From: Owenia fusiformis
Taxonomy: Eukaryota; Annelida; Polychaeta; Sabellida; Oweniidae
Reading direction: 5' to 3'
Length of the DNA: 64,000 bases
NCBI GenBank assembly: GCA_903813345.2
Contig: CAIIXF020000005.1
Span: 1,178,001 to 1,242,000, forward strand
Shown here one piece after another: positions 1 to 64,000 of this stretch. Position 1 is the first letter of the stretch, and each line of letters begins with the position of its first letter. A program made the translations under genes and the position numbers. The notes under the pieces were generated by a model, which ran no database searches, was not told where the DNA came from, and was given only the letters and a program-made list of their open reading frames with translations.

Positions 1-304
1 GAATACCTTGCAGGTTAGTTGTTATGATCACTTTCAAAGGGACTTCTGTATATACCAATGGTGGAATACCTTGCAGGTTAGTTGTTATGATCACTTTCAA
101 AGGGACTTCTGTATATACCAATGGTGGAATACCATGCAGGTTAGTTGTTATGATCACTTTCAAAGGGACTTCTGTATATACCAATGGTGGAATACCTTGC
201 AGGTTAGTTGTTATGATCACTTTCATAGGGACTTCTGTATATACCAATGGTGGAATACCTTGCAGGTTAGTTGTTATGATCACTTTCAAAGGGACTTCTG
301 TATA
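1..304. repeat. 63-bp minisatellite, left part
   Basis: About five head-to-tail copies of a 63-bp unit, starting for example at 3, 66 and 129, differing by single bases. Because 63 is a multiple of three the array is open in several frames, but the peptides only mirror the repeat. The array runs off the left edge of the window. It stops at 304 where a transposon has inserted and resumes at 1584. Confidence 0.95.
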
Positions 305-1581
305 CAGTAAAACCTGTATATCTGAACACCTGGCTAATCCGAACACCTTCCAATTTGAACACTTTTTTTCGGTCCCATTTTTTCCTCCCATTGACTCCCA
401 TGTTAAAAAAACCTTGAAATCTGAACACCTCCTAATCTGAACAGTGAACAATCAGATTTGAAAAACTGACCTGTCTAATCTGAACATTTTATCAGAAATC
501 AAATGTCTGGACATTTCAATTATAGCCACATATTGAGTCAAAGTTATAGTTCTTATTATCTTTACATATGCAATGTAATCAAAGAACCAATATTGTCCTA
601 ATTAACTTATTTAAGTCTCAATGACATCCCTAATTGTGGAAAACAACAGGAAAGGTGTGAATACGGGAGTTAATTGGTTTATCCTATTAGAAAAGAACTG
701 AATGTTTTATGTTTGGATTAAGAGAAAGGTGTGAATCAAGAAGATAATTGGTTTATCCTTATTTTAAATTAACTGGATGTTTTTGATTTGGATTATGAAC
801 AAGTCTTAACTGTTTTATATCCCATGTGTCTGTTATGATAACTAGGATTCAATCAGTAAATGTTTTATAATCACAGAGACAACACAGACACATTTGCAGA
901 CAAGATTATAATTGTTTTATCATTATTAGAAATTACCTGGATGTTTTTGATTTAGATTAAGAGAAAGGTGAGAATCTGGGAGATAATTGGTTTATCCTTA
1001 TTTTAAATTAACTGGATGTTTTTGATTTGGATTATGAACAAGTCTTAACTGTTTTATATCCCATGGGTCTGTTATGATAGCTGGGATTCAATCAGTAAAT
1101 GTTTTATAATCACAAAGACAACACAGACACATTTGCAGACAAGATTATATCATGAGAAAGAGAAAAAATTCAACTTTGTAATATCATTGCTAATGCTAAA
1201 AGTGCCAAGAAACAAACAACAATGAACGACTTTTTCAAACTAAAGTAAAGCAGTGCTATGTAACCATAATATGAGATAAGTCATTTAATAAGCATAAGAT
1301 TTCGTACAAGACTATTATACACTTATTCAGTGTATTACAAAGTTTTTGCCAAAATTAAAGAGTTATTTTTCCAAAAATAATGAAATTGTTTAAAATGTAA
1401 ATAAAACATAGCATATACATGTAGGCTATAGGCCTATTGTAGTATTAAGTGTTCAATATAGTGGACTGAACAATGAAAATCCCCCCCCCCGCGACCAACA
1501 ATATCCTCGAAATTTGAACACCTGCCAATTTGAACGCTTTTGGCTGGTCCCATGGGTGTTCGGATTAGACAGGTTTTACTG
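305..1581. mobile_element. Non-autonomous TA-target DNA transposon (pogo/Tigger-like)
   Basis: The element begins CAGTAAAACCTG and ends with the inverted CAGGTTTTACTG. TA lies on both sides (303-304 and 1582-1583). Removing the element and one TA restores an uninterrupted 63-bp minisatellite unit, so the boundaries are exact. Subterminal sequence contains repeated TGAACACC-type blocks next to both ends. No transposase reading frame is present, so it must rely on an enzyme supplied elsewhere. The interior carries a duplication: about 190 bp at 720-909 recurs at 962-1148. Shorter relatives lie at 23659-24139 and 34597-35050. The pogo/Tigger label rests on the TA target and terminus style, not on a protein. 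Confidence 0.85.
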
Positions 1582-1583
1582 TA

Positions 1584-1886
1584 TACCAATGGTGGAATAC
1601 CTTGCAGGTTAGTTGTTATGATCACTTTCATAGGGACTTCTGTATATACCAATGGTGGAATACCTTGCAGGTTAGTTGTTATGATCACTTACAAAGGGAC
1701 TTCTGTATATACCAATGGTGGAATACCTTGCAGGTTAGTTGTTATGATCACTTTCATAGGGACTTCTGTATATACCAATGGTGGAATACCTTGCAGGTTA
1801 GTTGTTATGATCACTTTCATAGGGACTTCTGTATATACCAATGGTGGAATACCTTGCAGGTTAGTTGTTATGATCACTTTCAAAGG
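1584..1886. repeat. 63-bp minisatellite, right part
   Basis: Continuation of the array at 1-304 after the inserted element, again about five copies of the 63-bp unit. It changes into a different 81-bp array at about 1887, in the middle of the shared words GGGACTTC. Confidence 0.95.
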
Positions 1887-2390
1887 GACTTCAAAACATA
1901 TTCAAAGTTACTTGAGCTTGAACTTCCCCCTCCCTTTTGCCTTACGAGCTATTGTATAATTTAGGCAGACTTCAAAAAATATTCAAAGTTACTTGAGCTT
2001 GAACTTCCCCCTCCCTTTTGCCTTACGAGCTATTGTATAATTTAGGTAGACTTCAAAAAATATTCAAAGTTACTTGAGCTTGAGGTTTCCCCTCCCTTTT
2101 GCCTTACGAGCTATTGTATAATTTAGGTAGACTTCAAAAAATATTCAAAGTTACTTGAGCTTGAACTTCCCCCTCCCTTTTGCCTTACGAGCTATTGTAT
2201 AATTTAGGCAGACTTCAAAAAATATTCAAAGTTACTTGAGCTTGAACTTCCCCCTCCCTTTTGCCTTACGAGCTATTGTATAATTTAGGTAGACTTCAAA
2301 AAATATTCAAAGTTACTTGAGCTTGAGGTTTCCCCTCTCTTCTACCTTACATGTGACACTTGAGCTATTGTATAATTTAGGTAGAGGTGG
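1887..2390. repeat. 81-bp minisatellite
   Basis: Six copies of an 81-bp unit, starting at 1887, 1968, 2049 and so on. Each contains a pyrimidine-rich stretch and ends with an ATTGTATAATTTAGG block. The last copy is diverged and slightly longer. The unit is unrelated to the adjoining 63-bp unit except at the junction. Both arrays would lie in an intron or upstream region of PACRGL. Confidence 0.93.
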
Positions 2391-2662
2391 AAATATGACA
2401 AAATTTCACCAACCCATTTCTCTTACTCGTAGATTAAGGGTAATATCTGTTACCATGACTACAAAATATGGATCTTCCAAATTTGTAATACAGCAATCAC
2501 CCAATGTTTGATTGGCATGATTGTCATTCTGTGAGATTTGAGATTTTGTGTGATATGTGCTTCTATGGCAACACATTGTTTGACCTATATCATAGTTCTG
2601 ATATTATTATCAATTATCATCCAATTAGAATCTCTCAAATGCGTATATATATGACCAAGTGA

Positions 2663-5031
<2,369 letters not shown>

Positions 5032-5841
5032 ATCTAAGTAGTGAGTCCGAGGAGTGGATGTTGATATACATGTGAATCCCAGGAATGAAATGGATCATGT
5101 CTTGAAATGAAAGATAAAGTTCAGATTTGAGCAAGGGGGGAGTTTAGGGGTTCATGGAAAAAGGCTGCCAATGGGCCTGAAGTACATTAAGCAAATGAAT
5201 CAATGGAATTTGGAAAGAACAGTGTGCATATGATAATGTTCATATCCTAAATTGCAACAAAGAATTCATTGCTCCATTAAAAAGAGGAATTGTGTGGAAT
5301 AGGCATGGACACATTATCAGGCATAGCATGTTCACAATCGCAGCAATTTCAATGCAAACTAAATCTATTAAGCATCAGTTACTTACGTTACAATGTGTCA
5401 GACTGGAGTTAAGCCGTCCAATCATAACTCTAGTGCCTCGAACATACATATCAACCTGACACAAACAAGGATATATGGAAGACTAAATTGTATTGATACA
5501 AATAGGCTCTATTAGAAAATGACTATGGCAGAGTAAGGGCCTTTGTGACAATCACCCATCATCAGAACACAGGCTTCCAGAACTTCTAACTCCTTCTTCC
5601 AAGAAGAAGGAAGAACTTAGTGGATGATGTCTGGAACCCTGCGTTCGGAGGATGCAATCATCAGACATTCTTAATTCTCATACACATTGAAAACTACTGA
5701 CTTAGCCTAAACAGTGCTAAAATTATTTTGTGAATTTCATTCTCTCAAAGTGATTACTCAAATACTGGTAAAAGCTGAACAGAGCATTCCCTGGTTTCTT
5801 TGAGAAGTTTGATATGAGATCTAGGATACACTAGCATTCTA

Positions 5842-6006
5842 CAGGGTTTTCAATAAGTGAATATTTTATGACAATTAAAGCTATCAAATATTAAGATACT
5901 TTGATTGAATAGTGTCCGATATTATATTTTTGGTGAACATTTCATAAAGATTAAAGTAATAAGACAAAAGTTATAGCAAAATGAGCAATATTTATTGAAC
6001 ACCCTG
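5842..6006. mobile_element. 165-bp mariner-type miniature element
   Basis: Termini CAGGGTTTTCAATAA and TTATTGAACACCCTG are inverted copies with one mismatch. TA flanks both ends (5840-5841 and 6007-6008). There is no coding capacity. It belongs to a loose family in this window with CAGGGTG-type ends. Confidence 0.75.
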
Positions 6007-6188
6007 TACATGCCAAGAATCAGAATGAAGCATTGTAACCTAATGTTCTTAAAATAAGAACTGCCACTTTAATTTTATATTAATATAAACTTGGTGAGGT
6101 TGATAAGAATGACATAAATAAAGCAAATCGTATTTATTACATATTTATTTTATTCCTTAATTTATTAGAATTACAGCTACGTGTAATA

Positions 6189-6349
6189 CAGGGTGTACCT
6201 CTATTTTATACATTTTTTGCTTCAACAACTATCTGTATAAGTTCAGCAGATGTTTGCCTTCATTATCAAAGAGGCGTATACTCTTATGGCATTGTTTACA
6301 CCAATATAAAGGCAATCCCCATCCCCTAATCACAAAGGTGCTCACCCTG
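6189..6349. mobile_element. CAGGGTG-type miniature element
   Basis: Left end CAGGGTGTACCTC and right end AGGTGCTCACCCTG are imperfect inverted copies, with TA on both sides. Length is 161 bp and there is no coding capacity. Confidence 0.55.
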
Positions 6350-7525
6350 TAACATTACTAAGGGCTTAATAATGGATGTAGCTTATGTCCCAGTCTTTTT
6401 ATAATGGGACATAAGTGCAGAAGACAGTGATATACAGTACTGCGGGAGGTTTCAAGTCTCAATATGGTTGTATTTCTGAAAATCAGCAGGCAAATTGGTT
6501 CACATTCAGACTTGCCACTCATTTCCTTCAAAGAAAAGGACATCACGAACATGAATTTGAAAATAATGAACATATCAAATTCACCATAGTTACTCTACCT
6601 CCATTAATGGATTCCAAATTGCCATCCAGTCGATCTTGCTCTTAGGCCTCCAAATATTAATAACAGTACAAAGTTACAAAGTAATCCCTCCTCCACTTAT
6701 AAGATGCTGCTTTTCCACTGTCTATGTCAATTCATATATGGATGGTGGGCAAGAAGATTATTATAACCAAGGTAGCATGGTCTACTGGATGGATTATTCA
6801 GTTTAATGCAAAACCCCACAATTTTGACTGATCTATATTTATATTGATCTACATTATACCAATTGTATTTTCTCTCAGGATTTTGAATTACATGTACACT
6901 GCATTTAATAAATAATCTACAACTAGACTTGTAACAAGTCAGCACCAACATGCTATACTACATATTCATACAGCATATACACATCATATAATAGTTTTTA
7001 CTATGTCTTGTTATAATTTAAATAAATCAAAATTGGCTAACAAAACTTATCTTTAAATACTAACCTAATAATAAATATTTTCTGAAAATATGGTAAATAT
7101 CAAAGTAGCATTTACTGCCTTAAAAATTCTACAAGACCCATTCAACTGAAACTTCATGGACAGAGTACTAAGTACTTAATGTGAAGGCAGTTGAGCCTTA
7201 GAATTCAGTCAAATTCTGATTTAACTGCAATAAATATATTTTTATTTGTACTTCACAAGACATTTCAGAGAAATATCATATTTTCCTTGGGTATAAAACC
7301 ATATTCAATCCCTCCTAGTGAATAACCTTTATGTACCTGTCCACATTTTGCTTATTAATTGCTAATGTGATAAATACAATCCCCTTTTTTGCAAATTATA
7401 TGCATCCACTGTACCATATGGTTTACAAGAAATCTGCCAAAATGTGGTAGATTAAAAGATTTCTCCTTTCTTTGAATCTCAACTTTGATCTGCAATGTAT
7501 GTTTTCAACATGGGCATGGGAAATA

Positions 7526-7713
7526 CAGGGCGTCCAGAAAGTAAACATATTTGATTGCTCTATTTTTCCCATTTTTCATTTTACCATAACAATCATAATA
7601 ACATTAAGAGACTAAATATCATGAACATTTATAATGTTAATATAAAATCTGTAGTAAATTCAATCAAGTTTCTATAAATCAGAGCATTTGGACTCGACTT
7701 CCAGGACACCTTG
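7526..7713. mobile_element. CAGGGCG-type miniature element
   Basis: Left end CAGGGCGTCCAGAAAGT and right end ACTTCCAGGACACCTTG are imperfect inverted copies, with TA flanks. Length is 188 bp and there is no coding capacity. Confidence 0.5.
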
Positions 7714-8112
7714 TAGGGTATGGCAGTGTTTCATTTCAGACAAAATATTACATTTTCAACAAAAATCACTTTGATTTTTCACTTTTCTCTAATATATGTT
7801 TGAAAACAGTAAACCCATAAGTAGAACATCTTTGGTAACTCCGAATAGTGTTCCACTTGGGAGGTGTTCCACTTACATTTAGATATGTATCAAGAGTTGG
7901 AGTACTTCACTATTAGACATGTGTTCCACTGTTCAACACTGTGCCATGATTCATATACTTTCCACAGTGTGCTATATATGTACAGTAAGTATATGCCTAT
8001 TTACATGTACACTATTTTGAATATAATAATCACATATCAGACATTGGATTGTTCTAGGAAATACTGCAGATATATGTACAATAACTGTATTCGTGAATCT
8101 ACTTTCAAATTG

Positions 8113-12968
<4,856 letters not shown>

Positions 12969-15644
12969 TTAAAATTTTGATGGGTCAGTACCTGCATTGC
13001 ACATGTATGGGTCAACAGCATAACTATGGTCACTTCCCAATCTCCAAATCTTCTCCAAATTATAGTCCTTTTTCTCATCAATATATTCATCATCCATTTC
13101 CCAAACCTCATCAATGTCACTCTCCCACTCTTCTTTTTTCTTGTCAACTAGCATGTCATCAGCATCAAGTTCTTGTTTTATGGCATTAGGGTCTTCATCA
13201 ATCACCTTCATACTGATTTTACTCTTTAGAACAACCCCAGGTCCTTTAAGTTTTTCATCATCTTCATTTTCAGCGAATTGCATACTGAAATTCTGTGTTG
13301 TTTTTTGGGATAAATTTTCTAGGGTTTCTGAGAGGAGGTTACCTAATGTAACATTTTCACATATATCAGTGTCCACATCGCAGTTTATTATCAGGGAATC
13401 TTCTCCTAAACCATTCATTGTAATACGTTTGATGGATTCATCTTGAGCTTGTGTTTTTTCTTTGGCAAGGTTCATTATTTTTTGATAATCTATCTGTCTT
13501 TGTTTTTCAAACTCACTTTCACGGACTAATACCTTTTCACCTTTTTTGATATTTCGTAAACCAAGTCCATACATAAATTGTCCCTTTTGACTTTCAGGAA
13601 CTTTATGTTTCTTCTTAGGCCGTTTTGGAAAGTTATTTTCCATAAATGCCTGCCGACGAGAACTGCACCTGGTAAGGTACTTATGGCTTTGATTAACATC
13701 TATCGGCTTAGGAGCAGTATAGCGTTTGGAATAAAGACTAGGGTTACTTTCAACACGCTTTCTCTTCTTTGGTGAAATAGGAAACATAAGGGACTTCCGC
13801 TTTAGAGGGTTCCAAGATTTAGAGTCACAAAAAGCTTCGGATCTTGTGCAGGGGGTTTCACCAGATTCTTGTGGCTTTGGAAGTATTGGTCGCTGTTTAC
13901 TTGAAAAGCAAGTTTTCGCAGGATCCAACTCTATCATATTTGCCTTGCTGGGCATTGTACATGGCTCAACACTTTTCAAAGGTTCCTCTTTGTCTCCAGT
14001 GTTCGACACAGTCTTTTGATCAACAATAATCACAGGCTTTACTTTCATCATTGCAGCTGTAACAGCTCGCATTTTCTTTGTGTTGGGAATATCTTCTGGA
14101 GGGACATACAATATATCAGTAAGTTCTTCAGCCACAATGTCTCTGATATAATTCTCTTGTATCATACATGCAACAGCCTGAGCAGCACTGTGCCAAAATG
14201 CACCAGCATTGTCAACTGCCTCAAATGCCCATCTTAAGTTACTACACAACTGATCTCTATCAACTCTGAAATCGCCTCTTGCAAAACTCACAAGAAATGA
14301 TGGCGAGAGTGTCCAGAGTGCCACTTCATGATCATACCCAGGTGTTTTCTGCATCTTAGTAGTTTTGAAGAAACATTTCGATTTTGATAGGCAGTGTCGT
14401 ATTGCATTTTTCCATGTTTTCCTTGGGCAGTCCTTGTTAAAAAATGGAAACGTTTTCTCTATATAGGAATATATCACTTTTGTTGGCACGCGAAAGTCAG
14501 GAGCTTTCAGTAGAGCCAGATAACAGAGCTCAGTATAACTGAACATCGGTCTTCCCGTTTCTTCGTTCACCTTTCCAATCGATTCATATAGTTCTACAAA
14601 TTTCAATATCCTAGAACGAATCCTTCGTATTTCTGATAATGGAATTGGTTTGCTTTCAAACTGTGTAGGTTTATGAGTTGGATTTGATCGATAAGATGGC
14701 AGTTGCCACGTGAACTGATCAACTCTCTTCACATTCTGGCCTGTGATATTACCGTCTGGCGTCGTATCTTCCTTTGCAGTATTGGGACTCTCCAATAGCC
14801 TTGTTTCACTGTTATCTGTCTGGTTTTGCGTTAGAACTGGGGAAACACACTTTTGAGGTTGGATATTATTTTTCACCTCAGAATTACAATCTTGGGGTTG
14901 GACATAATTCTGTTTCTGTTGAACAAGGTAGTGCCATGGCTTGGAAAGGCTATTTTCAGATTGAGAAGTGCTGTTTTCAGGTTGGATATCGCTGTTTTGA
15001 GAATGAGAAATGCTGTTCTCTGGTTGTGAGGTGCTGTTTTGAGTCTGAGATGAACTGTTTAGAGAAAAAACAACCCTGTTTTGTTGTGAGGTCATCTCCA
15101 ACTGCTCTGCGTTCACTGGTGTTTGGGCTGAGGTGGTGCTCAAAGATTGAGTGGTGTCATTGCATTTGATCGAGCCAGCAGAAGAATTTTCCGTTTTCAT
15201 TGCTACTGTTCCAAACAACTTTTTGTCAGCATCCCCAGTGGTATTGACACTAACTTTAACTGGGCTATCTTCTTCCTTTATTGGAAATGATTTGATTGTC
15301 ATTGAGGCACATTTGGTATCAGCGCTCCATTTCATCCCTGGGTTCAAATTCAGGTGACTTTTATTTGGTAATTCCCTTCTCAATTCTTCAGGTGATTTTG
15401 CCCTACTACATTGTAGTCGTATTGTAGAGCTAGATTTCTTCAGTAACTGGGAGGCCATCCTCACCGCAGTTTTTAAGGGTTTGGTTGGCTCTGAAGTTGA
15501 TTGTTCAATAGGCTCTTTCTTTATAGCTGATGTCGTCACAACAACTCTTTGTTTATCTATACTGACTTGAGATACCCCCTCTGCTGATGCCACCTTTAGG
15601 ATCTGTTTCATGACATCTGTTACAATGGAAGCATTCTCTGCCAT
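12969..15644 (-). CDS. Divergent forkhead-domain protein, single exon
   Basis: An uninterrupted frame of 891 codons. A winged-helix forkhead domain lies at about residues 365-455: RPMFSYTELCYLALLKA, VIYSYIEKTFPFF, then recognition helix WKNAIRHCLSKSKCFFK and a wing ending ALWTLSPSF. The usual helix-3 text is WKNSIRHNLS, so the Asn after Arg-His is Cys here, and the domain fits no standard Fox subfamily by eye. The N-terminal third is Ser/Gln/Asn-rich with a short repeated SQ-EN pattern (about 200-235). Basic clusters KKRKRV and KRPKKKHK are likely nuclear signals. The tail is strongly acidic. Four sequences fit the SUMO consensus (IKKE, IKEE, MKTE, IKQE). The start ATG follows AAG, a fair context. 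It is presumably a DNA-binding transcription factor. The lack of introns may mean a retrocopy origin; a splice donor near the 3' end (GCAG then GTACTG) cannot be excluded. Confidence 0.85.
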   Translation of the reverse strand: MAENASIVTDVMKQILKVASAEGVSQVSIDKQRVVVTTSAIKKEPIEQSTSEPTKPLKTAVRMASQLLKKSSSTIRLQCSRAKSPEELRRELPNKSHLNLNPGMKWSADTKCASMTIKSFPIKEEDSPVKVSVNTTGDADKKLFGTVAMKTENSSAGSIKCNDTTQSLSTTSAQTPVNAEQLEMTSQQNRVVFSLNSSSQTQNSTSQPENSISHSQNSDIQPENSTSQSENSLSKPWHYLVQQKQNYVQPQDCNSEVKNNIQPQKCVSPVLTQNQTDNSETRLLESPNTAKEDTTPDGNITGQNVKRVDQFTWQLPSYRSNPTHKPTQFESKPIPLSEIRRIRSRILKFVELYESIGKVNEETGRPMFSYTELCYLALLKAPDFRVPTKVIYSYIEKTFPFFNKDCPRKTWKNAIRHCLSKSKCFFKTTKMQKTPGYDHEVALWTLSPSFLVSFARGDFRVDRDQLCSNLRWAFEAVDNAGAFWHSAAQAVACMIQENYIRDIVAEELTDILYVPPEDIPNTKKMRAVTAAMMKVKPVIIVDQKTVSNTGDKEEPLKSVEPCTMPSKANMIELDPAKTCFSSKQRPILPKPQESGETPCTRSEAFCDSKSWNPLKRKSLMFPISPKKRKRVESNPSLYSKRYTAPKPIDVNQSHKYLTRCSSRRQAFMENNFPKRPKKKHKVPESQKGQFMYGLGLRNIKKGEKVLVRESEFEKQRQIDYQKIMNLAKEKTQAQDESIKRITMNGLGEDSLIINCDVDTDICENVTLGNLLSETLENLSQKTTQNFSMQFAENEDDEKLKGPGVVLKSKISMKVIDEDPNAIKQELDADDMLVDKKKEEWESDIDEVWEMDDEYIDEKKDYNLEKIWRLGSDHSYAVDPYMCNAGTDPSKF

Positions 15645-16507
15645 CTTGGAAGCTTTTCTACACTAGATGGCAGCACCTGCAATCAGTGATCGAGGGTTCA
15701 CACGTCTGCATGGGAAATAGGAACTATACTTAGATGACTCCCCAAATAGTCTGAATTTCATATCTATATAATAATTACAACGGTCCCAAATACTGACCCA
15801 TTTTTTTAAATAATGCTTTACAGAATAAAAACATAACATACTCAAATCAAGAAAGCAGATAGGATAGAAAAGATAAAACTCAAAATGACAATATTTTTTC
15901 AAATTAGTTTGAATTAGTTCTTATTTCGTCCAATACTACAATTAAAACAGCAAATTGATTAACTTGATCATTTCATTTTTTTATCTTTACAATTAAAGCT
16001 TTTATCAAAGAATACTACACTACACCAAAACAACATTAATGAAGGAGGCTAAAATAAGAAGCAAAGTAATAAACACCAGACAACTTCAAAATATTGCTTA
16101 TTTTTTACTTAAAGATCTAATAGCTGTACTTTTCATCCAAGATAACTAATTAATATTGATGATGTGTTACTTATACATTTACTTAATACAATCAATAAAC
16201 TTTGATATAAACCAATTTTCTGCTATTGTCAAAGGTTAAAAAACGTTGATTTAGAACATGGATTAATTAGTTCCTAATAAAAATGAAAAATGTAAAACTA
16301 GTTTGTTTGTTTTTTATTTGTCAAGGCAAAATTTTAAAGCTTTGATTTTTTCAGAAAAAGAAAGTTTATGTCAAGTATTGATTGTAAGTAATCATTGATA
16401 ATAATATGTAATATGTTATGATAAATGCAGCTATTAGTCCTTTCATTATATTGTACATATTTCCCATGCAGAACATCAAATTCATTCAACAACATATTGT
16501 AAGCATA
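15645..16507. other. Upstream region of forkhead gene
   Basis: AT-rich, about 860 bp, with no coding exon or clear repeat recognised. It probably contains the forkhead promoter, but no specific site could be assigned. Confidence 0.4.
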
Positions 16508-17045
16508 TTAAAGGTACTATGGTTTAACATGTAATGTATTCATATTAGGTACAGCTGGAAAGTAACATTTTGGTAAAAAATTGCTATACCTGCACATGTT
16601 ATTTTCTGGTACAAAATAAAGTATGAAGGCATGTATCAATTTCCTTGCTTTTTTCAGGAAAGTATCATTACATTGTCTTCTTTTAGAATATCTGGTAGGC
16701 GTTCAAAGGGAACTCCAGGGAATTCTGATATTTCACACTTCCTGTTTTTCCAAATTTTCTTTCAAAGTTTCCAGACAACACAGGAGCTACCATTGACCTG
16801 TTTCCAGGTTTACTAAAAGTAGACAGTGTAATGATACTTTCCTGAAAAAGCAAGGAGATACACACATGCCTTCATACTTAATTATGTACCAGAAAATAAC
16901 ATGTGCAGGTATAGCAATTTTTTACCAAAATGTTACTTTCCAGCTGAACCTTAAAGGTACTATGATTTAACATATTATGTATTCATATTAAAGGTACTAT
17001 GATTTAACATGTTAGGTATTCATATTAAAGCTACTATGATTTACA
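16508..17045. repeat. 37-bp minisatellite interrupted by an element
   Basis: Copies of a 37-bp unit (GGTACTATGATTTAACAT followed by TATTCATATT) lie at 16510-16547 and again at 16951-17045. Between them is the 403-bp element at 16548-16950. The flanking copies give the empty site directly. Confidence 0.85.
16548..16950. mobile_element. TTAA-target miniature element, copy 1
   Basis: Begins GGTACAGCTGGAAAGTAACA and ends with the inverted form ending CCAGCTGAACC. Inverted arms are about 140 bp (to about 16690, and from about 16810), with a non-palindromic centre. TTAA follows on the right; the left flank reads TTA, one base short. A second copy is at 26883-27288. The TTAA target suggests a piggyBac-type mobiliser; no transposase is present. 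Confidence 0.8.
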
Positions 17046-19364
17046 AAGATTCAATATATTCGGCCCATTTACTAGTTGATGCTAAAACAATTTGCCAAGA
17101 GCTAATCTTTCACACCTTCTCACACATGTTTGTTGTAGTGAGAGGGAGGGTCACAAGGGCAGAGCTAGACTACATGAAAAGAAATTCAATTGATTTTTTT
17201 TTTGGATTATGTTTCACATGAGAAAACGACAACTGTTGCATTCTAAATACTGGAAAGTAAGGAACATATTGTCAAAATTGTATTTCTTAAGTTTGACAGG
17301 TATTCCAGACTGCAGATACTGGAACCAATGTGAGTTACCAGTATGAACCACATAAAATGGTATATACAGGGTGAGTCAAAAAAGGTAACCCAAGCAAATA
17401 ACCATTAAATTTTCAAAATTAGGGCCTAATGACAAGACACAAGAGCGGAAAATTAATTTCCTGACTTGATATATGGCCTGCCCCTTGTCAGCTTCTGGAT
17501 CCACCAGTGGGTCTGATTCAAATGGTCACCATTTTATTTTATTTAACAAAACATGCTCAAAATGCCGGTCTTGTCTTGAACTTGAACGCATGATAAACAG
17601 ACCCTAAGATTCCCACACGCCAGGATGCCAGCGGCGCCTTGTTTTAGCGGCTGGCGTGTTTCCTCTCAAAATACAAGTCTCCCTGGCATATTAAAAAACG
17701 ACCTATAAGCTTACCCTGATTGACTGTTAGCTGTTGACTGTATTCATCAATATTGGTCGCGGCAATATCATGAATAAAAAGTTTGAAACTAACTTTGTTT
17801 TGATTTTTTTTTCCGTGGATGCCGATCCAAACATATGTAAGTAAGCCGCATGCCAATTGGTTTAAATTTAAAAATATGCAATACTTCCGCTCGCAATAAC
17901 CAATCAAAAACCGTCTCTCTCGCCTACTAAATTGTGGGATGGATATCGAGCCAAAACACGTAAGTAAACCGCAATCTCATTGGCTTAAATTTACATATCT
18001 GTCTAACTTCCGGAGGCAACAACTAATCAGAATTCGCCTCTCTTGTACCTTTGTCAGTTTTTTTTTCGAAATTTTACTTTTGATATATTTGAAATATTCG
18101 TATTTCTCTCAATTTTTTCGGAAACCACTCATATATATGATATGGAAAAGACCAAAAAGCGGAAGTATCTACCCAAATGGGAATTTGGAAGACCATGGTT
18201 AGCTCAGAGGCGATAAAATGTTTTGCATTACTTGCGATAAAACTGTTTACATATACCTACTGTTTAAATTGTAATTCACAGAGTTCAGTTGGCTGATTTT
18301 TTGGACTTGTGACTTTAAAATTTACAAGTCCTTATTTGGCTTGTATTTTTTGGATGGACTTGAAAAATGTTCACTTACAAGTCCAAAGGACTTGTACCAA
18401 TTATTCTGAATCTTAGGGTCAGCTAAACTTGAACTGCACTCACAGATATCTTGCCCAAAATGTAAAACTCTTGGGGTTTATATTGGGTGATTTTGGTATG
18501 TTTGGCAATGGGGCTCTCCCGCCCCCCCCCCCCCCTTGGGTGGGCAGCGACTGGGTGTAGAAAAAAAATTTGGGCTCATAAAAAAAGATTCTGGATCCGC
18601 CAGTCTGATATTTGCTGACAAGCAGACAGTGGACAGGTGGCTAATGCCTTTTACTTACCCAGGCCCTCAGACACTTTTCCAAACAGGGGGGGTACAATTT
18701 TTACCAGAAGTAATCATATGACATCAGAGATGTGCTGATTTCCTTCAATATTAGTAGCAAATTTTAGAAACAATCCCCCAGTTAATCTCTCTGTATTAAT
18801 TTTCAGCCTCTAAACCTGTATTTCCCAAAAATGTCTAATTATTGCTTTTAAATTAGTCTTTTGTCACCCATCAAAATCCCATGTACCATGGGATAGCTCC
18901 ATCTGTCCCCTTTAAAACTTGACGGGTCTTATGAAAAATATTGCCCCAATAAAAAGGTTGACCACTTTTCAAGTTCTGCCATCTAGGGAAAGGGGTGTAA
19001 TGTCGTGTGGGGTATGTCGACACAACTTATTAGAAGTAGAATTTCTGTTTTCTGCCATGTTTGACTTCTGGAGAAATTACACCCCTTTGCCCCACAGATC
19101 CGGAGCCAGATCCAGCCCCTGTTGGTAGTAGGCTCAAAGGATAAATGGGAAGATGAGACACGAGCCAAAAATGGCACATCAAAAAAATGACCACCCAAAA
19201 ATATGACCCTCGTACTGACCTTTATTTTTTCCATCTGTCAGACATTGATTGATCAATATTTACCCTGTAATCTCTTCTTTATGTATTAGTTTGAATGGTT
19301 GCATGATATCCATTATTGACGCTGTAATTCGACTTTTCCCGGGACATTTATTTCAAATTTTCAG
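17046..19364. other. Gene-poor stretch with degenerate repeats
   Basis: No coding exon recognised. It holds an isolated CAGGGTGAGTC-type transposon end near 17366, and a diverged tandem duplication of about 120 bp (17815-17930 and 17935-18050; shared words AAGTAAGCCGCA/AAGTAAACCGCA and CAATAACCAATC/CAACTAATCAG). A C run lies near 18523. Low-identity old repeat debris includes two similar GGATCC-containing phrases near 17495 and 18595. Confidence 0.45.
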
Positions 19365-19655
19365 AGCGTAAAGATAATGGAGCACTTCGGTAATTTCCGG
19401 CAGTGTCCGATGTTGTTCGTCTCTCAAATTACGTCACATCGCAACAAACAGCCAATGAAAGTAAAGAATCGCGTAGCCTAATAAATCGTCGTTATTGTTT
19501 CTACGGGAGTTTAAAGAAACGTCATGGGACTTCTCGGTAATCTCTGATGTGACGTCATCCGGAGTGGCGTCACATTCTCAGAAAAGGTATTTGACTTCGG
19601 GAATAATCATTTGAACAACGGAGATAGCCGAAGTGCTCCATTAAATATACGCTCG
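19365..19655. mobile_element. Miniature inverted-repeat element with CRE-like sites
   Basis: TAATGGAGCACTTCGG at 19375-19390 is matched exactly by its inverted copy at 19628-19643, and similarity continues outward (GAGCGTA at the left, TACGCTC at the right). The interior is more GC-rich than the surroundings. It contains ACGTCAC and TGACGTCATC words resembling cAMP-response elements. There is no coding capacity. Confidence 0.65.
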
Positions 19656-20811
19656 CTTATTTTATGCTTTTATCAAGAGACGCTTTCTTGGATGTTTGGC
19701 TTTAGTGATTGGAGTTGAAGGTAACAACAGTACGCATCGTTTGAGGTATGACATGTGATATTTATTGAAAAACTGACTCCAAAATCAAGGAAAAATAAAT
19801 TTTCCGAAGATCTCGTGTCTTATCCTTGAGTATATTTATTGAGCCTAGACACAGAGGAGCTTTTCTGGCAGAGGTCCGTGCTTTGCCCTATACGATTCAT
19901 CATCTCGATTTATAAATACAGGGTCAAGTGAGGTGAAGAACAGAGGTGGCTGTAATAACGCAGTCATGCCAAACTTTGTTGAACTGAGGCACTAACTAGA
20001 TTGTAAAGATTAAATATCATCTAGCACCAACTTCACGTAATAGTGCAGGACGGGATACAATACATGGAAACAAGTAGAATCCAGAACCTGACCTGAGAAA
20101 TTTTCCCAATAAAAAAATCAACCAAGTTTTCAACTTACTATAATACTTCTTTATACATTGTTTTGGATGGTAATTTTAAACAAAAATGACAATAAGCATT
20201 TAAACTTACATTCGATGCTGTATTCAACTCCCGATGTAGGCAGAATCACATGAAAAACATACTCAAATGTGAATATTTGACGCCCAGACTGTTGGCGTGT
20301 CTGTCTGTGTGTCTTTCAACCTCGTTATCGATTCAGCGCGAAAGACAAAAAATCTTTTTCGTATAGTGTAACCTTGACCCGGGAATCAAAAAGTGAGCGT
20401 GAAGACCGATGTAAAAGGGTAGGAGATCCTATCAAATAATGGTCCTACTCTCCATTGATTTATATAATGGTGATCTCTTTCCCTTATTATCTTATACACA
20501 ATCAGGGCAAGTTAGGGCCGTTAAGAACTTAGGGGACCATAATCCCTGAGGGACCATAATTTCTTTCACGCCTGGCCGTGCAGCACAGCACAGCACAGCC
20601 CCCAGTGGCTGATCCAGAAATTGACAAGGAGGGACCAAAATGTTGAGTCCTGAAAAAAAATTTGGGGCCCTTAAAACCAAAAATTGGGTTTGCAGGCGGG
20701 GGTCGGAGTCTGTATATAAATCGCCTATCCTGGACATTTATCTTTAAATCGAAATTTCACGATCACTTTCTATTAGATGTCTATGTTTCAGATGCATCAG
20801 GTATATTTGCC
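19656..20811. other. Unassigned spacer
   Basis: About 1.1 kb with no recognised exon. It contains a short CACAGCACAGCACAGC run near 20580 and old repeat debris. Nothing specific could be supported. Confidence 0.35.
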
Positions 20812-22200
20812 CACAGGATTGGTATCGATATGGCGAACTGAATTCAACATTGTTTTCTCTTAAACCAGTTATTGAAAACATTGAAAACACGGTCCTTTAT
20901 GTAATGGTCTCATTTATATTTTAGAAAAAATATCACAGCATTAGTATCGATATGGGGAACTGAATTCAACAATCTTTTCCTCTTAAACACAGGCTGGTAT
21001 CGAAAGATTTGTCCGCTGTGACGGAGCATGCTATTTTTCATAAAAACACTAAGAATGCTTCACACTTTATTTTTTAACTCATATGTTTCGTTACATCAAA
21101 GAAAATTACTTACTCCATGCAATGGATATATCATTTGCGGGTAACCTTCACTTCTGTTTGAAGTCCAATAACGCTAGGAGTAAAAGCTATTGAAAACGGC
21201 GCCAGAGTATCAAACTCTAAAATGTGCAATTTCTTTTTAAACTTTTTAAATGCATGATACAGTGACACAAGAATATTAAAATATGTTTTCAGCATAACTC
21301 TGAATGTATTAATGAGATATTAATGCATTGGGTCTTTTTAATTTTTTTATAAAAAATAATACTAATATTTTTTGTCCGCTGTGACGGAGCATTTTTACAG
21401 TTTACATTTGCAACTGCTCCGTCACAGCGGACAAAAAAATTAAACAATATTTTTTATAAAATAGTTAAAAAGACCAAATACATCAACATCTCATTTTTAC
21501 CTTCATAGTAAAGCTGAAACCATGTGTAAATATTATCGTGTCACTATATCGTGCCATTAGAAAGTTAAACAAGAAATGGTACATTTTGAAGTATGATACT
21601 CCAGCGCCATTTTCAATAACTTTTCTTCCCAGCGTAATTGGACTTCAAACAGAAGTGAAAGTTACCAGCAAATGATATATCCATTGCATGGAGTAAGTAA
21701 TTTTCTTTGGTATAGCGAAACATATGGGTTAAAAAATAAATCGTGAAGTATTCTTAGTGTTTTTATGAGAAATAGCATGCTCCGTCACAGCGGACAAATA
21801 TTTCGATACCAGCCTGTGTTAAATCGATTATTGAAAACATTCTGTAAAGAAACACGGTCCTTTATCTGTTTATGTAATGTTGACTGTTTGACAACAATTT
21901 AATGCAAAAATTATTTGAATATATTTTTATAACTGTTAACATTTTTTGTTTTTTACTGCAATTGTTTTTTGTTCCTTTCTACAAATTCTTGAGAATGAAA
22001 TAAAATATCTTTCCGAACCTTGTTGGAACAAAATAGCATATACAACATTTTCTTAGACCTCTCAATATTATAGTTATACAAAAGATAATTTGGTTGATTT
22101 TACAAAAAGTCAAAACAAAAACCCTCAAAATAGATAAAAAATAGAGTAAATCTTTTATTTCATTAACAAAATGTTTTTTCAAATGAACCAAACTCATATG
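20812..22200. repeat. Interspersed repeat family, copy A
   Basis: Shares extended sequence with 35551-36104: CACAGGATTGGTATCGAT at the start, GAATTCAACA, TTATTGAAAACATT, GTAATGTTGACTG, and CAAAATAGCATATACAACAT followed by a CTCAATATTATAG block. The first ~120 bp occurs twice in tandem (20812 and 20934). The copy is interrupted by the palindrome at 20988-21818. Terminal words CAMAGG-TRGTATCGA resemble the palindrome's own ends, so the two may be related families. Confidence 0.7.
20988..21818. mobile_element. 831-bp near-perfect palindromic element, 5-bp target duplication
   Basis: Starts CACAGGCTGGTATCGAAA and ends with the exact inverted form. TTAAA is duplicated at 20983-20987 and 21819-21823. 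The uninterrupted site is seen in the related copies at 20812 and 35551 (CTCTTAAACC). Arms of about 380-400 bp pair around a centre near 21403. A word centred on GTCCGCTGTGACGGAGC occurs four times: forward at 21008 and 21371, inverted at 21415 and 21778. There is no coding frame. CAC termini with a 5-bp duplication recall Transib-like elements, but assignment is uncertain. Confidence 0.8.
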
Positions 22201-23658
22201 TCTTTACGATGGAACAAATTCACAAGAACTCGTGTACTCTCAGTACTCCAGTAAGAAACTGGATATTATATCTCTGGTTATAAGAATAAATTCAAGTAGC
22301 CTGTCTTATCATGTCTTATATACACGTTACTTCCCCCTCCATCCACCCCCCCCCCTTCCAATATTAATTCATTTCGATTATTTTTTGTATAACGCATGGA
22401 AACTAACTTTAAAGAGTGAGCAATCATTAGCTATAGTGTTGTGATAATAACGTCCCTTATACCTATTTATTACAGGTTGTGTGGAGCATTGTTGCCTGAT
22501 TTATAGCAAAAATATTGAATTTAGCACGTTGATGATGATGCGCCTTTTTAAATAGATCTCATATCTTAGAAGCGTATCAGTTCAAAAACATACTAACTTG
22601 AAGACCTAACATATTTTGCCATGCACTGCGCCTATTCATTTGGCAATTCAGTTGTAATTTTTCTCTTGAAAAAATAAATCTTCCAAATTTGTTGAGTTCT
22701 CTTGCAGAAATCGCCTACTCCCCCCTCAATCCATTTTGTACGATCATCGGGCGTGATTACAACAGGTTGAAAATTGATGATAAATCTAATGAATTTTTGA
22801 AAATCGACACTCCCATGTAAACCAATGGGAAATGGTAGGTTTGCCGCAAGTCATATGACAGAAAATTCATCCATCCGAGTTCTTGCAAAAATACAAGTCA
22901 GGTAGTCAATTGAATTTGCTAACTTCATTGAATAAAAAATTGATACGTTTCTTCAGGTTTCAAAAAGTTATAGATCTTCAAAGTCAAAATTATTTTTCAA
23001 AAGACTCCTCCCATTGAAATAACACAGGAGGCGAAAGGGATTTTCTGTAACTTCAGTATTCAAAAAGTAAGCTGAACACTCAGCGTACCTACCAAAAGTT
23101 AGATAATTGAATTATCTATATAAAATCTTTTTTTTGGTGAATCTTTTACTGGATAGATATCCTTAAATCAGATTTGCCCCGAACACACCAATGACTGATG
23201 TCTGTTGACTTCAATTCCATAATTATATTAGTTCTTTGTAAATAAAACCAGACTAAAATCAGAAATATTGACTTGACCAAAACAGTGTAAAAAGCTAAAC
23301 GTAATATTTTCAATAAACACGGTTAACGGTTAACGGGAAATCTATTTTATTCAATAATCAATCAACGCGATGATTTATTCCACGCATTCCTGATCAATAA
23401 GGTTTAGACCATTGGGATTCGAACGAATTGGGCGACCAGCCTTTTCACGTTTAAGTTATCTAGTTCAAAGTAGTTTCAAGATTTGTGATATCCTCCGAAC
23501 ACAAGCCTCCGAGCACCGGTCTCCAGAATTGGGACCACATTAGTGTCTGTCATGATGTCATTTAGAAAGTGATTAACTTACTTAGTAAACTTACATGTAC
23601 TACAATATCATAATATGTGATTAAATACTATTACTACGTATTTCGTTTGGCTTGTACA
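22201..23658. other. Unassigned spacer
   Basis: No exon recognised. A short C run occurs at about 22345. Sequence near 23490-23560 (CCTCCGAACACAAGCCTCC) has a loose counterpart near 5565-5650, both probably repeat debris. Confidence 0.35.
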
Positions 23659-24139
23659 CAGTAGAACCTGTATATCTGAACACCTGGCTAATCCGAACAC
23701 CTCCCAATCTGAACACTTTTTTCGGTCCCATTTTTCCTCCCATTGTCTCCCATGTTAAAAAATACTTGAAATGTGAACACCTCTCAATTTGAACAGTGAA
23801 AATTAACGTCTAATCTGAACGCTTTTCATAAAATTTCACATGTTTCATTCAAAATTGCTCAAATATTGTTATGATATCACTAACGTTGGGAAAAACAACT
23901 TGAATGGTCTTGATTATAATAGGGTTTTCCAGCATGACTAGATTCATTTGAATCGAATTTTCAAATGCTATATAATAAAGCTATGTGGTCAAATGAACTA
24001 TAAATATGTACTGAGAATGTGTTCACATTTCTTCAGAATCCGGGATCTCGCGAATGCAAAAACCTCGAAATGTGAACACCTCCTTATTTGAACGCTTTAA
24101 GCCGGTCCAAAAGGTGTTCGGATAAGACAGGTTTTACTG
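23659..24139. mobile_element. Short relative of the TA-target element at 305
   Basis: The left end (CAGTAGAACCTG, then TATCTGAACACCTGG) follows the start of the 305-1581 element closely. The right end is CAGGTTTTACTG followed by TA. At the left, CA lies between TA and CAGTAG, so that end is slightly altered. The long internal part of the larger element is missing. Length is 481 bp and there is no coding capacity. Confidence 0.8.
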
Positions 24140-25019
24140 TATATCCTTTTAACTTTGATAAAGACTTTGGCGTTGTTGCATCAGCACATTGGTGTTTTTG
24201 CATCGATTGATAATAAACATAGTGGTGTTGTTGCATCAATAGTGAGGAACTAAAACCGTGAATTTATCGCTTCTGGATAATGCTACATGTATATCGATGG
24301 CAGTATTTTAAAATATAGATCGTGTGCTAACTGCACGTGTATGATTAATGCTACATGTACGTGTATATAAATCACATCATCTTATACATGCTGACATGGG
24401 ATAGGGAGAATGCAAGCAGGATCACGGGGGGGGGGGGGTGGAACCTTTAGATGATGATGAATTTTAATTGAATTAGAAATGGATCATGATATGAATGAAG
24501 CTTTTTTTCATATGTGAAGTTTTATTGCAGGGAAGATTTAAATAGACGACCACTGCTGCCCTCTTTATATTAGCCCCTGTTCACATTCTTTCACCAAATT
24601 AGGTTTTAGCTCAATATAAAGATGACAGCACTGTAAAAATAGAAGATATAAAGAGGTTGATTTCATGGTAATTTTTATATAAACATTCTTTCTATCACAA
24701 ACAATCTATTCATATGATCATAATCATAAGGCACAACCATCAAATTGTGTTATTGTGTTTTTAACATTGAACCTCATGAGTCAGTTGTTGGAATAAAAGT
24801 GTTGTTCAATGATATACAAAGAATTTGATACTATTATTACGTTTTAAAAACATTACAAAAAAAAGATTTTTTAACATGCAATATTTTATCACACAAGTGT
24901 GTTGATACAGAAATTTTTCAATTGCAATATCTGTATTTCAGAAGAGATATCAGGTCTTAGAACTGTGTCAATATAATCAATCAATTGGCAACTTGAAGGT
25001 GGTCATTTGAACGTGAATG
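24140..25019. other. Spacer with IDNK 3' region
   Basis: Contains a G run at about 24426-24438 and several ACATGTACGTGTAT-like words. It ends at the IDNK stop codon, so its right part should be the IDNK 3' untranslated region. No other gene recognised. Confidence 0.4.
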
Positions 25020-27390
25020 TTATTCAATACTATGGACATAGTCAACTAGTGATGAAACAATATCTTCTATCTTTCTATCAATATTCATCACAACATGTCT
25101 ACATTCTGTAGGTTCCTCCAAAGTAGCTAGCTGTGAATCCAATAAGGTTACAGGCATGAAGTGATTTTTTCGTGTCTCAATTTGTTTGATTAGTTTCTCC
25201 TTTGATCCTTTTAGGTAAACAAAAGTTGTATTCAGTGCTGATTGGTCATCAATTGCACTGTTGTGTTGCTGTCCGTGATGTGTTCCATAAAGGAGGATAT
25301 TTCTATATGATTGTTTTAATGCTGAGCATGTCACTACACAATGCTGATTCTGACTGACTAGCCTGGAAATATTAAAACATAAACAGCCATTTTGGAAGTT
25401 TGTTTATTTGTAAGTTTGTTCAGAAGATATCATGAAGAAATACATGTACATGTAGTTACGCTCATATCACATATATTTAAATCAAATGTTAACCAAGCAC
25501 TATTACTAAACATTGTGAATAATTTACTTGAAACTTTTTCAATTTGAATTTAGAATAAACTATTTAAATAACGTCCATGTCCTATCAGCATATAACCAAC
25601 ATAATAGTTCCTCTTTAAAAAGATTTTGAGACCCTCTCAAACTACAAAACGAAATATGTAATCAATTAAAGCATAATTCTTTAATACTCAACTGTTTGAT
25701 ATGATTATGTATGTCTATTAGCCAAGGTTCCCTGTCACCATCTGTTAGCGGGATTCCCCTGGACATTTTATCCTTGTTTGCTTTTGAGTGAAAGTCATCT
25801 GCCTCAAGAAGTGTCCATTCAAGCTGAAATGAACAAAATAAAAAAGTAGTTTATTTACTGTGAATGTAGCAAATTAATAATTTACATTCACATTTAATTC
25901 ATCACTTAAGGTGTATTATTAAAGCATGAAATACTTGTATAATATATATCAGATTTAATTCAATTGAAGTTTCAACTTTCCTTCTTACCTGGTTAGAAAG
26001 GGCCTCTCCCACTGTGGATCTACAAATAGAAATATACCAGTACAGAACATGCAAAGTTGCATTGTAGAAAACTATATGCTGAAACATTGGAAACAAGATA
26101 ACAAAAAGTAACTTGGATTAAGGTGCTATGGAAGTTAACAGGAAATGACAAAACAGGAAGTGACAATTTTCTTTGCTTTTTTAGATATTTTTTGAATAAA
26201 GATAACAGAGTTCTGGTTTGACCTCCAGTCAATTTAACTATTTCCACATATCATTTACATGACCAGGATCACAATGTGCATGGTCAGAATGACCCTAAAC
26301 ATGATGAAATAACCTTTTTAGCCCTTTGAAAGTGTGACTGAAAAAAAGCTAAAAGTAGGAGCGTAGGGATAGTCACTGAACAGAATCTTTTGAATTTTTC
26401 AGAAAATGTGCCCAATATAATGCTCTAACTAGTACAATCTTTGAAATTTTAGAAAATTGTCTTAAACAAAAATGGCGGTCATAAAAAGGAAAATAGATCG
26501 CTTTTCAAATCAGTTTTTTCATTTTTTTTTCTTTTTCTATGAATGATATCAAATTTTGAAAGATTGTATCATTTAGAGCAATATATTGGGCACATTTTCT
26601 GAAAAATTCAAAAGATTCTGTTCAGTGACCTTCCCTACGCTCCTACTTTTAGCTTTTTTCAGTCACACTTTCAAAGGGCTAAAAAGGTTATTTCATCATG
26701 TTTAGGGTCATTCTGACCATGCACATTGTGATCCTGGTCATGTAAATGATATGTGGAAATAGTTAAATTGACTGGAGGTCAAACCAGAACTCTGTTATCT
26801 TTATTCAAAAAATATCTAAAGATGCAAAAAAAATTGTCACTTCCTGTTTTGTCATTTCCTGTTAACTTCCATAGCACCTTAAGGTACAGCTGGAAAATAA
26901 CATTTTGGTAAAAAATTGCTATACCTGCACATGTTATTTTCTGGTACAAAATAAAGTATGAAGGTATGTGTCAATTTCCTTGTTTTTTTTCAGGAAAGTA
27001 TCATTACATTGTCTTCTTTTCGAATATCTGGTATGAGTTCAGTTGGAACTCCAGGAAATTCTGATATTTCACACTTTCTATTTCTCCAAATTTTCTTTCA
27101 AAGTTTCCAGACAACACATGGGCTACCATTGACCTGTTTCCAGGTTTATTAAAAGAAGACAGTGTAATGGATACTTTCCTGAAAAAAGCAAGGCAATACA
27201 CACATGCCTTCATACTTAATTTTGTACCAAAAAATAACATGTGCAGGTATAGCAATTTTTTACCAAAATGTTACTTTCCAGCTGAGCCTTAATCAGGCTT
27301 TATAGAATAATTCATGTATGACTGTACTAACTTTCCACACCCACTAACCCCCATGATGATTAGGATCATGGCCGTGTAGTCAATAATCAT
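25020..27390 (-). CDS. IDNK: Gluconokinase
   Basis: Four coding exons on the minus strand: 27332-27390, 25989-26019, 25693-25823 and 25020-25362. They join in phase to give 187 residues, the size of human IDNK. The P-loop GVSGCGK-S is split: exon 1 ends inside the Lys codon and exon 2 supplies STVGEALSNQ. Exon 3 carries the ADDFHSKANKDKMSRGIPL substrate-lid region and REPWL. Exon 4 carries CSALKQSYRNILL, FVYLKGS and the HFMPVTLLDSQLATLE signature. The enzyme phosphorylates D-gluconate with ATP to 6-phosphogluconate, feeding the pentose phosphate pathway in the cytosol. The donor of exon 3 is GTTGAG, weaker than usual but the only one that keeps frame. Starts at 27369 or 27354 are alternatives. 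Intron 1 holds two TTAA-target elements. Confidence 0.93.
26122..26878. mobile_element. 757-bp hairpin element in IDNK intron 1
   Basis: Begins GGTGCTATGGAAGTTAACAG and ends with its inverted copy. Arms of about 330 bp (26122-26453 and 26551-26878) are almost perfectly complementary around a ~97-bp loop. TTAA lies on both sides (26118-26121 and 26879-26882). There is no coding frame. TTAA target and GG start point to mobilisation by a piggyBac-type enzyme (inference). Confidence 0.85.
26883..27288. mobile_element. TTAA-target miniature element, copy 2
   Basis: Same family as 16548-16950, homologous over its whole length. It starts GGTACAGCTGG and ends CCAGCTGAGCC, with TTAA at 27289-27292. 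Its left TTAA (26879-26882) is also the right TTAA of the neighbouring hairpin element, so the two elements share one target tetranucleotide. Confidence 0.88.
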
Positions 27391-28327
27391 ACATATGCGT
27401 ACACTGTTGATATAATACAACCCAAAGAAACAAATTAACAAATATCCATTCAAAAAGTGGGCGTGTTTGTTTACATTGAGAACGAGGCTGGACGAATAAA
27501 ATAATCTCAAATATAATTTTTTTAGTCGCACAATGAAAAACCTGATGATTGATCTGTGACCTTTCATCAATTTCATAGACATATCTAATATGGATGTGAA
27601 AGTCTTGTATCATTAGCTCCAATCTTACAAAATCAGTTGTTGCAGAATCAACCTTGAGACTATTGACCTACTTTCAAAAAAGTTGAAGTGAAGTCACATT
27701 TTTGACATTAGTTTGACAACTTATTGATATTTCCTTGGAAATCTTCAAGAATTAACATTCGATTAAAAGGAAAGGTTATCGGAGCATGTGTTGATCATAC
27801 GTCTTTAGGGATAGCGATCTGTAAATTATACTGAACTAGTTTTTAGGTAAGTTATTTTTAACAAAACATATTATCGCCCATCAACTTTTTGCTCTGTTAC
27901 AGTATTACATTATCTGTTATTGTTGAACGTAACAGCTCCATTGACAAAATTCAAATAATTTCTTAAATGTCAGTCCATCGAATCCTTGTATCCATTCAGA
28001 CCAGGTAGTCCTAGTCAAAATCTTCCTGTTGGCCTATATATGCACATGCTATCTATTGCAAGACTTATATTATGCCTGGCACAACCGTCACCATGTTATT
28101 TTAGTGTTTTTAAGTTTCGCAAGGATCCTGCCATGACCATGGTAGTGTTATCGTGAAAGCCTGGTATAACCATGACAATGTTATACCATATTGCAAGGCC
28201 TGTCATGACCGACCAGCGTGATAGATTTAGTATATCACAATGTATGGAAGTACATTTCTCAAATGAATGATGGATAGGTTGGGTAGTTATTCAAGCTCAT
28301 TCATAAATGCATTATTTCAGGTAGTTG
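27391..28327. promoter_or_regulatory. Head-to-head IDNK/WDR53 intergenic region
   Basis: About 940 bp separates the IDNK and WDR53 start codons, which are transcribed away from each other. It must contain both promoters and at least one WDR53 5' untranslated exon, since the coding exon begins after an acceptor at 28320. No CpG-rich core or TATA box stands out. Imperfect repeats of a CATGACCA/CCATG-containing phrase occur at 28075-28210. Confidence 0.55.
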
Positions 28328-31220
28328 ATGCTCCTAACAACTATGCTTAAATTGGAGGGAAAATTGTGTGGTTCTCATGCTGACTCGGTTCTTTGTGTAT
28401 CGGGGAGCAGGGATGAGGCCAAAGTTGCTAGTGGCGGAGAGAATGGAGAATTGACCTTGTGGGATTTGGCAACTCAGTCCACCATTGGCAAATGTAGTGG
28501 GATTCCAGGTAAGGTTTTTTTATTATTGTTTATAAGGTTTCATTACAAATAAATTTTCAAAATTCACAATCATAAAATGGTGTCACATATTTTCCAAAAT
28601 TGGGGGTAAAATACATTTTTTTAAAGTTATTTTCTTCCTTAGATAAAGCAGATTGTAAAGTGAACTTGGTATTGAGATTGGTAGACAAGACAGTGAGATT
28701 ATAATCAAAATTTTCTACAAGTTTTCAGAAGTTCAAATCTGACTTTAGATTTGAGATTTGACCTCCATAAACCTTCTCTAGGTAAAAAAAAGTCAAAAGG
28801 GTCAAAAAGTAGCTTTAAAAAATTTAATTTAAATTAAAAATTTTAATGTATTTCTATTCATATTGTCTAAAATTGCTGCTAATGTTTTTTATAAAACTTT
28901 GGCATTCAATTGCATGTCTATTATTGTTAACTAAAGGAATCAATTTATGTTAACATATTGTTATGGTCTCCATTTTTTGTGACAACGGATGGCAGTTGGC
29001 GATCGGCGTCTGTAACATTTTCTTACAACTTCCAATATCTTGACAAATTTTTTTCAAAATCATCTACAAGTTCTCAAAAGTTCAAATCTGAATATAGATT
29101 TGACCTTCAATGACATTTTCAAGGTCAAAAAGGTCTTTTTTCAACTTCCTTCAAATTGACCAATATTTTTTTTCAAAATCATCTTCAAGTTCTCAGAAGT
29201 TCAAATCTGACTTTATATTTCACCACCAATGATCTTCTCAGGGTCAAAAAACTTCCATTTTTTTCAAAATAATCTACAGAGTTCTCAAAAATTCAAATCT
29301 GACTTAAGTTTGAACTATTGATATTGTGAGCAACTAGGTGGTGACATTTTGTCATGTTAAAGCCTTGTTTCAACTTGCTTCAAATTGACCATTTTTTTCA
29401 AAATCATCAAGAAGTTCTCAAAAGTTCAAATCTGACTATAGATTTAACCTTCAATGACATTCTCAAGGTCAAAAAATATTTGACCTTCAATGACCTTCTC
29501 AGGGTCAAAAAAAGGTCTTTTTGACCCTGACTTAAGATTTGACATAAATGATGATTGAACTAATAATATTGTGAGCAACTAGTTGGTGACTGCCTTGTCT
29601 AGTCCTTTATGATAATGAGATCGATATAGAAAGCAACATAGAAGTACTATGAAAAAATGCATTAGTCGACTCACTGTGTTGGTCAATAGATTAGACTATG
29701 AGGGGACGTCAATCAATTTGATGTGGTGAAAACCCTTACTATACCATTTAGGAAGGACAAGAGCACCTAGTCAGTAATTGCTTTCTGTTTATAATTTGTT
29801 TCAGGTGAGAATGATGTGAACAGTGTCCTGTGGGCCAAGGATTCCAGTAGCTTGCTATATGCATCATCTGGCAATGTGATATACCAGTATGACACTAGAG
29901 ATCTCTCTACTCCCGCATCACAATTACAGGTAACTTATCTCCCTCCATCTCTCATTTCGAAGGCATGAGGATTATAACTTTTTACTTCATGACTACCTTG
30001 ATCATTTCCACACCTTTCTGCTCAGTTTTGGTTTTCAGAACATGTAGTCTTAATTTGTGGAATATCAACAATTTTTAAATGGTTATTCCATGATCGCTAC
30101 ATGCTCTCTGATTTGTTACCTGAAAAGTAATTGGCCAGTCATTGACCTACAGGTCATTTGGCAGTAAAATTGAACTTTTAGATAAGAAGTTGTCAAATAA
30201 TACATTTTTATGTCAAACAAGTTGATTATTTCAGCATACGAGTATATCAGAAAACAACATGAGAACTTGACCATAATTCTTAGGTAACATGTGTTTTTAC
30301 AGTATTCTCCCAATTTTCGGATTTCTACCCAAAACATTGAATTAATTAAATATTTAAATTATTTCCAGGTCAATGAAGAAGAGATCAACCAGATCGACAT
30401 AAATGCAGCGGGAAATCATCTGGCGTCATGTGACGATTCAGGTCAAGTGAAGATCGTTGATTTACAAGGCCAACGCGTCCTTAAAACATTGAGGAAACAC
30501 TCAAATATCTGTGCCGCTGTTAAGTTTAGTACTCACAATGCTGCCCATGTACTCACAGGTGGGTACGATAATTATATGGTGCTATGGGATTACATGCGCC
30601 TGAAACAGCTTTCACTACAAAATATGCAGGATTATAAAGCAGTGCAGAACCCGAATGCTAGCTACATGATTAACCCACCATTCGTCCACTCTATCGCCAC
30701 AGTTAATGCAGAGAAGATTAACATTGTGGCCAATGGATGTGAAAACGGAACAATTCAGCTGTTTGAATCTAGAAACAGAGGAATAGAACATTTAATCACT
30801 ATTCAAGGTCATACACAGGGTGTGTCGCAAGTGCTATTTATGGAACACCCAGAGTCGGGGCAGCCACCATTTTTATGTAGCGGTGGAAATGATTCAACAA
30901 TCCATCTCTGGGACGTACACGATATTTGTACATTAGAGGCAGAAAAACATCATATGGAGGCAAAAAAATCAAGACGTGCTAAACCCAGAGTTAAATCTCA
31001 TAGAAAAACGTCTGCCCCAAAGTCTGCAGATGTGGCGTCTCATGAACCACTAGAAGAAACTGAAGATGAAACCAAGGAGGCAGTTTGTACTGCTTCATAT
31101 TCTCAAAATCATGGACATAAAGTGAACTGGATGGATTCCATTAGACTTGGTGATCAGACCCATCTTTTGGTAGCTGATGAAACTAATGTGATTACATTTT
31201 ATAAATCATGCGTTGCCTAA
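28328..31220 (+). CDS. WDR53: WD repeat-containing protein 53
   Basis: Three coding exons, 28328-28508, 29805-29929 and 30369-31220, join in phase for about 385 residues (human 358). Recognisable WDR53 text includes GGENGELTLWDLA in blade 1, VNEEEINQIDINAAGNHLAS, CDDSGQVKIVDLQGQ and LRKHSNICAAVKF, GYDNYMVLWDY, GHTQGVSQVLF, SGGNDSTIHLWDV and the tail HGHKVNWMDSIRLGDQTHLL. It forms a seven-bladed WD40 propeller. The human protein has been described as a DDB1-CUL4-associated substrate receptor candidate. A basic KKSRRAKPRVKSHRK stretch follows the last blade. The first ATG after the acceptor at 28320 is 28328; 28343 would give an N terminus closer to human. It pairs head to head with IDNK. Confidence 0.93.
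28700..29590. repeat. Degenerate tandem repeat in WDR53 intron 1
   Basis: At least five diverged copies of a ~100-130-bp phrase containing AAGTTCTCAAAAGTTCAAAT, TCTGACTATAGATTTGACCT and CTCAAGGTCAAAAA. Related GACCTTTGACCTTG phrases in the other orientation occur near 31735-31960. It is non-coding. Confidence 0.75.
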
Positions 31221-31239
31221 TGCTAATGCATTTTACACT

Positions 31240-31245
31240 AATAAA
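31240..31245 (+). terminator. Poly(A) signal of WDR53
   Basis: AATAAA 20 bp after the WDR53 stop codon, followed by an AT-rich stretch. It is the nearest canonical signal and implies a very short 3' untranslated region. Confidence 0.65.
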
Positions 31246-32799
31246 AAATAATTTGTATATTGATAATATTGTATATGTATTGTAAATAATGACACATAGA
31301 AAAGTTGAACTCTTATTCAATGTGTAGACATCTAGTATGGAGGAAGTGTCTTTTCAAGGTTTTTAAAGGGAATAGAAGGATTAGAAGTGAGCTGAGAGTA
31401 AGTTTTGACAGAATTGTCATATTTTACTTTATTCTTTTAAAGACATCCTCTTTATTTTCTGCTTCTTAAATCTTCAATAACTTTCAAATCCTTTTTTATG
31501 AGATATCTTAAATTTTACATTCTGAAAAATTGAGCCTTGGGACTCCCAATTCCTTGAAGGTGTGACAATCCAAAAATTTGCATGAGATGTGCCGGCATCC
31601 AGTGTTCATTTTAGGAAACAATGCCTGAAATAGAAAGTCAATTGTGGATATGTGTAAAATCTTTAGAGAAATACATATTCTGACTTTCAACCTAAAATAT
31701 TGATGTGTAGTCCAATTGTGACTTAGTTTGATGATCTCGACCTTTGACCTTGCAAATTTTACTCTTTTAGACCTCAGTTGGTCTTTTGTTATTAAATACA
31801 CCTACATTTGAATCCCAAAAAATAGGCCTAAACTTTTTTTACTTTTCAAAGTTACTGCAGGTCAACCAAAGGTCAGATCTCAATTCTAAGGTCAGATTTG
31901 AAATCTTTGTAGATGATGGTTAGAAAAAATTTGGTCAATTCGAAACAATTTGAAAAATGCCATATGTTTACTGTTTTTTGTGTTATATCATATTTTCAAC
32001 TTTATTTCCTAGAGCCTCATTTCAAGTTGAAATCCATATTCTGTAGTATCAAAATATGAATAGCATAAACATAATTTCATGTAAGAAAATGCAAACCATT
32101 GAAATTCATAGAAAAGTTTTATTTATGATAGACTTGGGGTCATAACTATGAAAAGCCTATATCAGGTGAGGTCAGGTTAAACTTAAAATGTTAAAATGAA
32201 ATGCCATATAGGTCACAAATTTTTTAACGCAAATTAGAGTAAATAGCTATTAATTTAAAAGTTAAAAAATCAGGAATTAAGTTTCCATGTCTACACTGTG
32301 TAGTAATGCAAGAAAATTTTAAGATTTCACTCAAATTTTAGAGAGAAGTGTTGAGAAATGACCAAGACTTAATGACAATTTAAGCAAGGGAGTTTTAGTC
32401 ACTTTGCTGTTTTATACCCTTTTGCATTTTATGTCTAGTTCTTTTTTACCCGTTAGTAAAGAGCTAAGCCAGGATCTAAAAGGTAAGAACAAGTTATATG
32501 TTTTATTTGAAAGTTTTGCATTTTGATGAAATCAAGTATTAGCTTGATTTTAGTACTGGTATGTATTTTCATGGACTTGAAAGCCCATGGTATTTCTTAT
32601 TCATGTTGAAAAGAAGGGTACTTGTTATTTGAACTTTTTATTTCAGTAGATTTCAAATCAATTATTAGTTTTCATGTCACCATTAAAAAATGGTGATATA
32701 CATGTATATGTATTGGTACAGTCACCATTTCTTTTGTAACTGGTATAACTACTATCTATAGTAGCAGAGAATTTTATTTTCTGTTTGACAGGTATCACT
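31246..32799. other. WDR53 to receptor-like gene spacer
   Basis: About 1.5 kb. It contains relatives of the WDR53 intron repeat (31735-31960) and the promoter and probable 5' untranslated exon of the downstream gene, whose coding exon starts after an acceptor at 32791. No other gene recognised. Confidence 0.45.
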
Positions 32800-35700
32800 A
32801 TGTGGATAAAAGAGCTCAGATGTCTGTTGGTTCTTCTTGCTTTGGTCAGGGCTGACCCAAATTATGATACAAAACATGCAGTCATAGATGGCGACTTATA
32901 CATTGTAGCGGTATTTGGCCTACGCTTGAAAGGATGCACAGACATACGAACCAATTCTGGTTACCAATACATCGATTCTGTTGTCCTTGCCCTTAAAGAA
33001 ATTAACAAGCAAAAGGATCAGTTTCGAGATCTTGGCGTCAAGATTGGTGCCATTATTCTTGACGACTGCAAAGATGGGTCCCGTGGTGTTCAGATGGTTA
33101 AAGATATTTATGATGGGAATTGGGTCATCCGAGATAACACAAATGCTGCTATCAACGTTTCTTCAATAATTGGGTTTGTGGGCTCTTCAAACAGCGATAA
33201 AACGATTCAGCTTGCCAATTATTTGAAAACAAAACAAGCAGCTTTGGTGGCCCCATTTGCCTCCAGCCCTCAGTTGAGCGACAGGACAAGATTCCCATAT
33301 TTTGTCAGAACCATTCCATCTGATGATAAGCAGGTCAGTGAGTATGATATATATTTTAACAAAACTATAGTTCATATATCATAATTGTATTTGTTTTATT
33401 AACCTATAATCACGTTTTCTTTCCAACACCAATTTTCTTCTGTATCTAATTTTCATGTTACCTTACATTTTTGTAGCCTGACTCATAACATGTTATTGTG
33501 TAAACCCATTTGTGAACCCTTAACCTCTTGAATCCCAGGCTCTAAAATCATCATCATCATTTTACTACATACCAATACAACTTTAGATGCTCAACTTAGT
33601 AAAATTAGATGGCAGAGATCATGTCAACACGTTTAAAACAATTTTTGTGTAAATTGGATAATACTTGTTCAGATAAGAGCAATTTTAGTGAAAAAGTTTG
33701 TGACACTCTGGGTTTCAAAGTCATTTCCGAGGTGAGAAATCTCATCACTCCAGGTAGTCAAGAGCTGAAATATGTTATGTCTATAACATTATTATTGAAT
33801 ATGAAAAATATCCAATTAATGTTTTTTCACTTTGTTCAGTGATAGCCAAGATTTATTCATAAATGAATGGACCCGGGTGTGACTACTGTGGGGTTTAGTA
33901 AGACTACGCCTGAACCAGTCTTCCAAGTTATGTATTTTCAGGGCCACGCCATTTCAGCCATGTTGATTAAAGTAGGCTGGTTAAATGTACAAGTTGTCAT
34001 TGAAGAAGGTTCTACGTATGCGAGTGACTTGGCACAAAAATTCAAAGAAGCTTTTGTGAATGAAGATCAAATGCGTTGCATTACTGCAACTTACCATCTA
34101 CAGGTTAGTAAAGAAACTTTCGTCATCTTTTATTTATTATGTCACCACCAGGGAGTTTCAGTAACATGTTACTATGGTTAAACGTGTCAGATTAAATTGA
34201 GTTCTACTCTGAACATTTGTATACAGGAAAATGCACTATTAGATACCTTGTTTATACTCTTGGTAACATATTTTCCTTATATCACTGATTTCCATCTAGT
34301 TATAAGAAAGGACCTCTTGTAATTCTGTTAGGTTAAACATTTTGCAAGTGGATCCAAGGGACCAAGTGGGCGAGTTAATTATTTTGCAGGGGTGGCATGA
34401 TACACACATTTCAATTTTGTATATAGTGAATTCCAAGCGATTGATTTCAGTACAGTAAAACTGTCATAATGAACACCTCTTTAGTGAAGATCTGTGCCCA
34501 GTGAACACATGAGTCTACTCTATTGAATACCTGTGTGTAAGCGAACACTAATTCCCAGCCAGTGATTTCAGTAACTTTTAGTGGGGATTGTACCTACAGT
34601 TAAACCTGTCTAATCCGAGGGACCAGCTAAAAGCTTTCGGATTAGGAGGTGTTCACATTTTGAGGTTTTGCATTTGCAAGATGATGGATTTTGAAGAAAT
34701 AGGAACAAATTCTCAATAAATCATATTTATAGTTCTTTTGACTACATAGCTTTATGGCTTTACAGTGACATGAAAATCCGATTCAAATGAATTTAGTCAT
34801 CCTAGAAAGCCCCACCATGAGTGAGATCATTCAAGGTTTTTTCAAATATTTGAGCAATTTTGTATGGAACATGTGATATTTTATGAAAAGTGTTCAGATT
34901 AGATAGGTTAATTTTTCAAACATGACTGTTCACTGTTCAAATTGGGAGGTGTTCACATTTCAAGTCAATGGGAGGAAAAACGGGACCAAAAAATGTTCAA
35001 ATTGGGAGGTGTTAGGATTAGCCAAGTGTTCAGATATACAGGTTTTACTGTACTACAATTGTTTCCAATCTTTTGGAGGAAAGTTTACATCATTCCAGAG
35101 AAATGACAGGTGACACACTGCCATGGGAACTGGTCATATCAGATGTTCCCACGCTTTACGTCCAGAGGAGGTCATTTCCCAGGATTATAGATGAACCCTC
35201 GGCCAATCAATGATATAGTTTATATAGAGAAGTATGACTGTATGAATTCTGGGATATTCCTGTTTTGTTGAGACAGATGAGAATAAAATTAACCCTTTGC
35301 AAAATTGATCAAAACTGTCTCCAATCATCCAATACTGCTAATGAAACCCCTGAATATTCTGATAAAATGGCCAATAATTTACATTTGATTGGTCCATATT
35401 AGTCGGAATTTAATATCTTAAAACGCCGCAGAACGCTTTAAATACAATCTCATGAATTTTCTTGGAGGAGAAAAGCCCCCCTCCCTCCCAAACCCGTCAA
35501 AGCTCGTTCTCTTCACATTTAAAACTATAATTTGTCAATGTTTTTTCAACAAAGGATTGGTATCGATATGGTGAATTGAATTCAACAATATTTTTCTCTT
35601 AAACCAATTATTGAAAACATTCTTTAAAAAACAGTTCTTTATGTAATGTTGACTGATTGACAACAATTTAATGCGAAAATTATTTATATATATTTTATAT

Positions 35701-38700
35701 AACTGTTTTTGTTAACATTTTTTAGTTTTTAGTGGAATTGTTTTTTGTTCCTTTCTACCAATTCTTGAACCTTTTTGGAACAAAATAGCATATACAACAT
35801 TTTCTTAGACATCTCAATATTATAGTTATACAAAGGAAATTTTGGTTGATTTAACAAAAGGTATTCAAAAAATAAAAAACCCAAAATAGATAAAAATTAA
35901 AATCAACCAAACTTTCCTTTGTATAATTACAATATTGAGAGACCTAAGCACGTTGTGTTTATGTCATTTTGTTCCAATAAGGTGTGGATAGATGTTTCCT
36001 TCTGATCATATGATGCCAAGAACAAAAGAAGTGCCTGATGTGTTTTCTAAATCAATAAAGAGAAAAGTATATTTTTTTACCAAATCGATACTAATCCTTT
36101 GCAGAATAATTCTTTTTTTTGTAGGTGGGTGAGATCACCCAACTGGCTTCACCAATGTTATTGGTTATTTTTACATATAATAATGCATCACGCATAATGC
36201 TACACATTAGAAAAAATACTACTTTTCCCTAAACAGCAAGAAACAAGAATGTCTATTTTAAAACAGCCCAGTAATACATTTAACAGGTCCCTCATTGAAA
36301 AAATCTGTGATCCGGTATCCATGCATTCTAATCTGGTTTTTATTGAATTCGCTTCTGATTTGGGAATTCACAGATCTGATATTTATTGACTACTAAACTT
36401 TTAGTAGGTTTTCTTTAATAAGGCAATGTGAGTATGTGGAAATTGATATGTGTATATCCTGCCACCCCTGCAAAATTATGGACTTGCCAACTTGGTCTCT
36501 TGGATCCACTTGTAAAATATATATAACCTTAAATTAACATCTATTGCGCATCAAACAGAACAACACTTTAAGTGCCCAAGAGATAATCAAGGCCATCATA
36601 AGCAGCACCTCAAAAACAGATGTGGTCGTTGTAATTGGACGTCAAAACTACATCAAGAGTTTACTTCAAGCCAAGAAAAACCATCCTGAAGCCAAGCGTA
36701 AGTACATGAACAGAGTAACACAAATAATGCAACCCTCCACTTTTTTGAGATTTAAAAAAAATTATTCATAAAATTTATTTTGACAGATAATACTTAATCA
36801 CTTATAGCAGCTTTGCTTAAAGCATTGTAAGCCACCTGAATTCTTGAATTTCAACGGAGGGTGCCATTTTTGTGTTACCCTGTATATAATTTCATCCTTA
36901 GGTTTTCTGGAAGCGAACAGAAATACAGAGTAAACCAATATATAGTATATATATAGTAGAGGTGTTCCACTTTTCAGAGGTGTTCTTTTATACAGAGGTC
37001 TTCCTCTTTACAGAGGTGTTCCACTTAAAGAAGTGTTCTATTTTACAGAGGTGTTCCACTTTACAGAGGTGTTCTATTTTACAGAGATGTTCTAGTTTAC
37101 AGAGGTCTTCTACTTTACAGAGATGTTCTAGTTTACAGAGGTCTTCTACTTTACAGAGATGTTCTAGTTTACAGAGGTGCTCTACTTTACAGAGATCTTC
37201 TATTTTACAGAGATGTTCTAGTTTACAGAGGTGCTCTACTTTACAGAGGTCTTCTATTTTACAAAGATGTTCTAGTTTACAGAGGTTATTTTACAGAGAT
37301 GTTCTAGTTTACAGAGGGCTTCTACTTTACAGAGGTGTTCTACTTTACAGAGTGTTATGTTTACAGAGGTCTTCTACTTTACAGAGATGTTCTAGCTTAC
37401 AGAGATGTTCTAGTTTACAGAGGTCTTCTACTTTACAGAGATGTTCTAGTTTACAGAGGTGCTCTACTTTACAGAGGTCTTCTATTTTACAGAGATGTTC
37501 TAGTTTACAGAGGTGCTCTACTTTACAGAGTGTTCTAGTTTACAGAGGTGTTCTACTTTACAGAGATGTTCTAGTTTACAGAGGTGCTCTACTTTACAGA
37601 GATGCTCTAGTTTACAGAGGTCTTCTACTTTACAGGGTGCTCTAGTTTTCAGAGGATTTCAACTTTTCAGAGGTGTTCTACTTTACAGAGGTCTTCCTCT
37701 TTACAGAGGTGTTCCACTTAAAGAAGTGTTCTATTCTACAGAGGCGTTCCACTTTACAGAGGTGTTCTACTTTACAGAGATGTTCTAGTTTACAGAGGTC
37801 TTCTACTTTACAGAGTGTTCTAGTTTACAGAGGTCTTCTACTTTACAGAGTGCTCTAGTTTACAGAGGTGTTCCAATTTACAGAGGTGTTCTATTTTACA
37901 GAGATGTTCTAGTTTACAGAGGTCTTCTACTTTACAGAGGTGTTCCACTTTACAGAGGTGTTCTATTTTACAGAGATGTTCTAGTTTACAGAGGTCTTCT
38001 ACTTTACAGAGTGTTCTAGTTTACAGAGGTGTTCTATTTTACAGAGATGTTCTAGTTTACAGAGATGTTCTAGTTAACAGAGGTCTTCTACTTTACAGAG
38101 GTGTTCTACTTTACAGAGTGTTCTAGTTTACAGAGGTCTTCTACTTTACAGAGATGTTCTAGTTTACAGAGATGTTCTAGTTTACAGAGGTCTTCTACTT
38201 TACAGAGTGTTCTAGTTTACAGAGGTGCTCTACTTTACAGAGTGTTCTAGTTTACAGAGGTCTTCTACTTTACAGAGTGTTCTAGTTTACAGAGGTGTTC
38301 CACTTTACAGAGGTGTTCTATTTTACAGAGATGTTCTAGTTTACAGAGGTCTTCTACTTTGCAGAGGTGTTCTACTTTACAGAGTGTTATGTTTAGAGAG
38401 GTCTTCTACTTTACAGAGATGTTCTAGCTTACAGAGATGTTCTTGTTTACAGAGGTCTTCTACTTTACAGAGTGTTCTAGTTTACAGAGGTGTTCTACTT
38501 TACAGAGTGTTCTAGTTTACAGAGGTGTTCTATTTTACAGAGATGTTCTAGTTTACAGAGGTCTTCTACTTTACAGAGTGTTCTAGTTTACAGAGGTCTT
38601 CTACTTTACAGAGTGTTCTAGTTTACAGAGGTGTTCTATTTTACAGAGATGTTCTAGTTTACAGAGGTCTTCTACTTTACAGAGGTGTTCTACTTTACAG

Positions 38701-41700
38701 AGTGTTATGTTTACAGAGGTCTTCTACTTTACAGAGATGTTCTAGCTTACAGAGATGTTCTAGTTTACAGAGGTCTTCTACTTTACAGAGTGTTCTAGTT
38801 TACAGAGGTGCTCTACTTTACAGAGTGTTCTAGTTTACAGAGGTGTTCCACTTTACAGAGTGTTCTAGTTTACAGAGGTCTTCTACTTTACAGAGTGTTC
38901 TAGTTTACAGAGGTGTTCCACTTTACAGAGGTGTTCTATTTTACAGAGATGTTCTAGTTTACAGAGGTCTTCTACTTTGCAGAGGTGTTCTACTTTACAG
39001 AGTGTTATGTTTACAGAGGTCTTCTACTTTACAGAGATGTTCTAGCTTACAGAGATGTTCTTGTTTACAGAGGTCTTCTACTTTACAGAGTGTTCTAGTT
39101 TACAGAGGTGTTCTACTTTACAGAGTGTTCTAGTTTACAGAGGTGTTCTATTTTACAGAGATGTTCTAGTTTACAGAGGTCTTCTACTTTACAGAGTGTT
39201 CTAGTTTACAGAGGTCTTCTACTTTACAGAGTGTTCTAGTTTACAGAGGTGTTCTATTTTACAGAGATGTTCTAGTTTACAGAGGTCTTCTACTTTACAG
39301 AGGTGTTCTACTTTACAGAGTGTTATGTTTACAGAGGTCTTCTACTTTACAGAGATGTTCTAGCTTACAGAGTGTTCTAGTTTACAGAGGTGCTCTACTT
39401 TACAGAGTGTTCTAGTTTACAGAGGTGTTCCACTTTACAGCAGTGTTGTACTTTACTTTATTTACTTAACACTTTTAGCTATAGGTTCATTCTAAAAAAT
39501 GATTATGAAATACGTATGTTTCTTTAATTTAAAATTAGTTGCATTTTTTATTCTTATTATAAAAGTGATTTTGTAAGAATTAAAATAGAATATTCTTTAA
39601 GAATGTGTTCTTACTTTTGAGTCTTTTTATGGAAGGTTATTGTGGTATGTTGAATATATTAATTTAGAGTCTTAACTTGATTAGTATCAGAAAGGCGGAT
39701 TTTGATTGAAAGAGGGTGGCAAAATTGCAAACAACAGGGAGCTTTGACCTACCAATGTCTTGTGGACCATGTCATATAAATCTTATTCCAACAAAAGATC
39801 AGATGTTTAAAATGTGATATCAAAAATATTCTCAAATTGAAATATTTTTGGGAAAGTACTACCTACTAAATCTGATTTATTATATTCATTCAAGCATGAA
39901 AAAGTATGTAACCAAGGTCTAAACTCCCCTTCTTTCTGATAAACCCTTTTTATCCCATCGAACGAAGTTAGGATGGATATAGGGAGCACCTCCGTCCATC
40001 CGTCCGTCTATCCGTCCGTCCGTCCGTCCGGGCAATAACTCAAATACCTTTGGCTTGATTTTGTTCATATTTTGTACACATATACCCAATGGGGGTAGAA
40101 GTTCTGCTCAAAAATTGATTTTAAAAATGGCCGCTCATTTAAAAATGGCGGTCATTTTAGTGCCGATTTTACAGTAATTTAGAATTCTGCATATAAAACT
40201 GTTACAGCAATATGTTTTAAATGTAAAAATGTTATATAGGACATTGATTAAGCTAGAAATGTAAATAAAGAAGAAATACATGGCAGCCATCTTGAAAAAT
40301 GGCTGCCTTTGCACACCATTTTAAGATTTTTGCTCTAACTTGAAAAGTAGTGGAGCAATTTTGTTCATATTTGGTATGTGAATACTTTAAGTATGGCACA
40401 ATGTCTTATAACATTTTGGGTAGTATGCTGCCATTTTGAAAAATGGCCGCAATTTTTACGTGACTGTAACTCAAAAAGTAGTGAAGCGATTTTGTTCATA
40501 TTTGGTATGTGAATACTTTAAGCATGGCACAATGTCTAATGACATTTTGGGTAGTAGGCGGCCATTTTGAAAAATGGCCACCATTTTTACGTGTGCTATT
40601 TTACATTTTTTAGTACAACTCAAAAAGTAGTGGAGTGATTTTGTTCATATTTCACATGTAAATACTATAAGCATGGCACACTGTCTAATGACACTTTGGG
40701 TAGTAGTCGGCCATTGGCAATTTTTACGTTTTTTACTATAACTTGAAAAGTAGTGGAGCGATTTTGTTCATATTTGATATGTAAATACTAATGGTCGCAA
40801 GCCTTGTGCACTGTCTCTTCGATATACTTCGATAGTAGGTGGCCATTTTAAAAAAAGGCTGTCATTTTTACATTTTTTACTATAACTCGAAACGTATTGG
40901 AGGGATTTTGTTCATATTTGATATGTGAATACTTTAAGCATGGCACATTGTCTAATAAAACTTCGGGGAGTAGTCGGTCATTTCAAAAAATGACCACTAT
41001 TTTTATGTGTGTTATTCTACATTTTTTATTATAACTCAAAAAGTAATAGAGCGATTTTGTTCATATTTGATATGTGAATACTCGTAAGGGTTGCAAAAAG
41101 TGGCTACCAGTTACATGTATGTGTGTGCGATTTTTAAAAATCTTATATGTGGCTACTTAAAAGCATATTACTTCTTCTGAAGACAACTTGACTAGTGAGC
41201 AACCATTTTGAAAATGCTGGCCTTTTTTATGTGTGTTATTTTATGATATTTGCTATATATTTGTAAAAATGCAAGCCATTTCTGTTCGATGGGATTCGCT
41301 ACGCTTTGGTGTTGCCGTTGTTCTGGTTTAATGTTGACTGAAGAGTTTTTCTACAGATTATTTGAAATCTTTTTCAGGCTTAGTATTTGTGGGTTCTGAG
41401 ACATGGGCACATGCGGAACATATTGTAGAAGGTGTCGAGGAAGCTGCAATGGGATCAGTGTCTATTGCTATATATGGGGAGGATGTTCAAGCCTTTGATA
41501 AACACTTAGCTAGCCTTAGGTGAGGCACATCTTTCTCATTTTTATGGAGTTTGTGTAAAAAAACAGGTTACTAGGTAAACGGGTAGCCAGGTAAACGGGT
41601 AGCCTACCTTCCTACCAGGGTTAGGAATTTGATTTTTTCATTTCATGCCTCAAAACGCCCAACTGACATCCCAATCAACGTACCAGTGACACAACCAATC

Positions 41701-44091
41701 AACCAAACAAGCAACAAAATTTATTAACCACTGGCAAAACGACAAACAAAATGAATATAATGACAATCAACCTGAAAATCAAGCAACTAACGTTGTATTG
41801 TACATCGTACACTAAATTAACAGATAAAAACGGCAAATAACGTTTCAATTTACGTGTACATAAATCTTCATCATAGAAAACAATCATCGATATCCTGTCA
41901 ATCACTCAGACAATAAATCAAGCAACTAACGTCATCGTATGTGTAAACTGTGTAAAGAACTACCTAGGAGTTCCGAAATTCAGTCTTGGTTCTTGGTAAA
42001 ATGATAATGTAAAAGTACTCAAGGGTAGTCTACAAATGTGCAACTTTGAAAGTTGGTAACCCTGCAAGGAACGTTAAGTACCCGGTTACCCGGCCACCCG
42101 GCTACCCAGTCACCCGGTTTTTTGCACAAACCCATTTTTATGTCCCCACCACATAGTGTGGGGCCATATTGTAGGCCTAGTAGGCGCATCTGTCTGTCTG
42201 TCCATCTGTATGTCCAGCAGTTTTCTCCCAAACCGCTTCAGATTTCACCTTCAAATTTTCAGGGTTAGCTTTTGACTCAATACCTACTTCCTATCGGCCA
42301 TTTTGAAGCCAAATGCTGAAATTCTTGTCTGCAAACTTTGGGGAAAATGGTTCACAGTTACTTTTAAAACTTGAACATCTTCTTTAAGTCACTTCATTCT
42401 ACATCTGTTTTTTGGTGGGGACATGTTGTACATGTTTGTGTTCTTGTATTATCTTACAGCATTTTACACCCCACTTCATAAGCTTGGCAACTGGAAGCCT
42501 CTTTCTGAATTCTTTGTTTTTGCCTGTACATGTTTGTTGAAAAAATTCAAATATGTAATAAATTTTGGAACTGTTGTAATAAAGGAATGAAGTAAAGATT
42601 TAAACACTAACAAGCCTTGATATGCTATGGAATGAAGATTTTCAGTTGCCAAACTTATCGAGGGGAGTGTATATCTTTTGAAAGATATGTATAGGATGTT
42701 CTTACACAAAATACTAAGTTAATGTGTTTAAACTGTATTTGCTGACATATTTTAAATAAGTAGATAGATTATTTCTGATTCCTTCAATACTGCAAAGCAT
42801 ACATTCCAAATGTCATGTAACTTTGTTGAACAAGTATCTCGTAATGTGTCCTCATCTAAATTATTCAGATACAACACAACACAGAACCCTTTCTTCAATA
42901 TGTACTTCGAAGATATGTTCAAATGCGGGGAGGGAGAGAACAAAACTTCCTGTGATGTCACAAAGAATGTCACTGGCCTTCTGCATTATTCCCAAGACAC
43001 GTATGTCATTCATGTGATAAACGCAGTGTACGCACTTAGTAGAGCCACTGCTGAAAGACTTACGGAGAAATGCAAACAAGAGGGTGTTACAACCGTGTGT
43101 GACAGTTTTAAAGAAGGAAACATTGGAGAGGATCTAACTAAAAAGATGGAAGAAATGTCCTTCATGGATATAAATAGTAGGAGTTATTCATTAGTATTTT
43201 TCATCTTTGCTCATAAATGAACAATATTTAATTATGATAATGTTGAATATTTTGGGAGTGTAGAATCTACATGGCTAAGCACACTAGAGTGCATATAATC
43301 TAGCCACAAGCCCTTGTGTATGTGACCCCACTACATACAATGTGGTGAATTAGATAAGGCTAGGTAAACACTTCAAACAAGACCAGAGAGCATAAAATCG
43401 TGACATTTGTTGCTTTCTATATCGTAGAGTCTTCAGGTCATTGATTTTTCAATAAATTTAGCTTGAATATCATCGTTTCTTGTTATATAGAGAGAGACTT
43501 TAGCTCATATATCATTATTTCTTGTTACAGACAGAGATTTTGAGATGAAAGATCGGGAGAGTGTTGATGAATATGACTTTTTCTACTGGCAGCTAGATGG
43601 AACCCCAATGAAGGTAGGTTAAAATATTTGTCCGCACGTTTGATAAATGGTGAATATCAATTTCAAAACAGAGTGGAAAGGAGAGGAATCCGCAAAGAAA
43701 GTCTCACCAAATTTTTATGATGTCAAAGTCTTGTGAAGTATTACTTCCTCAAAGCCTCACAAATTTAAATTTGCCTCACCAGTTTCTGATCCTGGCTGTG
43801 CTCCTTTTGTTTATTACCCCTTTTGAGGCAACATCCCTTAATGAGTACATCTCTAAGATGCAAAATATTCAATTCAATTACCAACCATATTTTATTCTAA
43901 TGTTAATCATATTTCAGATTGGCAAGTTAACCACTTCTGATGTGTTTTATGGTGCAAATGCGCAGAATTTCCCAAAAGGAGATTTCTATGATAAGCAGCC
44001 GGAGTCGCAGTGCTCTACTAGTGGAAGTAGTGCCATCTATATGACTGGAGTTCTCTTTGCCATGATAAGCACTCTGTGGATCATTTTTTAA
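32800..44091 (+). CDS. GPI-anchored class C receptor-like ligand-binding domain protein
   Basis: Seven coding exons (32800-33333, 33942-34103, 36559-36697, 41378-41519, 42869-43176, 43531-43613, 43918-44091) join in phase to 513 residues. A signal peptide (MWIKELRCLLVLLALVRA) leads into a periplasmic-binding-type fold like metabotropic glutamate receptors: FGLRLKGCTDI, LALKEINKQ, ILDDCKDGS, GFVGSSNSDKTIQLANYL, FASSPQLSDRTRFPYFVR, VGSETW, NPFFNMYFEDMFKC and EYDFFYWQ. The gene stops where the cysteine-rich and seven-helix parts should follow. Instead, the last ~25 residues are small ones (CSTSGSSA) then a hydrophobic tail ending WIIF, a typical GPI-attachment signal. By eye, Ser residues of the glutamate pocket are kept but Tyr replaces the Arg corresponding to mGluR1 Arg78, so the ligand may differ. 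There are several N-glycosylation sites. The acceptor of exon 3 lacks a good pyrimidine tract. It could act as a soluble or membrane-tethered binding protein or decoy. Confidence 0.85.
34597..35050 (-). mobile_element. Short TA-target element in receptor-like intron 2
   Basis: Left end CAGTTAAACCTGTCTAATC and right end CAGGTTTTACTG, with TA on both sides (34595-34596 and 35051-35052). It lies in reverse orientation to the copy at 23659-24139, whose internal words (for example ATTTTGAGGTTTTGCAT against ATGCAAAAACCTCGAAAT) it shares. An unrelated CAGTAAAACTGTCATAATG end lies at 34452, probably an older fragment. Confidence 0.8.
35551..36104. repeat. Interspersed repeat family, copy B
   Basis: Bounded by CAAAGGATTGGTATCGAT on the left and its inverted form ATCGATACTAATCCTTTG on the right. 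It shares long blocks with copy A at 20812-22200. The second half includes an inverted copy of its own TTGGTTGATTT and CAATATTATAG region. No target duplication was fixed. It lies in intron 2 of the receptor-like gene. Confidence 0.7.
36711..36882. mobile_element. CAGGGTAACAC-type miniature element
   Basis: Left end CAGAGTAACACAAATAATGC, then AACCCTCC, pairs with the inverted right end GGAGGGTGCC...TGTGTTACCCTG. TA follows on the right; the left flank is AA. It starts 14 bp after the exon-3 donor of the receptor-like gene. Confidence 0.6.
36960..39440. repeat. 18-bp minisatellite with higher-order structure
   Basis: About 2.5 kb of an 18-bp unit, TTTACAGAGGTGTTCTAC, and variants (some 17 bp with GAGTGTTC). 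A higher-order unit of 618 bp is repeated from about 38220: marker TTTGCAGAGG at 38358 and 38976, and GTTATGTTTA at about 38385, 38703, 39003 and 39321, giving alternating 318- and 300-bp sub-periods. Frames up to 227 codons through it are repeat artefacts. The inverted unit (GTAGAACACCTCTGTAAA) resembles the subterminal GAACACC blocks of the local TA-target elements. It lies in intron 3 of the receptor-like gene. Confidence 0.95.
39945..41310. repeat. (CCGT)n-headed composite repeat
   Basis: Bounded by TATCCCATCGAACGAAG on the left and the inverted CTGTTCGATGGGATTCGC on the right. After the left end comes a CCGT tetranucleotide run (39990-40030). Six to seven diverged copies of a ~140-170-bp unit follow, with phrases GCGATTTTGTTCATATTTG, GAATACTTTAAGCATGGC and GGCCATTTTGAAAAATGGC. 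It is non-coding, in intron 3 of the receptor-like gene. Its class is unknown. Confidence 0.75.
41546..42133. mobile_element. hAT-type non-autonomous element
   Basis: An 8-bp duplication ATTTTTAT flanks it exactly (41538-41545 and 42134-42141). Ends GGAGTTTGTGTAAAAAAAC and GTTTTTTGCACAAACCC are inverted near-copies, followed inward by GGTTAC/GGGTAGCC blocks that also pair. The 8-bp duplication is characteristic of the hAT superfamily. There is no transposase. It starts 26 bp after the exon-4 donor of the receptor-like gene. Confidence 0.75.
42142..42422. repeat. GTCCCCACCA inverted-end repeat
   Basis: Begins GTCCCCACCACATAGTGTGG and ends TTTTTTGGTGGGGAC, its first ten bases inverted. It contains CTGTCTGTCTGTCC and CAGTTTTCTCCCAAACCGCT. 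It immediately abuts the target duplication of the hAT-type element, which therefore inserted at its edge. Confidence 0.6.
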
Positions 44092-44196
44092 CTGACTTTA
44101 TCAAGAAGCGTTTTAGGATTTTGGAACATTTAATGTGATATTTTCACTGCATTTATTGAAAAACTTTTAAGGACACAGTTAGAGACATTTTGGTTT

Positions 44197-44202
44197 AATA
44201 AA
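44197..44202 (+). terminator. Poly(A) signal of the receptor-like gene
   Basis: AATAAA about 105 bp after the stop codon, the first canonical signal downstream. A further AATAAA at 45143-45148 could serve a longer transcript. Confidence 0.5.
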
Positions 44203-44367
44203 CATTGCCAAGAGGATAGTGACCAGAGAGAACTTTGTGATTGATTCCCCATCATATGGAGATAAATATCCAGATATTTTATAACATTGCAAACAAACTC
44301 TAAAAAATGTACCAATTGAGCTTTAGCGAGTATGGATAAGTTCATTTATTATGTATAACATATATAT

Positions 44368-44804
44368 CAGGGGGTGGAAAATTTGTAGAGTATTTTCATT
44401 TGAAAAAGAGGTAGGTGTAATTCTATTTGGTAGTCTGTGAACATTTTGTCGTGTTTCCTTACCTAGCAATACTCTTATCCTGTTCCCAATACAGAGTGAG
44501 GAGTGTTAGGTTGTTATAAGTTGACAGCCATCCATCTAGTTTTTCCATAATATGGGGTTAACCAAAGAAATAGTTTGATTTTGTAATAAATTCTATAGTT
44601 AATCTTTGAAAAAGAGCTTTGGTTGTCAATTTGTAACAACTTAATGCCCTCCCCCCCCCCCCCGATGTACTTGGAACATGATGAGTGTATTGAAAGGTGG
44701 GGAAGAACGTCAAAACATTCACATGTGACAAAGTAAAACCATTTTTGAATAAATTGATGGTTTTCGTAGCATATTTTCTACATTGTATGTGTTTCCACCC
44801 CCTG
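44368..44804. repeat. CAGGGGGTGGAAA inverted-end element
   Basis: CAGGGGGTGGAAA at the left is matched exactly by TTTCCACCCCCTG at the right, 437 bp in all. A C run lies inside at about 44650. No target duplication was identified and there is no coding capacity. Confidence 0.6.
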
Positions 44805-45730
44805 GATGTCATGCGTGATTTTGAACATGTAACCTGGTTACATATATGATAAACTTGCTTAAATTCCTCGTATGCATATTGTACAATATACTTTTTTTTA
44901 TCTAATATGCTTTTTGCCCTATATACTTTTTATCTTATATGCTTTTTGCCCTATATGCTTTTTGTCTTATATGCAATTGATGTCTCTTTGTGAGACTATG
45001 ACATTGTGTAAAAGCTCCAAGTTAGAACTGCACGTTGATCATTGAATAATATATTTTCATTCTTTATGTAACAACAATGTGTTTTACATTGCTTTTGCAT
45101 ATTTGAGATATTTGTAAAATGCTGTATAGCTGATATGTACACAATAAACATTGAAGTATGAAGAAAGACACATTCTGAGATTCTTTATATAATTTCAATT
45201 AAAAGAACAATAGAATCAGCAAGGATATATATTCCCTAAACTGGCCTAAACACTCAAGAATGTAAAGAATTACAGTACACAGTAATTGCCTAATCACAAC
45301 ACCACTGGGACTCGCCAAATGTGTTTCACGATTCTGAGATTTTAACACTAATATATAAATTAAAAATTGGGACTGAAAAAGTGTTCTCATCGAGAGGTGT
45401 TCAGATTCGGACTTTCAGATTGAGGTTAGCTGCAACTGAAATGGAATGGCTGTATGAGCAGATAGATGTTCAGATCTTAAACCATACATTGATAAAAGGG
45501 CTAAAATGGCTCAGACTATAACCTCACTTACACCAAAAGAAAATTAACAGCCTGCAATTTAAAAATAAGACTTGCACCAGCAATAGACTATGCAAACCTT
45601 CTTTAATATACTGCAAAACCTAAAAAGAGTTCACCTAGATAATATAATGATGATTTGAAAAAGGTAAAGAAATTGACCATTAACAGGCCTATATAAAAAC
45701 CCTTGATGCTAATTGGAACAAAATATGTAG

Positions 45731-45803
45731 GGCCAAGCCAGGAATTGAAACCAGGATGGACCTCCAACCCTAAGCGCAAATCATACCCCTAGACCACTTG
45801 GCC
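45731..45803 (-). pseudogene. tRNA-Pro(AGG)-derived pseudogene or SINE head
   Basis: Read on the minus strand, the 73-bp sequence has a perfect 7-bp acceptor stem (GGCCAAG/CTTGGCC), a D arm GTCTAGGGGTATGAT and anticodon loop TTAGGGT as in tRNA-Pro(AGG). It also has a B-box-like GGTTTCAATTCC. The anticodon stem does not pair (TGCGC against TGGAG) and the T stem has a central mismatch, so it is not a working tRNA. No poly-A or SINE body was confirmed. Confidence 0.6.
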
Positions 45804-47096
45804 AGTATCAAATGTTAATAAGGTATAATTAGTTTAGCTTTACCACACTGCATGTGACAGTTAATTGTATTTTGTCAAGTGTTCACTCTTTAGAAATATA
45901 AAAATAATGCACTTCTCTTTGTTACAGCTGGATATTCTTTAAAATAAAATACAGTTCATTCTATCGTGTTGCTAAGTGGAGTTTACATGTTAATAAAACC
46001 ACTATCATCCAAAAGATGATATTGTGTGATGGTTTGGTACAGTATATACCGCAATATTTGCAAATTAAAGGGGCAACAAGGGCTGTAGAGAAGAAATTCG
46101 AAAATTTTTACTTTCCCTGAGCTATTAGGGCAACATTTGGTTTAACATCTTCTATTTTCTCAAAATGTATGGATAAACTAACAATATCATCATTACCAAG
46201 TGTAAATTCAGTTCAAAGCTTCTATAAATGGAGTCCCACTTATAGATTTTCAAGATCCACCATGTTTCAAGAGGAATATCAGCTGATATGAGGTTCATCC
46301 AGGGGGTTTCTTTGCCATTGGAGATAATAAAAATATATGTTAGTCTTGATGAAATATCCAAAGTAAAATATATATTGACACTGGTCCTATTATCGTTGAA
46401 TAAACAAACATTATTGCACCTTTAATTCAATTTTCACACGGGTATTTATTCAATTTGTAGGAGTTAACAGTGAATCTAAATTGAGATACAATGTGCCCAT
46501 GTCATTTTCAGGTCAAAAATAAAATGTACTTCTTGAGTTTTTTTTTGGAAAGCATCTTTGCATTCTAATGATGAACATTGGTGCTCCTGTTGAAAATATA
46601 ATTTTTCGACTAAGAGGATTAATTAATTAAGGATTACTGATTAATTTTTCTTAAAAGCGTGGAAATAGAAGTGTTCAAAGTTAGTAAGTAATAAACCTCA
46701 TTTAATATAAATTTGCCTCACCTTTTAATACTTGCCTCATCTAATTTTAGACTTATAGACTTTTACACTTAATTGTTTGTGCTTGTGTGTTCAGTTGTTT
46801 TCAGCTACTTCAGATCATCCACATGGATTATCCACTTCAGTTTAGAGCTAGCGTCTGTATATTTAAATTATGCAGAAATTAATGTCAACATATGGTGTTA
46901 ATATAATATAAATATATATATATTTTATAAAATGGTACATTAGTTTTTAATACAAAAATATTTATCTTATTATATTGAAATAGTAAAATCATTTTAGTAC
47001 GAAACTACTGATTGTATTTTTGCTAGCTCCACTCAAAGTTGATTTTCAAAATCCTGAAACATGACCGAAAAGTCTCTCTGCTTATGTTTTGAGTGA

Positions 47097-47320
47097 ATGC
47101 CAGTCAATACGGATATGTCGATTCAACAGAACAACATGGAGATTACCGAAGAGTTATTAAATGAAAAGGATACGCTCATAAGGAATCAGGCATGTCTCAT
47201 TGCTGAATTACAAGTGGATGTAAAAAATTTGAAAAAAGAAAAACATGCCCTTCTTCACAGGGTTACATCTTTGACGTTTGAGTTGAAAGCACTGAAGGCA
47301 AACATTGGTGACCATGTCAG
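47097..47320 (+). CDS. First coding exon of an unidentified coiled-coil protein
   Basis: An ATG-started frame of 74 codons plus two bases, ending at a strong donor (CAG then GTAAGAATC). The peptide is rich in Glu, Lys and Leu with heptad spacing (EELLNEKDTLIRNQACLIA, LKKEKHALLHRVTSL), so a coiled coil from about residue 18 on is likely. The family was not recognised and no second exon was found on this strand in the next 8 kb, so the first intron must be long or the gene is a remnant. Bias towards coding is judged from the peptide alone. Confidence 0.5.
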
Positions 47321-49479
47321 GTAAGAATCATAATTTAGAAGTGCTTCTTAGATTACTGCTTTTTAGTGTATGCTGAGTGGTATTGTTATATTTGTCAATC
47401 ATCATTTCGTCACCATCAAGTGTGACGATGGCAGGCTCTTTGAGACCATCTCTGTTGAAGAAGTTCTTCAGAGAATACTTTTGTCAATACACAAGAGATA
47501 ATCATCTCCAGGATCATCGTCATAAATGATTTTGGTGATGATGCATCTAGACCGAAACAAAACATCATTGTTTTTGAAAAAAAACATTGCAAACGTCTTA
47601 TTTTAGATCCTCGCTACACCCCTGATCTTTGTGTTTTTGTTTGTGGAGTGTTTCAATTGTTTTTGCAGTATTTTAGTACATTTGATTTCTTGAAAAATCT
47701 AAGATAGTTTTTTGTGTCTCTTGAGAGCATACAATTGACCATTCCAACAGACGACGCCAGCTCTACAGCAATGTTAATTAGAATCACAAGTTTGCAGGGG
47801 TATAATGTAAAAATCCTGTGCAATGTATAAATAAGGACTTGTTTTGAATACATAAAGGCACATTGTAACATACAGCTGACAAAATGGTTCAAACAAATAT
47901 CTTTCAGACTTTAGAGTCGATTTCATGGTTTAAAACCTTCTCTGATGATTCTATTTTCAAACTATGCATGCAGGTCCATTCAAAGTTGTCTATTGAACTT
48001 TGAAAAGCCATATTTAGACTAAGGATTGAAAGGTGTTCACGAGAACTTTCAGCTCTTCTTTATTACGATAGACAGGAAATGAATTTTCGAGTTGAGTAAT
48101 GATAACGTTGTTTTAATGAAGCAGGGAAGTCATAACATTACAAATAGAAATCATAGTAAGCATTTTAAGAACATAAGAAGCATTTAAAATCGAATCAACG
48201 GCAAAATTTGAAATAATTAAAATATTCCACACGGACCTCAGAGAAAACACTTCCAGTTTTGTAATCCATGATTTTATCGATCAAAAAAGATTTTTATGAA
48301 TTTTTTTGATATCTGCTGAAATGTATGTATATTTATAAATTACAAAATAGGTAGGTTAAAAAATATGTAAAAGTCATTCGATCTTGTCCCAGAAGCAATA
48401 TTTTGTTATTTTTATCAGCTAGAATCCTTTAACATAACATGGAGCCTCAGATTCAACTGGAAAGTAAATAGATAACCATTTTGTGAATTATATTTCAAAT
48501 TTTTAAGGGAGCACGGTTTTATTTCCATCCATTTTCAAATCTGATACAGATTCGTGTAACATTAAGAAGTGAGAGACTGCCAAACTAAACAGCAAGTATA
48601 GACACCTTATTCTATTATTTGTGATTTGTGAGATTAACCTGTGATCTCAAGTCTTAAACATACAGCAGAGAGATGGTTGTGACTGTGAGGGTTAACTGGT
48701 AAATCATGCTATCATTTGGTTAAATCACCCAACTACTGGTTAAGGTACATAAAATATGTGTTATAATAAGATTAAGCTAGATGAAGGTATTATAAATATC
48801 TTTAATTGACTCTGATGCCATAACAATGCAATATCAGTTATTACGTGTACCAATAATGATAATGGTACTCCCACCCATCTCTCCTTACATCCTTTTTACA
48901 GTATAACATTATATTTGTTACGTTATGGCATTTATTGGCAAGTTATGCCATTGTTATTGGCCTTGAATGAATAAATTAAATAACATACAGCTAGTTTACT
49001 TGTTAATCGCTATACTTTGCAATACTAACTAACGGTACAAATTAATTAAATACTCCCGCGATAGCTGTTTCTATTCATTACGAACCATTCTGATTAACCA
49101 GATTGCTTTTATCTTTTAACAAGGTTTCTTTGTAAAGAGAGAGCGGAGGAGGAGGTGTTAAGCAAGATGATTATGTACCGTCAAGTGCACCCCTGTATCA
49201 AAAGAACGAAAGCAATTTTTATTCAATTTGGATGTTAATTCACCAAATTACTTTATATCTGGAAGCAGTTTACCCATAAAGTAAAACCTGTAAAGTGGAA
49301 CATATCTGTTTTTGGAACACCTCCAACATGCATTGTTTTGATTTAACAAAGGCATTCCAGTTACTTAGGTTTTACTGTGTTTTACTTACATATGGATTTT
49401 ACTGTTGTATATGTTTCACTGCATTCTACACAGGTTTTACTGTATTGTATTGAGTGCATCATTCCAAGGAGTTCAGAGT

Positions 49480-49790
49480 CAGTCTGACATACAGTGGTTC
49501 ATTACACAAGTTATTTGGCAACAGACAGATTTTTCAAGAATTACTTGTGAAACCACTGCTTCACACTATCACAGGTCATGCTTATTTTACTAGATTTCTC
49601 TCTAAAATTTGAATGAAGTATTTCATTTTATTGCATTTCTGTACAATTTGGAGTGTGCTCTTCGTGCCTGCTAACTTTATTCCTCGCTAATTCCTCAATT
49701 TTCTACTTTATTTTACATTTCAAAATATGACCCGTGTGACATTTTACTCCAGAGCTGAAGTACTTTGATGAAGTTACATCTCCAATGAGT
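49480..49790. repeat. Interspersed repeat copy
   Basis: Shares words with 52890-53200 and 10590-10870: TCTCTAAAATTTGAATGAAG, TTGCATTTCTGTACAATTTG, CTTTATTCCTCG and TTACATTTCAAAATATGACC. The class is unknown and the ends are not fixed. Confidence 0.55.
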
Positions 49791-52700
49791 ACATCATCTG
49801 TCATGTTACGATTTCATTAACTTAAATAAATGGAATAATATATTGGTATCAATTAATTAAGAACAATACATCACAGGAGATCCTTAGTAAGCCTTTAGCT
49901 ACTATTAATGCCATGGGACTGGCATGATAAATCAGCTTGTATTACAATTAATTCCATGTTATGTATTAAAACATGTAAAAGATGTAACTCAGCTAAGTGT
50001 TCATAACTATAACCAAGGTAACATAACATATACAGAATACCATTTGTGATGCCTTTAGCAAATATGTTCTTGAGAATTGGTTTTTCAAAAAAATATATAA
50101 GAATTGTATACTGGGAAATATATTTTAGCAATACCTTTTATACTTCAAGATTTTCCTGACAAATCAACTATTTTCATGAGATATTGCGAGATCTGGAGAT
50201 GAGGCCTTGATAAAGCTTGATAGAACAACAACCTAATCCACTTTCTGTACTCATCAAAAATTAGAAATGTTTATGTCTAGATTAATATGAATTGATTTTT
50301 ATTAGGAGTTGAGTAGACATGTAGTTTATTAAAAGACTTAAGTCCTTGTAAAAAACATGATATGTCACCACAACCAGTTTGTGTATCATATTTAGTAAAG
50401 TAGGCTGGATGGATATTTAGAAAAAGCTTCTTTGACTGAATAAATTAATTTGATAAATATGAAGGAGAATGGGGAGGGGAAAGGGGGTCATATAGGCATT
50501 TTACTGGATTTGGAAATATGTAGAAATATGTTCTTGTCTTATTAATGTATTACAGCATGTATTCTCTCTTGTGTCCTATAAGGAGAGAGTATAAGTAGAG
50601 GAGTTGTGGTCTTTCATGTTGGGAGAGAATTCCAACTTGAGAGAAAAACATATGCAATTAACTGAAAGATGACAGAGAATAGGAAGTTTTGTGAAAAATA
50701 GCAGGCAAATTTTACTTCAAAGGTAGTTTACTTCAAACCACCCACTGGTTGCAATGAATACTGGGGTAGAATTGTAATGTTATATGGGGTGGCTGTTCTT
50801 ATTAATAAAATACTGACTCCTAACTGATTGAAACAGAGAGCTTAGCCAAAAATGTATTGTTTTTCAATTGAAAAAGTGTTATTTTAATTATGCTGCTGGG
50901 TGGATCAGTGTAGGTGGGCGGGACAGCAAATGTTGCTCATGACCCATAGAGGGAGGGAGAGATATTCCATGATTGTATAATTTCCAGCAATCTGATCAGA
51001 CCATGTGATGTTTGTATTTTCCACATTCAAATGCTGTGGGATGCAAAATCTGTATTATAATTTACATTATATTATTCTGACATCATCAGTATCATATACT
51101 GGGGTCTCCAAGTTAATATTTTTGTTGTAAATCCAATGTCATGAAAATGAATTATGATTTCTGAGACATACTGAAAATAATGTACACAGTATCCTGAAAA
51201 CAGATTCCCAGTTTAAAATATAATATTTACTGTATTTGGCTCATATCATTGAATAACTTACAAGTGTTTTACTTAATAACTGATTCCAGTCAGATTGGTT
51301 CTGAGACACTCTCGGGTATACAAAACGCGGAAGTGCCAGATCTCAGTTCTGATATATGCATTGATTTTTGTATTTAAAACTTAAAGAATCATTTCACCAT
51401 GATTTATACCAAACTTGCTATGGGCTAAATACAAGGTCAATACTCGTGTACAGGTATTTAATGATTGTGATGTCATTACTAGACTCAACATGGTACATAA
51501 TGAGACATAGCTCTCAATTGATCTGCCAGCCAACTAATTAGAGCAAACTATTGTCTCCATTTCAGGTAGAGTGTTCAATATATTGAGTGAAAATATATGT
51601 AAACAAAAGCGCGTAATTGCTAGGGCATTTTCAGTTATTACAATCTCACATAAGCTCATTTCTCTTACCCTACCTTGTTTTTCTAAAAGTAATTAGTTTT
51701 GTATATTTGTAATAGAAAGTATTTTATTGAAGTAGTTATTTAGACCACCACTGAGTTTTACTGCAGGGGAAAATTTTAAAATAAAAGTCAATCCAAGGTA
51801 AATGTTTATATTCTATTAATATACAGGTTAAGGTTCTAATTTTAAATTTTTTTAGAATTATGCTCGTTGAGGGATAAGTTTTGCGCTTCATTGTATTGAG
51901 TTGTCTGACTAAGAATAAAGGTTGGAAAAATGAAAAAAGTTGTCAGCTAGGAAAACAATTGAGTGAGACAGTGATCCTCTTGGGTCTTAAAGTTCTCTTA
52001 AAAATGTACAGCTAACCTCCTTAATGTTGTAAATTCACTCTTATTCTTACTATTTATGCACCCTCTTAGACTGAAATACGCTTCAGACACAAACAAAACT
52101 ATTTCTACAAGATGTAAACAAAGATTAGTGTGATACTTTGGTAAGTTCAGCTTGAGTGTAAACTGGAAGTAAACATGATGTTTGCAAGATCTCTTGAAAT
52201 ATCTTTGCCTGGATATACCTTACACATAGGGCTAACAATCAAAAAATGAATTTACTTCATTTATAAGGGAAACATTACATTTATGATATAGGTACATATA
52301 GTCTACAGGGGTGTGCAATGGATACACCCCTGTTTAGCTCAAAATCACCACTTTTGGTGAATTTGGGGAATCAAAGACTTATTCATAAAAAATATTTGTT
52401 AAACCCCTCTTATTTTGAAGTATCAATCTTACAAAATCTCATTTGATGCTGAGATGGTTTTTTGTTCAGTTCTTTTGTTGAAAATACAGTATTGAAATAT
52501 GAGTGTATTTTATGGTACCTGAGTTAAGTATGTTTGAAGCCTTGAGGTCTGAATGATCTCATATTTCAGGTAATGACCTGTCATTTTGCAAAGAAAACCT
52601 AAAATAGAAAGTTTGTGGTCAAAATAAGTTTTGTGTAGCATTTAAATGGTCCAGAAAAATGATTGATTTTTTGATGTATTTAAAGTTATATGAAGTGTCA

Positions 52701-52889
52701 TTATTAGTTTTCGTTAAGTATGGGTGATTTTGGTTGTTTGTAATGTTTTTAATGTTGCCCTTTGTTGTTTCTCATTGTAATTCTTAAAGATAGAAAGAAT
52801 GGTAAGAATTTGCTTATTTACCTACAAATATACGCCTTCTGTACAGGGCATATACATAGACAAGGTAAGATTCTACAGAAATGTTATTT

Positions 52890-53200
52890 CTGAGATGCAT
52901 TTAGGTACTTGTAAGTATGTAACACACCCAAGCTTCTGGTTGTGCTCAAAATACATTATAACGTCTGCTTGGCCTTCATCTCAAGCCTTGCTTATTTCAT
53001 GCAATTTCTCTGTAAAATTTGACTGAAGTATCTGAATTTCTTACATTTTTATACAATTCCGAATGTGAACTTCATTCCTGTTTGCTTTATTCCTTGTTAT
53101 TTCTGTTTATTTCACTCTAATTTTGGAAATCAAAACAACAACTTGATATTTTATCGATAGACAGCTAACCGGACCTGAAAGAGATTCTGTTCATGGTGAT
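52890..53200. repeat. Interspersed repeat copy
   Basis: Same family and orientation as 49480-49790 (CTGTAAAATTTGACTGAAGT, TTTATACAATTCCGAATGTG, CTTTATTCCTTG). A further partial copy seems to follow at about 53300-53370. The 75-codon frame across it is not considered a gene. Confidence 0.5.
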
Positions 53201-55632
53201 TTCGCCATATGTCATGAAAAATGGTCTGTTTTCATTCATTCTGCTTTTGTAACAGTTTGTCTGATATTATGTTATTTATTTTAAATCTGGTAGAATTGGT
53301 TTTTAAGCATATTCTTCGCTGGTTGCACACTCTTTCACTCTGTTTTGTATTTCAAAATTGGACCATGTATTTTTCTGTTTGGTAGATGTCTTGTAATTGT
53401 GATGTAATGTAATTAACACCATAGCAACAGGTGTAAGGACCATACATGCTGTGGAGGTTTATAGGGAGGGAAACATTTTATCACGTAGCATGAAGACTCA
53501 ATGCTTCTGTAGCAGATAAGGAAGTGATTAGGTGCAATCTTGTAATAATTATTCTTGCATTTTTGGGATCAGTATCACAATTATCACAACCTCTTCTTGA
53601 ATTATATTTTACAGTTTCTTGATTTGAGGAGGAATTTGAAATAATTGACATTTGCAATTTTGAATTAAGGTGTTGCTTAATAATTGTACCACTTATGATC
53701 ATTATTGTTCCTGTTTGCCAATTCAGTTTATAAAGTTATCATAGTTTTAATGCCTTTTTATAAGTGCACTACTATATTTGGCACAATCCAGGACCGCACA
53801 TGGCTAATATATATTTTCAGCTATATGATCTAATGGACACTTTTACTTCACACCCAGCCAACCACTTTGTCCCTAATGAGAATTTGTTGCTCAAAATGGT
53901 ACAAAAATGAAATAGGATTTTATCTTTTACGTTTGTTTATTGTGATTCTTGCAGTATTAAAGGCTCCACATTTTATCTATTTTATTATCCTTAAAGGCTC
54001 TAATTTAACATCTGATCCTCCGTTATGATCTTGAAACAGATTAATAAGTCAAGCTATGTATTTTTCAGGTTTAGATTCATTTTTAGGCTTATTTGACTTA
54101 TTCAACTACCTTGCATAGATGCTGTAGTGTAACAAAGTCAATCAGGTATTGACTTAGAGATAACATTTTGGTTAAACACTTTCTTTCTGAACCCTCATTA
54201 TGATAGACCACAATAGAGTCAATATTTTATATTATATTGTTGTGTATCTGGTGTTAAGCCAATTTAGTAGCTTTATCAACAATAGTGATCAGTCTGTTAA
54301 CATCATTATTGAATGGATTCTATCTGCAGCATATTTTTTTGAAATATGTATGTGCAATAACACGGAGAATTTGAAAAAAGATAGTTGAACAATTCTTACA
54401 CGACTCTACACTACACCATACTACATACACACAGTTTTATATATCTGTCTAATTGTAAAATGATACAGACTAATATTTGTCAATTTGTATTATCAATAAA
54501 ACACAATAATTATATATTAACAAAATTACCTCTTTTGATATATAAAAGACCACCTTGATTTGTTCAAACTTTGCAAATGAGATGGTGGTAGCACTTAACA
54601 ATTTCATGGCAATAGTTATTTTAGTCCAAGCTACTAATCAATGTTTATTCACCTTTAAATTATATTATTTAATTACATCACACCAAATGGGCATGTTATA
54701 ATATTTGAGCCCTTGCCCAACTTTCCTTCTATTAATCTCTAGCAAAGTTTATTTTAAACCTGTCTTGAAAAAGTTAACTGGAGGAGCATGAGATGGAAAA
54801 ATAAATGTTGAGACTTGGATTCAAGGTAAAGAATATTTACTATTTTTTAAGATTTGATGAGAAATGTCAAAAATCTGACCAAATGGTTCATAACCTTTGA
54901 ATAAATTGAAATTGATATTGAATTGATAAGTGTACAAACTTATCACTTAATATGATGGTAGCTGGAAGCAAGAATACAAATGCAGACATTGAAATGATCA
55001 TGATATAATAAGAGCCATTGACCGAATGTGAATGTACCATTGATCTGAATGTTATTTGTACAATGTCGAGTTTGTTTGAAATCAATTTGTGAGCAGTGAA
55101 ACAGTAATAGTTTGATAAATGGATCAATAGATGGTTAAGTAAGATTCATGGTGAGCATCTGCGGCATTTTATTAGAGTTACATTTTCCAGGAGTCCAAGT
55201 ATAATTGTCTTCCAATCAAGTTTTTGGTCTTTCCTAATTCTCTAACCTTGTTTCCCAAAGAGAAGATAGAATGAGATAATGCAAAGTCTTGTTGCGAGAT
55301 TAACAAAATACTTTAAAGTAATGAAGTCGTCTTAAAGGCTATCTTTTCCAAAATAGAGTGAATTGCAATTCTACAATTCTTGAAATTCAATTGTGTTTGA
55401 ACGTTATTTTGGCAAAATCATGAACGACTATTGAATTTCAGGAATATTGATTGGAAATATTATCAAAAAGCACAAGTGGTTTAGATTCTCGGCTATACTA
55501 AGATGAAGAGCCTGCAAGTAGCATCCCGACCACTCTTTGTTAAAATTTTGATTGTGAATATATCTACATTTATCTGTTTTGTCTAATTTGTTTTTATTAG
55601 TAGTATATGTAGCGGTGGTACCTGCGAGAAAA

Positions 55633-55880
55633 GAGGCGTTTTGTTGACGCCACAGTTGCCACAGTATGTCAACAGTTGCCACAGTTACCTAAGACAACTG
55701 TGGTGGCGAAACGAAATGTGAATATTTGGAAATGAGGCGTTTTTGTTAACATGAGAATAATCATAAGAGTTGCCACAGTTGCCACAGTTGCCATAGTATA
55801 TCAACAGTTGCCACAGTTACCTAACATCTTAATAACAACTGTGATAGCGAAACGGAATATCAATAATTTTGCAAACTGCG
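55633..55880. repeat. Iteron-like block with GTTGCCACAG repeats
   Basis: Two diverged tandem copies of a ~100-140-bp unit, each beginning GAGGCGTTTT and containing several AGTTGCC words: 55654, 55674, 55768, 55777, 55786 and 55806, the middle three spaced nine bases apart. Each unit also contains the inverse CAACTGTGGTGGC or CAACTGTGATAGC, so a stem-loop can form. It lies next to the membrane-finger and polymerase genes and may mark the terminal or origin region of that unit (inference). Confidence 0.7.
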
Positions 55881-56103
55881 ATCACATTCCATGAGATAAT
55901 AAAAGATAACTGTTAAAAATATCTAACAAGTTTTGATTCACAAATGGTTAGCTGAGACCATCATAAAATTCAGTGACTACTTAACAAACATAAATTCGAT
56001 GTATTCTAGATGATGCAAATGTATTTATTTAATATTACAGTCTTTTGTAATAGTTAATTAAGCAAAGGAGGGCTTAAACTGTCAGTTACTGATAGTGTTC
56101 ATG

Positions 56104-56767
56104 TCAAATATGTACACGCATATGACTGTGTAAACCTATTCGCGATCCACAATCTCGATCACAGTCCTTGCATATAAATGTAGCCAATCTAGGCGGATTT
56201 GCTGTCCAAATAATGACTGATTCTTCATCGCTACTGCTATTCTCAGCACCGTGCGTACTAGGTTGACTTGATGTTGAAGTATCCATCGAAACCAGATCCA
56301 TATGTCTCCATTCGTAAGCGCACATCTTCTTCTTGAGCAACGTAACCCCTGTAACACATAATGAGAACAAAAATAAAATAAAATTTGTATTAGCGTATTA
56401 TTTGATTTATTTTGCTAGAACTTGTTGTTACAGTAGCTGACTCAAAAAAACAAACTTTTGATGCAACGAATTTCAAAACATAATTACCTATGGCAATACA
56501 CATAATCACCACCAAGCATAGTACTCCAATGATACTCCCATACACAACAATTGAGTTGTATCCAACATTTTGCGTGGTTTCTGTATTATTCAAATCAGCG
56601 CTTGTTGTAGTTATTGATGTTATAGTATCATCATTTAATGTAAAGCAATTCCCGCCTGAGATATTCATTCCTTGAACACTGTTACATTGCCATACCTCCT
56701 GGCAGTTTACAATATATCCATTGTCTTCTTTAAAGCAAGAACAAAATACTGAACAAATACTAGACAT
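56104..56767 (-). CDS. Single-pass membrane protein with cytosolic C2H2 finger
   Basis: Two exons, 56488-56767 and 56104-56348, join in phase across a GT-AG intron to give 174 residues. The N-terminal segment is Cys-rich (CSVFCSCF, NCQEVWQC) and then Thr/Asn/Ser-rich with N-glycosylation sites. A hydrophobic segment of about 23 residues (SIVVYGSIIGVLCLVVIMCI) is followed by KKK, which predicts the C terminus inside. The tail ends in one classical C2H2 finger (CKDC, then H and H spaced 3, CX2C-X12-HX3H). No signal peptide is seen, so an N-out orientation by reverse anchor is inferred. The start is MSSIC; an in-frame ATG at 56797 is possible. It diverges from the polymerase gene, 694 bp between starts. 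Family not recognised; function unknown. Confidence 0.65.
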
Positions 56768-57461
56768 TTTTCGATGTTCTCTTCTGCGACCTACCAACTA
56801 ATATTACTTGGTAACAATGTACACTAACCAGAACTCGTTCACGCTCAATTAATTAACCTGCCTAATCGTCTTTAAGGTAATGCATTTGTAATGATTGTTT
56901 ATATTTACACAATCAGTAACTTTATTCAAAGTTATGGTATATGAGAAATACTGTGATTAAGTGATATAATCACATTTAAGGTAAACGAAATGGATATCTC
57001 CGCAATTGAGATTTTTTGTTGAGATTTCACAGCACAAGTTTTTTTTCTATAAATCTTTTAAATTTTCATTTCAAAATTGTAGTATTGATAAGTATGCAAA
57101 CTGAGAAGATAAAATCGCGTTCCATGAGAATAGATAATCGTCATTACAAATTCTGCATACTGTTAATTCATATCTCAATTAGATAATTCTTGTCATCTAT
57201 TTGAATAAAAGATTAAAAAAGCGATATAAGCATCCTTACAAAGTGTGGCATGATAATTATACATAATTTGTTGAGATATTTCATATCATTATTTGTTTAG
57301 ATTCTTAAAATCTGAAAGTAATCAGCATTTTAAATTGTGGTACAATGGAATTACATAATGTATAAACTAACAATTGATATGAAACCACTATAAAAGATAT
57401 TAAGGTGATCACATTTAATACACAATCTCTAGTGGAAGCGTACACAGGGTAGAAAGAAACA
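56768..57461. promoter_or_regulatory. Divergent intergenic region upstream of polymerase gene
   Basis: About 690 bp, strongly AT-rich, between two genes read away from each other. It should hold both promoters. No specific element could be assigned. Confidence 0.45.
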
Positions 57462-60400
57462 ATGGCTAGCAACATACAATACGATTGCGCAAATTGTGCT
57501 AAATCCTTTGACTCTAGCAAAAAGTTGCTTCAACACGATAGTCGGGTACACGGACCCACGAGTCACCAGTGCATTCTGTGCAAAAGAATATTCAAAAGGT
57601 TAGATGCTCTCAGGAGACACCAGGCTACATGCCCGGGAATCGGAAATGTAAGTATTACCTTTTATCATACATTTGTAATAATTATATAGTACTAAACACA
57701 AGAACATAGTGGTTCAAATATATATGGAGATAAATCTACATGGTCTATTACTTTTGAATTCAGAGTTTATTATTTTGTATAAATAATTTCAAAATGTATG
57801 TTTCCGTTTCTATGTGATGAATGTTTACTCATACAACTATACAATGTAAAAATGTGTATCTTAGAATACGTATTTAATGAGATTACTTTAATCATACAAT
57901 AATATATCCCAATCTTGTATTTTCTCATACAATCACCATGCTCTTTATTATTTCTAATTTAAGGAAGAAGAGGATAACTTCCCCATTACACCAGTGGCAT
58001 CAACCAGCAAAAACGAGAATGACATTGGGTTAAAACGAAAAAATCTGGATAGTGTTAACAAACAGTTTAAATTCAAAAAAAATAAACTAAGCTTAAAAAA
58101 GGGAACAATGAAAACAACATCTAGCCCATCAACAGATTTGAACTATGTCCGCAAATCCGTGATAGAACCCCCTACAATATCCAAAACACAAACTGTGGGA
58201 CCGTCGGTGGCCGACACGTCGCAACAGCAACCCGTACTTTGGAATCAAACAAAAAACTTCCAGAGATCTGTACCGGGTCCCGCGGTAAATCAAGTATCCA
58301 AAGCACAAACTGTGGGACCGTCGGTGGCCGACACGTTCCAACAGCAACCCGTACTTTGGAATCAAACAAAAAACTTCCAGAGATCTGTACCGGGACCCGC
58401 GGTAAATCAAGTATCCAAAGCACAAACTGTGGGACCGTCGATGGCCGACACGTCGCAACAGCAATCCGTTCTCTGGAACCAATCAAAAAACTTCCAGAGA
58501 TCTGTGCCGGGACCCGCGATAAATCAAGTATCCAAAGCACAAACTGTGGCACCGTCGATGGCCAATACGTCGCAGCAGCCACCCGCACTCTCGAACCAAA
58601 CAATCAACTTCCGAAATTCTGTGTCGGGACATGGACATGTGGCCGATTCAATTAAGCGAGGGGTTGCTATTTCAGCTAATGCAGATACTAGTACTTCAAC
58701 GGGCTCTGTTCGCAGTAACAATAAGCACCCTACTCCCTTCAATAATGGTGATGAGAATGAATTTTTGGATTTGTTCTCAGCATCAGATGTTGAGAGGAAC
58801 TCGATTCTAAAGGATTTGAAATCCTCTATGGGAGTGCAAGTGGAATTGCTCAAACAAATGATTACAAATCAGGTTAGTCTCATTTTAAGTCAAAGGTTTT
58901 AATAAACTAAAGTATCTTAAATAATAGTGTATCAACGGTTAACAATAGTATTAATAGATGATGCATTGTTACTATATACTATTCTTAGTATAATAATATG
59001 ATTTGATATATTTACATCATCAAATAACGGAATATTTAGTAAGCTGTTACAATAATAATATTAATAGATGATGCATTGTTGTATATTATATTTTTACAAT
59101 TTTGTTGTGTTTTAATACAATTACAGAATCAACTAACAGAACAATTGGTGAACAACACACACACAAATAGGAAGAGAAAAGAATCAAAGCTAAACCCCAA
59201 TCACCCACCACCTCCAGAAAAGCGAGCGCGATCAATATCATTCACGGTATGCACACTTTTTTACTTGCGTCTATCATAAGCCTTTGGAGGCTGACCGTAT
59301 AATTACGGGTGACACTGTAATAAATAAATAAATAAATAAATATAAGAAAATAATTAATTAAAAATATATCACTTTGAACTCACATGATGGACTTTCAATA
59401 TCTCTTGAAATCCCATGCTTACATGCATACATGTATTCAAGTTAATTGTAAATGCGTGCTAAATCATATTTAAGGTAATGATAATGATTTGCGTAGTTTA
59501 GAGTCTCAATCATTCATTTGATTAATTCAGTTACTTTCACTTTGCTATTCTCTTATTCATTTTATTTTTTCTTCTATTAACTATAGCTCGAAGAACAAGA
59601 TGATATTGATAGGGATTTAATCGAGATGGCTGAACTCACAGAGGCGGATTACGATGAAATCTCAGAGAGTGCCTGGGATAATGTTTTCAATACACCAAGT
59701 GCGTAAGTATTGCGATCAGTATGTTCATACTTAATAATAATAAATTTCAAATTGGATGCATATCTTGATAATTTAAGAACATATACGACTACTAAGTTTA
59801 ACAATCACAAGACTTTAACTTGAATATCCGTATCACAATATAGCATTTCATTAAAATGATCACTAGTTTTATTACTTTCTAAAATATGTTTAAATCTCAC
59901 AATCATTTACTTTTAGATTTGAGATATCTTAAAACAAATTTTTCTTTGATATTTTTCAGAAACATATACCTGCCGAGCGAAAGACTGTAGATCTCAGTTT
60001 AATAACAGGAGAGACTTGCACCGTCACCGAATGGAACATCATTTCCAGATTGGTGGTGCAATTAAGTCACCGCCATGGGGAGAGGATGACAGCAACAATG
60101 AAGATGATGATAATGATGATATCCGGGCACCTTGGATGAATAATGATGGATCAATTAACGAAGACCTCAAAAGGGAATATATGGTGAATAAAAAACTTAT
60201 TTTAGCTGATGATAAAGTAAATGATTTGGTATCCATTTATAATTTCCCCACCGCATCCAACATTTCTGCCAACGACCTTGTGGACTATTTTCATAGCGTA
60301 TACGATCAACAAAGTTCAGCTTTTAAATTCAATATATCGGTATCAATGATTCTAGAAAATATAGAGACAGATCGGTTTCGGTATTTTGCGGCTGGACCAA

Positions 60401-63400
60401 ATAATTTTCAATTTGAAACTCCGCTGCTTGTCTCAAATATTCACGAGTTGCAATTAGCATCAGATGAGATTAAACGACTTACAATCGAAAACTTTACATT
60501 ACCCTTGCGCGAAGATACAAAATGGAAATCTGCGTTAGTTACTAACATCCATTTTATAGTGTACCAAACTGATTATGTTATTTCAAACAGTCGGGTTGAT
60601 CTACCCGACTATATTCGAAAAGCAAAATCCATCATCAATTTGACCCAAAAACCGAGATCCAATGAGTATTATAAAGATAATTTATGCGTCTTTAGAGCAT
60701 TAACACTTGCAAAGGGCACTCCGTTGACTCCGACAAAACACTTTGAACATCATGTTTTAGAGTTATACTTTCAATGGAGACAGTATATGATAGATAATGA
60801 TAATCAAAGACAAACTGAAGTTCCCCAAAAATATTTAGATTATGCTGGTTTCAAATTGACAGATATTCCATTGCTCGAGGAATGCTTTCAAACATCTGTT
60901 TTCATATATGAACTTGAAGCTGATCTCACAGCTAAAACTTTATACCACAGTAGCGATGATTTTCCTACGATAATGCATTGCAATTTGTTTGAAGATCACT
61001 TGAGTTACATACGCAATATCAATACATATGCTCGTAAATTCCAATGTGGTACATGCACACAATTATTTAAACGTTTGGATATTAGGAATAAACATCAGCG
61101 TGTTTGTAAAAATCAAACTAAATTTAAATATCCAGGGGGATACTGGGGTCTCAATAAGACTATTTTTCAAAAATTGAATGATGTTGGCGTGCACATTCCC
61201 GAAAATGAAAGATTCTCTGAATACTTTACTTGTTTTGATTTTGAGAGCTATTTGAAACCCCTTCAGCAGGGAATCAACTCCGATGAAGCTAAATCCACGA
61301 TATTAACTCATGAACATATACCTGTGTCTGTTAGTCTCTGTTCAAATGTCCCTGGACATACAAACGCCCAATGCATTGTTAATGGCGATGATCCATCTGC
61401 TCTTGTTAAATCAATGGTTGAACGATTAACTGATATTCAAACTACAGTTTACGAAAATCAAATGAAAAGGTATTCTACTTATCTACAATCCCTTGACGGG
61501 TTAATTGAACAATGGTGTCCGTCTACAAACTCTGATAATGAGGATCTCACTGATCCATATGGTACAAATGAATTTCAAGACAAACTACAACAAACCAATA
61601 GTTGGTATCGTTTTCAGGAACGTTTACATCTAAATTTGGAGACTAGCTCTAATACTGATTCTGACTTTTCTCTTAGTGATGATTCTGAATCAGATTCTGA
61701 ATCGGATTCTTATTCTGATTCAAAAGCAGAACAATTATCTCATGAAAACGATGCATCATGCCCCCAACTTCCAAATATACACGATGTAAGTACAGTTTCG
61801 CATTCATCTCGAAAACAAATTACTGGAAAATTGAAACACATTAGATCACAATTTCATGATTATTTGAAACAACTAGTCATTATTGGATTTAATTCGAGTC
61901 GATATGATCTTCCCCTGCTGAAACAATATCTCCCAGAAGCCTTGAAACTAGATAGCAACCTTCAATTCTTGGTAAAGAAGAACAACTCATATCAATGCAT
62001 AACAACAAAAAATGGTTTCAAATTTCTGGATATCAGTCAGTTTTTACCCCCCGCCACTTCATATAAGCAATTTCTCAAAACTTTCAAGATCTCGGTTAAA
62101 AAAGGGTTTTGGATGTACGAATGGTTTCAAAATCCTGATCAACTTTATATCCAAACTATGCCAGAGAAAGAACATTTTTATTCTTCCTTGAAACAGTGCA
62201 ACACTTTAGAGGAAGACTATTTACAATGGGATAAGAACGGGCGATTGGGCCCTGAACCCGCAAATTTAGATGAGAACTATAGATATATGGTGGGGGTATG
62301 GGAAAGTTTTCCAAGGGAAACTAGAAATATCAAAAGTCTTTTGGAATGGTATAATAATCTAGATGTGGCTCCGTTTTGCGTTGCTGTTACTAAAATGATA
62401 GAAATGTATCGCAAGCAAAACATTGACATGCTGCGAGATGTGATATCTCTCCCAGGCATTGCAAAACGGATTTTGTTTAGATACGGCGAACAGGCGGGAG
62501 CATATTTCCCAATATTTTCTTCGAAATTTTCCGACACATATAAAACCTTCAAAAACAATATTGTAGGGGGTCCTAGCATTATTTTCAATAGAGAACATAC
62601 AAAAGGAGAAACATTCATAAGAAACAATGAAAACTTTCCTTGTGAACGTATACTTGGACTAGACGCAAATGCATTATACTTGCATTGCCTAGGGCGTGAG
62701 CTACCTGTAAATCGATTCAATTTACGAAAATTGGAGAACAATTTCCAAGTTATTAAAAACGAACGTTATGAAATGATGTTTACATGGGTAGAATGGGAAA
62801 ACCTCTTACCAGAGAATAATTACCTCCATAAAATGAACAACGGGGGGAGTGAAGTTAAAATTGGGAATTATCCAGTAGATGGATTTTGTGGTGAAAACAA
62901 TACCGTTTTACAATTTGACGGGTGCTACTTTCATGGTCATGATTGTTGGTTAACTAAGAAAGCCCGGTCTACGGATGAGGGTGAAAAACAATTTCAGTTG
63001 AGAAAGAGAAATACTGAAAAACGTGATAGTTTCATTAAAAGTCAAGGCTTTGAGTTGATCGTAAAACATGAATGCGAATTCAAAGCAGATTTGATCTCAA
63101 AAAACCAATCAGTTAGAACTTTACCTTGTGGTAAAAAAATCTCATTTTCAGAATTTGAAAAATCCAAACGTTTACCGTTTCACAAACGTTATCCCGGGCA
63201 AATTAATGATTCTCAAAAGATCATAGATGCTATTTTAGATGACACTCTTTTTGGTATGGTGGAAGTTGATATCAAAGTCCCAAAGTATTGGCCCAATGAA
63301 CAATTAAAAGATAAAGCACGAAAACAATTTGGTAGAGATGTCAGTCCCTGGGAATACTTTAAAGAGTTTTCACCTATTTTCTGCACAACAAATGTATCTT

Positions 63401-64000
63401 TCGAGGATGTTGGTGATCACATGCAAGAATATATGCGATCTCATAATCTTTCTGAAAAACCCAAAACAATGTTAGTGGGTGGGATGTCAGGCGAAAAACT
63501 ACTGATTACATCTAGTCTCTATCGCTGGTATATAGAACACGGTATTCAAACTGATAAAATACACCAGATTATTGAATTCGATCGCATGACATGCTTTCAG
63601 GATTTTGTCAAATATGTTTCTGATATGCGTAGGCAAGGGGATGCTAACCCCGATTTCGAACTGTTCAGTCTCATTGCAAAACTTATCGGGAATAGTGCAT
63701 ATGGGAGTCTGCTTACGTGTCAAGAAAAATTTAGGGATACTTTCTTCAGAAAAAACAAAGTCGAAGTCAGAAGAGTTATTAATACTCCTCAATTTCGGAA
63801 TCTAACCACCATTGAAAACCCCTTTAACTTCGAGGAAGGCCCAATGTTTGAAATAGAATCCGCCAAAAAGCAAATGGACTTGAATTTACCGGTGTACTTA
63901 GGTTACACTATTTTAAATCATGCCAAGGAATTTTTACTGAAATATTTCTATGATTTTATGTATGAATATCTAGATCATAACAAATGGGAGGCAATTGAAT
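57462..64000 (+). CDS. Zinc-finger type-B DNA polymerase (organellar/viral family), 3' end missing
   Basis: Five exons (57462-57647, 57964-58872, 59127-59246, 59587-59698, 59960 to the edge) join in phase; the last stays open for 1,346 codons, so at least 1,789 residues are encoded. Exon 1 has a C2H2 and a C2HC finger. Exon 2 has four 39-residue repeats. Exon 5 opens with a third finger (about 447-470) and has a fourth, C2HC, at 805-825. Then come exonuclease motifs FDFES (868-872), GFNSSRYD (1085-1092) and YNNLD (1240-1244), polymerase motif A as GLDANALYL (1342-1350), a VSR-like insertion (DGCYFHGHDC, 1429-1438, and HECEF, 1479-1483), FGMVEVDIKVP, and motif B KLIGNSAYG (1683-1691). Motif C (DTDS) should lie just past the edge. 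A Ser/Asp-rich insertion sits at about 1007-1040. Related polymerases replicate Maverick/Polinton-like elements and linear plasmids by protein priming. No stop or frameshift is seen. Confidence 0.85.
58180..58640 (+). repeat. 117-bp coding tandem repeat in polymerase exon 2
   Basis: Four copies (58180, 58297, 58414, 58531; the last diverged) of a 117-bp unit encoding 39 residues, with phrases QTVGPSVADTSQQQPVLWNQ and NFQRSVPGPAVNQV. It is clearly richer in G and C than the surrounding sequence. It keeps frame and the first three units are nearly identical, pointing to recent expansion or conversion. The peptide is low-complexity and probably disordered. Confidence 0.9.

What the first reader, a model, noticed from the sequence alone, without database searches (positions are those of the whole stretch)
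57462..64000. Apparently intact, spliced zinc-finger type-B DNA polymerase gene
Five exons with good GT-AG borders and consistent phase give a protein of at least 1,789 residues with four C2H2/C2HC fingers, three exonuclease motifs, motifs A and B and a VSR-like nuclease insertion. Known polymerases of this class sit in Maverick/Polinton elements, linear plasmids and viruses. A multi-intron copy with an N-terminal finger and repeat module is unusual. It suggests either a mobile unit adapted to nuclear splicing or domestication by the host. Absence of any stop over 4 kb argues for function.
Basis: partly seen in the sequence, partly recalled or inferred. Interest (0 to 1): 0.88.

Follow-up and report, generated by a model that had tools for sequence, protein, structure and literature searches.

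The report
Intact-looking Maverick provirus with spliced genes
The polymerase gene belongs to a complete-looking virus-like element (a Maverick, or Polinton) inserted in a marine worm's chromosome, and its polymerase and integrase genes are interrupted by what look like ordinary introns, which is unexpected for an element of this kind.

Summary
Five exons (57462-63999) encode 1,789 residues; the frame closes 524 bases past the window (about 1,963 residues) with motif C present. The gene is neither solitary nor domesticated: it is the polymerase of a 17,886-bp group I Maverick/Polinton in the annelid Owenia fusiformis, with AGTAGT-ended inverted repeats, a perfect 6-bp target duplication, integrase (rve plus chromodomain), ATPase-, protease- and capsid-like genes and six small frames. 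The protein carries fingers, a terminal-protein-like domain, an OTU-like domain, exonuclease and a palm with a Vsr-like nuclease. The surprise is splicing. A second full element (C8; polymerase exon 73% identical) has introns at the same four polymerase positions. A third (C7) shares with both an integrase intron inside the catalytic core. Most intron sequences have diverged while exons are constrained (dN/dS 0.06-0.14 where computable; dS near or at saturation). A tubeworm relative has the integrase uninterrupted at exactly that site. Passages of two papers describe intact vertebrate Mavericks as intronless and endogenous viruses as lacking introns. I rate it a new variant of a known kind. 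No RNA was examined.

The parts
55599..55843 (+). Left terminal inverted repeat, beginning AGTAGTATATG; right partner L011:4249-4484 (window-equivalent 73249-73484)
   Evidence: from the AGT start 3 mismatches and one 9-bp gap, counted by eye in the alignment
55593..55598 (.). Target site duplication TTTATT, left copy (right copy directly after L011:4484)
56390..56797 (-). Small element frame, 135 aa, with a hydrophobic stretch (by eye), function unknown
   Evidence: counterpart in the C8 element, 29% over 95 aa, (none found in C7); no Pfam match above cut-off
57462..57647 (+). Polymerase exon 1: two C2H2/C2HC-type fingers (57486-57551, 57570-57632)
   Evidence: C8 has the same two-finger exon, 25 of 61 residues identical, z 15.2
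57648..57963 (+). Polymerase intron 1, phase 0
   Evidence: C8 also has an intron directly after the two-finger exon; sequence not detectably conserved (z 1.6)
57964..58872 (+). Polymerase exon 2: linker with a 117-bp (39-residue) tandem repeat, 58178-58612
   Evidence: its last 33 residues are conserved in C8, 15 identical, z 8.3
58873..59126 (+). Polymerase intron 2, phase 0
   Evidence: same position in C8, z 0.7
59127..59246 (+). Polymerase exon 3: basic, proline-rich linker, 40 codons
   Evidence: C8 exon also exactly 120 nt, 19 of 36 aligned residues identical, z 6.1
59247..59586 (+). Polymerase intron 3, phase 0
   Evidence: same position in C8, z 0.7
59587..59698 (+). Polymerase exon 4: acidic linker
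   Evidence: weakest exon: 11 of 31 residues, aa z 3.1, nucleotide z 1.7; same donor GTGCGTAA in C8
59699..59959 (+). Polymerase intron 4, phase 1
   Evidence: same position in C8; some nucleotide similarity remains (z 3.8)
59960..63999 (+). Polymerase exon 5 (runs on to a stop at window-equivalent 64524); third finger at 59971-60042
60220..60570 (+). [quoted passage not shown]
60598..61026 (+). OTU-like cysteine protease domain; candidate catalytic Cys and His invariant in the 45-row alignment
61045..61107 (+). C2HC finger between OTU-like domain and exonuclease
   Evidence: three Cys invariant, His nearly invariant
61237..62364 (+). Exonuclease domain: Exo I DFE 61237-61245, Exo II N-x3-YD 61891-61908, Exo III Y-x3-D 62350-62364
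   Evidence: motif names recalled
62662..62679 (+). Polymerase motif A (D-A-N-A-L-Y)
   Evidence: name recalled
62797..63174 (+). Vsr-like nuclease insertion in the palm
63679..63705 (+). Polymerase motif B (KLIGNSAYG); motif C CDTDS lies at window-equivalent 64000-64014
   Evidence: names recalled

Best explanation
[quoted passage not shown] Shown: the ends, the target duplication, the gene set, the domain architecture, and intron positions conserved between separate insertions while exons are constrained. Inferred: the insertion is fairly recent (near-identical ends); host RNA polymerase II transcribes the element in the nucleus; the spliceosome joins five exons of the polymerase and two of the integrase; the terminal-protein-like domain primes DNA synthesis at the element's ends; the OTU-like domain cuts the primer part off; and the new linear copy is inserted by the integrase through its chromodomain and/or packaged. 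Because the integrase intron cuts the catalytic core, unspliced RNA cannot give a full integrase, so mobility would depend on nuclear splicing.
For: Inverted repeats plus 6-bp duplications in all three elements whose ends I examined (TTTATT, CATGTC, GGTGTT). Integrase rve E 3.6e-7 and Chromo E 1.4e-7; A32-like ATPase E 5.4e-4. tblastn of the element's pieces (17 queries) finds in C8 exons 1 and 5, both integrase exons, ATPase, protease, both capsid-like frames and all six small frames; in C7 the same less exon 1 and the 135-aa frame; exons 2-4 pass 1e-3 in neither. All four polymerase intron positions recur in C8 with GT-AG borders and the same phases. Integrase intron at the same site, 315, 211 and 114 bp, in all three. 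In the Escarpia relative L001 the two halves align to residues 27-164 and 165-374, contiguous exactly where the intron lies. dN/dS against C8: polymerase 0.084 and 0.059, integrase exon 2 0.144, minor capsid-like 0.118; major capsid-like against C7 0.069, against C8 pS 0.77, pN 0.11 with dS saturated. OTU and little-finger resemblances in the expected order. Vsr profile.
Against: No transcript was seen. dS is near or at saturation (infinite in 4 of 9 comparisons), so ratios are rough. Exon 4 and its donor are weak, and intron 4 keeps some similarity. Exons 2-4 have no tblastn match in C7, so the polymerase introns are shown shared with C8 only. Foldseek gave no PDB match at E<=0.001. Names of the capsid-like and protease genes rest on recalled resemblance, size and homology to the unannotated relative L001, not on a library match. 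rve and Pox_A32 scores lie under Pfam's curated cut-offs. In C7 the first finger exon's frame looks broken and a 1,255-residue foreign-looking frame lies inside the element, so not all relatives are intact.
Confidence: 0.88

Rival explanations
1. The polymerase is a domesticated host gene that has gained introns, and the neighbouring viral genes are leftovers.
For: Multi-exon structure, a long open frame and purifying selection.
Against: The integrase, ATPase-, protease- and capsid-like frames are also open and conserved. Inverted repeats are nearly identical and the 6-bp duplication is intact. Two further elements with different target duplications exist.
Confidence: 0.03
2. The 'introns' are decay: random insertions in a dying element, as gene-prediction 'introns' were interpreted in degraded vertebrate Mavericks (PMC8097293, passages).
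For: Insertions in dead copies can mimic introns; C7 is partly broken.
Against: Same positions and phases with GT-AG borders in two elements whose polymerase exon differs at 27% of residues. Exon 3 is exactly 120 nt in both. The integrase intron sits at the same codon boundary in three elements. Nothing is missing at that point relative to L001. Strong exon constraint.
Confidence: 0.04
3. The introns are real but used for regulated splicing: retention gives truncated integrase or finger-less polymerase products as a switch, for example between germline and soma.
For: The integrase intron falls in the catalytic core, and the finger exon is separable from the polymerase body. P-element splicing is a recalled precedent.
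Against: No RNA evidence at all; conserved position alone is expected of constitutive introns.
Confidence: 0.2
4. The element is an adintovirus rather than a transposon-type Maverick, that is, an infectious animal virus lineage with proviral copies.
For: PolB with OTU-like domain and integrase with C-terminal chromodomain, two of the features listed in PMC11071296 (passages).
Against: The third feature, a hexon reciprocally recognisable by BLASTp, could not be tested because no reference hexon was at hand. The Maverick and adintovirus labels overlap.
Confidence: 0.3

Closest known systems
Group I Mavericks/Polintons (Kapitonov and Jurka 2006, not read, as cited in a passage of PMC10328495)
   Same: Polymerase with Vsr-like insertion, rve integrase, ATPase-, protease- and capsid-like genes, AGT-type ends, 6-bp target duplication, about 18 kb
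   Different: Four introns in the polymerase and one in the integrase; 134 intact vertebrate elements were reported with intronless frames (PMC8097293, passages)
Polinton pPolB domain order TP - vOTU - exonuclease - palm (PMC11071308, passages)
   Same: Little-finger-like domain followed by OTU-like domain, then exonuclease and palm
   Different: N-terminal fingers and a long repeat-bearing linker encoded on separate exons; 'zinc finger' does not occur in the main text of PMC11071308
Maverick relative on contig QGON01000029.1 (filed as an endosymbiont of the tubeworm Escarpia laminata, probably host DNA; L001)
   Same: Polymerase 29-31%, integrase, ATPase, protease-like, both capsid-like frames (major 31%) and one small frame match
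   Different: Integrase in one 381-residue frame and polymerase in one 1,409-residue frame (cut off by the contig end on its N-terminal side); five of the six small frames not matched
Intron-rich mirusviruses (PMC12768974, abstract and passages)
   Same: DNA viruses with many spliceosomal GT-AG introns, read there as a sign of nuclear reproduction
   Different: A different viral phylum, of unicellular eukaryotes

Membership tests
Maverick/Polinton | Terminal inverted repeats with AGT-type ends | tested here: met
Maverick/Polinton | 6-bp target site duplication | tested here: met
   TTTATT; CATGTC and GGTGTT in the other two elements
Maverick/Polinton | Family B polymerase with exonuclease and palm motifs (protein priming inferred) | tested here: met
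   DNA_pol_B_2 hits 10 of 25 family members, not the window exon itself
Maverick/Polinton | rve-type integrase with chromodomain | tested here: met
   rve E 3.6e-7, 30.8 bits (cut-off 32.6); Chromo 31.7 bits (cut-off 25.1)
Maverick/Polinton | A32-like packaging ATPase | tested here: inconclusive
   E 5.4e-4, 19.9 bits, under the curated cut-off of 22.8; 70% identical in C8
Maverick/Polinton | Adenain-type cysteine protease | tested here: inconclusive
   162-residue open frame; the 91-residue part compared is 63-66% identical to C8 and C7; catalytic motifs recalled, no library match
Maverick/Polinton | Double jelly-roll major capsid protein | tested here: inconclusive
   448-residue frame, 79-81% identical in C8 and C7 and 31% to L001; no Pfam match; structure job never accepted
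Maverick/Polinton group I | Vsr-like insertion of about 140 aa in PolB | tested here: met
   definition from a passage of PMC10328495
Intact vertebrate Mavericks | Intronless genes (a reported observation, not a definition) | tested here: not met
   statement in PMC8097293
Adintovirus | PolB with N-terminal OTU-like domain | tested here: met
Adintovirus | rve integrase with C-terminal chromodomain | tested here: met
Adintovirus | Hexon reciprocally recognisable by BLASTp | not tested

The most novel reading that the evidence does not exclude
Owenia carries a Maverick lineage that has become dependent on the host spliceosome: its two mobility enzymes, polymerase and integrase, can only be made after nuclear splicing, and the integrase intron acts as a licence or switch for integration, perhaps tissue-restricted. 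Pipelines that call genes without introns would miss such proviruses or score them as degraded.
Probability: 0.25. Interest if true: 0.78.

Novelty: new variant of a known kind. Interest (0 to 1): 0.6.

Why it matters
Intact vertebrate Mavericks have been described as intronless (PMC8097293, passages), and a large survey of protist genomes justified prokaryotic gene calling by stating that endogenous viruses do not contain introns (PMC10120064, passage). Complete-looking elements with conserved introns indicate that this can fail, so spliced proviruses may be undercounted or scored as fossils. They would also tie the life cycle of this lineage to nuclear transcription and splicing, and the idea can be tested directly with Owenia RNA.

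Tried and rejected
Host domestication and decay were tested and rejected. Introner-type origin: the five introns were compared with each other, the window and the other fetched stretches; at E<=1e-5 no shared intron family appeared, only a partial internal repeat of intron 2 and a 47-bp piece of the integrase intron resembling the minor-capsid-like gene. Scans of IMG/VR with the exon and with the family alignment gave no relative (1 and 28 stretches matched a pattern, none confirmed). A PDB search with the exon gave nothing meaningful; with the family profile the 60 shown of 209 were zinc-finger proteins. PHROGs: best E 0.0062, an endonuclease family over the Vsr-like region. A protein search with the major capsid-like frame found 2 unnamed proteins among 4,735 candidates. 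The capsid fold was not modelled because the machine stayed busy. A whole-genome search with the inverted repeat did not complete, so copy number by ends is unknown. The careful tree did not finish; only a quick tree was read (30 rows, 24 of them chosen from the 120 proteins listed; window, C8 and C7 together with support 100; 13 of 27 inner branches open; C8 and C7 rows fill under half of the columns). The VIA-align list covers only chains that Foldseek ranked highest and tests few parts beyond residues 187-329. Kapitonov and Jurka 2006 is not held and is cited only through other papers.

Full report
What was claimed and whether it is there. The five-exon polymerase gene is there at the stated coordinates: borders GT-AG, phases 0,0,0,1, no stops in exons, at least five stops in every frame of each intron, and a sharp GC step (introns 0.21-0.28, exons 0.36-0.45). 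The residue count to the window end is 1,789, as stated. The window lies at G000:C5:1178001-1242000. The sequence to its right closes the frame at window-equivalent 64524, with motif C at the window edge, about 1,963 residues in all. A host WDR53-type gene in the window is 100% identical, over 92% of the query, to a protein of Owenia fusiformis on a contig of 42,456,855 bases, the length of C5; Owenia is an annelid.

What surrounds it. Inverted repeats lie at 55599-55843 and at L011:4249-4484. They begin AGTAGT, differ by three mismatches and one 9-bp gap (my count from the alignment), and are flanked by the same six bases, TTTATT. The element is 17,886 bp (C5:1233599-1251484). On the opposite strand, right of the polymerase, are an A32-like ATPase (E 5.4e-4, under the curated cut-off), an integrase with rve (E 3.6e-7, just under the cut-off) and chromodomain (E 1.4e-7), a 162-residue protease-like frame, and a 448-residue and a 152-residue frame that I take for major and minor capsid proteins, plus five small frames. 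The capsid and protease names are recalled resemblances supported by homology to L001, C8 and C7, not by a library match. A sixth small frame sits between the left repeat and exon 1, with a counterpart in C8 but none found in C7.

Why the introns look real and why they matter. A search of the same genome (49 matches; 34 of 139 candidates scored, so a lower bound) found two more copies open over the whole exon, C8 at 73% and C7 at 49% identity. Both lie in elements with inverted repeats and their own 6-bp duplications, CATGTC and GGTGTT, about 17.6 and 23.2 kb long. tblastn of 17 pieces found in C8 exons 1 and 5, both integrase exons, ATPase, protease-like, both capsid-like and all six small frames; in C7 the same less exon 1 and the 135-aa frame; exons 2-4 passed 1e-3 in neither. 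Reading C8 directly shows the two-finger first exon followed by an intron, the conserved tail of exon 2, an exon 3 of exactly 120 nt, an exon 4 with the same GTGCGTAA donor, and exon 5, so four intron positions and phases agree. Amino-acid similarity of these exons exceeds shuffles (z 15.2, 8.3, 6.1, 3.1 and 26.1), whereas the introns mostly do not (nucleotide z 1.6, 0.7, 0.7, 3.8; integrase 1.0 and 0.8). Exon 4 is weak (nucleotide z 1.7) and intron 4 keeps some similarity. C8 has two more introns in the linker; by my reading one divides a finger between its two cysteines. C7 has a finger exon whose frame looks broken, and its other 5' exons were not resolved.

The integrase intron lies at the same site in all three elements, 315, 211 and 114 bp, directly before the G-x-E/F of the catalytic core (motif recalled). 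In the tubeworm relative L001 the two halves align to residues 27-164 and 165-374, so nothing is missing or added at the intron (27% and 36% identity). Exons have been under purifying selection since C5 and C8 parted: polymerase pS 0.72-0.73 and pN 0.14-0.17 (dN/dS 0.084 and 0.059); integrase exon 2 0.144; minor capsid-like 0.118; in 4 of 9 comparisons dS was saturated and only pS and pN are informative. Separate insertions sharing intron positions means that the introns travelled with replicating elements; they are not scars at one locus.

Other Mavericks in the genome. L013 and L014 carry polymerases in single frames of 1,485 and 1,475 residues from a distant lineage, about 79% identical to each other in DNA. 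L015 and L016 carry a third type whose polymerase is split over several frames, with acceptor-like sites that match by eye. Intron-bearing and intronless Mavericks therefore seem to coexist in this genome. In the quick tree the window, C8 and C7 form one clade with support 100, apart from the mollusc and lancelet proteins.

What is known. Passages of PMC8097293 state that 134 intact vertebrate Mavericks have intronless frames and that this agrees with Kapitonov and Jurka 2006, a paper I could not read. PMC10120064 justifies prokaryotic gene calling because endogenous viruses 'do not contain introns', with one species handled separately (passage). PMC12768974 (abstract and passages) reports intron-rich mirusviruses. 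In the rows listed by ten literature searches and in the passages I opened, I saw no report of intron-bearing intact Mavericks. The searches listed only part of their matches and the library lacks most subscription journals, so this is not proof of absence.

Mechanism. Shown: anatomy, conserved introns, exon constraint. Inferred: nuclear transcription, splicing, protein-primed replication from the ends, OTU-mediated release of the primer domain, integration and possibly packaging. The strongest missing evidence is RNA.

Noticed in passing
L010:7891-8205 and L011:2288-2334: The integrase intron holds a 47-bp stretch 87% identical to part of the minor-capsid-like gene of the same element, as if copied from it.
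   Followed up: partly
L015 (G000:C5:29406001-29415000) and L016 (G000:C4:13081001-13090000): A different Maverick type whose polymerase also appears split by introns at shared sites; in L016 a reverse-transcriptase frame (992 aa) lies in one of these gaps.
   Followed up: partly
L013 (G000:C9:25123001-25132000) and L014 (G000:C8:11367001-11376000): Distant Maverick-type polymerases in single frames of 1,485 and 1,475 residues beside ATPase genes that match the window element's.
   Followed up: partly
P0019, P0023, P0055, P0065, P0079, P0094, P0100, P0102: Eight of the 120 listed relatives of this polymerase carry a NADAR domain (PF08719), an unexplained fusion.
   Followed up: no
L001 (QGON01000029.1) and P0072, P0075, P0088: Animal-type Maverick sequences sit in genome bins of bacterial symbionts (Escarpia endosymbiont, Thiodiazotropha), most likely host contamination.
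   Followed up: partly
window 58178-58612: A 117-bp repeat, 3.7 copies, 91% matches, stays in frame in the linker exon; by eye C8 has no such repeat there but two extra introns and a finger.
   Followed up: partly
L042:3214-6978: A 1,255-residue frame that looks by eye like a LINE protein lies inside the C7 Maverick near its small 116-residue gene; it was not scanned.
   Followed up: no
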